Shown: positions 1 through 42,704 of the stretch, in pieces | Numbering within the stretch: the stretch's first letter is position 1 | How the letters are laid out: every line of letters begins with the position of its first letter | Origin: an uncultured Oscillospiraceae bacterium | GTDB taxonomy: Bacteria; Bacillota; Clostridia; Oscillospirales; Oscillospiraceae | Reading direction: 5' to 3' | DNA length: 42,704 bases | Assembly (NCBI GenBank): GCA_944385665.1 | Contig: CALWYB010000019.1 | Coordinates: forward strand, 1-42,704 | Translations under genes and position numbers: made by a program | The notes under the pieces: model-generated | The model's input: the letters and a program-made list of their open reading frames with translations, nothing else | What the model was told of the DNA's origin: nothing | Database searches by the model: none

Positions 1-372
1 GACTCCTCCGAAATCGCCTTCAAGACCGCCGCCCAGCTGGCCTACAAGGCCGCCATGCCCGAGGCCAACCCCGTGCTGCTGGAGCCCGTGGGTGAGCTGA
101 AGGTCACCGTGCCCGACAGCTACATGGGCGACGTGATCGGCGATCTGAACAAGCGCCGCGGTCGCGTGATGGGCATGACTCCCGCCCCCGGCGGCGAGCA
201 GATCATTGAGGCTGAGGTGCCCATGGCGGAGATGACCTCTTACGCCATCGACCTGCGGGCGATGACTCAGTCCCGCGGCTCCTTCACCTTCCACTTTGTC
301 CGCTACGAGGACTGCCCCCCTGCCGCCCAGGCCAAGGCCATTGAGGCCGCCAAGGCAATGGCAGAGGAATAA
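1..372 (+). CDS. Elongation factor G family GTPase, C-terminal end (5' truncated)
   Basis: The reading frame is open from base 1 and ends with TAA at 370-372; about 123 residues are visible, and the rest lies before the window. The protein matches EF-G domains IV-V: the segment VTVPDSYMGDVIGDLNKRRG is the hallmark of domain V, followed by the EAEVPMAEM and DLRAMTQSRGSF blocks that contact the ribosome. EF-G drives tRNA-mRNA translocation and ribosome recycling in the cytoplasm. The sequence departs from typical housekeeping fusA (for example GMTPAPGGEQ), so it may be the second EF-G-like paralogue common in Firmicutes; the GTPase domain needed to decide is missing here. A strong terminator follows, so this is the last gene of its transcript. 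Confidence 0.9.
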   Translation, partial: DSSEIAFKTAAQLAYKAAMPEANPVLLEPVGELKVTVPDSYMGDVIGDLNKRRGRVMGMTPAPGGEQIIEAEVPMAEMTSYAIDLRAMTQSRGSFTFHFVRYEDCPPAAQAKAIEAAKAMAEE

Positions 373-384
373 TCTGACCAAACC

Positions 385-421
385 AATACTCCGTTCCCTT
401 CGTGGGAACGGAGTATTTTTT
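385..421 (+). terminator. Intrinsic terminator after EF-G gene
   Basis: A perfect 14-bp stem (385-398 pairing with 404-417) with a 5-base loop is followed by T residues. It lies 13 bp after the EF-G stop codon. Confidence 0.93.
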
Positions 422-451
422 ATCCACATTTTTTGGGCAGGATGTGGATAA
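420..451. promoter_or_regulatory. Inverted pair of perfect DnaA-box 9-mers
   Basis: TTATCCACA reads on the plus strand at 420-428 and on the minus strand at 443-451, 14 bp apart. Both match the DnaA-box consensus exactly. No dnaA, dnaN or other origin gene is visible nearby, so this is not evidently oriC. It could be a DnaA-titrating or regulatory site, or only a hairpin, since the two copies can also pair in RNA. Confidence 0.45.
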
Positions 452-857
452 GTTTTTAATTCTTCTGGGAGAGAGGGCGGGGGTTACTTTGCCCGCGGCG
501 GCAAAGTAACCAAAGCGCCGCCGGGGGGAGCCGCAATCGGACCGGCGGCAGGGCCGCCCGGTCCTCCATGCCGTCTCCCCCCGGACCCCCATTTACGAGA
601 GCGGGCAACTTTGGTTGGTACATAAGTTCCGGCGGGCAAAATTTGAGTGGAGTTTACGCCGCTTTCCGGGCCACTGGGCCCTGCTGCTTCAAAATTTGCT
701 GCTCAGGTAGGTCTATTTAACGCCGCCTGGCGCCTGCCTACTTGTTCGGTGCGGCGGGTGTCGGGCGGGGTACCCCTACAAGGCCATAAAAGACATAAAA
801 AAGTAGGAGCGACGGGAAATGTCGCTCCTACTGGAGATGCTGCGAAACGGGGAAGAG
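452..857. repeat. Intergenic stretch with structured repeat elements, no credible gene
   Basis: I see no ORF with a believable start and ribosome site. Two perfect hairpins stand out: GGTTACTTTGCC (482-493) pairing with GGCAAAGTAACC (500-511), and AGTAGGAGCGAC (802-813) pairing with GTCGCTCCTACT (821-832). Between them the sequence is GC-rich with several runs of C or G. The 802-810 arm shares AGTAGGAGC with the tail of the element at 5984-6040, which suggests a family of dispersed intergenic elements. Confidence 0.5.
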
Positions 858-914
858 GCGAAACGCAGTTTCGCACAAAGTTCTTTTGCCTACTTTTCTT
901 TCAAGAAAAGTAGG
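858..914. repeat. 57-nt two-hairpin intergenic repeat, copy A
   Basis: This 57-base unit recurs with few changes and no gaps at 5984-6040. It has a short hairpin (GCGAAAC...GTTTCGC) followed by a 12-bp perfect stem CCTACTTTTCTT / AAGAAAAGTAGG with a 2-base loop. It directly abuts the stop codon of nrdD (915), so it may serve as its 3' processing or termination hairpin, although no T-run follows on the minus strand. Confidence 0.7.
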
Positions 915-3296
915 TCAGACGGCGGCGCGGTTCTGATCGGCGAACTTCTTGATGGCGCCCACGCCGGTGAGCTTCACCGCCTGTCCCTGCTCCTCATAGA
1001 CCAGGGTGGGAGCCTGCCGCACGCCGTAGCGGGTGGTGAGGTCGGGGCTCTCCTCGGCCACTACCTTCCGGTAGGGGATGCCCGCCTTGTCCAGCAGGCT
1101 GATGGCCTGGCGGCAGTTGGGGCAGGTGCGGGTGGTGAAGAGGAGCAGCTCGTCGCTGTCCGCCTTCTGCGCCACAGTGCTGTTTACCGTGACCTGAGAG
1201 CCGGCGCGGCCGGCACGGCGCAGGTGAGAGTGGTTGATGTCGTACACCTTCCGGTCCTTGAACTCCTGGGTCTTGCCGTCGTTCCAGTTCTTCACCGGGC
1301 GATAGTAACCGGTGATGCGGCTGTATACCTCGGCCTCCTTGCCGCAGATGGGGCAGACGTGCTGCTCGCCGGTGAGGTAGCCGTGGTCGGCGCAGACGGA
1401 GTAGGTGGGGGACATGGTGTAGTAGGGCAGCTTGTAGTTCTCCGCAATCTTCCGCACCAGGTTGGCCGCCGCCTTCCAGTCGGGCAGCTTCTCGCCCAGG
1501 AAGGCGTGGAACACGGTGCCGGAGGTGTAGAGGGTCTGGAGCTCGTCCTGGATGTCCAGGGCGGAGAAGATGTCCTCGGTGTAGCCCACGGGCAGGTGGG
1601 AGGAGTTGGTGTAGTAGGGAGTACCGTTCTCGTTGGCGGTGATGATGTCGGGGAACTCCTCCTTGTCGTGCTTGGCAAAGCGGTAGGTGGTGGACTCGGC
1701 GGGGGTGGCCTCCAGGTTGTAGAGGTCGCCGTACTGCTCCTGATAGTCGCTCAGGCGCTCCCGCATGTGGTTGAGCACGTCCTTGGCAAACTTCTGAGTC
1801 TCGGGGTGGGTGAGGTCGGCCCGCAGCCACTTGGCGTTCAGGCCCACCTCGTTCATGCCGATGAGGCCGATGGTGGAGAAATGGTTATCAAAGCTGCCCA
1901 GATAACGCTTTGTATAGGGATACAGGCCCGCGTCCAGCAGCTTGGTGATGACGGTGCGCTTGGTTTTCAGGCTGCGGGCGGAGATGTCCATCAGGTGGTC
2001 CAGGCGCTTGTAGAAGTCGGCCTCGTCGCTGGCCAGGTAGGCGATGCGGGGCAGGTTGATGGTGACCACGCCCACGGAGCCGGTGGACTCGCCGGAGCCG
2101 AAGAAGCCGCCGGACTTTTTCCGCAGCTCCCGCAGGTCCAGACGGAGGCGGCAGCACATGGAGCGCACGTCGGAGGGCTCCATGTCGGAGTTGATATAGT
2201 TGGAGAAGTAGGGGGTGCCGTACTTGGCGGTCATCTCAAAGAGGAGCTTGTTGTTCTCGGTCTCGCTCCAGTCGAAGTCCCGGGTGATGGAGTAGGTGGG
2301 GATGGGGTACTGGAAGCCCCGGCCATTGGCGTCGCCCTCGATCATGATCTCGATGAAGGCCTTGTTCACTATGTCCATTTCCTTCTTGCAATCCCCGTAG
2401 GTGAAGTCCATCTCCTTGCCGCCTACGATGGCGGGCAGGTTCTCCAAGTCCTTGGGCACGGTCCAGTCCAGGGTGATATTGGAGAAGGGAGCCTGGGTGC
2501 CCCAGCGGCTGGGGGTGTTGACGCCGTAGACGAAGCACTGGATGCACTGCTTGACCTGCTTCTGGTCCAGGTTGTCCACCTTGACGAAGGGGGCAAGGTA
2601 GGTGTCAAAGGAGGAGAAGGCCTGGGCGCCCGCCCACTCGTTCTGCATGATACCCAGGAAGTTGACCATCTGGTTGCAGAGGGTGGACAGGTGCTTGGCG
2701 GGGGCGGAGGTAATTTTTCCGGGGATGCCGCCCAGCCCCTCCTGGATAAGCTGCTTCAGGCTCCAGCCGGCGCAGTAGCCGGTGAGCATACTTAGATCGT
2801 GGAGGTGGATCTCCGCGTTGCGGTGGGCGTTGGCGATCTCCTGGTCATAGATCTCGGAGAGCCAGTAATTGGCGGTGATGGCGCCGGAGTTGGAGAGGAT
2901 CAGGCCGCCCACGGAGTAGGTGACGGTGGAGTTCTCCTTCACACGCCAGTCGTTGATTTGCAGGTAGTTGTCCACCAGCTCCTTGTAGTTGAGCAGGGCG
3001 GAATTGACGTTGCGCACCTTCTCCCGCTGTTTGCGGTAGAGAATGTAGGCCTTGGCCACGTCGGCGTAGCCCGCCTCGGAGAGGACCTTCTCCACGCTGT
3101 CCTGGATGTCCTCCACGGCGATGCGGCCATCCCGCACCTTGGGCTCAAAGTCGGCGGTGACCCGTAGGGCCAGCAGGTCGATGACGCTGGGGTGGAACTG
3201 TTTCTCCAGGGCCTGGAAGGCCTTGGTGATGGCGGCGCTGATTTTTCCGATTTCGAACGCGGCGGCGGTGCCGTCGCGCTTTGTCACTTGGTACAT
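915..3296 (-). CDS. nrdD: Anaerobic (class III) ribonucleoside-triphosphate reductase with C-terminal redoxin domain
   Basis: The 793-residue protein makes dNTPs under anoxic conditions by glycyl-radical chemistry in the cytoplasm. An N-terminal ATP-cone (about 1-95) begins MYQVTKRDG. The catalytic domain contains the long NrdD body, a Cys-rich metal site (CADHG...CPICG) and the glycyl-radical segment around Gly663 (ITGYYRPVKNWNDGK). A glutaredoxin/NrdH-like domain with a CPNC redox motif at 725-728 is fused at the end. That is unusual, because the redoxin is normally a separate protein and formate-using enzymes need none; it points to the redoxin-dependent class III subgroup. I chose ATG at 3296 because AGGGAGAG lies just upstream; a longer frame to 3338 lacks a ribosome site. 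The activase gene nrdG is not in the window. Confidence 0.95.
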   Translation of the reverse strand: MYQVTKRDGTAAAFEIGKISAAITKAFQALEKQFHPSVIDLLALRVTADFEPKVRDGRIAVEDIQDSVEKVLSEAGYADVAKAYILYRKQREKVRNVNSALLNYKELVDNYLQINDWRVKENSTVTYSVGGLILSNSGAITANYWLSEIYDQEIANAHRNAEIHLHDLSMLTGYCAGWSLKQLIQEGLGGIPGKITSAPAKHLSTLCNQMVNFLGIMQNEWAGAQAFSSFDTYLAPFVKVDNLDQKQVKQCIQCFVYGVNTPSRWGTQAPFSNITLDWTVPKDLENLPAIVGGKEMDFTYGDCKKEMDIVNKAFIEIMIEGDANGRGFQYPIPTYSITRDFDWSETENNKLLFEMTAKYGTPYFSNYINSDMEPSDVRSMCCRLRLDLRELRKKSGGFFGSGESTGSVGVVTINLPRIAYLASDEADFYKRLDHLMDISARSLKTKRTVITKLLDAGLYPYTKRYLGSFDNHFSTIGLIGMNEVGLNAKWLRADLTHPETQKFAKDVLNHMRERLSDYQEQYGDLYNLEATPAESTTYRFAKHDKEEFPDIITANENGTPYYTNSSHLPVGYTEDIFSALDIQDELQTLYTSGTVFHAFLGEKLPDWKAAANLVRKIAENYKLPYYTMSPTYSVCADHGYLTGEQHVCPICGKEAEVYSRITGYYRPVKNWNDGKTQEFKDRKVYDINHSHLRRAGRAGSQVTVNSTVAQKADSDELLLFTTRTCPNCRQAISLLDKAGIPYRKVVAEESPDLTTRYGVRQAPTLVYEEQGQAVKLTGVGAIKKFADQNRAAV

Positions 3297-3365
3297 GGCA
3301 CTCTCTCCCTTATTACTCAGACTGGAACGGCCCGGCAAGCGCCGGGCCGTGATTTGCGTGACTTC

Positions 3366-3435
3366 ACTATATCACTTTCCAGGGGGGGAGTCAATATATT
3401 GAATTCGACAAAAAATGCGCCACAATATCTTGTTG
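3366..3435 (-). promoter_or_regulatory. nrdD promoter with tandem NrdR boxes
   Basis: On the minus strand, TTGACT (3389-3394) and TATAGT (3366-3371) are separated by exactly 17 bp. Two 16-bp sites resembling the NrdR box (acaCwAtATaTwGtgt) occupy 3389-3404 (core TCAATATATTGA) and 3420-3435 (core ACAATATCTTGT). Their centres are 31 bp apart, the three-turn spacing typical of NrdR pairs, and the first overlaps the -35. NrdR is the ATP/dATP-sensing repressor of RNR genes. A 10-bp GC hairpin (3327-3350) sits near the 5' end of the transcript. Confidence 0.75.
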
Positions 3436-3481
3436 TCGCCGCAGGCAAAACCCGCCGCCCTTACTGCCCCAGGGGGTTGGG

Positions 3482-4744
3482 TCACTGAGCCTTCTTGTCA
3501 ATCCACTCCGTTTTAAACTTGGAGTAGACGATCTTCTGTTCGCTGTACAATCCGTAGTAGCCCGAGAGCATGTAGGACACGCCGCAGCACAGGGCGTACA
3601 GGGGCAGGCCGGGGGCGCCGAACAGCTCCAGGGAGAGGAGCAGGGCGGTCATGGGGCAGTTGGTGGCCCCGCAGAACACAGCCGCCATGGCCATGGCGCC
3701 GCCGAACCCGTGGGGAATGCCCAGCAGAGGACCCACCGTGGTGCCGAAGGCGGCGCCGGTAAAGAGGACGGGAACGATCTCACCGCCCCGGAAGCCGGCG
3801 CCCAGGGTGAGGGCAGTAAACAGGATTTTCAGCAGAAAGGCCTGAGGAATGGTCTCACCGGCCAGCATGGAGCGCAGGACGGCATCTCCCGCGCCGTTGT
3901 AGTTCTGGTTGCCCACCAGCAGGGTGAGCAGCAGCACCAGGGTGCCCCCCGCTGCCGCCCGGGCCAGGGGGTTGGGCAGCACCTTGGCATAGAGCTTGGG
4001 GGCGGTGTGCATAGCCTTGCAGAAGAGGATGGACACCAGGGCGCACAGCAGACCCAGCGCCGCCGCCTGGAGCATGGAGACCGGGGAGAGGGCCATGGTC
4101 TGCCCGATGGTGTAGATGGGGCTCTCCTGATGCAGGCCCAGCCGCTGGGCCAGCAGGAAGGCCACCGAGGCCGACACGGCGCAGGGCACCAGGGCGGCGT
4201 AGTACATGACGCCCACGCTCACTACCTCCATGGCAAACACGGCGGCGGTGAGGGGAGTGCCGAACAGGGCGGAGAAGGCTCCGGCCATGCCGCACATGAC
4301 CATGACCCGCCGGTCCTTGTCGTCCAGGCCGATGGCCCGGCCCACCCAGGCGGCCAGGGAGCCGCCCAGTTGCAGGGCCGCCCCCTCCCTTCCTGCCGAG
4401 CCGCCCACCAGGTGGGTAAGGATGGTGGACAGGAAGATGAGAGGCGCGGTGCGCAGCTTCAGCGGCTCCGCCTCCCGCACCGCCACCAGCACCAGGTTGG
4501 TGCCCTGGTCCTTCTCCATATTGCACACCCGGTACATGAGTACGATGGCCACGCCCCCTACCGGGAGCAGCCAGATGATCCAGGGATGGGCGCTGCGCAG
4601 GGCGGTAGCCCAATCGATGCCGAAGTGGAAGGCGGCCGCCACCGCCCCTACCAGCAGACCGATGCCGCAGGCATACAGGGCCCATTTCAGAAAGGTGATC
4701 CCCTCCCGCCCGTGGCGGGACAACCGATCCATGTCCACCTTCAA
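3482..4744 (-). CDS. ClC-family anion/proton antiporter, possibly fluoride-type
   Basis: About 420 residues with some ten to twelve hydrophobic segments, the size of bacterial ClC proteins. The signature GGSAGREGAA lies at about 114-123 with the gating Glu; GMAGAFSALFGTPLTAAVFAMEV and GFRGGEIVPVLFTGAAFG are later ClC helices. The canonical GSGIP selectivity motif is replaced by GTNLV (81-85), and GGE.VP replaces GxFxP. Both resemble the CLC-F fluoride/proton branch, so export of fluoride is plausible but unproven; I see no fluoride riboswitch upstream. The likely start is TTG at 4742-4744, because GGAAGGAG lies about 9 bases ahead; ATG at 4732 is four codons inside. No terminator separates it from the nrdD promoter region downstream. 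Confidence 0.85.
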   Translation of the reverse strand: MKVDMDRLSRHGREGITFLKWALYACGIGLLVGAVAAAFHFGIDWATALRSAHPWIIWLLPVGGVAIVLMYRVCNMEKDQGTNLVLVAVREAEPLKLRTAPLIFLSTILTHLVGGSAGREGAALQLGGSLAAWVGRAIGLDDKDRRVMVMCGMAGAFSALFGTPLTAAVFAMEVVSVGVMYYAALVPCAVSASVAFLLAQRLGLHQESPIYTIGQTMALSPVSMLQAAALGLLCALVSILFCKAMHTAPKLYAKVLPNPLARAAAGGTLVLLLTLLVGNQNYNGAGDAVLRSMLAGETIPQAFLLKILFTALTLGAGFRGGEIVPVLFTGAAFGTTVGPLLGIPHGFGGAMAMAAVFCGATNCPMTALLLSLELFGAPGLPLYALCCGVSYMLSGYYGLYSEQKIVYSKFKTEWIDKKAQ

Positions 4745-4810
4745 GGGCTTTCTCTCCTTCCGCGTCCCGCGGGGAAGTTCCTCTCTCCCCGGGGCGATTT
4801 GATACGTTCC

Positions 4811-4839
4811 ATTGTAACATACCGGGAGGAAAATGTCTA
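4811..4839 (-). promoter_or_regulatory. Promoter of the ClC gene
   Basis: On the minus strand TAGACA (4834-4839) and TACAAT (4811-4816) are spaced by 17 bp, about 65 bp upstream of the proposed TTG start. Confidence 0.6.
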
Positions 4840-4911
4840 AAAAACCCGGGATTTCTCCGGTTTCTTCCACAAAGTTTACCGGCTCTTAACCGGATGGGGC
4901 GGTGCTTCCCC

Positions 4912-4940
4912 TTGCGAAGCGGTGGGATTTGTGGTATGCT
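4912..4940 (+). promoter_or_regulatory. Promoter of the CBS/CorC gene
   Basis: TTGCGA (4912-4917) and TATGCT (4935-4940) are spaced by 17 bp, 48 bp before the GTG start at 4988. It is divergent from the ClC promoter. Confidence 0.5.
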
Positions 4941-4987
4941 TGTGCCATTCACAGGAAATTGTTTGGTAGAAATAAGGGGGAATTTTT

Positions 4988-5893
4988 GTGTCCGGGGACC
5001 ATTTATGGCCCATATTGTTTGGGATCAGTTTGGCTGTCAACTTGATTTTGCTGCTCCACCGGCCGGTTCTGGCCTGGCTGCGCCGGGATAAGAATGAGGA
5101 GCTCACCGATGAGATCATGGCCATGGTGGAGGAGGGCGAGGAGTCCGGCGCCATCGAGCAAAATGAAAAGGAGCTCATCGCCAACATCTTTGAGTTCAAT
5201 AACATGACTGCCGAGGACGTGATGCTCCACCGCACCGACATGGTCACCCTGGCGCTGGACGACGACGACGCCACCATTCTGGACACCATCCAGTCCTCCG
5301 GCCTGTCCCGGTTCCCGGTTTATAAGGACGATATCGACGACATCGTGGGCATTCTGTCTACGAGAGATTACCTCATCAATAAAAGTAAGCCGGAGCCTCT
5401 GCCCCTGGAAAAGCTGCTCCGGCCGGCCTATTTTGTCCCCGAGTCGGTGCGGGCCGACGTGCTGTTCCGGGATATGCAGAGCCGGAAGATCCACATGGCC
5501 CTGGTGGTGGACGAGTACGGCGGTACCGGCGGCCTGCTCACCCTGGAGGACCTGCTGGAAGAGCTGGTGGGCAAGATCTACGACGAGTTTGACCCCCAGG
5601 AAGAGCAGGAGATCATCCAGCTCAGCGACAAGCAGTGGAAGGTGTCCGGCTCCGCCGATCTGGAGGAGCTGGCCCAGGCCATGGGCATTGAATTGGACGA
5701 GGAAGAACTGGAGAAGCTGGACTGCGACACCGTGGGCGGCCTGGTCTTTGCCCTGCTGCCCGTCATCCCCGAGGACGGCAGCCGTCCGGTGGTAGAGGCC
5801 ATGGGCCTGCGCATCCGGGTGGAGGAGCTGTGCGAGCGCCGAGTGGAGTGGGCGCTGGTGGAAAAACTGGAGCCGGCAGAGGCCTCCCAATAA
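4988..5893 (+). CDS. HlyC/CorC-family protein: one N-terminal membrane segment, CBS pair, CorC_HlyC domain
   Basis: 301 residues. One hydrophobic segment (about 7-28) is followed by a linker, then two CBS domains (about 70-195, with RTDMV, SRFPVY and YGGTGGLLTLEDLLEELVG typical of the family), and a C-terminal CorC_HlyC transporter-associated domain (about 205-290). Family members such as CorC and TlyC are linked to magnesium/cobalt resistance and membrane ion balance. The multi-helix DUF21/CNNM domain is missing, so this is the short CorC form rather than a complete transporter. The start is GTG at 4988, with AAGGGGG a few bases upstream. It stands alone, and a hairpin without a T-run follows at 5908-5929. 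Confidence 0.88.
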   Translation: MSGDHLWPILFGISLAVNLILLLHRPVLAWLRRDKNEELTDEIMAMVEEGEESGAIEQNEKELIANIFEFNNMTAEDVMLHRTDMVTLALDDDDATILDTIQSSGLSRFPVYKDDIDDIVGILSTRDYLINKSKPEPLPLEKLLRPAYFVPESVRADVLFRDMQSRKIHMALVVDEYGGTGGLLTLEDLLEELVGKIYDEFDPQEEQEIIQLSDKQWKVSGSADLEELAQAMGIELDEEELEKLDCDTVGGLVFALLPVIPEDGSRPVVEAMGLRIRVEELCERRVEWALVEKLEPAEASQ

Positions 5894-5983
5894 GATGATT
5901 TTGCTGCGGGCCGATGGGGACATCGGCCCCTTCGCAGCCTCTTCCTCCGCATGTCAATCCCCAGGCTCTCAGCGTGCCCAGAT

Positions 5984-6040
5984 ACGAAACGAAGTTTCGC
6001 AGAAAGCTTTTTTGCCTACTTTTTTCTCGAAAAAAGTAGG
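5984..6040 (+). repeat. 57-nt two-hairpin intergenic repeat, copy B
   Basis: Same length and order as 858-914: a short CGAAAC/GTTTCG hairpin, then the 12-bp stem CCTACTTTTTTC / GAAAAAAGTAGG with loop TC. Two stem positions differ from copy A on both sides of the stem and keep pairing. It is followed by AGC and seven T (6044-6050), so here it can act as an intrinsic terminator just ahead of the ribosome site of the next gene. Confidence 0.7.
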
Positions 6041-6069
6041 AGCTTTTTTTAAGGAGAAAATAGAAACAT

Positions 6070-6843
6070 ATGATCAAAGCCATTTTCTTTGATGTGGACG
6101 GCACCTTAGTCAGCTTCAAAACCCATACCGTTCCCGATTCCGCCATGCAGGCTCTGCACACCCTGCGGGAGCGAGGTATCAAGCTCTTCCTCTCCACCGG
6201 GCGGCACCAGAAGATGCTGGGCCAGGTGCGGGACCTGTTTCCCTTCGACGGCTACGTCACCCTCAGCGGGCAGTATTGCTTTGCCGGAGACCAGGTGCTG
6301 CGGAAGAACCCCATGCCCCCTCAGGCGGTGGAGGAACTGGTGGCCGCGGCGGGAGACGATGCCTTCTCCTGCATCTTCCTGGAGGGGGAGGAGATCTACC
6401 TCAACTGCGTCAACGACCTGACCCGGGCCTTTATGAAGGACCTGAACCTGTCCCTGCCCCCGGTGCGTCCCGCCTCCTATGCCTTGGGCCGGGAGATCTA
6501 TCAGGCCATCACCTTCCTGGACCGGGACAACGAGCACCTGCTCCTGGACCGGGCGCCCCATCTAAAGACCACCCGCTGGCATCCCCACTTCCTGGACGTC
6601 ATCCCTCCCACCGGCGGCAAGGACAAGGGCATGGACGCCATTCTGGATTTCTTCGGCATCCCGGTGGAGGAGTGCATGGCCTTCGGCGACGGAGAGAACG
6701 ACCTGACCATGCTGGTCCATGCCGGCATCGGCGTGGCTATGGGCACCGCCAGCGATGCGGTGAAGACCCAGGCCGACTGGGCCACCGACTCGGTGGACGA
6801 GGACGGCATTGTCAAAGCCCTGCGGCACTTCCAGGTGCTGTAA
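6070..6843 (+). CDS. Cof-type HAD-superfamily phosphatase
   Basis: 257 residues, the usual size of Cof-like (IIB cap) HAD hydrolases that dephosphorylate sugar phosphates, cofactors or nucleotides in the cytoplasm. Motif I is FFDVDGTLV with catalytic Asp8 and Asp10; motif II is the LFLSTGR segment; motif III/IV is the conserved Lys near KDKGMDAIL and the GDGENDLTML metal-binding loop. The ATG at 6070 follows AAGGAG with ordinary spacing. Copy B of the 57-nt repeat and a T-run lie immediately upstream, so expression may involve readthrough of that hairpin. The substrate cannot be told from sequence. Confidence 0.9.
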   Translation: MIKAIFFDVDGTLVSFKTHTVPDSAMQALHTLRERGIKLFLSTGRHQKMLGQVRDLFPFDGYVTLSGQYCFAGDQVLRKNPMPPQAVEELVAAAGDDAFSCIFLEGEEIYLNCVNDLTRAFMKDLNLSLPPVRPASYALGREIYQAITFLDRDNEHLLLDRAPHLKTTRWHPHFLDVIPPTGGKDKGMDAILDFFGIPVEECMAFGDGENDLTMLVHAGIGVAMGTASDAVKTQADWATDSVDEDGIVKALRHFQVL

Positions 6844-6929
6844 AACAGACAAGATTCACAAATTGTTATGGAATTATCCCTGGGTTCGATGTACAATATA
6901 GTCATCATGTGAACACAGGAGGCACGGTT

Positions 6930-8528
6930 ATGAAGCTGTCATTCTTCGGCGCGGCTCACGCGGTCACAGGAAGCTGCCACTGTCTGGAGGTGGGGGGAAA
7001 GAAGATCCTCATCGACTGCGGTTTGCAGCAGGGACGGGATGAGCACGACGACAACGCGCTGGACTTTTCTCCCAGCTACATCGACTATGTGATCGTTACC
7101 CACGCCCACATCGACCACTCCGGCCGCATTCCCCTGCTGGTGAAGGAGGGGTTTACGGGCCAGATCTTTACCACCCGGCTCACCGGGGAACTGCTGTCCA
7201 TTATGCTGCGGGACTCCGCCTTCATCCAGGAGAGCGACGCCCAGTGGCAGAACCAGAAAGGAAAGCGTGCCGGCCGGCCGGAGGTGGAGCCGCTGTACAC
7301 AGTGGCCGACGCGGAGGCTGCGCTGGAGCAGCTCTACACCGTGGAGTACGGCCAGATGCTGGACCTGTGCGAGGGGGTGAAGATCCGCTTCCGGGACGCG
7401 GGCCATCTGCTGGGCTCCTCCATTGTGGAGATCTGGGCTCAGGAGGGGGACGTGAAGCGCAAGCTGGTCTTCTCCGGCGACCTGGGCAACGTGGACCAGC
7501 CCATCATCCGGGACCCGGAGTTCCTGGAAGAGGCGGACTACGTGGTCATGGAGTCCACCTACGGCGACCGGGACCACGAGGTGCCTGAGAGCTACACCGG
7601 CGCCCTGGCCCAGCTCATTGACGACACCTTTGCCCGGGGCGGCAATGTGGTCATCCCATCCTTTGCTGTGGGCCGTACCCAGGAGCTTTTGTACTTCCTG
7701 CGGGAAATCAAAAATGAAGGTCTGGTAAAGACCTACCCCGACTTTCAGGTGTGCGTGGACAGCCCCCTGGCCGCCGAGGCCACCAAGATCTACGCCGGGG
7801 ACCTGCGGGGCTACCTGGACGAGGAGGCCATTGCTGTCCTCCAGGGGGGCGAAAACTTGTTCACCTTCCCCGGACTTACCCTGGTGCAGTCCACCGACGA
7901 GTCCAAGGCCCTGAACATGGACCCACGGTCCAAGGTCATCATTTCCGCCTCCGGTATGTGTGACGCGGGCCGGATCCGCCACCACCTGAAGCACAACCTG
8001 TGGCGCAGCGAGTGCGCCGTGGTGTTTGTGGGCTACCAGGCAGAGGGCTCTCTGGGCCGCCGGCTGCTGGAGGGCGCCAAATCGGTGAAACTCTTCGGCG
8101 AGGAGATCGCCGTCAACGCCCGCATCGTCAACTTCAAGGGACTCAGCTCCCACGCCGACCGGACCCATCTGCTGGACTGGATCGGCCGCTTTAACCCCAT
8201 CCCCAAACAGGTCTTTGTGGTCCACGGCGACAGCCCGGTCACCGATCTGTTTGCCCAAACCCTCAATGACCAGGGCATTCCCGCCCACGCACCCCTCTAC
8301 CAGGAGGTCTACGACCTGGCGGAGAATGTGATGCTGGCCAAGGGCGTGGTGCTGGAGCCCAAGCGGGTGTCCGGCGGCGCAGCCCAGGGTTCCCCCGCCT
8401 ATGTCCGCCTGGTGGACGTGTCCAAACAGCTGGAGGCTCTCATCAGCCGCAGCCGCGGACGCCCCAACAAGGATTTGGCAAGGCTGGCTGACCAGCTGCG
8501 CCAGGTGATGGAGAACTGGGACAACTGA
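6930..8528 (+). CDS. MBL-fold, beta-CASP family RNase-like metallohydrolase
   Basis: 532 residues. The metallo-beta-lactamase core carries HxHxDH at 58-63 (THAHIDHSGR), the GHLLGSS block, FSGDLG and a beta-CASP insert (STYGDRDHE, PSFAVGRTQELLYFL, SGMCDAGRIRHH). A C-terminal RMMBL-type segment contains NARIVNFKGLSSHADRTHLLDW and the final FVVHGD. These motifs mark enzymes related to CPSF-73 and YSH1-like bacterial nucleases that cut or trim RNA using two zinc ions. The ATG at 6930 follows ACAGGAGG; the frame stays open upstream of it inside the HAD gene but without a start signal. Its RNA targets are unknown. Confidence 0.9.
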   Translation: MKLSFFGAAHAVTGSCHCLEVGGKKILIDCGLQQGRDEHDDNALDFSPSYIDYVIVTHAHIDHSGRIPLLVKEGFTGQIFTTRLTGELLSIMLRDSAFIQESDAQWQNQKGKRAGRPEVEPLYTVADAEAALEQLYTVEYGQMLDLCEGVKIRFRDAGHLLGSSIVEIWAQEGDVKRKLVFSGDLGNVDQPIIRDPEFLEEADYVVMESTYGDRDHEVPESYTGALAQLIDDTFARGGNVVIPSFAVGRTQELLYFLREIKNEGLVKTYPDFQVCVDSPLAAEATKIYAGDLRGYLDEEAIAVLQGGENLFTFPGLTLVQSTDESKALNMDPRSKVIISASGMCDAGRIRHHLKHNLWRSECAVVFVGYQAEGSLGRRLLEGAKSVKLFGEEIAVNARIVNFKGLSSHADRTHLLDWIGRFNPIPKQVFVVHGDSPVTDLFAQTLNDQGIPAHAPLYQEVYDLAENVMLAKGVVLEPKRVSGGAAQGSPAYVRLVDVSKQLEALISRSRGRPNKDLARLADQLRQVMENWDN

Positions 8529-8562
8529 GGGAAATCAGAATCATAGAACGGAGACACAAGTT

Positions 8563-9465
8563 ATGCCCATGGAGATCCACCGCAAGGCCCTGAAGGAGCG
8601 GGCCAGACAGGTCATGCGACAAAACGTACCTCCCGCCTGGCTGGTGGCCCTGCTGTTTTGGGCGCTGACCACGGGGGTGAGCACGGTGGCCGATCTGGCC
8701 GGGTTCACTACCTCGATTGTGAGCAGCACCCAGGCCATTCAGTTTTTCCCCCTGTTCTTCTCTCTGCTGCTGATCATGTACAGCCTGGTCATGGACTTCG
8801 GCTATAAAATCTGGTGCCTGCGGGCCTGGCGGCGGGAGGAGGCCAACTACGGGACCCTCATCGATGGCTTCGGCATGGCAGGAAGGGTACTGCTGATGGA
8901 GATCCACATCTTTCTGCGGCTGTTTGCCTGGTGTCTGGTGCCCGTGATTCCCGCTACTGTACTCATTTCCGGGGCGAACAGTCTGGAGATGATGCTGCTG
9001 ATGGTGGAGCTGTACAGCCTGCTGATGGTGCCATATATTTACGTGATCCGCCTGCGCTACGCCCTGGCCCCCTACCTGCTCATGGACCACGCCGACCGCT
9101 GGAACGCCTCTGACGCGGTGACCGAGAGCGTGGGGATGATGCGGGGCTGGAAGATGGAGCTCTTCAAGCTGGACCTGTCCTTTTTGGGCTGGTACCTGCT
9201 GGAGTGGGCTCTGGCGGCGGTGATCCAGGGGATCTTCCTGATGCCTACTCTGATAGGAGTCATTCAGGGGGGCGGAGACCTGAGCACCGTCCTCACCCTC
9301 TCTGCCGGGACGACGGTGGGGGGCGTGGTGAGCGCCCTGGTATGCATCCCGGTGGAACTGTGGCTCATGCCCTACCAGGGGCTGTCCCGGGCCGGGTTCT
9401 ACGACGCCCGGAAATCCCTGCTTCCCCCCGCGCCTCCGGTATATACCTATGATCCCAGAGGATGA
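8563..9465 (+). CDS. DUF975-like integral membrane protein
   Basis: 300 residues with about five or six hydrophobic segments (around 25-45, 60-85, 110-135, 140-165, 205-235, 245-270). The N-terminal basic, amphipathic stretch (IHRKALKERARQVMRQN) before the first membrane segment and the central block LRYALAPYLLMDH followed by an AVTES...M region are typical of DUF975 proteins, whose function is unknown. The ATG at 8563 is preceded by CGGAG. It lies 34 bp after the beta-CASP gene and may be co-transcribed with it; a terminator follows at 9475. Confidence 0.7.
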   Translation: MPMEIHRKALKERARQVMRQNVPPAWLVALLFWALTTGVSTVADLAGFTTSIVSSTQAIQFFPLFFSLLLIMYSLVMDFGYKIWCLRAWRREEANYGTLIDGFGMAGRVLLMEIHIFLRLFAWCLVPVIPATVLISGANSLEMMLLMVELYSLLMVPYIYVIRLRYALAPYLLMDHADRWNASDAVTESVGMMRGWKMELFKLDLSFLGWYLLEWALAAVIQGIFLMPTLIGVIQGGGDLSTVLTLSAGTTVGGVVSALVCIPVELWLMPYQGLSRAGFYDARKSLLPPAPPVYTYDPRG

Positions 9466-9474
9466 ATAAACCGA

Positions 9475-9504
9475 AGAGGGCCGCCCAACGGGTGGCCCTC
9501 TTTT
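9475..9504 (+). terminator. Terminator after DUF975 gene
   Basis: A 12-bp stem (9475-9486 with 9490-9501, one G-T pair) with a 3-base loop is followed by TTT. Confidence 0.8.
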
Positions 9505-9526
9505 ATGGGACTCGATCTTTGCGGAA

Positions 9527-9566
9527 GAAAAACAGCGGACTGCCGAAAGGCAGTCCGCTGTTTTTT
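9527..9566. terminator. Bidirectional terminator between DUF975 and SLH genes
   Basis: A 16-bp stem (ACAGCGGACTGCC core) around a GAAA tetraloop has T-runs on both strands. It ends the minus-strand SLH transcript and backs up the plus-strand one. Confidence 0.88.
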
Positions 9567-9602
9567 GACGTTTCAGAACGGAGAATCAGACAAGAAGTCC
9601 GA

Positions 9603-12600
9603 TTACTTCCAATCCTCCAGACCGTTGAGCTTGACGTACTCGTGGTCATTCACGGTTTCCATGATGGAGTAGTAACCCCAGAAGGAGGATCTCACGTCGG
9701 GGAAGGTGACCAGATCGTCCGCGTGCTCGTCCACGTAGTCCTCATCGGCGGCGCGGCCCAGCATGTTGTTGACGATCACAGAGACCTCAGCGCGGGTGAT
9801 GTTGTCGTTGGGACGGAAGTAGCCATTGCTGCCTCCGATCCAGCCGTAAGTAGTGGCCTGAGCGACGTAGGTGTAGAACCAGGCGCTGGTAGGCACATCG
9901 TTGTAGTTGCAGCTCGCGGTCAGAGGCTCATAGGCGAAAGCCAGAGCGATGGTAGCGAACTCAGCGCGGGTGATGGGGGCATCGGGATGGAAGGTACCAT
10001 CGGGATAGCCGGAAACCATACCCAGGGAGGCCAGAGTGTTCACAGCCTTGGCGTACCAGGCGTCCGCAGAGACGTCGGAGAAGGCCACGGTAGTGGTCAC
10101 GTTCTTGTTCAGCAGCAGAGCGTAGAACATCTGAGCGACCTCGGCACGGGTCATGTTGCGGTTGGGGCCGAAGGTGCCGTCGGGATAACCGGTCATGTAG
10201 GCCACGTGGTCCTTGGTCTCCAGCCAGTTGGAGGTGCCGCTGTCATCGGGGTCGGTGGGCAGCTTGGCGAAGTAGACCTCGATGGTGTGGTCTTCCGTCA
10301 CCCGCTCAAAGGTGTAGGTGTGCACCGCGCCCACGCTGACACCGTCCACCACCACGTCGTAGATCTTGTAGCCCTTGTCGGCGGTGATGGTATAGGTCTT
10401 GTCGGAGTACTTGTAGACCTTGTAGATACCGTCAGGGGAGATCTCGCCGCCCTTGTGAGCGGTGGCCTCGATGGTAAATCTCTGCTCGATGGAGGTCTTC
10501 CGCTCCCAACGGGCGTACAGGGTGATATTGCCGGTTACAGGAGTATCAAAGTCATAGGCTTTGCCATACTTTGTATACCAGCCGACAAACCAATACCCGC
10601 TGCGGGTGGGGTCCTTGGGCTCATATGCGGTGTTTCCATTCCGTACTCTCTGGGAGGCAACCGCAGAGCCGCCGTTGCTGTCAAAGCTGACAGTCCAGAA
10701 TTTGGTGACAGGGTTGGAGACATAGTACAGTTCGATCACTGCGCCGTCCTTGGCCGCATAGGGCAGGTTCGCAGGATTAGAGTGGTCGAAGGTGTATCCC
10801 TCGAAGGAACGAATAATCGTATCCTCGTCTACCGTCAGTTCTTTTTCTGCATTGACCCACACATTTCCATAGACAACCAATTCGGCCTTTTTGTCTTCTT
10901 TTCCGTTAAAGAAATATTTCACGGTATAGGAGATCAGGTCCTGCTGAGTGAAATCTTCCTTAAAGATGGCAGTAAAGGTGGTGTCCTCAGAGAACTTCAT
11001 ACTCTTTAGGGTCTCGGTGGAAACCAAGGGATCAGAAGAGGGCTTACCATCAATCTGCCAACCGGCAAACTGGTAGCCGGTCGCAGGCTTAGGAGTAGGA
11101 ACGTTTGTGGGATAGGCGGAAGTACCATTAAAGACAGGAACTTCCTCGCTGACCGCACCCGTCAGAGTACCGTTAGCATCGGCTTTGTAGGTAAAGGTGA
11201 TGGTCTCAGGAGCGGGAGTTTCTTCCGCCTTAAAGATGGCAGTAAAGGTGGTGTTCTCAGAGAACTTCATACCCTTCAGGGTCTCGGTGGAAACTAAGGG
11301 ATCAGAAGAGGGGTCACCAATCTGCCAGCCGGCAAACTGGTAGCCGGTCGCAGGATTAGGAGTAGGAACGTTTGTGGGATAGGCGGAAGTACCATTAAAG
11401 ACAGGGACTTCCTCGCTGACCGCACCAGTCAGAGTACCGTTAGCACCGGCTTTGTAGGTGAAGGTGATGGCCTGCTGAGAGGCAGTACACTTCACCTTGT
11501 ATTCTACGGTGGCAGCAGAAGGATCTTCCGCAATCCAAGAACCAGCCTTCGATATAACGGTAATATCCTTACTATCCTGAGTATTAGGATCCAGGGTGTG
11601 ATTCACCCCTGTATCCGTATTGTACTGAGTCACATACGCATCGGGGGATACAGTGACAGTACAGGTGTAACCGGAAGTAGCATCTCCCTGAACCTCACCG
11701 ATGTTGAAGCCGCCTTCCAAGAGACCATAGGGCTCGGGGCTACTATGAGTTGCCTGATTGTTATTGCACACCACCTTGACCTTGATAAAGCCTAGGTCGT
11801 TCACGGTGGGCTTGGCGGGCTTATCCGGATCGGAAGGCGTGGTGGGCTCGCACGTTACCTCAAAGGTCACGGGCAGTGCATCTTTAGGAGCGTCCCACTG
11901 GCAAGTAGTATCATTCCAAGTCAGGGTGATGGGCTCAGGCGCCTTCTCCAGAGTGTGAGTTACATTACCAGTGTCCTTATTAAACTCAGTAATGTACGGA
12001 TCAGACTTCACAGTAACGTCGCAGGTGTAGCCGCCGTCAGCCTGAGCGGTCACTTCACCAACGTCGCAGCTATCGCTCAGAACAGCATAATCCTGGAAAG
12101 TAACCTTGTGATCAGCTTCGGTGTTTGTACACTGAACTTTGATCTTGCCCAGGATGCCCGGGGCATTAGTATCGCCGGTCAGGTCGCTATCACTAGGCTT
12201 GGTAGGAGCCTCGATGATGGCCAAATCAATGATATGATCATACTCTGTTTGCTCAATCTTGAGCTGTCCGCGATTATCACCACGGGAAATAAAAACAGGA
12301 TTAAGATCATTTCCAGATACATCCTTAGCATAAATGGTAATGCCGGAAATCTCATTTACGGGAATGTGTGTGTTCTTAAGAGTATCTCCTATCGCTCCCT
12401 CTGCAGTATAGTTGTTTACGTAGTAGTAATCCCCGTTATTTTTCCACTCGTTGATGTAATAATCTTTATTTGTAGTCTCATTGTCTGCGCCGTTGACAGC
12501 AATTTTGATATTGTTCCAGTCAATGTCAGTGCTGTCAATTGTAGCGGTTGGATTCTGTGCGTTATACAACTCCACAAAACGCTTGAGCAGAAGGTTATCC

Positions 12601-13703
12601 CGGTTCAGAACATGATACTCTGTGCCACCAGGCGAAGCAGAAGATACTTTCATTGCATAGACATCCACATCCCCGTTTATAAGTGTCGTGGAAAGGAATG
12701 CGTCTCCGCCATTGGGATCATATGCCCAGTTTGCAAAAATGTACTCCGAATTATTATACTCAGGAGCCTCAGGCATATTGCCCACAAGTGTGACATTGTT
12801 GTTCACAAAGCGAACAGCATAGAGCGAGTAGATATCCTGCAAGCCGTCATCTTCATTGTAAAATGCAACAATGCTGGTGCTGTCTGCCCCCGTTGCATTG
12901 GCTTTGATCTCATAGGTGTTCCCGCCAATGTTGGAATACAGGAGGTCACCGGACGAGATAATGGCAGTCTTTTCCTGGCCATCCTGCTCATAGGTGATTT
13001 CCAGCTGCCGAATATTATTGGGGTTGCCGAGACCACCGGCATTAGACAATCCAGCAGTAGGATAAAAGTAGTGAAGATTCTTCGCTGCCGAAGGCATCTC
13101 AATCATAGACCATGTATTTGAGGCACCAAGATTCTTGACAAATCGGATCTGAACGCTCTTAATATCGGTCTGCTCATTCACGTTCGGATCTCCTGCAAGA
13201 TACAGCATTTTCAGCAGCTGCGCATCATACGCCCGGTAGTAGATGACCCCGGCCGTATCAATTACGCCGCCCTCAATTTCAGGTTCTTTGAATTGATTGC
13301 AGAGGGTAACATCAATAGTAACGTCGGGATCATCTGTACCTACGTTCCAGATACCCAAATCCCATGCATCCGCGTCCTCGGCAGTCAAGATCGCACCGCC
13401 GCCCGGATTAATGGTTACGGTCTCAATATCATAGTTATTCTGTTCACTGTCCTTCAGACTGATATGCATCTGATTTGCGGTTCTAGCACCATTGTTTACA
13501 GAAAAAGTCTCTAACTTCTGGTTGTTATAGTATACGTTGACAGTTATGGACAGATTGGCAGAGCCGGTACCATAATCCAAAGTGACATACTTTCCAGATT
13601 TTGTGGCCGACCCAGATGCCGCAAAAACCGACATAGGCAGCAGACTCAAGATCATACAAAGAGCCAGCAGCCAGCTCAGCGATTTTTTCAGTTTCTTACT
13701 CAT
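9603..13703 (-). CDS. Large secreted SLH-domain surface protein with InlB-type and tandem repeats
   Basis: 1366 residues. A signal peptide (about 1-29, ending SVFAA) is followed by an unrecognised N-terminal half (30-500), two related Cys-containing modules of about 120 residues (roughly 510-740), and two almost identical 89-residue modules (746-834 and 835-914) ending in the FTAIFK strand of InlB/Flg_new-like repeats. A MucBP-like block (about 925-1000), a Listeria-Bacteroides repeat (about 1004-1066, GYWFVGWYT...YARWE) and three SLH domains (about 1155-1366) come next. SLH domains hold proteins to pyruvylated wall polymer, so this is a wall-anchored adhesin or S-layer-associated protein. 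AGGAG precedes ATG at 13703. The N-terminal half is visibly richer in A+T than the SLH end. Confidence 0.9.
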   Translation of the reverse strand: MSKKLKKSLSWLLALCMILSLLPMSVFAASGSATKSGKYVTLDYGTGSANLSITVNVYYNNQKLETFSVNNGARTANQMHISLKDSEQNNYDIETVTINPGGGAILTAEDADAWDLGIWNVGTDDPDVTIDVTLCNQFKEPEIEGGVIDTAGVIYYRAYDAQLLKMLYLAGDPNVNEQTDIKSVQIRFVKNLGASNTWSMIEMPSAAKNLHYFYPTAGLSNAGGLGNPNNIRQLEITYEQDGQEKTAIISSGDLLYSNIGGNTYEIKANATGADSTSIVAFYNEDDGLQDIYSLYAVRFVNNNVTLVGNMPEAPEYNNSEYIFANWAYDPNGGDAFLSTTLINGDVDVYAMKVSSASPGGTEYHVLNRDNLLLKRFVELYNAQNPTATIDSTDIDWNNIKIAVNGADNETTNKDYYINEWKNNGDYYYVNNYTAEGAIGDTLKNTHIPVNEISGITIYAKDVSGNDLNPVFISRGDNRGQLKIEQTEYDHIIDLAIIEAPTKPSDSDLTGDTNAPGILGKIKVQCTNTEADHKVTFQDYAVLSDSCDVGEVTAQADGGYTCDVTVKSDPYITEFNKDTGNVTHTLEKAPEPITLTWNDTTCQWDAPKDALPVTFEVTCEPTTPSDPDKPAKPTVNDLGFIKVKVVCNNNQATHSSPEPYGLLEGGFNIGEVQGDATSGYTCTVTVSPDAYVTQYNTDTGVNHTLDPNTQDSKDITVISKAGSWIAEDPSAATVEYKVKCTASQQAITFTYKAGANGTLTGAVSEEVPVFNGTSAYPTNVPTPNPATGYQFAGWQIGDPSSDPLVSTETLKGMKFSENTTFTAIFKAEETPAPETITFTYKADANGTLTGAVSEEVPVFNGTSAYPTNVPTPKPATGYQFAGWQIDGKPSSDPLVSTETLKSMKFSEDTTFTAIFKEDFTQQDLISYTVKYFFNGKEDKKAELVVYGNVWVNAEKELTVDEDTIIRSFEGYTFDHSNPANLPYAAKDGAVIELYYVSNPVTKFWTVSFDSNGGSAVASQRVRNGNTAYEPKDPTRSGYWFVGWYTKYGKAYDFDTPVTGNITLYARWERKTSIEQRFTIEATAHKGGEISPDGIYKVYKYSDKTYTITADKGYKIYDVVVDGVSVGAVHTYTFERVTEDHTIEVYFAKLPTDPDDSGTSNWLETKDHVAYMTGYPDGTFGPNRNMTRAEVAQMFYALLLNKNVTTTVAFSDVSADAWYAKAVNTLASLGMVSGYPDGTFHPDAPITRAEFATIALAFAYEPLTASCNYNDVPTSAWFYTYVAQATTYGWIGGSNGYFRPNDNITRAEVSVIVNNMLGRAADEDYVDEHADDLVTFPDVRSSFWGYYSIMETVNDHEYVKLNGLEDWK
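10962..11468 (-). repeat. Near-identical 267-bp tandem repeat inside the SLH gene
   Basis: Copy 1 spans 11468-11202 and copy 2 begins at 11201. The period is 267 bp (89 codons). The encoded modules differ at only a few residues over about 80 (GAN/DAN, NPA/KPA, a short insertion near IDGK, KGM/KSM, SEN/SED), and DNA identity is high even at silent sites. Confidence 0.9.
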
Positions 13704-13993
13704 GGTTTACTCTCCTTTCTTTTGTAGATTCTGCTTGCCATCCGCCGCAGCGGAGCGCTGGGTACCGCGGCGGTCCGCCCCATCCGGGACGGCCTGTCCT
13801 CCTGGCCGGCGGGCAGGACTGGATTTTTTCCAGTTCGTTTCACCCCTTCGCAATTCATTCCCATCTCTCCAGCACGTGGATCGACCAAAAAGTGGATCTT
13901 CCAGCGCAAAATTCTCTGTGCCGCAAAAAACGCGCTGTGGAAGGGTCTCACCAGTACTTCTTCCCATCCAAAGGTTTCCATACTAGTGTTTAT

Positions 13994-14022
13994 ATTCTAG
14001 CACCATAAAAATGGTTAAGCAA
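13994..14022 (-). promoter_or_regulatory. Promoter and long leader of the SLH gene
   Basis: On the minus strand TTGCTT (14017-14022) and TAGAAT (13994-13999) are 17 bp apart. Transcription would start near 13987, giving a leader of about 280 nt (13704-13987). The leader has GC-rich potential stems, but I recognise no riboswitch class in it. Confidence 0.6.
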
Positions 14023-14520
14023 GGAAAAAGGATCGGTTTGGTTGACGAAAATCTGTCGGGAGAAACTGGCAATCATGCACAAAATAAGGTCAAAATTGCA
14101 CAAAAGAGATAAAAACATCAAAAAATAAGCCGTTAAACCAGACAAAAACAGGGGAAATTGAGGGAAAAATTAACAAATTGAACATATGGGCAGTTTGCTG
14201 CATTCCTTCCCTTGATTTGGAAAGTTCCTGCTTAAAAGAGAGGGGAAAATTTCCTTTTCTTTGCCAGACTACCCCACTTTCTCCCTGATTTATAAGGGCA
14301 AAAAAGTTGATTTTCGGAAAATTGAATTGGAAATTAAAATCTCCGTTTTGCAAAGCTTTTGCCCTTTATTGAAGGCATTTTTATCAAAAATGTAAAAATG
14401 CTTGCTTTAACCACATCCGTGGAGTTCGGAGGAAAGCAAAGCAATTTGCCGCTTCTATTTCCAGCACGGCTGACCCGGATACGCTCTGCCGGACCCGGTA
14501 TAACCTTAATAAAATTTAAC
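14023..14520. other. A+T-rich spacer between divergent SLH and mgtE promoters
   Basis: About 500 bp without a credible gene and much richer in A+T than its surroundings. The only distinct structure I see is a hairpin GCATTTTTA (14375-14383) / TAAAAATGC (14393-14401). Confidence 0.5.
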
Positions 14521-14549
14521 TTGTTCCCTGTGTGGCTTTGTGTTATGCT
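14521..14549 (+). promoter_or_regulatory. Promoter of the mgtE transcript
   Basis: TTGTTC (14521-14526) and TATGCT (14544-14549) are 17 bp apart, so the mRNA would begin near 14556 with a leader of about 300 nt. Confidence 0.6.
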
Positions 14550-14599
14550 GACCCCGGCGGGAAAATCCCGGCCAAATGATGAAAAAGGAGGGAATCCAG

Positions 14600-14686
14600 G
14601 TGGACGTAAGCGGACGAAGTACCAAAAGGAAGCGTGATGTCCCCATATGGACCGGAACTGTCCAGGCCGCCTGGCGCTCCCTGTGA
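14600..14686 (+). CDS. Possible 28-residue leader peptide upstream of mgtE
   Basis: A GTG at 14600 has a near-perfect ribosome site (AAGGAGGG, eight bases upstream). The frame runs 28 codons to TGA at 14684 and encodes a basic peptide (KRKR at its centre). It overlaps the M-box-like sequence and ends before the terminator, so translation could influence folding of the leader. No homologue is recognised, and it could be coincidental. Confidence 0.35.
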   Translation: MDVSGRSTKRKRDVPIWTGTVQAAWRSL

Positions 14687-14755
14687 CATAAGACCACGCC
14701 CGGAGGGGTGGTCTGTCTTGTGCCGCCCAGGCAGCTCCATATCCGGATATCACCG
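14630..14755 (+). promoter_or_regulatory. M-box (ykoK) magnesium-riboswitch-like leader
   Basis: The segment GUGAUGUCCCCAUAUGGA (14634-14651) matches 14 of 18 bases of the conserved M-box block GUGAGGCUCCUAUAUGGA. The later conserved GACAUAAG appears exactly at 14685-14692. A closing helix is possible between GTGATGTCC (14634-14642) and GGATATCAC (14745-14753). Internal hairpins lie at 14662-14674 and 14691-14714. The M-box senses magnesium and turns off Mg2+ transporters; the position before mgtE and ahead of a terminator fits. The middle of the consensus is poorly matched, so it would be a divergent member. Confidence 0.6.
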
Positions 14756-14800
14756 CGAGAACCGCCGAAGCTCCCTTCGGTAGCGTTCCCGCGGTTTTGT
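14752..14800 (+). terminator. Leader terminator (attenuator) of mgtE
   Basis: A long interrupted stem (ACCGCG 14752-14757 with CGCGGT 14790-14795, plus GAAC/GTTC and CCGAAG/CTTCGG) is followed by TTTGTTT. Its 5' arm overlaps the 3' arm of the proposed riboswitch closing helix, as expected for switching. Confidence 0.75.
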
Positions 14801-14855
14801 TTGCCCCTTTGGTGTCTTCCTCGCTGTATCAAATCAAAGACAGGAGGAATAACCT

Positions 14856-16205
14856 ATGGAGAAGATGATGAATATTCAGGCGCTGCTGGAGCTGCTGGAG
14901 CGCCGTGACCTGCACGCCCTGCGCGCCGCCCTGCTGGAGGAGAACGAGGTGGACATCGCCGAGTTCCTGGAGGCGCTGCCCAAGGACAAGATCCTGGTGG
15001 TGTTCCGCACCCTGCCCAAGGAGCTGGCGGCGGAGGTGTTCTCCAATCTGGAGGCGGACACCCAGCAGATCATCATTCAGTCGGCCACCGACCAGGAGGT
15101 CTCCGCGATTGTGGAGGAGTTGTATGTGGACGACGCGGTGGACATGCTGGAGGAGCTGCCCGCCAATGTGGTCAAGCGGGTGCTGAAGGCCGCCCGGCCC
15201 GACACCCGCAAACTCATCAACCAGTTTCTGAACTACCCCGACAACTCGGTGGGCAGCATCATGACCGCCGAATTTACCGACCTGAAGCAGTCCATGACAG
15301 TCTCTCAGGCCATCGCCCACATCCGCCGCACCGGGGACAACTCGGAGAGCGTGTACACCTGCTACGTCACCGACGCCGGCCGCCGCCTGGAGGGAGTGCT
15401 CACCATTAAGGAGCTGCTCCTGGCCCAGGACGAGCAGCGGGTGGCCGATCTCATGGAGACCGACGTCATCACCGCCGAGACCACCGAGGACCAGGAGAAG
15501 GCGGTGGAGCGGATGATGAAGTACGACTTCATCTCCCTGCCCGTGGTGGACAAGGAGGGCCGGCTGGTGGGCATCGTCACGGTGGACGACGTGATGGATG
15601 TCATGGAGGAGGAGGCCACCGAGGACTTTGAGAAGATGGCCGCCATGGCCCCCTCGGAGAAGCCCTACCTGAAAACCGGCGTGTTTTCCCTGGCCAAGCA
15701 CCGGATTTTGTGGCTGCTGGTGCTGATGATCTCCGGCATGATCACCGGCGGTATTCTGGGGCAGTACGAGGCCGCCTTTGCCGCCATGCCCCTGCTGGTC
15801 ACCTTTATTCCCATGCTCACCGACACCGGAGGAAACGCCGGCAGCCAGAGCAGCACCCTGGTCATCCGGGGTATGGCGGTGGGCGAGATCCAGCTGGGAG
15901 ACTTCGCCAAGGTCTTCTGGAAGGAACTGCGGGTGAGCATGCTGGTGGGCCTGGTGCTCAGCGCGGTGAACTTTGTCCGTCTGATGATCACCTACCCCGG
16001 CAACCACATGGTGGCCCTTACTGTGGCTTTTGCCCTGTTTGTCACCGTGATGCTGGCCAAGACGGTGGGCGGCGTGCTGCCCATGGCCGCCAAGCTGTGC
16101 CACGCCGACCCGGCTATTATGGCTGCTCCCCTTATCACCACCATCGTGGACGCCATCTCCCTGGTGGTCTATTTCCGCATTGCCTGTGCGCTGCTTCCCA
16201 TTTGA
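14856..16205 (+). CDS. mgtE: Magnesium transporter MgtE
   Basis: 449 residues, the usual MgtE length. The N-terminal superhelical domain (about 1-130; ALLEENEVDIAEFLEALPKD and the LPANVVKRVL repeats) and CBS pair (about 133-255; SIMTAEF, YDFISLPVVDKEGRLVGIVTVDDV) form the cytosolic Mg2+ sensor. The C-terminal pore domain (about 275-449) has five hydrophobic segments with the conserved MLTDTGGNAGSQSSTLVIRG and the late MAAPLITTIVDA block. It is a Mg2+-selective channel of the plasma membrane that closes when cytosolic Mg2+ is high. ATG at 14856 follows AGGAGG. The leader upstream suggests additional RNA-level control by magnesium. Confidence 0.96.
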   Translation: MEKMMNIQALLELLERRDLHALRAALLEENEVDIAEFLEALPKDKILVVFRTLPKELAAEVFSNLEADTQQIIIQSATDQEVSAIVEELYVDDAVDMLEELPANVVKRVLKAARPDTRKLINQFLNYPDNSVGSIMTAEFTDLKQSMTVSQAIAHIRRTGDNSESVYTCYVTDAGRRLEGVLTIKELLLAQDEQRVADLMETDVITAETTEDQEKAVERMMKYDFISLPVVDKEGRLVGIVTVDDVMDVMEEEATEDFEKMAAMAPSEKPYLKTGVFSLAKHRILWLLVLMISGMITGGILGQYEAAFAAMPLLVTFIPMLTDTGGNAGSQSSTLVIRGMAVGEIQLGDFAKVFWKELRVSMLVGLVLSAVNFVRLMITYPGNHMVALTVAFALFVTVMLAKTVGGVLPMAAKLCHADPAIMAAPLITTIVDAISLVVYFRIACALLPI

Positions 16206-16221
16206 CAAGGACTACAAAACG

Positions 16222-16255
16222 GGCCGCCATCCTCCGGAGATGGCGGCCTGCTTTA
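16222..16255 (+). terminator. Probable terminator after mgtE
   Basis: A perfect 10-bp stem GGCCGCCATC (16222-16231) / GATGGCGGCC (16239-16248). The T-run after it is short (TGCTTTA), so efficiency is uncertain. Confidence 0.55.
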
Positions 16256-16262
16256 TGCCTGT

Positions 16263-16883
16263 TTAGGTTTGGTCGATCACCGCAGGATTGTCGATTTGAA
16301 AAACGATGTCCTGGATCTGCTGATACATGGTCTGATAAATTTGGGCCTGCTCCGGGTCGCTGGGGTCATATTGCACGTCGCTGCTCATGCCCAAGATATA
16401 GGTAGTTTCCGCGGTGGAGAAGAGATAGATACAGGGGATGGGAACTTGCTCCTGCACCTGCTCCGGAGTGAGCGGTTTCTGGTCATAGGAGGCGTTGCCG
16501 ATCCAGAACAGATAGCCCTGCCCGGCCCAGGGACCGTCCCCATCGTGGACGGCCTTTACATAGACGGAGCAGCCGCTTCCGTCCTCATACATCTCGACTC
16601 CATACTGCCCCTTCCAATCCTGGGGGAGGACCAGAGTCAGTCCGAGCTGTTCCAGTACGATGGTCTCCTGCTCTGCGGGGACCTCCACCACGGTTTCCCG
16701 GGAGAAAGCCCAGGCCCCCACGCTGAAGCTGCATGCCATTAGGGCGGCTACCGCGGCCAGGGAGATGAGCCGCCGCAGACCCTTCTGCCGGTGCTGCCGG
16801 CGGTAATCAGGCACCTGCTCCGCCTGCTGGATCAGCCGGTCGTCGATGTTGCCGATTCGGTCCGAAAGCTGTTCCTTTTTCAT
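16263..16883 (-). CDS. Membrane-anchored putative anti-sigma factor
   Basis: 206 residues. A cytoplasmic N-terminus (about 1-38, MKKEQLSDRIGNIDDRLIQQ...) resembles the short regulatory tails found beside ECF-type sigma factors in gut Firmicutes. It is followed by one membrane segment (about 39-60) and an extracellular domain of about 145 residues with two cysteines that I do not recognise. Its start codon overlaps the stop of the upstream sigma gene by 4 bp (ATGA), so the two are translationally coupled. The gene order and topology support a role as a membrane-bound anti-sigma that holds the sigma factor until an external signal arrives. The signal is unknown. Confidence 0.7.
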   Translation of the reverse strand: MKKEQLSDRIGNIDDRLIQQAEQVPDYRRQHRQKGLRRLISLAAVAALMACSFSVGAWAFSRETVVEVPAEQETIVLEQLGLTLVLPQDWKGQYGVEMYEDGSGCSVYVKAVHDGDGPWAGQGYLFWIGNASYDQKPLTPEQVQEQVPIPCIYLFSTAETTYILGMSSDVQYDPSDPEQAQIYQTMYQQIQDIVFQIDNPAVIDQT

Positions 16884-17437
16884 ACCTCGATCCCTTCCCT
16901 TTCCAAGTGCGCCCGCAGTTTCCGGCGCATTTCGTATAGCATGGATTTTACTTTGCTCTGGCTGAAGCCGGTGGATTGGCAGATGGCCTCAATGGAGTCA
17001 AAATACCAGTAGCGGCGGATAAAAATAGTCCGCTTTTCCGGGGATTGAGCCCAGAGAAAGGCGTCGATGGCCTGTTCCACCCGCCGGTGCTCCACCTCCG
17101 ACTCCACTGTGTCCCGCCCGGATACACAATCCCCCAACTCCTCCAGGGAAAGGAGGGCGTTCGGATTGCGCTTTGCTGCCGAGAGGTACGTGAAGCGTTT
17201 GAGAGCCAGATTCCGGGTGATCCGGCCGATAAAGACGGAAAACCGGCTGGGGCGCTGGGCCGGGATGGCGTTCCAGAGGGCAAAGTAGGTGTCGTTGATA
17301 CACTCCTCGCAGTCCTGGGCGTTCTTTAAGATGTTCCGGGCGATGGAAGCACAGAGCCGGCCGTATTTCACGCCGGTTTCCCGGATGGCCTGTTCGTTCC
17401 TGGCCCAATATAGGTCGATAAGCTCTTGGTCATTCAC
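16880..17437 (-). CDS. Sigma-70 family (ECF-type) RNA polymerase sigma factor
   Basis: 185 residues. Region 2 (about 20-85) contains YGRLCASIARNILKN, the acidic CEECINDTYFALW block and the FIGRITRNLALKRF promoter-melting segment. Region 4 (about 120-178) has the helix-turn-helix SIEAICQSTGFSQSKVKSMLYEMRRKL. No region 1 or 3 is present, so it is ECF-like. It redirects RNA polymerase to stress or envelope genes. ATG at 17437; the downstream gene overlaps by 4 bp and probably encodes its anti-sigma factor. A possible self-recognised promoter is described separately. Confidence 0.9.
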   Translation of the reverse strand: MNDQELIDLYWARNEQAIRETGVKYGRLCASIARNILKNAQDCEECINDTYFALWNAIPAQRPSRFSVFIGRITRNLALKRFTYLSAAKRNPNALLSLEELGDCVSGRDTVESEVEHRRVEQAIDAFLWAQSPEKRTIFIRRYWYFDSIEAICQSTGFSQSKVKSMLYEMRRKLRAHLEREGIEV

Positions 17438-17488
17438 ATCGGTCCCCCCTGCCTGTGGTGACGTTGAAAGCTGCTTTCACTTATTCAG

Positions 17489-17511
17489 TACGATTTTGCA
17501 GGGATCGGTTG
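17489..17511 (-). promoter_or_regulatory. Possible ECF-type promoter for the sigma/anti-sigma operon
   Basis: On the minus strand CAAC (17508-17511) and CGTA (17489-17492) are 15 bp apart, close to the AAC-N16-CGTA form of many ECF sigma promoters. It lies 50 bp upstream of the sigma gene, where an autoregulated promoter would be. Confidence 0.3.
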
Positions 17512-17562
17512 TATACCTTATATAAATATATAAAAAATTTATTATGGAATCCATCCCACAGC

Positions 17563-17600
17563 AAAAAAATCCGGCCTGCCCGTTTGGTTGGGCAGGCCGG
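17563..17600 (-). terminator. Terminator of the small-protein locus
   Basis: An 11-bp perfect stem CCGGCCTGCCC (17571-17581) / GGGCAGGCCGG (17590-17600) is followed on the minus strand by A and seven T. Confidence 0.85.
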
Positions 17601-17623
17601 GGCGTTTTTCTATGTATCGGGGA

Positions 17624-17818
17624 CTAGCGCATCAGGCGGCAGGGGCTCATGGCACGAAACTGCCGGGTCATAGTGAGACACAGATCATTGTAGTAGTCCA
17701 GATAGGCTTTTTTCTGTTGGCGCTGAATGCGCTGGCGCTCCTGGAGCTCTCTCCAGGCCGGGCAGCTCTTGTGACAGCCATTCTGATAGTTGGGACAGGT
17801 ACTTTGACAGGGCAGCAT
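17624..17818 (-). CDS. Small cysteine-rich protein of unknown function (64 residues)
   Basis: The protein starts MLPCQSTCPNYQNGCHKSCP and so holds C-x3-C-x6-C-x3-C within its first 20 residues, a plausible zinc- or metal-binding knuckle. An amphipathic, Arg/Gln-rich helix (about 22-40) and a basic tail follow. I recognise no characterised family. ATG at 17818 has GAGAGGAG eight bases upstream; a TTG at 17836 is also in frame but would overlap that site. It is the second cistron after the 56-residue ORF and is followed by a strong terminator, so it is likely expressed. Confidence 0.65.
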   Translation of the reverse strand: MLPCQSTCPNYQNGCHKSCPAWRELQERQRIQRQQKKAYLDYYNDLCLTMTRQFRAMSPCRLMR

Positions 17819-17832
17819 AAAAACGACTCCTC

Positions 17833-18003
17833 TCAACTGGTAGTTCCCTGGCGCTTCCGGATAAAAAAGCAGCGGCAGACCCTGGGCTGGACACAGGGAC
17901 GGGTGTCCAGCCCGGAATCTGCCGCAGGACGAGGGGGGAGAAGGGGGCGGGCGCGGTGGGGCCTTGAACTCGTATTTCCGATGCTCTGGCGCTGGCCTGC
18001 CAT
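17833..18003 (-). CDS. Possible 56-residue small protein or regulatory leader ORF
   Basis: ATG at 18003 has a strong ribosome site (AAGGAGGAAT) at ideal spacing, and the frame ends 14 bp before the next start. The product is rich in Arg and Pro and resembles nothing I know. The ribosome site can pair with CTTCC repeats just upstream (18014-18031), and the coding region contains a complete terminator hairpin, so this may be a leader ORF or an RNA element instead of a functional protein. Confidence 0.4.
   Translation of the reverse strand: MAGQRQSIGNTSSRPHRARPLLPPRPAADSGLDTRPCVQPRVCRCFFIRKRQGTTS
17863..17925 (-). terminator. Terminator-like hairpin inside the 56-residue ORF
   Basis: On the minus strand GCGGCAGA pairs with TCTGCCGC (17918-17925 with 17872-17879) outside a perfect 11-bp inner stem GGGCTGGACAC / GTGTCCAGCCC. 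TGC and six T (17863-17868) follow. It would stop transcription about 170 nt after the promoter, before the 64-residue gene. Confidence 0.7.
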
Positions 18004-18039
18004 CTTGATTCCTCCTTCCTCGGAAGGGAAGCTGACTTT

Positions 18040-18068
18040 ATTGTAGCAGACCCGCCCTGTCCCTTCTA
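18040..18068 (-). promoter_or_regulatory. Promoter of the small-protein locus
   Basis: On the minus strand TAGAAG (18063-18068) and TACAAT (18040-18045) are 17 bp apart. The -10 is good and the -35 weak. The region 18069-18181 upstream holds no gene. Confidence 0.5.
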
Positions 18069-18181
18069 CGGGATTTGTGTAAAATGGAGTTAAACCTTTG
18101 TAACGGGACCTCCAAGCCGTCTCAGGGAGACGGGAGTCGGGGCGGTCTGTGTGAAAATTCTCGGGCGAAAAACGGGAAATG

Positions 18182-18340
18182 TTAAGAAAGTATTTCATAG
18201 CTTAAATTCTACGCCGCATCAGAAAATCTTAAGATTTGTTGGGAATGCACAAGTTAAGAAAGGAAAAACAAGGAAAATAAAACCGAAATGTTGACTCGCC
18301 CTGAAGAAATTGTGAACGAACTCTTAACTTTTCATTAAGA
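18182..18340. promoter_or_regulatory. Cluster of TTAAGA-type repeats upstream of the glycosyltransferase
   Basis: TTAAGA or close variants occur at 18182, 18202, 18229, 18254, 18324 and 18335. The last two (TTAACT and TTAAGA) form a direct repeat with an 11-bp period ending 14 bp before the -35, as for OmpR/PhoP-family sites. A perfect 14-bp palindrome AAATCTTAAGATTT lies at 18224-18237. Confidence 0.4.
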
Positions 18341-18354
18341 CTCATGAAACAATC

Positions 18355-18382
18355 TTGTAATATTTAAGAAGCGTGATATGAT
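18355..18382 (+). promoter_or_regulatory. Promoter of the glycosyltransferase gene
   Basis: TTGTAA (18355-18360) and TATGAT (18377-18382) are 16 bp apart. Its position rules out the longer frame from 18378 as the protein start. Confidence 0.6.
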
Positions 18383-18443
18383 GTATCAGACCGAAATCCA
18401 AAGCAGGTCCACAAAGATAAAAACGTTATTAAAGGTGATTGAC

Positions 18444-19727
18444 ATGAATATGATTCAACTGGTAGAGGCCTTTAACCTCTTCCTGGCGGTTCTGTTCACG
18501 GTGGCCTATTTTTATCAGCTGGTCTACCTGGTGATCGGCGTGGTCCGCCGCAAGCACTGGCAGCAGTCCCAGGATGCCAAGATCCACCGCTATGCGGCCG
18601 TGATCTCCGCCCGAAACGAGGCCGGTGTCATTGGAGAATTGATCCACTCATTAAAGGAACAGCGCTATCCCAAGGATTGCCTGGACATCTACGTGGTGGC
18701 CGACAATTGTACCGACAACACCGCCGAGGTGTCCCGTCAGGCCGGCGCCATTGTCTATGAGCGCTTCAACCAGAACAAAAAGGGCAAGGGCTACGCCCTG
18801 GACTTCCTCTTCCGCACCCTGCACCATGAGGGCCGGGATACCTACGACGGCTACATAATCTTTGACGCGGACAATCTGGTGGACCCCAACTTTACCGCCG
18901 AGATGAACAAGGTCTTTGACAGCGGAAACTACGGCGCCATCACCTGTTACCGCAACTCCCGCAACTTCGGCGACAACTGGATCTCCGCCGGCTACGCCAT
19001 CTGGTTCTTGCGGGAGGCCCGCTTCCTCAACTTCCCTCGTATGCTTCTAGGCACCAACTGCCACGTCTCCGGCACCGGCTTTTTGATCAACGCCGACGTC
19101 ATCCGGGAAAACGGCGGCTGGCCCTTCCACCTGCTCACCGAGGACATCGAGTTCTCCGTCAGCTGCGCCCTGAAGGGACGCCGCATCGGCTACTGCGACA
19201 AGGCGGTCATTTATGACGAGCAGCCCACCACCTTCCGCCAGAGCTGGGATCAGCGCCTGCGCTGGTCCAAGGGCTTCTATCAGGTCAACGCCAATTACAG
19301 CCTGGCCCTGACCCGGGGCTTCCTGCGCAAGCCCAGCCGCAAGAGCTGGTCCTGCTACGACATGTTCATGACCGTGGCCCCCGGTATGCTGCTCACCCTG
19401 GTGACCCTGGCCTTCAACCTGGTGGTCTGCATGGCCTGCTGGGGACAGCCGGTGTACATCACCAACAAGATCCTGGCGGTGTCCGGCAGCTTTGCCTGGT
19501 CCACCGTGGTCAACTTCTATCTCGGCCTGCTGCTCTTTGGTATCCTGACCGTGATCAGCGAGTGGAAGCAGATCCAGATCCCCGCCTACAAGAAAATTCT
19601 GTACGTATTTACCTTCCCCATCTTTATGTTTACTTACGTGCCCATCTCCCTGGCCGCTCTGGTCCGGAAGGTGGAGTGGAAGCCCATCTACCACACCGGC
19701 AGCCAGAAGGCGCTGGGCAAGGGCTGA
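18444..19727 (+). CDS. Membrane GT2-family glycosyltransferase (processive type)
   Basis: 427 residues. An N-terminal membrane segment (about 8-30) is followed by a GT-A domain (about 48-290) and three or four C-terminal membrane helices. Catalytic motifs are visible: SARNEAGVIGELI, VADNCTDNT, FDADN (the DxD-type site), GTGFLI, TEDIEFS (general-base Asp) and QRLRWSKGF (QxxRW). That set belongs to polymerising enzymes such as cellulose, poly-GlcNAc and hyaluronan synthases, so the enzyme probably makes or extends an envelope polysaccharide from a UDP-sugar. ATG at 18444 follows AAAGGTG. It is monocistronic between its own promoter and a strong terminator. The sugar cannot be inferred. Confidence 0.9.
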   Translation: MNMIQLVEAFNLFLAVLFTVAYFYQLVYLVIGVVRRKHWQQSQDAKIHRYAAVISARNEAGVIGELIHSLKEQRYPKDCLDIYVVADNCTDNTAEVSRQAGAIVYERFNQNKKGKGYALDFLFRTLHHEGRDTYDGYIIFDADNLVDPNFTAEMNKVFDSGNYGAITCYRNSRNFGDNWISAGYAIWFLREARFLNFPRMLLGTNCHVSGTGFLINADVIRENGGWPFHLLTEDIEFSVSCALKGRRIGYCDKAVIYDEQPTTFRQSWDQRLRWSKGFYQVNANYSLALTRGFLRKPSRKSWSCYDMFMTVAPGMLLTLVTLAFNLVVCMACWGQPVYITNKILAVSGSFAWSTVVNFYLGLLLFGILTVISEWKQIQIPAYKKILYVFTFPIFMFTYVPISLAALVRKVEWKPIYHTGSQKALGKG

Positions 19728-19733
19728 GAAATG

Positions 19734-19769
19734 AAAAAAAGACGGACCGCAGTGCGGTCCGTCTTTTTT
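19734..19769. terminator. Bidirectional terminator, glycosyltransferase / YitT
   Basis: A 10-bp stem GACGGACCGC (19741-19750) / GCGGTCCGTC (19754-19763) is flanked by A7 and T6, giving T-runs on both strands. It serves the two converging genes. Confidence 0.93.
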
Positions 19770-20637
19770 ATAGATTTTGGTCGCTGAGCTGATGGAAATC
19801 CTTATTGTGGCCAAACACATGGGTGAGGGGGAACACCTTGATAAAGCAGTCCTCCCCCTGGTCCCGGATAAACTCCCGCAGCTGCACGTACTCCCGGGAG
19901 TTGCACACACAGTCCACCTGGATCTTGGTCTGGCCGGAGTAGCTGCCGGTGACTTGGCTGAGGGTGGCGCTCTTGTGGATCTCGTGGATGATGAAGGACT
20001 CGATGGCCCGGGAGTTCTCACACACGATCTGGATCTCGTAGAGCTTGGGTCCCATGTTGAAGATCACGTAGTTCATGCTGTTGACGTAGATGATCTGGCC
20101 CACCAGGGCGTAAGCCACCACGTCCAGGCTGAAGGAGAGCAGCATGATGACCATAATGAGCCCGTCCAGAGCCAGAAGGATATTTTTCAGCTCCGTGGCT
20201 TTGAGCACCTTGGTCTTCAGAATTTTGGCCAGGGTGTCGGTGCCGCCGTAGGAGTAGCCCAGACGGTAGGTGATCCCAGCCCCTACGCCGTAGATGACGC
20301 CGAAGAGCATGACGGCGATGAGCTTCTCCTTCAAGATGATCTCCACCGTCCAGTGGTTCAGCACCCACAGCACCAGGGGATACAGGAAGGAGAGAAACAG
20401 GATGTTGGAGACCTCCCGGTAGCCCAGGGACACGAAGGTGAGGATCAGAATGAGGAGCATCAGGCCGTAGTAGATGAGAGCATAGTTGACGCCGGTGAAT
20501 TTTTCCGCCGTCATGGCAAGGCCGGTGATGCCGGTGACCACAAAGCCGTTGGGCAGAGCTACCCAGTTGACGGCAATGCTGCAGATCACGCAGCTGAGCA
20601 CCATGCTGAACAGGGATGTAAGGGAATATTGTTTCAT
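19768..20637 (-). CDS. YitT family membrane protein (DUF161 + DUF2179)
   Basis: 289 residues with about five N-terminal membrane helices (about 5-185; the family signature GGTDTLAKIL and NWVALPNGFVVTGITGLAM) and a soluble C-terminal DUF2179 domain (about 215-275). YitT proteins are widespread in Firmicutes and their transport substrate is unknown. ATG at 20637 follows GGGAGG; a frame continues upstream to 20742 without a start signal. It lies 64 bp after glucokinase and is probably the second gene of that transcript. Confidence 0.9.
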   Translation of the reverse strand: MKQYSLTSLFSMVLSCVICSIAVNWVALPNGFVVTGITGLAMTAEKFTGVNYALIYYGLMLLILILTFVSLGYREVSNILFLSFLYPLVLWVLNHWTVEIILKEKLIAVMLFGVIYGVGAGITYRLGYSYGGTDTLAKILKTKVLKATELKNILLALDGLIMVIMLLSFSLDVVAYALVGQIIYVNSMNYVIFNMGPKLYEIQIVCENSRAIESFIIHEIHKSATLSQVTGSYSGQTKIQVDCVCNSREYVQLREFIRDQGEDCFIKVFPLTHVFGHNKDFHQLSDQNL

Positions 20638-20701
20638 TGCCTCCCTCCCCAGGCTAAGAGATGGACCGGTCAAACGAGGAAAAATGTGCAGAGACGGAAC
20701 C

Positions 20702-21697
20702 TCAGAGTTCCAGTTCCTCCAACCCCAGCTCCAGCTCCTCATCCAGCTTTACGTCATCAAAGAGCATCCGTACGCTGCCGTAGATGCCGGCATCGTCGCC
20801 CAGCTCCGCCAGCACAAAGGGGGTGTTGCGGAAGGCGTGGAAGGCGTAGCGGCGGAAATAGGTCTCGATGGGCTTGAGGATGACCATGCCGCCCTGAGAC
20901 AGCGCGCCGCCGATGACGAAGACCTGGGGGTTGACGGTGCAGGCCACGGCGGTGAGTGCCTGGCCCATGAGCTGGCCGAAGCGGTCCAGCACCTCGGTGG
21001 CCACGGGGTCGTTTTTCTTGGCCGCCTCACAAATGGCCTGGGGAGTGATCTCGCCCTCCCGCAGCACGCTGGCAGCCTGGGGCATCTCCTCCAGCACCTG
21101 CTTGGCGGAGCGCACCAGACCGGTGTCCGAGCAGTACTGTTCCAGGCAGCCGTAGTTGCCGCAGGTGCAGCGCTCCGTCTCCTTGGGGTTGACGCACATG
21201 TGGCCAATCTCGCCGGCGGCGCCGGTGCTGCCCACGAACACCTTGTTGTCCACCACGATGCCGCTGCCAATGCCCACGCCCAGGGTGACCATGACGGCGC
21301 TGTTGTTCCACTGGGCGCCGCCCTGCCACATTTCGCCCAGGGTGGCGGCGTTTACGTCGTTGGCCACCTGCAGCTTCTCAATGGCGGGCTCCAGCTCCCG
21401 CACCGCCTGGGGCACGTTCAGCACATCCCAGCCCAGGTTGACGCAGCGCAGCACGGTGCCGTCCTGGCCCACCGGGCCGGGCACACCCATGCCAACGCCT
21501 TCTACCGACTCCCAGCTCAGAGAGTGGGACTCCATCTTGGCGCGGATGGAGTCCACCACATCGGGGAGCAGGTGGCTGCCCCGGTCCTCCAGCCGGGCGG
21601 GGATGGTCCACTTATCTACCAAATTGCCTGTGGTCTGAAATAGGCCGATCTTAATGGCGTTTCCGCCCAAGTCAACACCGAACGCATAGGGCTTCAT
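20702..21697 (-). CDS. glcK: ROK-family glucokinase
   Basis: 331 residues. It phosphorylates glucose with ATP to glucose-6-phosphate, feeding glycolysis in the cytoplasm. The N-terminal phosphate loop is FGVDLGGNAIKIGLF; the sugar-binding stretch includes NDVNAATLGE and GEIGHM (the ExGH catalytic and zinc-binding block); the ROK zinc motif is CTCGNYGCLEQ. The late VIGGALSQGG segment is also typical. The C-terminus has an acidic, Leu/Glu-rich tail of about 15 residues (LDEELELGLEELEL) beyond the usual end. ATG at 21697 follows GAGGAGGAG. Substrate specificity within ROK kinases cannot be fixed by eye, but the length and motifs fit glucokinase. Confidence 0.9.
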   Translation of the reverse strand: MKPYAFGVDLGGNAIKIGLFQTTGNLVDKWTIPARLEDRGSHLLPDVVDSIRAKMESHSLSWESVEGVGMGVPGPVGQDGTVLRCVNLGWDVLNVPQAVRELEPAIEKLQVANDVNAATLGEMWQGGAQWNNSAVMVTLGVGIGSGIVVDNKVFVGSTGAAGEIGHMCVNPKETERCTCGNYGCLEQYCSDTGLVRSAKQVLEEMPQAASVLREGEITPQAICEAAKKNDPVATEVLDRFGQLMGQALTAVACTVNPQVFVIGGALSQGGMVILKPIETYFRRYAFHAFRNTPFVLAELGDDAGIYGSVRMLFDDVKLDEELELGLEELEL

Positions 21698-21786
21698 ATT
21701 GCTCTCCTCCTCGATTCTTCCTTTATAGGATTGGGGAACTGTTTTCTTCCACAGCGGCTCCGCCGATGAACGGGGAACTTAATGCC

Positions 21787-21815
21787 ATTATAATATACCC
21801 AAGAGAAAAATGGAA
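21787..21815 (-). promoter_or_regulatory. Promoter of glcK-yitT
   Basis: A consensus TATAAT (minus strand, 21787-21792) sits 17 bp from a poor -35 (TTCCAT, 21810-21815), about 90 bp upstream of glcK. The rest of 21698-22022 holds only this promoter and the SLH-gene terminator. Confidence 0.5.
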
Positions 21816-21932
21816 GAAAATTGCCGTCCCCGCCCGGAAAAATTTTGGGGACTAAGAGCGGATGGAGGAAACGAAGAGGTAGGAAAAGGAAGGGGTGGGC
21901 GGTCAAAATGGCGGATGCAGGGGAGAAATAAG

Positions 21933-21961
21933 AAAAAAGCGGCCCCAATGGGCCGCTTTTT
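21933..21961 (-). terminator. Terminator of the M60-SLH operon
   Basis: Stem AGCGGCCC / GGGCCGCT (21938-21945 with 21950-21957) extended by A-T pairs; six T follow on the minus strand. Confidence 0.85.
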
Positions 21962-22022
21962 CAGGTCAAAGATGAACGTTTCCCACGCACGTTCGGCAGC
22001 GCGCGGGCTGCCTGGAGGCGGT

Positions 22023-23066
22023 TCAGCCCAGAGACCTGGAGAAAGCGGTGAGGATCACCGCCGCCTGAGCCCGGGTGGTGGAACCGCCGGGGACCAGGGT
22101 GTGGGCGGACATGCCGCTGATGAGGCCCTGGGACACGGCCCAGCTCAGGGACTCCTGCGCCCAGGGGCTGACCGAGGCGGCGTCGGCAAAGGCGGACAGG
22201 TCGGCCCGGCCGCCGTCCAGCTTGCTCTGGAAGCGGGCGTACTGGAAGAGGATGGCGGCCATCTGCTCCCGGGTGATGGCCTCGTCGGGGCGGAAGGCGC
22301 CGTCGGGGTAGCCGGAGACGATGCCGTTGGTGCTGGCCCAGGCCACGCCGGCGGCGTACCAGTCGCTCTGGGACACGTCGGAGAAGGCGGAGCCGCCGGA
22401 CACGGCGGGGCTGCCCGCCAGGCGGTAGAGGATAGTGACGATCATCCCCCGGCTGGTGGCCAGATCGGGGGAGAACTGGCCCTCCCCGGTGCCCGCCATC
22501 AGGCCGTTCTCATAGGCATACTGCACCCCGGCGTAGTACCAAGCGCCCTGGACGACATCGGCAAAGGGGAGGGTGCTGTCTGTGCTGCCCGGGCTGCCGC
22601 CGGAGGTGGAGCCGCCGGTGCTGCTGGTGTCCACGGTGGAATAGATGGTCTCCGCGCTGTCCGCGCCCAGCACTTTCAGACTGGTGGCCTTGGTTACAGT
22701 GAAGGGGGTGCCGTCGTTGGCGGAGAGCACGCCCAGAGTGAGGGCGCCGCTCTGAGTGAGGACGCCAGACTTGGCGGTGACGTAGACGGTGATGTCGGCG
22801 CCGCTCTGCTGGTAGGTGGCGTAGACGCCGGGCAGATCAGCAAGGGCGGCGTCGGCCGTAAAGTCACAGGCGGTGTGGTTGGAGAGGGTAAAGGTGGCCT
22901 GGAGGCTCTGGCAGCCCTCGGGCAGCCGGTCAAAGCCCACGCTCTGGCTGGCGGCCTGCCGGGAGGAGGTCACCAGCCGGGGGCCGCCGGCGGCCGCCGC
23001 CCAGGGAGTGAGGGCGGCGGCCAGCAGGCACAGGGTCAACAGAAGGGCGGAACGTTTACGCAACAT
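22023..23066 (-). CDS. Secreted SLH-domain protein with cohesin-like N-terminal domain
   Basis: 347 residues. A signal peptide (about 1-25, ending WAAAA) is followed by a beta-rich domain of about 110 residues (27-140), a Gly/Ser/Thr linker (STGGSTSGGSPGSTDS) and three SLH domains (about 160-347; GYPDGAFRPDEAITREQMAAI is typical). SLH domains tie the protein to the cell wall. The beta domain has the strand pattern of cohesin or Ig-like folds, with an alternating ITVYVTA...GALTLGVLSAND run. The assignment is tentative. ATG at 23066 is preferred over 23072 because AAGG then has normal spacing. It starts 10 bp after the M60 peptidase gene, so the two are surely one operon, and it may be the surface anchor of that enzyme. 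Confidence 0.85.
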   Translation of the reverse strand: MLRKRSALLLTLCLLAAALTPWAAAAGGPRLVTSSRQAASQSVGFDRLPEGCQSLQATFTLSNHTACDFTADAALADLPGVYATYQQSGADITVYVTAKSGVLTQSGALTLGVLSANDGTPFTVTKATSLKVLGADSAETIYSTVDTSSTGGSTSGGSPGSTDSTLPFADVVQGAWYYAGVQYAYENGLMAGTGEGQFSPDLATSRGMIVTILYRLAGSPAVSGGSAFSDVSQSDWYAAGVAWASTNGIVSGYPDGAFRPDEAITREQMAAILFQYARFQSKLDGGRADLSAFADAASVSPWAQESLSWAVSQGLISGMSAHTLVPGGSTTRAQAAVILTAFSRSLG

Positions 23067-23076
23067 ATTCATCCTT

Positions 23077-26000
23077 TCAGTTCTTTACAGCACTTTTCAG
23101 GTCAATGAGGGGCAGGGATACGGCGTCGTCCTCGTCGCCGCCCTCGGGGAAGCTGAGCCACAGGGTCTGACTGGTGAGGCGCTTGCCCTCGGCGCTGCCC
23201 GGGGTGTCGGTGCGGTAGAAGTTGGCCCGGATCTCCAGGGGGTAGGCGTCGGTGACGCCACTCTGGGTGTTGAGGGCCTTCTCGGCCTCCAAGTCGGGGA
23301 CAAAGAGGAAGAAACCGTCGCTGGTGTCGCTCACCGCGCCGTCGGCGGGGATCTCGGCCAGCAGCAGGCCGTAGCCGTTTATGGCCCGCTCCACGGTGGT
23401 GACGCCGTTGGCCTCGTCCGCCTCAGCGGTGGTGTTGTACCGGGCCTGGATCTCCACGTAGTTGTAGGTGGGATCGCCCCGGTAGGTGCCCAGGATCACC
23501 AGGGTACCGGACTTGATGACTTGATCGTCCTCAGTGCCGTAGTGGTAATCCTCCTTCAGTACGCCCACCGCGGCCCCCTCGTAGAAATCCACCCGGTCGC
23601 CGGGGTAGTCCAGCAGCTGGACCTGGGCGTCCTGGGGGATGCCGGTGAGGGTCAGGGAGGTGACAGAGTAGGTCCAGATGCGGGTGTCGCTGGGGTCGGC
23701 GCCCGGCTTGGTGAAGTAGGCCGCCAGTTCGGTGCCGGACAGAGTGCCGGTCTTGGCAGTGACCGCCTCGTCCTTGCCGGACACCTGGGCGGAGACGGTA
23801 TACTGGCCGCTCATGGTGCTCTGGCTGGTGAGCTTGAGGCCGGTGACGTTCACCGCCCCGCTCTTCATGGTGATGGTGACGGTGGTGCCGTCCCGCTCCA
23901 GGGTGTACAGGTCAGGGGAGATGGTCTTGTCGTAGGCAACCCGGACCTCGTTGCTCTCGGCCTCGTCGCCCAGGTTGCCCAGCTTGTCCACGGGCACCAC
24001 GGAGTAGGTGTAGGCCAGGTTGTTGGCGGCACCCAGGTCGTCCACATAGGTGCTCTCGGTGGTAAAGGCGATGGCCTTGCCGTTGCGGCGGATCTCATAG
24101 CCCAGAATCTGGTCGCCGTCGGTGTGGGAGATGGTCAGGGTGACCTTGGACTCGCTCACCGAGGCGGAGACGGAGGCGGAGCCGCTGGCGGCGCTGCTGC
24201 TCTGGAGCCGCCAAGTGCGGGAGGCGTCGCTGAGATACCAGATGGCACGGTTCTCGGCGGGGTAATCGTCCAGAATGTCCTTCACGCCGTCGCTGAGGGT
24301 CATGCCCCAGCGGGTAAAGAACTCCGTGAGGTCCTTTTTGGCCACCTTGGAGGCAATGAGGGCCACCCGCTCGTCGTAGGAGTAGCCGCTGCCGTACTCG
24401 CCCGACTTCCACAGCTTGAAGAATTTATTGTAGAAGGCCAGGGGCTGGGCGGCCTCGTCATAGGCCAGGTGGAGCTGCCAGTACATACCCAGCTGGACGA
24501 ACACATTGTTGGCGGCGCCGGGGCGGCCCTGGGCCACCTTGTCAAAGATCTGAGCCCAGCGGCCATCGGCGGTGAGGCGGGTGTCCAGGGTCATGGAGCT
24601 GCCGTCCCAGGCCTGGAGAGCCAGGGAGTAGAGGTTGTTGGTGATCTCGGCCCGGCCCAGCTTGTCCATGTTGTGGCCGATCTCGTGGGCGATGCCCCAG
24701 CCGAACAGGCCGTTGGCCTGACCGGCCCCGGTGGCAGAGGTGGGCTTGCCCTGAGCCAGGGCGGAGGTGGAGCCGTACTCCACGCCGATGTGGTTTCCGG
24801 CGGCGTACATGAAGGCGCCGGCAAACATGCGCATGTAGCGGATGTTCTGGCGGGTGGTTATGGGGTACTGGTAGCCGGTGAGGGCGGCGTTCGAGGGGAT
24901 GATGCCCTGCACCTGGTTGGCGATGAACAGCTCCTCCTCCCAGGCTAGAATATTCTGGTACATGGTTTCCGCCATGGTGTTCTCGTCGTTGCCCACGCCC
25001 TTCAGGCCGGCAAGAACCTGGTCGGCGGGGAGGGACAGGAGCACGCTGGGGGTGGAGATCTCAGTGGCGTTGCGAATGTCGGTGGTGAGCTGAGCGCCGG
25101 ACAGGCCGGACACGTAGGTGTTCAGGGCCTGGACATAGGCGCGGATGGCATCTTTCCGGGCGGAGTCACTCATAGTGTACCAGCCGGACAGCTCCAGCAC
25201 CGGCATGGAGAACACATTGCTGTCTCCCCGCACCTGGACCTTGATCTGCTCCGGATGGCTGCCGCCATAGGTCAGATAGAGCACGCCGCCCCGGGGGTCG
25301 GTGAGGCTGCCGATCTTCTCCACGGTGATGTAGTTGCGGCCGTTTTTCAGGGCCACAGGGCTGCCCTTCCACACGCCGGACTCGCCGTAGAACTGGGTGG
25401 GCACCACATAGACCGCGGCGTCGTCGGGCAGCTCTGCATAGACGGCCACGGTGGCGCCCGCCTTGGCGGTCACGCCCAGGGGCTGCAGGTCGCTGGCGGT
25501 CTGCCCGGCGGCCTGGTCGGCGGCGGCAGAGGCGCTGCGGCTCTGGAAGTCGTTCTTCACCACGCCAAGGGCGTCGCTGTCCTTGTCCAGCAGGGCCTGG
25601 GCCAGGTTCAGCTCGTCGGTAAGCCGGGCCAGGTCGATGTAGTAGCTGCCCAGGGCGCTGAGGCGGTCCTTCAGGGCAGTGATGTCCCCCTGCTGTACGG
25701 TGCCCTTTAGGGCGGTAAAGGTGCCGTCGGTGAAGAGGGCGGAAATGTCCTCAGAGAGGGTGTCGCTGTCATAGAAGGCGATCTCGGAGATGCTCACCCG
25801 GGGGCCGCCGGTCTTCTCGCCCAGGGCCAGAGTGACGCTCTTCACGCCCTTGGTCTCCGGGAAGGAGACGATGTAGTAGTTGCTGCCGGTGATGTTGATG
25901 CCCTCCCGGTAGTAGGTGGCCAGGGTTTCTCCGCCCTCCCCCTTCAGGGTGACGGTGTAGTTGCCGATGCGGTTTTTGTAGGCGTTGTCCAGATAGGGCA

Positions 26001-27924
26001 CCAGCAGCAGGTAGTTCATGTCATGGGTGGTGCGGAAGGTGTAGGTGATGGCGCTGCTGTCCCACCAGGTGGCGGCCACCCAGTAGGTGTTGGGGTCGTT
26101 GTCGGTGAGATCCTTCACCGTGAAGGTGGGGCAGAGGCTCTTGTTCACGTTGCTGGGGGTGGCCATGACCACAGAGGTGAGCTCCCCGCTGTCAATGCGG
26201 TTGGTCTCGGGCAGCTGGGGCATGGTGAAGCCCTCCTTCTCCGGAGCGCCGGAGGCAATGGCGGAGTAGGGGCCCACACCCTTGTGGTTGCCCGCCTTCA
26301 CCGCCACTTCATAGGTGGTGCCGTTGGTCAGGCCGGTGATGACGGAACTGGTGGCGGTGGTATTGCCGCCCCAGGCCTGGAAGCCCTCGGTGCCCGCCTG
26401 CCGGTAAAATACCTGATAGAAGGCGGCGTCCTTGGTCTTGCCCCAGCTCAGCCGCAGAGCGCCGTCCGCCGCCTCAATCTTCAGATTGGAGGGGGCGCCG
26501 GGCACGGTGGCGGCCAGAGGGGTGGCGGAGAGCAGAGCGGAGGGGGTGCCGCTCCAGTCGCCGCTCACGGCGGTGACCTGGAAGTAGTAGGTGGTGCTGT
26601 TCTCCAGGTCGGAGATCACCAGGCGGTTGGTGGAGGCTCCGGCGCTCTTGGTGAGAGCGTTTTTATCGGTGCCGTACTTCACGGTGTAGCCGGTGACGTT
26701 GGGAAGGCTGTCCCACACCAGGGTGACCTCTCCGTCGCCCACGGTGGCGGCCAGGCCCTTCACCTGAGTGTCCGCCTTGGTCTCCTCCGACACGATGTCC
26801 TTCAGGAACTCGATCTGGGTGACGGTGGCAAACGCGGGTTTTTCGCCGGTCTGGCCCGCCACCTGGCTGACTTGGATGGTGACCTTCTTCACGGCCACCT
26901 TGGCGCCCAGATTGATGGTCACCACGCTCTGGCCGGCGGAGCGGGTGATGGCGTACACGCCATCGGGGGCGGAGGCGTCAAAGGGGATCTCCAGGGTCTT
27001 GCCCTCCTCGGTCTCCACCAGGGCGGTTCCCTTCTGGATGGCGCCGTCGGCGCTGGGAGAGGCGATGGAGATCTCGCTCATGGTCACCGCCTCGTCAAAG
27101 GCGATGGGGATGGACAGCTCTTCCGCGTCCTCCGCGGGCTTGAGGGTGACGGCGGAGTCCCGGTTGGTGAACAGGTCGGAGAGGTCCCCCTCCACCTCCA
27201 GCTTGCCGCTGTCCACCTGGGCGGAGACGATGGCGGCGGTGGACAGGACCCGGGGGGTACCCTCCACGTCCATCATCTTGTTGACGTAGGACAGGTCGGT
27301 GACGTCCACCACCCCGTCGCCGTTGAGATCATAGGTGTCCAGGGCGTCGCTTCTGCCCAGGTGGGCGGACATCTCCTCCCGGTCGTGGGCGGTGACCGCG
27401 CCGTCTCCGTCCACGTCGCCCAGGGAGAAGGTGCCGTCGGCGGTGCTCAGGAGCACGTGCTGGGAGTAGTCCCGGAGCGCTACTGGGACCGAACAGGGGG
27501 TGTAGCCCTCACCGGTGACAGTCATGGTGTAGTCCCCCACAGGCAGGCCGGAGAGGACCACCTCATAGGCGCCCATCTGCTGCTCGGTGGTGAGGGGGGC
27601 GCCCTGGGCGTTTTGCGCCTCCACCGAGACGGCCACGCCGTCGGTACCGGTGGCCCCGCCGCCGCTGAGGGGGATGGTCATATGTTTGCTGCCGCCGGTC
27701 AGGGCAAGCTGAATGTTGCGGCGTTTGACCTCCTGGGTCCTCTGGGGCAGAGAGAAGGTGAGGGTCAGGGCGATGGAGCCGGTGGTCTGCCCCGTCTGCA
27801 GCACGGAGCTCTCCGGGCGGCTGGCCGCAGCAGCGGTGGGAAGCCAGGCAGAGCAGGAGGAGCCCACCAGGGCCAGGCTGAGCAGGCCCGAGGTCAGTCG
27901 TCGAAGCTGGGTCAAATCATTCAT
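23077..27924 (-). CDS. Secreted M60-family (mucin-type) metallopeptidase with dockerin-like, Fn3 and discoidin modules
   Basis: 1615 residues. After a signal peptide (about 1-33) come a beta domain, a dockerin-like pair of EF-hand loops (DVDGDGAVTAHD 170-181 and DLNGDGVVDVTD 199-210), a discoidin-like region (about 240-385), two Fn3 domains (about 388-565), an F5/8-type carbohydrate-binding domain (about 570-720) and the M60 catalytic region. The zinc site is HEIGH (His1080, Glu1081, His1084) with Glu1093 as third ligand (HExxH-x8-E). A further Fn3 lies at about 1240-1330. M60 enzymes cut O-glycosylated mucins. No sorting signal or SLH domain is present, so attachment would need a partner. 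ATG at 27924 touches its AAGG; TTG at 27915 is a spaced alternative. Confidence 0.92.
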   Translation of the reverse strand: MNDLTQLRRLTSGLLSLALVGSSCSAWLPTAAAASRPESSVLQTGQTTGSIALTLTFSLPQRTQEVKRRNIQLALTGGSKHMTIPLSGGGATGTDGVAVSVEAQNAQGAPLTTEQQMGAYEVVLSGLPVGDYTMTVTGEGYTPCSVPVALRDYSQHVLLSTADGTFSLGDVDGDGAVTAHDREEMSAHLGRSDALDTYDLNGDGVVDVTDLSYVNKMMDVEGTPRVLSTAAIVSAQVDSGKLEVEGDLSDLFTNRDSAVTLKPAEDAEELSIPIAFDEAVTMSEISIASPSADGAIQKGTALVETEEGKTLEIPFDASAPDGVYAITRSAGQSVVTINLGAKVAVKKVTIQVSQVAGQTGEKPAFATVTQIEFLKDIVSEETKADTQVKGLAATVGDGEVTLVWDSLPNVTGYTVKYGTDKNALTKSAGASTNRLVISDLENSTTYYFQVTAVSGDWSGTPSALLSATPLAATVPGAPSNLKIEAADGALRLSWGKTKDAAFYQVFYRQAGTEGFQAWGGNTTATSSVITGLTNGTTYEVAVKAGNHKGVGPYSAIASGAPEKEGFTMPQLPETNRIDSGELTSVVMATPSNVNKSLCPTFTVKDLTDNDPNTYWVAATWWDSSAITYTFRTTHDMNYLLLVPYLDNAYKNRIGNYTVTLKGEGGETLATYYREGINITGSNYYIVSFPETKGVKSVTLALGEKTGGPRVSISEIAFYDSDTLSEDISALFTDGTFTALKGTVQQGDITALKDRLSALGSYYIDLARLTDELNLAQALLDKDSDALGVVKNDFQSRSASAAADQAAGQTASDLQPLGVTAKAGATVAVYAELPDDAAVYVVPTQFYGESGVWKGSPVALKNGRNYITVEKIGSLTDPRGGVLYLTYGGSHPEQIKVQVRGDSNVFSMPVLELSGWYTMSDSARKDAIRAYVQALNTYVSGLSGAQLTTDIRNATEISTPSVLLSLPADQVLAGLKGVGNDENTMAETMYQNILAWEEELFIANQVQGIIPSNAALTGYQYPITTRQNIRYMRMFAGAFMYAAGNHIGVEYGSTSALAQGKPTSATGAGQANGLFGWGIAHEIGHNMDKLGRAEITNNLYSLALQAWDGSSMTLDTRLTADGRWAQIFDKVAQGRPGAANNVFVQLGMYWQLHLAYDEAAQPLAFYNKFFKLWKSGEYGSGYSYDERVALIASKVAKKDLTEFFTRWGMTLSDGVKDILDDYPAENRAIWYLSDASRTWRLQSSSAASGSASVSASVSESKVTLTISHTDGDQILGYEIRRNGKAIAFTTESTYVDDLGAANNLAYTYSVVPVDKLGNLGDEAESNEVRVAYDKTISPDLYTLERDGTTVTITMKSGAVNVTGLKLTSQSTMSGQYTVSAQVSGKDEAVTAKTGTLSGTELAAYFTKPGADPSDTRIWTYSVTSLTLTGIPQDAQVQLLDYPGDRVDFYEGAAVGVLKEDYHYGTEDDQVIKSGTLVILGTYRGDPTYNYVEIQARYNTTAEADEANGVTTVERAINGYGLLLAEIPADGAVSDTSDGFFLFVPDLEAEKALNTQSGVTDAYPLEIRANFYRTDTPGSAEGKRLTSQTLWLSFPEGGDEDDAVSLPLIDLKSAVKN

Positions 27925-28006
27925 CCTTTCCAAAATGTTGTGATTGCATGAGAAGACTGCCTGTCCCCTACGTGAGTGGAACAGGAAAACAGCCTTGCAT
28001 CGCCGG

Positions 28007-28035
28007 ATTATACGGAAAGAATCCCAGGGTTTCAA
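28007..28035 (-). promoter_or_regulatory. Strong promoter of the M60-SLH operon
   Basis: On the minus strand TTGAAA (28030-28035) and TATAAT (28007-28012) are spaced by 17 bp, close to consensus. The leader is about 75 nt. Apart from this and the lysR terminator, 27925-28257 is empty. Confidence 0.85.
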
Positions 28036-28174
28036 TGACAAATTGGATACAAAACAGAGCCGGAGACTATTTTCGTGAAGATAGTAAAAATGTTCGTTAA
28101 AACCTACTAAAATTGTGGGATATCAAACAAGAAAGACGCTGCCAAATGGGAAAAAGTCCTTGGACTGATTTTCC

Positions 28175-28234
28175 AAAAAGAAAGGCCTGAGCCCCCTTGC
28201 CCGAAGAAGGTTTTTCGGGCTTGGAGGTTCAGGC
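28175..28234 (-). terminator. Terminator of the lysR-type gene
   Basis: On the minus strand GCCTGA (28229-28234) pairs with TCAGGC (28185-28190) outside the inner stem GCCCGAA / TTCGGGC, and CTTTCTTTTT follows. Confidence 0.75.
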
Positions 28235-28257
28235 AGCCGGAAATAGGGAGGGGCGGA

Positions 28258-29208
28258 TCAGGAATCTTCCGGGCGGGGGAAGGTGAGAAAGTCCTGCTGG
28301 GCGATCTGGTTTTGAAGGACCTGGATAAAATCGGCCACCTGGGGGGCCAGATAGGCGTCTTTCCGGCGGATAATGTAGTAGTCAATAAAGGCATTTGGGT
28401 CCCCGGCGAGAAAATAAGAGATGGGCTTGGAGTAGGAAAAATGTTGAATATACCCCAAAAAGTTGAAGGCGATGCCCAGGCCCTCCGCCGCCATCTGGGC
28501 GGCCGCCTCCAGGTTTTCCAGCAGGTAGCAGCGGGTGGGGTGGATGCCCGCATAGGCCAGTGCCTGGTCGGTGTACATCCGGGAGGACTGGTCGGGCAGC
28601 TGGAGGATGAAGGTCTCCCCGGCAAACAGGGACAGGTCGATCCAGGGCAGGGAGCAGCCGGGGAGCGTGACGGCCTGAGAGGCCAGGGGGTGAAGGGGGG
28701 AGAGCACCGCCACCAGCCGGTCCCGGTAGAAGGGAAGAAAGTCCAGGACGGGGGAGGTGCTGGTCTGGTTGTTGATAATTAGATCCACTTCCCCGTTTAT
28801 CAGCAGATGAAACAATTCTTCTGAGCTTCCTTCGTATATTTTGACATCTACCTTGGGGTGGAGAATATTCAGCTCCCGCAGGGCGGCGGGCAGCAGGTAG
28901 GTGGTGCGCCGGGGATGGAGCCCCAGACGCACCACGCCCCGCTCCCCGTGCTTCAGACTGGACAGCTGGGATTCCCACTGCCGGTTGAGGAAGGTCATCT
29001 CCTGGGCGTAGCGGATATAGGCCTTCCCCACCTCCGTGGGCACAAATTTTTTGCCTAACCGGTTGAACAGGGGGACGCCCAGACTCTGCTCCAGGGAACT
29101 GAGGAAGACGCTGAGGGTAGGGGGCGAGACCCGGAGAAACTCCGCCGCCCCCTTTAAACTCTGAAATTTGGCAATGGCCAGGACGTATTCCTGTTCCCGC
29201 AGATTCAT
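28258..29208 (-). CDS. LysR-family transcriptional regulator
   Basis: 316 residues, the family's normal length. An N-terminal winged helix-turn-helix (about 1-60; FQSLKGAAEFLRVSPPTLSVFLSSLEQSLGVPLF is recognisable in part) is followed by a periplasmic-binding-protein-like effector domain (about 90-300). ATG at 29208 follows AAAGGGAG. It is transcribed away from arginase across a 167-bp gap with paired T-N11-A palindromes, so it probably regulates arginase and perhaps itself. Arginine, ornithine or a related amino acid is a plausible effector, by analogy with ArgP/RocR logic, but this is a guess. Confidence 0.93.
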   Translation of the reverse strand: MNLREQEYVLAIAKFQSLKGAAEFLRVSPPTLSVFLSSLEQSLGVPLFNRLGKKFVPTEVGKAYIRYAQEMTFLNRQWESQLSSLKHGERGVVRLGLHPRRTTYLLPAALRELNILHPKVDVKIYEGSSEELFHLLINGEVDLIINNQTSTSPVLDFLPFYRDRLVAVLSPLHPLASQAVTLPGCSLPWIDLSLFAGETFILQLPDQSSRMYTDQALAYAGIHPTRCYLLENLEAAAQMAAEGLGIAFNFLGYIQHFSYSKPISYFLAGDPNAFIDYYIIRRKDAYLAPQVADFIQVLQNQIAQQDFLTFPRPEDS

Positions 29209-29232
29209 GGGTGTTCCGCTCCCTTTTTGTAA

Positions 29233-29266
29233 ATTAGTTTCTAGCTAATATTATATTAAAAATAAT
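29233..29266. promoter_or_regulatory. Two adjacent LysR-type operator palindromes
   Basis: ATTAG-N7-CTAAT (29233-29249) and ATTAT-N7-ATAAT (29250-29266) are consecutive 5-7-5 inverted repeats of the T-N11-A kind, centred 17 bp apart. The second ends 4 bp before the arginase -35, a common activation arrangement. Confidence 0.55.
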
Positions 29267-29270
29267 GTAT

Positions 29271-29299
29271 TTGACGCAAGAATATAAGTGAATTATTTT
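29271..29299 (+). promoter_or_regulatory. Promoter of the arginase gene
   Basis: TTGACG (29271-29276) and TATTTT (29294-29299) are 17 bp apart. The good -35 and imperfect -10 fit control by an activator. Confidence 0.6.
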
Positions 29300-29375
29300 A
29301 TAAAATATAGAGACAAATCTGCACCCATGGGAACAATGAACCCTGGGGTCTATTTTAAGAATGAGGTGAGCAGCA

Positions 29376-30266
29376 ATGCAGCGTATGGTTGATTTAGTTG
29401 GTGTACAGATGGATTTCGGCGCCTCCAAGCGCGGCGTCAATATGGGTCCCATGGCCATCCGCTATGCCGGATTGGCCGAGGGCCTGGAGAAGATGGGCTT
29501 CCAGGTGGAAAACCTGGGGGACATTGTGCCCGCTCCCAAGGGAGCGACCAAGCCTACTCTGCGCAACTATGAGCAGGTGGTGGACGTGAACCACCGCCTC
29601 TACGACACCGTCTATCGGTCCCTGGAGCAGGGTCACTTCCCTGTAGTGCTGGGCGGCGACCACAGCATTGCGGCGGGCAGCATCTCTGCGGTGTCCAAGT
29701 TCTACGGCTCCATCGGCGTCATCTGGGTGGACGCCCACGGAGACTGGAACAACGAGGAGAGCAGCCAGACCGGCAATATGCACGGCATGCCCTTCTCCGC
29801 CGTGTGCGGCTACGGCCCCAACTGCATGGTGGACTTCGGTCAGGGTCCCGTCTTTGTGGATGTGGCCCACTGCGTGCAGATCGGCGGCCGGGACATTGAC
29901 ACCGAGGAGCGGGCGCGCATGAAGAAGGCCGGCGTGACCATCTTCCCCATCGACATGATCGATCAGCTGGGCATGGCGGAGGTGATTCGCCGGGCGGTGG
30001 AGGTGGCCGGCACCGGCACCAAGGGCATCCACCTGAGCTTTGACGTGGACGCCATCACCCCCGAGGCCGCCCCCGGCACCGGCACCGTGGTCCACAGCGG
30101 CCTGACCACCCGGGAGGCCTTCCTGCTGGTGGAGACCATCGCCCGGTCCAAGAAGCTGCTGTCCATGGACATGGTGGAGGTCAACCCCATCCTGGATGAG
30201 CGGAACAAGACGGGCATCCTGGCCTCCGAGCTGGTCCAGTCTGCCCTGGGAAAAGTGGTATATTAA
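29376..30266 (+). CDS. rocF: Arginase
   Basis: 296 residues. It hydrolyses arginine to ornithine and urea with two Mn2+ ions. The metal site is complete: His96 in GGDHS, DAHGD at 119-123, and SFDVDAITP later. PGTGT...GLTTREA and the terminal EVNPILDERNKT are characteristic of arginase, not agmatinase. ATG at 29376 follows AGGTGAG. A strong terminator follows. No ornithine-using gene is adjacent, so the fate of ornithine is not shown here. Control by the divergent LysR protein is likely. Confidence 0.9.
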   Translation: MQRMVDLVGVQMDFGASKRGVNMGPMAIRYAGLAEGLEKMGFQVENLGDIVPAPKGATKPTLRNYEQVVDVNHRLYDTVYRSLEQGHFPVVLGGDHSIAAGSISAVSKFYGSIGVIWVDAHGDWNNEESSQTGNMHGMPFSAVCGYGPNCMVDFGQGPVFVDVAHCVQIGGRDIDTEERARMKKAGVTIFPIDMIDQLGMAEVIRRAVEVAGTGTKGIHLSFDVDAITPEAAPGTGTVVHSGLTTREAFLLVETIARSKKLLSMDMVEVNPILDERNKTGILASELVQSALGKVVY

Positions 30267-30277
30267 ACGCACATACA

Positions 30278-30319
30278 ACATGCGGCGGGGAGGGCGATTC
30301 CTCCCCGCCGCATGTTTTT
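30278..30319 (+). terminator. Terminator after arginase
   Basis: A perfect 16-bp stem (30278-30293 with 30300-30315) is followed by TTTTTG. Confidence 0.93.
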
Positions 30320-30369
30320 GTCTCCCATCCAATATAGATAACTAGAATCTGCGATGGGAGATGATGGGA

Positions 30370-31155
30370 ATGACAAAACACTTCCGTGCTGTTCGGATCG
30401 TACTGATGAGAAAGAAGTGGTGGACGGCAATCGCCTGTCTGTGTCTGGCCGCCCTGATATTCGGGGTGGTCAACTACTACCCCGCCGCGGTGGGGGCCTC
30501 CGCCTCGGTGCGGCAGCTGCCCATCTACTGTGTGCAGCGGGATCAGAAGCTGATCTCCATCAGCTTTGACGCCGCCTGGGGCAACGAGGACACCCAGCAG
30601 CTCATCGATATCCTGGGCCGCTATGGAGTGAAGGCCACCTTTTTCGTGGTAGGTTCCTGGGTGGATAAATACCCCGAGTCCGTGAAAGCCCTTGCCGACG
30701 CGGGCCACGAGGTGATGAACCACTCCAACACCCACGCCCACTACCCCCAGCTCACCGCCCAGGAGGTGGTGGCCGACCTCAACGCCTGCAACGACAAGAT
30801 CGAGGCGGTCACGGGCGTGCGGCCCACCCTGGTGCGCATGCCCTACGGGGACTACGACGACAAGTCGGTGCAGGCCGCCCGGTCTATCGGCATGGAGCCC
30901 ATCCAGTGGGATGTGGACAGCCTGGACTGGAAGGAGATCTCGGCGGAAGAGATCACCCAGCGGGTGACCAGCAAGGTGGGGCCGGGGTCCATCGTCCTCT
31001 TCCACAACGCCGCCCTCCACACCCCGGAGGCCCTGCCCGCCATTCTGGAACAGCTGACCCAGGAGGGGTACACCTTTGTGCCCATCTCCCAGCTTATCCT
31101 CACCGGGGAGTACTCCATTGACCACACCGGACGCCAGTGCCCCTGCCAGAGCTAG
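30370..31155 (+). CDS. PdaB-like polysaccharide deacetylase (CE4)
   Basis: 261 residues from ATG 30370, or 264 from 30361; I prefer 30370 because GGGAG then lies at normal distance. One N-terminal membrane segment (about 13-35) exposes a CE4 NodB domain (about 55-245). SFDAAWGNEDTQ and NHSNTHAHYP are the metal-site motifs, with the HxxxH pair intact. The second Asp of the usual TFDDG motif is replaced by Ala, as in the PdaB/YlxY sporulation subgroup. Such enzymes act on peptidoglycan or related polymer outside the membrane. Sporulation timing is inferred from the subgroup only. No promoter of its own is obvious. Confidence 0.82.
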   Translation: MTKHFRAVRIVLMRKKWWTAIACLCLAALIFGVVNYYPAAVGASASVRQLPIYCVQRDQKLISISFDAAWGNEDTQQLIDILGRYGVKATFFVVGSWVDKYPESVKALADAGHEVMNHSNTHAHYPQLTAQEVVADLNACNDKIEAVTGVRPTLVRMPYGDYDDKSVQAARSIGMEPIQWDVDSLDWKEISAEEITQRVTSKVGPGSIVLFHNAALHTPEALPAILEQLTQEGYTFVPISQLILTGEYSIDHTGRQCPCQS

Positions 31156-31161
31156 GGTGCG

Positions 31162-31190
31162 TTGCAAAGACAGGCCGGACAAGGTATAAT
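31162..31190 (+). promoter_or_regulatory. Strong promoter of the TetR gene
   Basis: TTGCAA (31162-31167) and TATAAT (31185-31190) spaced by 17 bp. Confidence 0.85.
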
Positions 31191-31194
31191 GGGG

Positions 31195-31213
31195 GACTGC
31201 GGGACTTGTCCCG
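31195..31213 (+). promoter_or_regulatory. Candidate TetR operator at its own promoter
   Basis: CGGGAC-TT-GTCCCG (31200-31213) is an inverted repeat just after the -10. It overlaps GACTGCGG (31195-31202), an 8-mer also found after the AbgT promoter (31971-31978). Confidence 0.4.
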
Positions 31214-31245
31214 GAATCCACGAGAAGAGAGAAAGGACCGCGGCC

Positions 31246-31854
31246 ATGAAAGGTGAGACAAAGGGGAAACGGACCAAGCAGCAGCTCTACCGCTGCGCCA
31301 TGGAGCTGTTTCGGGAGAAGGGCTATGACCGGGTCTCGGTGGACGAGATCGTCCGAAAGGCGGGGACCGCCAAGGGCACCTTTTACATCTACTTCAGTTC
31401 CAAGGCAGACATCATCACCGAGATGCTGCGGCAGTACGACGACTACTACGACCAGGTGGCCGCCGGACTGGACCCGGGGTGGAGTGTGGAGCGCCGCCTG
31501 AGGCAAATGATCCAGGCCTCCTGCCGGTTTACCCAGGAGGTCATCGGCCTGGACCTCATTCGGGTGCTGTATATCAAAGAGGTCTCCGGTGCGGGCCGGG
31601 AGGTGCGGGAGCTCAATGAGGAGCGGGCCCTGTTCCGGATTCTGGTGACCCTCCTGGAGGAGGGGCAGCGCACCGGGGTGTGCCGCAGGGACCTGCCGGC
31701 CCAGGAGCTGGCCATGCTGATCCTCCGGGGCATCCGGGCCGCCTTTTTTGAGTGGTGCTGTCAGAGCGGCGCTTTGGACCTCACCGGGGAGACCCTGCGG
31801 TTCTGGGAGGTGTTCTCCCAGGGACTGTTTATAAAAACAGAGGAAAAGATGTAA
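31246..31854 (+). CDS. TetR/AcrR family transcriptional regulator
   Basis: 202 residues. The N-terminal DNA-binding domain (about 8-55) is canonical: CAMELFREKGYDRVSVDEIV, then AGTAKGTFYIYFSSKADII. The C-terminal ligand domain (about 70-195) is helical and unassigned. ATG at 31246 follows GAAAGGA; the frame is open to 31162 but that start overlaps the promoter. It lies upstream of an AbgT transporter / amidohydrolase / carboxypeptidase operon, so it is the natural candidate for its repressor, with a peptide or aryl-amino-acid as possible inducer. Confidence 0.93.
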   Translation: MKGETKGKRTKQQLYRCAMELFREKGYDRVSVDEIVRKAGTAKGTFYIYFSSKADIITEMLRQYDDYYDQVAAGLDPGWSVERRLRQMIQASCRFTQEVIGLDLIRVLYIKEVSGAGREVRELNEERALFRILVTLLEEGQRTGVCRRDLPAQELAMLILRGIRAAFFEWCCQSGALDLTGETLRFWEVFSQGLFIKTEEKM

Positions 31855-31857
31855 AAT

Positions 31858-31892
31858 ATTCCGGCTGGAATCTGTTCCGGCCGGAATTTTTT
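31858..31892 (+). terminator. Terminator after TetR
   Basis: A 13-bp stem with one G-T pair (31858-31870 with 31875-31887), followed by TTTTT. Confidence 0.85.
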
Positions 31893-31929
31893 CTGGCATT
31901 TTAACGCATTAAATCGCTGGTGCACATAC

Positions 31930-31982
31930 TTGACAGCCTTGTCCGTTCCTCCTATAATAATTAAAAATATGACTGCGGTCAT
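31930..31982 (+). promoter_or_regulatory. Consensus promoter and operator of the AbgT operon
   Basis: TTGACA (31930-31935) and TATAAT (31953-31958) with 17 bp between match the sigma-A consensus perfectly. ATGAC-TGCG-GTCAT (31969-31982) is an inverted repeat at the transcription start, where a repressor would act. A promoter this strong usually needs repression. Confidence 0.85.
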
Positions 31983-32022
31983 GTTTAAGAGCGGAGAACA
32001 TGAGGAAAGGATCTGATTCCCT

Positions 32023-33540
32023 ATGGCAGACAACAAGTCCCTGGAAAAGAAAACGGGCGGAATCCTGGGCACCATTGAACGGGTGGGCAACGCCCTGCCC
32101 CACCCCTTCATCCTGTTTTTGTATCTGGTAGTTGCCCTGATTATCCTGGCCGCCGTCCTGGCCGCCCTGGGGGTGTCCGCGGTGAACCCCACCACCGGCG
32201 AGGTGGTAGCAGTGCAGAGCCTGCTCACCCGAGACGGCATGGTGTGGATTTTGGGCTCGCTGGTGAGTAACTTCTCCGGCTTTGCCGCCCTGGGCATCGT
32301 GCTGGTGATGCAGATGGCCATCGGCGTCACCGAGGCCAGCGGCCTGCTCACCACCGCCATCCGCCGGGCCGTGTTGGGCGTGCCCACCTGGGCCCTCACC
32401 GCCACCGTGCTGTTTATCGGCATCAACGGCTCCATTGCTTCCGAGGCCTCCATCATCTTTATCCCGCCGCTGGCGGCCGCCGCCTTCTATGCCGCCGGCA
32501 AGCATCCCCTGGCGGGCCTCATCGCCGGCTATGCCGCCACCAACGCCGGCTTTACCGCCAACCTGATGATCACCGCCACCGACGCCCTCCTGTACGGCGT
32601 CACCCAGGAGGCGGCCCAGATGATCGACCCCTCCTACACCACCACCCCCGCCAACAACTGGTACTTCATGATCGCCTCCTGCTTTGTGCTGACCATTGTG
32701 GGCACCGTCGTCAACGACCGCATCATTGAGCCCCGTCTGGGCAAGTTCACCGGCAGCGAGGTGGACCAGGCCCGGGACGCCACCGACCTGGAGAAAAAGG
32801 GCCTGCGCAACGCGGGCATCTTCTCGGTCATCTTCATCGCTCTCATCCTCATCGGCCTCATCCCCTCCAACGGCATCCTCCGGGGAGACGACGGCTCCAT
32901 CATCAATGGGCCCTTCATTACCGGCCTGGTCCCCTTCCTGCTGGCCTACTTCGTGCTGGTGGGCGTGGTCTACGGCTTCACCGTGGGCACCTTTAAAAAG
33001 CTGGAGGACATCCCCCGGGTGATGTCCGAGTCCCTCACCTCCCTCACCGGCTACATCGTGCTGGTCTTTGTCATCGCCCAGTTTATCGCCATCTTCAACT
33101 ACACCAACCTGGCCATGGTCATCGCGGTCAACGCCGCCTCCTTCCTCAATGACATTGGGCTTACCGGTGTGCCCCTGATCCTGGCCATTCTGCTGGTCAC
33201 CACCTTTGTCAACTTCTTCATGACCAGCGGCACTGCCAAGTGGTATATTTTCGCCCCCATCTTTGTGCCCATGTTCATGATGCTGGGCCTCACCCCCGAG
33301 TTTGCCCAGGTGGTCTACCGCATCGCCGACTCCTGCACCAACCCCATCACCCCCATCTACCCCTACCTGCCCATGGTCATCGGCATGGCCGCCAAGTACG
33401 ACAAGAAGTTCGGCATGGGCAACGTGATCTCCATGATGATCCCCTACTCCTTCGGGTTCCTTATCATCTGGACCATCTTTGTGATCGCCTGGATGTTCCT
33501 GGGCCTGCCCCTGGGTCCCGGTGCCTCCGTATTCCTGTAA
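32023..33540 (+). CDS. AbgT-family transporter
   Basis: 505 residues with about 11-12 membrane segments. The signature LFIGINGSIASEASIIFIPPLAAAAF, with a polar Ser/Asn-rich helix hairpin, and the late MTSGTAKWYIFAPIFVPMFMMLGLTPE block are AbgT family hallmarks. The E. coli prototype imports p-aminobenzoyl-glutamate; some relatives export antimetabolites. Here two amino-acid-releasing hydrolases follow in the same operon, which favours import of a peptide-like substrate. AGGAAAGGA lies about 12 bases before ATG 32023. It is first in an apparent operon with the genes at 33585 and 34855. Confidence 0.93.
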   Translation: MADNKSLEKKTGGILGTIERVGNALPHPFILFLYLVVALIILAAVLAALGVSAVNPTTGEVVAVQSLLTRDGMVWILGSLVSNFSGFAALGIVLVMQMAIGVTEASGLLTTAIRRAVLGVPTWALTATVLFIGINGSIASEASIIFIPPLAAAAFYAAGKHPLAGLIAGYAATNAGFTANLMITATDALLYGVTQEAAQMIDPSYTTTPANNWYFMIASCFVLTIVGTVVNDRIIEPRLGKFTGSEVDQARDATDLEKKGLRNAGIFSVIFIALILIGLIPSNGILRGDDGSIINGPFITGLVPFLLAYFVLVGVVYGFTVGTFKKLEDIPRVMSESLTSLTGYIVLVFVIAQFIAIFNYTNLAMVIAVNAASFLNDIGLTGVPLILAILLVTTFVNFFMTSGTAKWYIFAPIFVPMFMMLGLTPEFAQVVYRIADSCTNPITPIYPYLPMVIGMAAKYDKKFGMGNVISMMIPYSFGFLIIWTIFVIAWMFLGLPLGPGASVFL

Positions 33541-33584
33541 GCGTTTCGGTTTTTCCTTGTGTTGCGGCATAGAGGAGATGTGTT

Positions 33585-34841
33585 ATGAACTACAAAAAGC
33601 TGCTGTGCGGACAGCTGTATGACGGCCTGGAGGACCGCCTCCGGCCCCACCAGGAGATCCTGATCGGGGACGGCACCATTCTGGAGGTAGGCCCCCACAC
33701 CGCCGCTCCCCAGGGGTGCCGGGTCGTGGACCTGAGCGCCCTCACCGTCACCCCCGGCATGATCGACGCCCACGTCCACGCCTCCTTCTTTGACTGGCGG
33801 GAGATCGGCAAGGATGTGGTGTACTACTCCGATGGCATGCGGGCGCTGGCGGTGGCCGAGTGTGCCCGGAAGGCCCTGTCCGGCGGCTTCACCACCATCC
33901 GCCACGTGGGCTGGTTCCGCCAGGACTACTCCCTGGACGTGAAGCGGGCCATTGAGGCCGGATACATCCAGGGCGCCCGGATGGTGGTGGCCCCCCACTT
34001 CCTGTGTACCCCCGGCAGTCACGGGGACACCACCCAGAGCATCGCGGTCAATCCTGCCCTGTCCAACTTTCTGGAGGGGCAGTACCCCACCATGGGCACC
34101 GGAGCCGACTTTTTCCGCAACGCCGTGCGTCACGAGGTGAAGATCGGCGCCGATTTTATTAAGATCATGGCCACCGGCGGCTTCTTCACCCCCAACGACT
34201 CCCCGGAGGACATCCAGCTCTCCGACGACGAGCTGCGCTCCATCATCGACACTGCCCACGCCCTCCACACCACCGTCACCGCCCACGCCTACACCGCCCA
34301 GCTGGTGAGCAAGTTGGCCGACATGGGCATCGACGGCATTGAGCACGCCTCCCTGGCCGACCGGGAGGCCATCCACCGCCTGGAGGACCGGGACATCTAC
34401 GTGGTGCCCACCCTGTGCCCCTACGACGAGATCGTGCTGTTGGACGAGGAGAAGCTCTCCCAGAAGTCCCCGGAGTTCCGGCGCAAGCTGTACCACTACC
34501 GGGACCGGCTGGTGGAGAGCCGCCGCCTGCTGCTGGACAGCAACCTGCGCCTGGGCTACGGCACCGACCTGGTGGTGGGCTATCAGAACTACGAGTGCGG
34601 CCGGGAGTATTCCGCCTGGCTGCGCAACGGGGTGGACCCCTACCGGGCGCTGAAGGCCGCCACGGCGGAAAACGCCCGGATTCTGGGCCTGTCCCACCAG
34701 ATCGGCACCATTGAGCCCGGCAAGCTGGCCGATGTGGCCGCCTGGGGCCGGGACCTTCTGCGGGACCACACCGCCCTGCTGGACTGCGCCTTTGTCATGA
34801 AGGAGGGCCGGGAGGTACCCAGCCGCTCCATGCTGTACTGA
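33585..34841 (+). CDS. Amidohydrolase (COG1228, prolidase/imidazolonepropionase-like)
   Basis: 418 residues. Metal ligands are visible: DAHVH with His63 and His65, a Lys in FIKIMATGG, AHAYT, GIEHASL and GTDL. Together they define the binuclear-type M38 amidohydrolases that include Xaa-Pro and Xaa-Arg/Lys dipeptidases. An N-terminal and C-terminal beta-sandwich (1-55, 370-418; IGTIEPGKLADVAAW) completes the fold. ATG at 33585 follows AGAGGAG. It starts 44 bp after the transporter and ends 13 bp before the carboxypeptidase, so it shares their transcript. A role in cleaving an imported dipeptide or acyl-amino acid is inferred from context. Confidence 0.88.
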   Translation: MNYKKLLCGQLYDGLEDRLRPHQEILIGDGTILEVGPHTAAPQGCRVVDLSALTVTPGMIDAHVHASFFDWREIGKDVVYYSDGMRALAVAECARKALSGGFTTIRHVGWFRQDYSLDVKRAIEAGYIQGARMVVAPHFLCTPGSHGDTTQSIAVNPALSNFLEGQYPTMGTGADFFRNAVRHEVKIGADFIKIMATGGFFTPNDSPEDIQLSDDELRSIIDTAHALHTTVTAHAYTAQLVSKLADMGIDGIEHASLADREAIHRLEDRDIYVVPTLCPYDEIVLLDEEKLSQKSPEFRRKLYHYRDRLVESRRLLLDSNLRLGYGTDLVVGYQNYECGREYSAWLRNGVDPYRALKAATAENARILGLSHQIGTIEPGKLADVAAWGRDLLRDHTALLDCAFVMKEGREVPSRSMLY

Positions 34842-34854
34842 GGAGGACCATTTT

Positions 34855-36363
34855 ATGAATTATCAACAGCACCTGGAGACCATCACTCAGATTGGCCGGG
34901 AGTTCCGCTACTGCAAGAGCGTGGAGTCCCTGTTTGAGCTGGACCAGTGGTCCGCCCTGCCCCGGAAGGGGGTAGATTACCGCCAGGAGATGGCCGCCTA
35001 TGTGGCCCGGGAGAAGACCCGTCTCTACTGCACCGACCAGGCCGCCCAAGAGGAAGAATACTTCGCCCAGGTGCCGCTCAGCGAGATCGGAGACGAGGTG
35101 GAGCGGGGCGTGATCCGCACCTTTCTCCAGCGCCGCCGGGTGGCGGCCCGCACCCCGGAGGATCTCCAGCGGCAGTATAGCCTCATCAAGGCGGAGTGTA
35201 TGGAGAAGTGGAAGCAGGCCCGAGAGGCCAAGGACTACCGCATCTTCCAGCCCTGGCTCCAGCAGGCCTTCGACCTGAAAGGACAGATCGCCAAGGCCAT
35301 CGACCCCGACCGCCCCGCCTTTGACACCCTGGTGGGCCTCACCGACGATGGGGCCGATGTTGAGGAGATCTCCCGGGAGTTTGACGTGCTGAAAGAGGGG
35401 CTGAAGGCCCTGATGCACAAGCTGTCCCAAGGCCGTGCCCCCCAGGCGGTGGAGTATCCCCAGGGGGACCCGGCGGCCATGTCCGCCTTCGCCCAGAGCC
35501 TGGCCCGGGAGCTGGGCTTTCCCACCGACCTTGGCACCTTCAATGACCGGGTGGTCCACGGCTTCACCTCCTTTATGGGACCCCGGGATGCCCGGGTGTC
35601 CACCTACCGCTCGGGCAGCCACGAGCTCATCTTTACCTGCCTCCACGAGGCGGGCCACGCCATGTACTCCACCGGCAGCAGCCAGAAGGTGATCGACGCC
35701 GGGCTGTGGGGCGGCATCGAGGGGGGCTTCCACGAGGCCAACTCCCGCTTCTATGAGAACATGGTGGGCCGCAGCCGGGCCTACTGGGACTACTGCTTCC
35801 CCAAGCTGGTGAACACCCTGCCCCAGTTTGCCGGGATGGATCAAGATACGTTTTATCTGGGCCTGCATCGGGTGCAGCCCAGTCTCAAGCGCATCGCCTC
35901 TGACGAGGTGACTTACAGCCTCCACGCCATCCTCCGCTTTGAGCTGGAGCGGGACTATTTTGCAGGAAAACTCCGGGCCGAGGACATGGCCCAGGCCTGG
36001 AACCGGAAGTACCAGGACTACCTGGGTCTGTGTCCCCCCGACGACACCCAGGGAGTCCTCCAGGACATGCACTGGGCGGGGGACTATATCGGCTACTTCC
36101 AGAGCTACGCCCTGGGCAACATCTATGACGGCCAGATCCTCCAGGCCCTGGAGCGGGACAAGCCGGACTGGCAGGAGGACATCCGCCGGGGCAAGTTTGG
36201 CCCCCTCAACGACTGGATGCGGGAGAACATTTGGAGCCACGGCTGCTGCCTGACCGCCGGAGAGCTGGTGAAACAGATCACCGGCAGCTCCCTGGACGCC
36301 CGCCCCTTCCTGAAGTATCTGGACGAGAAGTATTCCGTCCTCTATGGCCTTGCGCCCCAATAA
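34855..36363 (+). CDS. M32-family metallocarboxypeptidase
   Basis: 502 residues, the usual M32 length. The zinc site is HEAGH (His264, Glu265, His268) with the third ligand Glu in GFHEANSRFYEN (about 294), matching the family HESQSR motif. The arginine/acidic segments near DEVTYSLHAILRFELER and GYFQSYALGNIYDGQ are also typical. M32 enzymes remove C-terminal residues from peptides in the cytoplasm. AGGAGG sits 8 bp before ATG 34855, which is 13 bp after the previous stop. It is the last gene of the AbgT operon; a large terminator follows. Confidence 0.93.
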   Translation: MNYQQHLETITQIGREFRYCKSVESLFELDQWSALPRKGVDYRQEMAAYVAREKTRLYCTDQAAQEEEYFAQVPLSEIGDEVERGVIRTFLQRRRVAARTPEDLQRQYSLIKAECMEKWKQAREAKDYRIFQPWLQQAFDLKGQIAKAIDPDRPAFDTLVGLTDDGADVEEISREFDVLKEGLKALMHKLSQGRAPQAVEYPQGDPAAMSAFAQSLARELGFPTDLGTFNDRVVHGFTSFMGPRDARVSTYRSGSHELIFTCLHEAGHAMYSTGSSQKVIDAGLWGGIEGGFHEANSRFYENMVGRSRAYWDYCFPKLVNTLPQFAGMDQDTFYLGLHRVQPSLKRIASDEVTYSLHAILRFELERDYFAGKLRAEDMAQAWNRKYQDYLGLCPPDDTQGVLQDMHWAGDYIGYFQSYALGNIYDGQILQALERDKPDWQEDIRRGKFGPLNDWMRENIWSHGCCLTAGELVKQITGSSLDARPFLKYLDEKYSVLYGLAPQ

Positions 36364-36370
36364 CGAGAAG

Positions 36371-36415
36371 AAATGCCCCCGCTCTCCCAAACGGCTGGGA
36401 GAGCGGGGGCATTTT
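36371..36415. terminator. Terminator between the AbgT operon and the dlt-like operon
   Basis: A perfect 19-bp stem (36371-36389 with 36396-36414). The T-run is modest on both strands (ATTTTG, ATTTCTT); it serves the converging operons. Confidence 0.85.
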
Positions 36416-36449
36416 GCGTCAAACGGAGGGAATGAGAGAAGCGCGCCCT

Positions 36450-37400
36450 TCAATGGGAGATCAGGTTTTCATAGGCCTTCAGCTTGTCGTTCCAGTCGCC
36501 GTAGGCCGGGTCGGAGCGGTGGTCGATAAGCCCGTCCTTGCCCCGCAGGTAGTTGGAGAGAAACTTGGTCACCTTCACCGCGCCGAAGTGGTTCAGGTGG
36601 TCGCCTTTGTCAAAGGTGTCCTGGGTCCAGTCGATTCCTACATTTTCCAGGTTCAAATCCAGGTACTCGTAGCCCTGCTCCTGGGCAAAGGCCGCGATGC
36701 CCTCGTGCCGGGCGTAGTTCCAGTTCACTGGGCTGGGGGTGCTCAGCAGCAGAAACTGGGCTCCATAGTCCTCACACAGCTCCTGGATGGCATTCACGTA
36801 GTACTGATTGACCAGGGGGATGGTGGCTGCCGGTTCCTGGGTGGGCGCCATGTAGTCCACGTTGAGGCAGGGGTCCACCGTCTCGTTATGGGTGTGTCCC
36901 TTGTAGGGGGCCTGCTCCGTGGCCGTGATGGGGGCGGTGGTAAAGTCGTTCCAGTGGAGATCTTTCCACCGGTTGTGGTAGCGAAAAACGGGCAGGTATT
37001 TGGCCGCCTCATCGGAGGCTATGGAGTCCAGCTTGATGGGCCGGTAGATGGCCAGGGTCTCCAGAATGACCAGCTTGGGGCGCTGCTTCTCCAGGGCCCG
37101 CTCCAGCATGGTCTTGGTGTAGGGCAGGCGCTGGCTGTTGGTGCCGCAGGTATAGCTGGTGTAGCCGGTGTCCTTCCACAGCAGCAGGGGAGAGAAGGAG
37201 GTATAGGCCTCGCTGTCCCCCAGCACCAGGATGTCGATGGACTCGGGCGGCTCGGCCAAAATCCCGTTGGCCCGCGCCTGCTCCATGCCCGATAGAGAAT
37301 CGTTGTTTTTTGGAATACATATACGAGAAGCAAGAAGAAGGAGCCCCAACAGACCGGCCAAAAAGACCAGCCAGGCGAGGATCCGTTTGCAGTAAGTCAT
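36450..37400 (-). CDS. SGNH-fold transferase/esterase of a dlt-like operon (DltD/AlgX-type role)
   Basis: 316 residues. One N-terminal membrane helix (about 8-25) displays an SGNH domain outside. The nucleophile Ser63 is in VLGDSEAYTSF, an Asn-containing block lies at TNSQRLPY, and the catalytic Asp/His are in DKGDHLNHFG (about 264-273). In D-alanylation and polysaccharide O-acylation systems such proteins move the acyl group from the MBOAT to the final polymer. It is the last gene of the operon, 18 bp after the MBOAT stop. Acyl type and acceptor are not known. Confidence 0.82.
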   Translation of the reverse strand: MTYCKRILAWLVFLAGLLGLLLLASRICIPKNNDSLSGMEQARANGILAEPPESIDILVLGDSEAYTSFSPLLLWKDTGYTSYTCGTNSQRLPYTKTMLERALEKQRPKLVILETLAIYRPIKLDSIASDEAAKYLPVFRYHNRWKDLHWNDFTTAPITATEQAPYKGHTHNETVDPCLNVDYMAPTQEPAATIPLVNQYYVNAIQELCEDYGAQFLLLSTPSPVNWNYARHEGIAAFAQEQGYEYLDLNLENVGIDWTQDTFDKGDHLNHFGAVKVTKFLSNYLRGKDGLIDHRSDPAYGDWNDKLKAYENLISH

Positions 37401-37418
37401 GAAATGCCTCCTTGGAGT

Positions 37419-39020
37419 TTAGAATCCCGCATAGATGGGGTCCACCGGGACGTAGCCGTCGCCGTAGGCGCCGAAGATGATGAGGGCCAAAATCACCCCG
37501 TAGTAGACGACGAACCGTACCGGGATAAGGGCCTGGGCCAGACGGGTTCCCAGGTGGATGCCCCGCTCCTGGAGAAGGCCGATGACAAAGATCGCTCCCA
37601 GCAGGAGGGCCACGATGAAGAAGTCCTTCCGGGACATACCGATCTGGAAGATGGTGCCGTTGCGCAGGGGCTCCAGGGTGGAGGCGGTGACCATCCGTTC
37701 AAACATGGCCAGTCCTGCCCGCAGGCCGTTGGCCCGGAAGAACAGCTCGCCGATGCACACCAGAAGGCCGGTGCGGACGATCTGGAAGCAGCGGTAGGGC
37801 AGACTGGTGCGGGAGATATGCAGCGCCCCGGTGAGCTTGTCGGTGACGGGCTGGGTGAGGTTGCCCAGAAGGATGAGGGCGAAGTGGTACATGCCGAAGA
37901 AGAGGTAGCTCCAGGCCGAGCCGTGCCACAGGCCGTTGCACACCCACACGCAGAACAGGGCGATGGTGCCCGCCACCAGGGGGCCGTAGTGGCTGCCCAG
38001 GCGCTTCCGGGCCTTGGAGGTGAGCTTTTTCAGGGGCTTGGACATGGACAGGGGATAGAAGATGTAGTCCTTGAACCAGGTGCCCAGAGTGATGTGCCAG
38101 CGCTGCCAGAACTCGGGGATGGTGCGGGAGAAGAAGGGGCGCTGGAAGTTCTCGGGCAGCTGGAAGCCGAAGATCTGGCCCGCTCCCACCGCCAGGTCCA
38201 TGGTGCCGGAGAAGTCCATGTACAGCTGGATGGTGTAGCACACGGCGGCCACGGCGATGGCGATGCCGTCGTAGTTCTCATAGTGGGTAAAGACGTTTTT
38301 GATGAGGAGGTTGAGCCGGTCGGCAATGATCATCTTTTTCAGCAGGCCATAGCTCATCCGCTGCAGGCCCAGCATGAAGTTCTGGTAGCGCAGAGGGGGA
38401 GCCTCCCACAGCTGGTGGGCGGTCTGCCCGTAGCGGCAGATGGGGCCCTCCATCACCTGGGGGAAGAAGCCCAGAAACAGAGCCAGGCGGAAGAGATTGC
38501 GGTCGGCGGAGCACTTCTGGCGGTAGACGTCAAAGAGGTAGGAGGCCGCCTGCATGGTGTAAAAGGAGATGCCGATGGGCAGCAGAAAGCGGGGCACCCG
38601 CAGGGAGTAGGACAGGCCCAGGGCGGAAAAGAGATTGTTCAGGTTGGTGACGGCAAAGGGGCTGTACTTGAGCACCAGCAGAATCCCGAACTGAATGGAC
38701 AGCCCCAGGGCCAGAATCCAGCGCTGGTGTGTCTGGGCCCTGGCCCGCAGGGCTTTCCGTTCCTCTTTGGGGGCGGCGGCCAGCTCCGCCTTGGAGCGGT
38801 CCTGCACGTCGGACAGCCACAGCCCAAAGTGGTGGATGGACAGGGTGGACAGGAGCAGATAGGCGATCAGTTTTCCGCTGACCGCCCAAAAGCACACCGC
38901 GCTGAACAGAAGAAGCACCACCCGCCGGCCCCGCTGCCCCGCCAGGGCGTAGAGCAGTACGCACACCGGCAGGTAGACAGCCAGGTATCCGGAGGAGAAG
39001 TAGGAGGAGAAGGAGAGCAT
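37419..39020 (-). CDS. MBOAT-family membrane O-acyltransferase (DltB-like)
   Basis: 533 residues with about 11 membrane segments. The catalytic His366 is in CNGLWHGSAW, and the preceding PEFWQRWHITLGTWFKDYIFYPL is the cytosolic re-entrant funnel typical of DltB/AlgI/PatA. It takes an acyl group from an intracellular carrier and passes it across the membrane. The protein ends DPIYAGF: a terminal IYxxF of the kind that in DltX or in fused form on other MBOATs carries the acyl group on tyrosine. ATG at 39020 follows GAGGAAGG; it begins 1 bp after the ACP stop codon. Confidence 0.92.
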   Translation of the reverse strand: MLSFSSYFSSGYLAVYLPVCVLLYALAGQRGRRVVLLLFSAVCFWAVSGKLIAYLLLSTLSIHHFGLWLSDVQDRSKAELAAAPKEERKALRARAQTHQRWILALGLSIQFGILLVLKYSPFAVTNLNNLFSALGLSYSLRVPRFLLPIGISFYTMQAASYLFDVYRQKCSADRNLFRLALFLGFFPQVMEGPICRYGQTAHQLWEAPPLRYQNFMLGLQRMSYGLLKKMIIADRLNLLIKNVFTHYENYDGIAIAVAAVCYTIQLYMDFSGTMDLAVGAGQIFGFQLPENFQRPFFSRTIPEFWQRWHITLGTWFKDYIFYPLSMSKPLKKLTSKARKRLGSHYGPLVAGTIALFCVWVCNGLWHGSAWSYLFFGMYHFALILLGNLTQPVTDKLTGALHISRTSLPYRCFQIVRTGLLVCIGELFFRANGLRAGLAMFERMVTASTLEPLRNGTIFQIGMSRKDFFIVALLLGAIFVIGLLQERGIHLGTRLAQALIPVRFVVYYGVILALIIFGAYGDGYVPVDPIYAGF

Positions 39021-39021
39021 A

Positions 39022-39252
39022 TCAGCCTTCCTCGCGCAGGCGCTGGATCATCTCCCACAGACGCTGGGCGGAGTTGAAGTTGTCGGGGATGATCTCCACG
39101 GTGGGGATGGTGATGTCAAAGGCGTCCTCCATCTCGGAGACCAGGGAGAGGATGTCCAGAGAGTCCAGGTAGTGGCCGTCGATAAGCTCGTCGCAGTTCA
39201 GGTAGTCCACGTCGGGCTGGATCTCGTTCAAAATGGTCAGCAGTTCTTCCAT
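39022..39252 (-). CDS. Acyl carrier protein (DltC-like)
   Basis: 76 residues, acidic, four-helix carrier fold by size and pattern. Ser31 in YLDSLDILSLV is the phosphopantetheine site. It resembles DltC-type carriers (LDSLD) more than fatty-acid ACP (DSLDTVE). ATG at 39252; it lies 18 bp after the decarboxylase and touches the MBOAT gene. It should be loaded by the adenylation enzyme upstream. Confidence 0.9.
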   Translation of the reverse strand: MEELLTILNEIQPDVDYLNCDELIDGHYLDSLDILSLVSEMEDAFDITIPTVEIIPDNFNSAQRLWEMIQRLREEG

Positions 39253-39270
39253 AACAAATCGCTCGCTTTC

Positions 39271-40443
39271 TTAATAGTTTGGCGTATTCAAAATCCGGGT
39301 GGGGAAGGGGTCCCGCAGGGAGGTCACCTGTCCGCTGGGGCGGCGCAGGAGGATCTGGGGCAGGCTCCGGCTGAGGAAGAGGCCGATGCCCTCGGTCATG
39401 CAGTAGGCGCCGGTGTTTTCAAAGACCAGCACGTCCCCGATCTCCAGATTGGAGAGGGGCAGCTGCTTGACCAGAATGTCGTTGACGGTGCACAGGGCGC
39501 CGCAGATGTTCCAGTTCTGAGGCTCCGCTTCGGGTCGGGGCGGATAGAGAGAAATGTGGGGGCGGCGCATGGCCATGCTCTGGCCGAAGTACACCAGGTG
39601 GTGGATGCCTCCGTCCACAATGGCGTAGTTCTGGCCCTGATTTATTTTTCGATCCACCACCCGGGTCACATACTGCCCGCAGCCGGCGGCGATGCTCCGG
39701 CCCAGCTCCAGGGTGAGCTTGCCGGCAAAGTTCAGCTGGCCCAGCAGCTCCCCGGCCTGGACCAACACCCCCTCGTCCTCTTTGGCGTCGTCGGCAAAGT
39801 AGGACACGGGGAAGCCGGGGCCCAGCTCCAGCTCCTCCAGGGGACCAAACTTCTCTTGGAGGGCGGCCAGAACCTCCTCCAGCATCCGCAGCTCCCGGGC
39901 CAGGCGCTTCACGGAGGTCTTCTGGGTGCCGGAGAAGTACTGGATGCCCCGGATGTGCAGCAGCGGGTGGGGCTGGGAGAGGATTTTCTCGATCTCCGGC
40001 CGCTCCAGACCGAACTGGCTGCCGCTGGTGAGACGCAGCAGCAGGGACAGCTTCCGTCCATAGCGCCCGGCGGTCTCCCGGAGCAGGTGGAACTGGGTCA
40101 TGGACTCCACGGTGCAGATCATCTGCTCCGCGTCGGGCTGGCGCACCAGGTCGTCCATCCACTGGGGGTCCTTATATACCCCGGAGATGACAAACTGACT
40201 GGGGGGCAGCTCCAGCTGGCGGCAGATGGCGTACTCCCCGGGGGAGCAGATCTCCAGCCGCTCCACCATGCCGCTCAGCTCCCGGGTGAGGAAGGGGTTG
40301 GCCTTCATGGCATAGCACAGGGCGGTGTCCTGGGGCAGGACATCCCGCAGGTGGTCCACCCGGCGGCGAAGGGTCTCCGTGTCAAAGAGATAAAACGGGG
40401 TGGGAAAGTGCTCCAGCAGCGCGGACAGAGAGGTGTCAGACAT
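39271..40443 (-). CDS. Fold-III PLP-dependent amino-acid decarboxylase (DAPDC/ODC superfamily)
   Basis: 390 residues. The alanine-racemase-type barrel has the PLP lysine Lys47 in CYAMKANPF, a glycine-rich phosphate loop (LGPGFPVSYF), ELGRSIAAGCG (the EPGR block) and the C-terminal catalytic block GALCTVND (canonical CxxxD). These are decarboxylase features, not those of alanine racemase. Its start overlaps the adenylation gene by 8 bp. Gene order places it between ligase and carrier, where it may act on a carrier-bound amino acid, as BtrK does on glutamyl-S-BtrI. It could instead decarboxylate the free amino acid. The SxGxHxG-type specificity loop does not let me name a substrate. Confidence 0.88.
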   Translation of the reverse strand: MSDTSLSALLEHFPTPFYLFDTETLRRRVDHLRDVLPQDTALCYAMKANPFLTRELSGMVERLEICSPGEYAICRQLELPPSQFVISGVYKDPQWMDDLVRQPDAEQMICTVESMTQFHLLRETAGRYGRKLSLLLRLTSGSQFGLERPEIEKILSQPHPLLHIRGIQYFSGTQKTSVKRLARELRMLEEVLAALQEKFGPLEELELGPGFPVSYFADDAKEDEGVLVQAGELLGQLNFAGKLTLELGRSIAAGCGQYVTRVVDRKINQGQNYAIVDGGIHHLVYFGQSMAMRRPHISLYPPRPEAEPQNWNICGALCTVNDILVKQLPLSNLEIGDVLVFENTGAYCMTEGIGLFLSRSLPQILLRRPSGQVTSLRDPFPTRILNTPNY

Positions 40444-41959
40444 GGGTAGCCCCTCCTTTCATCAGTTCTTTCCGGTCAATTTTTCCGTTTTTGGTCAGGG
40501 GGAACCGGTCCACCTGGGTGAGGATGCCGGGGACCATGAAGTAGGGCAGCTGCTCCTTGAGCTGGCGGCGCAGCTGGGGAGCCTGGATGTCGCCCATGTA
40601 GAAGCCGTAAATTTTCTGCTTCTCCTCCTGGTAGACGCAGCAGCAGCGCTCCACCCCCGGCAGGGCGGACACCGCCCGCTCGATCTCCTCCAGCTCCACC
40701 CGGTGGCCCAGGTGCTTGATCTGGAAGTCCTTCCGGCCGCTGTACACCAGCTCCCCGTCCTGGTTGTACCGGCCCAGGTCGCCGGTGCGGTAGATGAGCT
40801 CGGGGTAGGCGGGGTTGCGGGGGTCGGGGACAAAGGCGGCGGCGGTCTGCTGAGGGGCCCGGTAGTAGCCCAGTGCCAGGGCGGTGCCCCGCACGCACAG
40901 CTCGCCGGTCACCTCCGGCTCCCGGATCTCCCGGCTCTCCCCGTCCAGAAGGAAGACCTCCTCGTTGGGGAAGGGGCGGCCGATGGGGATACCGGCGGAG
41001 TAGTCCCGGGTCCGGTCCAGGATGTGGTAGGTGCAGTTGCAGGTAATCTCGGTGGGACCGTAGAGGTTGACAAACTGGGCCCGGGGCAGGTGCTCCATCC
41101 AGGTTTTCAGATGCTTGAGGGGCATGACCTCTCCGCTGAACAGGACGTTGCGCACCGTCTCCGGGGTGCGGTAGTCCAGACCGTGGAAGGTGCTGATGAG
41201 GCACAGGGCGGAGACTGCCCAGATGAGGGTGGTGACCCGGTGCTGGCACAAAAAGTCCAGCAGCTCCTTGGGCCGGGAGAACAGCCGCCGGGGGATGAGC
41301 ACCAGGGTGGCCTGGAGCTTCAGCGCCCCGTAGATGTCCTTCACCGACACGTCGAAGTCCAGGGGAGCCTGGTTGCCGATGCGGTCGGCCTGGGTGAAGG
41401 AGAAGGTGTCGGTAAAGACGTCGATGAAGTCCAGCACCGAGCGGTGGCTCACCAGCACCCCCTTGGGCACGCCGGTGGAGCCGGAGGTAAAGTTGATGTA
41501 GAGAGGATCGGTGTCGATCATGGCGGCCCGGACGGCGGCCAGCCGGGACTGGTCCGCGTCAGCGGCCATCAGCTCCTCCACCATTAAAATGTGCTCGGGA
41601 GAAAAGACCTCCTGAATGGCCTCCCGGTGCTCCCGGTCGGTGATCACATACCGGGCCTGGAGTACCCCCTGGATCTGCTGCAGCCGGGAGGCGGGCAGCT
41701 CCGGGTTGAAGTAGGAGTAGAAGCCCCCGGCATATACGATGCCGAAGAAGGCGCACAGGGCGGGACATCCCTTTTCCATGTAGACCGCCACCGGCTCCCG
41801 GGAGTGGATGCGCTGGGAGAGGGCGGCGCCCACGGTGCGGCTGAAGTGACACAGCTGCTGATAGGTATAGTGTTGTATTTCATCCACGCAGGCGGTCTGT
41901 GCCGGGGAAACCGAGGCCGCCCGTTCCAGGTATTGAAGAACGTTACGAATGGGAATCAC
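40436..41959 (-). CDS. Amino-acid adenylation enzyme (DltA-like, NRPS A-domain family)
   Basis: 507 residues, a stand-alone A domain. Core motifs are present in order: A3 INFTSGSTGVPKG (about 155-167), A4 FDVSVKDIYG (Phe202, Asp203; the Asp that holds an alpha-amino group), A5 NLYGPTEIT, A7 YRTGDLGRY, A8 GRKDFQIKHLGHRVELEEIE, and A10 NGKIDRKEL with Lys493. It should activate an amino acid with ATP and load the adjacent carrier. GTG at 41959 is used, with a weak ribosome site (GGCAG); no better start is in frame. It is the first gene of the operon. It differs from housekeeping DltA in the pocket region, so D-alanine is not assumed. Confidence 0.9.
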   Translation of the reverse strand: MIPIRNVLQYLERAASVSPAQTACVDEIQHYTYQQLCHFSRTVGAALSQRIHSREPVAVYMEKGCPALCAFFGIVYAGGFYSYFNPELPASRLQQIQGVLQARYVITDREHREAIQEVFSPEHILMVEELMAADADQSRLAAVRAAMIDTDPLYINFTSGSTGVPKGVLVSHRSVLDFIDVFTDTFSFTQADRIGNQAPLDFDVSVKDIYGALKLQATLVLIPRRLFSRPKELLDFLCQHRVTTLIWAVSALCLISTFHGLDYRTPETVRNVLFSGEVMPLKHLKTWMEHLPRAQFVNLYGPTEITCNCTYHILDRTRDYSAGIPIGRPFPNEEVFLLDGESREIREPEVTGELCVRGTALALGYYRAPQQTAAAFVPDPRNPAYPELIYRTGDLGRYNQDGELVYSGRKDFQIKHLGHRVELEEIERAVSALPGVERCCCVYQEEKQKIYGFYMGDIQAPQLRRQLKEQLPYFMVPGILTQVDRFPLTKNGKIDRKELMKGGATHV

Positions 41960-42003
41960 CTGCCAGTTTAAAATTCGGCAGCATCTTTCGTGCTGTGAGC
42001 CCC

Positions 42004-42057
42004 ATCATAACAGACGGTACTTAACCGTTTGCGGAAGGGAATCTTAAAGATTCTTAA
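42004..42057 (-). promoter_or_regulatory. Promoter and upstream palindrome of the dlt-like operon
   Basis: The minus strand has an extended -10 TGTTATGAT (TATGAT at 42004-42009) and a poor -35 (GCAAAC, 42027-42032). Just upstream, GAATCTT-A-AAGATTC (42039-42053) is a perfect hyphenated palindrome, and TTAAGA repeats at 42042 and 42052 have a 10-bp period. The weak -35 suggests activation. Confidence 0.5.
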
Positions 42058-42139
42058 CGTGAGGGCCTATGTGACGTACAGGTGAAAACAGATCTTGCCT
42101 GGCGCGGATGGGATTTGCCTGGGAAGTGGACAATGAGAT

Positions 42140-42196
42140 GGCTCAAAAATGGGCATATGCTCAAAAACGAGAATCTATTATGCTCATAAATGGGCA
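42140..42196. promoter_or_regulatory. Three upstream activator repeats for a sigma-54 enhancer-binding protein
   Basis: GGCTCA-AAAA-TGGGCA (42140-42155), TGCTCA-AAAA-CGAGAA (42158-42173) and TGCTCA-TAAA-TGGGCA (42181-42196) are 16-bp imperfect inverted repeats. They end about 80 bp before the -24/-12 element, the usual position for NtrC-type activators. Confidence 0.65.
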
Positions 42197-42275
42197 GTAG
42201 AAAATAGATCCTTGAAAAAACAAGAAAAACGGGAAATATGCAGGAAAAAACCGGCGCAGTTTCAAAACAAAAAGT

Positions 42276-42291
42276 TGGCACAAAAATTGCA
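42276..42291 (+). promoter_or_regulatory. Sigma-54 (-24/-12) promoter of alanine dehydrogenase
   Basis: TGGCACAAAAATTGCA matches the sigma-54 consensus TGGCACRNNNNTTGCW at every position. It is 72 bp before the ATG. Apart from these sites, 42058-42363 has no gene. Confidence 0.9.
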
Positions 42292-42363
42292 TATAAAGAG
42301 GAAATGGAAAAAAACGACGTGCTGCCTGCTCCGGCGGGCGGGGAAAAAATGGAGGCAACAGCT

Positions 42364-42704
42364 ATGAAATTCGGACTGCTGAAAGATATTAAAAACGGAG
42401 AGTACCGCACCATCGTCACCCCCGCGGAGGTGGAGGCCATCGTCCGGGACGGCCATGAGGTGTATGTGCAGAAGGGGGCCGGCGTGGGCGCCGGCTTTGC
42501 CGATGAGCAGTACGCCCAGGAGGGGGCCAAGCTGGTGGACACCATGGAGGAGATCTATGGCACCTGCGACTTTGTGACCAAGGTCAAGGAGCTGGAGCCC
42601 TGTGAGTTCCCCCTGCTGCGGGAGAACCAGATCGTGCTCACCTGCATCCACCCCGCCGCCCATCCCCAGGAGGTGCAGGCCCTGCTGGACAGCAAGTGCA
42701 TCGC
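42364..42704 (+). CDS. ald: Alanine dehydrogenase, N-terminal part (cut by window end)
   Basis: 113 complete codons are visible. MKFGLLKDIKNGEYRTIVTPAEV is the start of the AlaDH/PNT N-terminal domain, with the catalytic-region Lys in the VKELEPCEFPLLRENQIVLT stretch. The full enzyme would be about 370 residues; it oxidatively deaminates L-alanine to pyruvate, ammonia and NADH in the cytoplasm. ATG at 42364 follows GGAGG. It is read divergently from the dlt-like operon and is driven by a sigma-54 promoter. Confidence 0.93.
   Translation, partial: MKFGLLKDIKNGEYRTIVTPAEVEAIVRDGHEVYVQKGAGVGAGFADEQYAQEGAKLVDTMEEIYGTCDFVTKVKELEPCEFPLLRENQIVLTCIHPAAHPQEVQALLDSKCI

Follow-up and report, generated by a model that had tools for sequence, protein, structure and literature searches.

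Organization of the locus

Within the 42,704-nucleotide window, by which we mean the whole stretch of DNA analysed, positions 36450 to 41959 hold five minus-strand genes in the order ligase (A), decarboxylase (D), carrier (C), MBOAT (B) and SGNH protein (S). The A/D, D/C, C/B and B/S gaps are -8, 18, 1 and 18 bp, respectively; both the cluster and its spacing had been described in these terms in an initial annotation, with which our results agree. Gene A (40436..41959, minus strand) encodes a stand-alone amino-acid adenylating ligase of 507 aa, assigned by its match to TIGR01733 and by alignment of its substrate pocket. It overlaps by 8 bp with D (39271..40443, minus strand), which encodes a fold-III PLP decarboxylase of 390 aa bearing an LCTVND motif. 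These are followed by C (39022..39252, minus strand; 76 aa), a carrier protein with a DSLD motif, B (37419..39020, minus strand; 533 aa), a DltB-like MBOAT, and S (36450..37400, minus strand; 316 aa), a membrane-anchored SGNH-fold protein with conserved S63 and D267/H268. The interval that separates S from a convergent M32 peptidase gene contains, just past the end of S, a terminator-like stem-loop (36371..36414, minus strand), a candidate by consensus match alone in a scan of the region that returned 8 sites against 4.6 expected.

Distribution and joint evolution

The contiguous order A-D-C-B-S was found in 75 of the 80 relatives fetched, in carriers that range from Oscillospiraceae to Traorella and Streptococcus suis and include many gut and related Bacillota. 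Thus, the gene order, whose conservation the initial annotation had proposed to check, is kept far beyond one genus. Further, pairwise distances of the five proteins were correlated (r 0.55-0.85) across 71 loci, after removal of those without a full copy of any protein, and none of 999 permutations gave a correlation as high for any of the 10 protein pairs. One locus (L153/L170, in genome G124) has the ligase pocket of the D-linked type, yet its A and C genes are not separated by a D; the contig there stops about 350 bases upstream. Matches from a plasmid search were all below 60% identity and served as comparison loci.

Canonical DltA exceeded its cut-off in only 1 of the 41 operon-bearing genome rows, which represent about 39 distinct genomes, as the coordinates of G301 and G305 coincide with those of G066 and G202. 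The one exception was S. suis, which has both the A-D-C-B-S operon and a full-score DltA. A search of the literature for this operon found no description of it.

The ligase pocket departs from that of DltA

The A protein matched TIGR01733 at 343.7 bits (cut-off 317.4) and fell below the cut-offs of both DltA models (TIGR01734, 280.3 vs. 559.85; NF003417, 284.9 vs. 476) and of TIGR03098 (210.5 vs. 592.35). Its pocket, mapped by alignment to GrsA positions 235, 236, 239, 301, 322, 330, 331 and 517, consists of D203, V204, K207, S275, L299, C307, N308 and K493. At GrsA position 239, Lys or Arg was present in all 89 readable D-linked ligases, whereas the S. suis DltA and four solved DltA sequences have Met. 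Met200 and Cys269 of DltA (B. cereus numbering), whose roles in the pocket are given in PMC11253843, correspond to K207 and S275 in A. The pocket is therefore not that of DltA, with Met replaced by Lys/Arg and Cys269 by Ser, and the basic residue would fit an acidic substrate.

Sister ligases were compared at 29 loci (6 D-linked and 23 D-less) out of at least 94 matches. Among the matches listed, Lys also occupied the K207 position in 17 of the 23 ligases without D, so that this residue marks more than the D-linked ligases and was rejected as an exclusive marker of D. A longer pocket signature, FSGE with CNCT, was present in 6/6 D-linked and 1/23 D-less ligases among the same matches. In a ligase tree, computed after nine short fragments had been dropped, the D-linked ligases formed one clade of 82 rows (SH-aLRT 98), with 2 further rows elsewhere.

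According to PMC11253843, activation of the Asp beta-carboxyl by VinN-type ligases involves a short beta13-beta14 loop with Lys-Arg. A gap in the MAFFT alignment had suggested a similarly shortened loop in A, with the implication of Asp beta-carboxyl activation, and this candidate was dropped. HMMER placed the gap after T310, and direct alignment with the VinN-like ligase of L184 showed a quite different, shorter loop in the latter (GQTEAKR vs. GPTEITCNCT in A), so the VinN-type short Lys-Arg loop is absent from A, whose loop has the length found in alpha-amino-acid ligases. Asp is still a possible substrate of A despite this result. The structural ranking of A was uninformative with regard to substrate, because many A-domains tie.

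The decarboxylase resembles enzymes acting on thioesters

Alignment identified K47 as the PLP lysine of D and C318 as its catalytic Cys, present in 100% and 99% of 95 D sequences, respectively. A residue alignment of 92 sequences, from which L002 and L003 had been dropped as family and L014 for a broken frame whose pieces were kept apart, showed C318 and D322 in 92/92. In diaminopimelate (DAP), ornithine and arginine decarboxylases, an acidic residue after the catalytic Cys binds the distal amine of the substrate, while an Arg binds the DAP carboxylate. The residue following the catalytic Cys of D was Thr in 76, Ser in 15 and Ala in 1 of the 92 sequences and acidic in none, and the position of the DAP-binding Arg was Tyr (Tyr285) in 92/92; in the LysA-like protein encoded by this genome, the two positions are Glu and Arg. 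In addition, D scored below the LysA cut-off (TIGR01048, 148.1 vs. 297.9), and 33 of the 39 operon genomes tested contained a separate, better LysA match. Judged on its sequence, D is not the cell's LysA.

Among solved structures, D was equally close to BtrK (93 bits) and to the DAP decarboxylase 2p3e (95 bits), and its best NCBIfam match was TIGR03099 (166.8 bits, below the cut-off of 478.45). The LCTxxD motif is common to D, BtrK and the VinO-like protein of L184, and D adjoins the ligase and carrier genes (A-D-C contiguous in 75/80 relatives). By its residues D thus appears to be of the thioester-decarboxylase type suspected earlier rather than of the DAP/Lys/Orn/Arg type, and most genomes keep their own LysA. 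The initial annotation had named three outcomes at odds with its reading (a D devoted to free lysine, ornithine or DAP, an order lost in relatives, or a ligase loading D-alanine onto a carrier whose adduct D leaves unaffected), two of which are now unlikely given the conserved order, the non-DltA pocket, the residues of D and the separate LysA.

Carrier and export proteins

Ser31 of C was present in 100% of 90 sequences, and H309 and H366 of B each in 100% of 87. Both proteins scored below the respective Dlt cut-offs (NF003464 for DltC, 28.3 vs. 68; TIGR04091 for DltB, 159.3 bits vs. 375). S has an N-terminal helix (residues 2-28), matched no Pfam or NCBIfam family and is, according to its predicted structure, an SGNH-fold protein. 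When compared with DltD (6o93), the predicted fold gave a Foldseek E-value of 3.9e-4, ranking under many SGNH esterases, and DltD was not among the best 50 matches listed in the VIA structural list for S.

Neighbourhood and candidate acceptors

An OmpR-type two-component system was found close upstream in 33 of the 66 testable loci, and a kinase in 38; these 66 were kept out of 80 after leaving out loci with less than 2.5 kb upstream. No two-component genes lie beside the operon in the window itself. Besides two-component and ABC genes, no flanking cluster occurred in more than 10 loci. Six PF00884 proteins are encoded in the genome; the scores of the five long ones against the model for lipoteichoic acid synthase were low (29-102 bits, with a cut-off of 970).

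Comparison with known systems

The dltABCD operon likewise combines a ligase, a carrier, an MBOAT and a membrane SGNH protein, and B is DltB-like at 159 bits. However, dlt is without the decarboxylase that this operon adds, no protein here reaches a Dlt cut-off, the DltA Met and Cys269 positions differ in A, and S is matched by no family in Pfam or NCBIfam. VinN/VinL/VinO and FlvN/FlvL/FlvO comprise the same stand-alone A-domain, stand-alone ACP and fold-III PLP decarboxylase acting on aminoacyl-ACP; in the former, decarboxylation requires the thioester first, and in the latter beta-alanyl-ACP is made from Asp. These trios are without MBOAT or SGNH protein and pass a beta-amino acid starter to a polyketide synthase in macrolactam synthesis, and their ligases have the short Lys-Arg loop absent from A. 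A vicenistatin-like locus of Streptomyces shared 28% identity with both A and D.

In butirosin synthesis, BtrK decarboxylates glutamyl-S-BtrI. It is a fold-III decarboxylase acting on a gamma-glutamyl carrier and shares the LCTxxD, GTQ and GG(I/M)HH motifs with D, but it serves an antibiotic side chain without an export acyltransferase. BtrJ, the ligase of this pathway, belongs to the ATP-grasp enzymes. The exosortase A system-associated ligase and decarboxylase of polysaccharide loci (TIGR03098/TIGR03099) are an adjacent pair, as are A and D, but are Gram-negative, and A and D score under both cut-offs; the Sinorhizobium pair sits among glycosyltransferases, with no MBOAT/SGNH pair in the stretch viewed. 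In Vibrio lipid A glycylation, PMC11253843 describes AlmE as a DltA-like ligase, and in AlmE/AlmF/AlmG, too, a ligase and a carrier serve to attach an amino acid different from D-Ala to an envelope polymer. That system uses glycine, and is without a decarboxylase. To our knowledge, AlmG is not an MBOAT. The trio chemistry of the Vin and Flv systems is thus already known, and the ligase/decarboxylase pair is named in NCBIfam; what appears to be new is the joining of an A-domain/ACP/fold-III decarboxylase trio to a DltB/DltD-like export pair.

A proposed pathway and its alternatives

We propose, with a probability of roughly 55%, that a carrier-bound acidic amino acid is decarboxylated and the resulting amine-bearing acyl group put on a surface polymer in a dlt-like manner. 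A would adenylate an acidic amino acid and load the phosphopantetheine of C through its side-chain carboxyl, after which D would strip the free alpha-carboxylate. The product would be an omega-amino acyl thioester; Glu, the slightly favoured substrate, would give a gamma-aminobutyryl group and Asp a beta-alanyl group. In a last step analogous to the transfer of D-alanine by DltB and DltD, B and the membrane-anchored S may then bring this group through the membrane and join it by an ester bond to a polymer outside the cell. An omega-amino ester should withstand mild alkali better than a D-alanyl ester. The gene order, the non-DltA pocket and the thioester-type residues of D support the initial annotation in this regard; its loading of Glu or Asp and decarboxylation on the carrier we infer likewise, together with the use of the side chain, export and ester formation. 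Counted against this pathway were the tie of D between 2p3e and BtrK, the missing VinN loop, the additional DltA of S. suis, Lys207 in the D-less sisters listed, the D-less L153/L170 locus and the window without two-component genes.

The same gene set and final decoration would result if free Glu or Asp were decarboxylated by D at the outset and the resulting GABA or beta-alanine were loaded by A onto C, with B and S exporting it. The incednine pathway, where free beta-glutamate is decarboxylated before loading (IdnL3), offers a precedent, but those relatives of D that share the motifs of the VinO/BtrK type use carrier-bound substrates, and the basic pocket residue of A would be without a partner, because neither GABA nor beta-alanine has a second carboxylate; we consider this order of events rather unlikely. 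The operon could also be a divergent dlt operon performing ordinary D-alanylation, with D as an accessory, for instance racemase-like or an unrelated metabolic enzyme. Dlt models are among the NCBIfam matches of A, B and C, and with 40 of the 41 operon genome rows devoid of canonical DltA, the operon might take the place of dlt. This is unlikely, however, as A, B and C all remain below the Dlt cut-offs, the pocket differs from solved DltAs (Met to Lys, Cys269 to Ser), S. suis also keeps a full-score DltA, and D, which travels with the operon, retains C318 and D322, the Cys and Asp of decarboxylases, in 92/92 sequences.

Alternatively, meso-DAP might be loaded via one carboxyl and decarboxylated by D at its other end, yielding a lysyl decoration. 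D scores DAP decarboxylase and BtrK alike, the alpha-type pocket of A (Asp203 kept) suits an amino acid that has an alpha centre of its own, and dapA and dapB exceeded their cut-offs in 11 of the 12 operon genomes tested. D nevertheless no longer has either of the residues for the distal end of DAP, the acidic one that binds the amine and the Arg that binds the carboxylate, and Traorella massiliensis (G321), a single and possibly incomplete genome, keeps the operon with no dapB over cut-off and D as its only LysA match, making this substrate very improbable. That the acceptor is a lipid, an exopolysaccharide or a secreted small molecule instead of a wall polymer is quite unlikely, small-molecule biosynthesis genes not being conserved beside the operon.

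In many Gram-positive bacteria, both the charge of the surface and the response to cationic peptides are determined by D-alanyl esters. Extending the proposed on-carrier pathway, we tentatively suggest that many gut Bacillota might replace D-alanylation by GABA or beta-alanine esters on a surface polymer, controlled by an adjacent two-component system; in our sample, a recognisable DltA is missing from most of them. Among the matches listed, the sister A-C-B-S ligases without D had several distinct pocket types, and the two groups might together make up a modular family, with the ligase (and D) deciding which amino acid the cell surface bears. If true, a large group of gut bacteria would set its surface charge by an acyl group other than D-alanine, made by on-carrier decarboxylation, a chemistry so far known from antibiotic synthesis.

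Organization of the operon

The operon on the minus strand of the window (36450–41959) encodes an adenylating ligase (A, 40436–41959), a fold-III PLP decarboxylase (D, 39271–40443), a carrier (C, 39022–39252), a DltB-like MBOAT (B, 37419–39020) and an SGNH protein (S, 36450–37400). Successive gaps are −8, 18, 1 and 18 bases, and the positions and spacing of the five tightly packed genes in the initial annotation were borne out. Pfam matches were obtained for A (AMP-binding), D (Orn_DAP_Arg_deC), C (PP-binding, at its cut-off) and B (MBOAT). The Pfam search returned no family match for S; its structure, predicted with 28 sequences (pLDDT 93.4), shows the SGNH hydrolase fold, in line with the initial annotation, and carries a helix at the N-terminus.

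Downstream lie a strong terminator-like stem (36414–36371) and a convergent M32 peptidase gene; upstream, a divergent alanine dehydrogenase/transhydrogenase-type gene starts. Consecutive plus-strand genes at 32023–36363, for an AbgT-type transporter, an amidohydrolase and an M32 carboxypeptidase, converge on the operon and look like a row for aminobenzoyl-glutamate or peptide use. Elsewhere, 9603–13703 (minus strand) encodes a 1366-residue surface protein in which S-layer homology domains are combined with Listeria-Bacteroides repeats. A second MBOAT gene of this genome (locus L099, contig C8, 1126–2526, minus strand) lies apart from the operon, and scored 148 bits with the DltB model, below cut-off.

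Conservation of the gene order

The initial annotation had proposed searching for a conserved gene order. Scanning genome contigs with D as the query gave 400 confirmed relatives, of which the best 80 were kept; A-D-C-B-S was contiguous on one strand in 75 of them. Contig ends interrupted the order in three of the remaining five loci (L019, L058, L068); in L064, B was broken into two frames, and L091 (9999–16751) showed the order A-D-B-S-C-B-S, with two MBOAT/SGNH pairs and one carrier. In locus L039 (13049–17038), B was followed by four consecutive S genes. Hosts among these best 80 of 400 included Ruminococcus bromii, Agathobaculum, Pseudoflavonifractor, Catenibacillus, Acetobacterium, Traorella, Holdemania and one Streptococcus suis record. 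Across 71 loci, pairwise distances of the five proteins correlated, most weakly for C-S (r = 0.55) and most strongly for A-B (r = 0.85), and for no pair did any of 999 permutations give a value as high; host kinship contributes to this correlation. The A-D-C-B-S unit is real and widespread. Within the window's family it is patchy: of 300 genomes, 13 carry D, the figure for the window's genus is 2 of 6, and 7 of the 13 family D proteins, at 36–40% identity, belong to rearranged loci (L009–L015).

Specificity of the decarboxylase and the ligase

D carries the PLP lysine K47, the catalytic cysteine C318 and Asp322. It scores equally well against one DAP decarboxylase (94.8 bits) and BtrK (93.2 bits), and specificity residues therefore matter. 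Beside the catalytic Cys, where DAPDC, ODC and ADC have an acidic residue binding the distal amine, 92 D proteins have Thr (76), Ser (15) or Ala (1); Thr also occurs there in BtrK, a VinO-like protein and an exosortase-type protein. At the site aligned with the Arg of this genome's own LysA-like protein, all 92 have Tyr. A role of D solely in general lysine, ornithine or DAP metabolism had been named as the case against the initial proposal, and D is the best or only match to LysA (DAP decarboxylase) in 6 of 39 operon genomes (G303, G315, G321, G324, G326 and G334). Given the differing specificity residues, the better, separate LysA match in 33 of the 39, and Traorella (G321), which yielded no dapB above cut-off, D is unlikely to be a lysine-pathway enzyme.

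In the ligase alignment, the amino-group-binding Asp (D203) was kept in 86 of 89 sequences, with Ile in L009–L011. Of the 89 ligases readable at position 207 (4 gaps), 86 have Lys and 3 have Arg, while S. suis DltA and four solved DltA sequences (SFDLSVM, by alignment) have Met; moreover, the site of DltA Cys269 is Ser275 in the window ligase. Lys at the position equivalent to 207 is a known feature among Glu-activating A-domains. This residue should not be over-read, since 17 of 23 D-less sister ligases share it. According to a review (PMC11253843), a loop of VinN permits activation of 3-methylaspartate as a β-amino acid. VinN-like partners carry GQTEAKR or GLTECKR there, whereas the window ligase has GPTEITCNCT; as this direct comparison revealed no VinN-type loop in the window ligase, our reading leans slightly towards Glu over Asp.

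A putative decoration pathway

We infer, with a probability of about 0.55, a dlt-like decoration pathway in which an acidic amino acid would be loaded onto C and decarboxylated there by D; substrate, step order and acceptor are part of this inference. The product would be GABA from Glu, slightly ahead of β-alanine from Asp. The ligase/decarboxylase chemistry is already known from antibiotic synthesis, and the export half from dlt. BtrK converts glutamyl-S-BtrI to GABA-S-BtrI (PMC7857480), in keeping with the precedent cited initially. In the vicenistatin pathway, VinN is described as placing 3-methylaspartate on VinL, with VinO decarboxylating the thioester only (PMC11284099), and FlvN, FlvL and FlvO are described as forming β-alanyl-ACP from Asp in fluvirucin synthesis (PMC10951976). 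A ligase/decarboxylase pair also occurs in exosortase-associated polysaccharide loci. Literature searches directed at the operon found no record of on-carrier decarboxylation united with dlt-like export in the literature covered, which excluded most subscription papers; the initial annotation likewise knew of no operon of this makeup.

Canonical DltA was above cut-off in one of 41 operon genome rows, that of S. suis. In this genome (G328; loci L075, L100), DltA (745 bits) and the A-D-C-B-S operon lie approximately 25 kb apart. The operon may replace dlt in genomes without canonical DltA; in S. suis, since canonical DltA is also present, it must have an additional role. Of 66 loci, 38 had a kinase gene close upstream, and in 33 a regulator gene accompanied it. 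The presence of these two-component genes suggests that envelope stress regulates the operon; in the window, no such system lies upstream.

Related operons without the decarboxylase

In the same 300 family genomes, 82 had a ligase match (E ≤ 1e-75), compared with 13 for D; hence, D-less ligases of this kind are common. Twenty such regions were fetched: 10 were contiguous A-C-B-S without D, 3 contained D and 7 had other or partial arrangements. In a tree of 108 ligases, a single clade (SH-aLRT 98) held 82 D-linked rows; the D-less L153 ligase joined it (support 94), and the D-linked ligases L012 and L013 were placed outside. In these two loci (genomes G163 and G095, respectively), A and D are adjacent, a carrier-like gene lies 0.5–0.7 kb beyond, and no MBOAT was found within the stretch examined. 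The tree, together with the commonness of D-less A-C-B-S operons, makes D look like a module acquired once or a few times by a pre-existing A-C-B-S system. A-C-B-S operons lacking D (L159–L178) occur in many genomes of the family; their ligase pockets are of several distinct types, such as FDACLKE/FGSE/GMSC and FDNSVLD/FAGE/VDCT, and these operons may load other amino acids.
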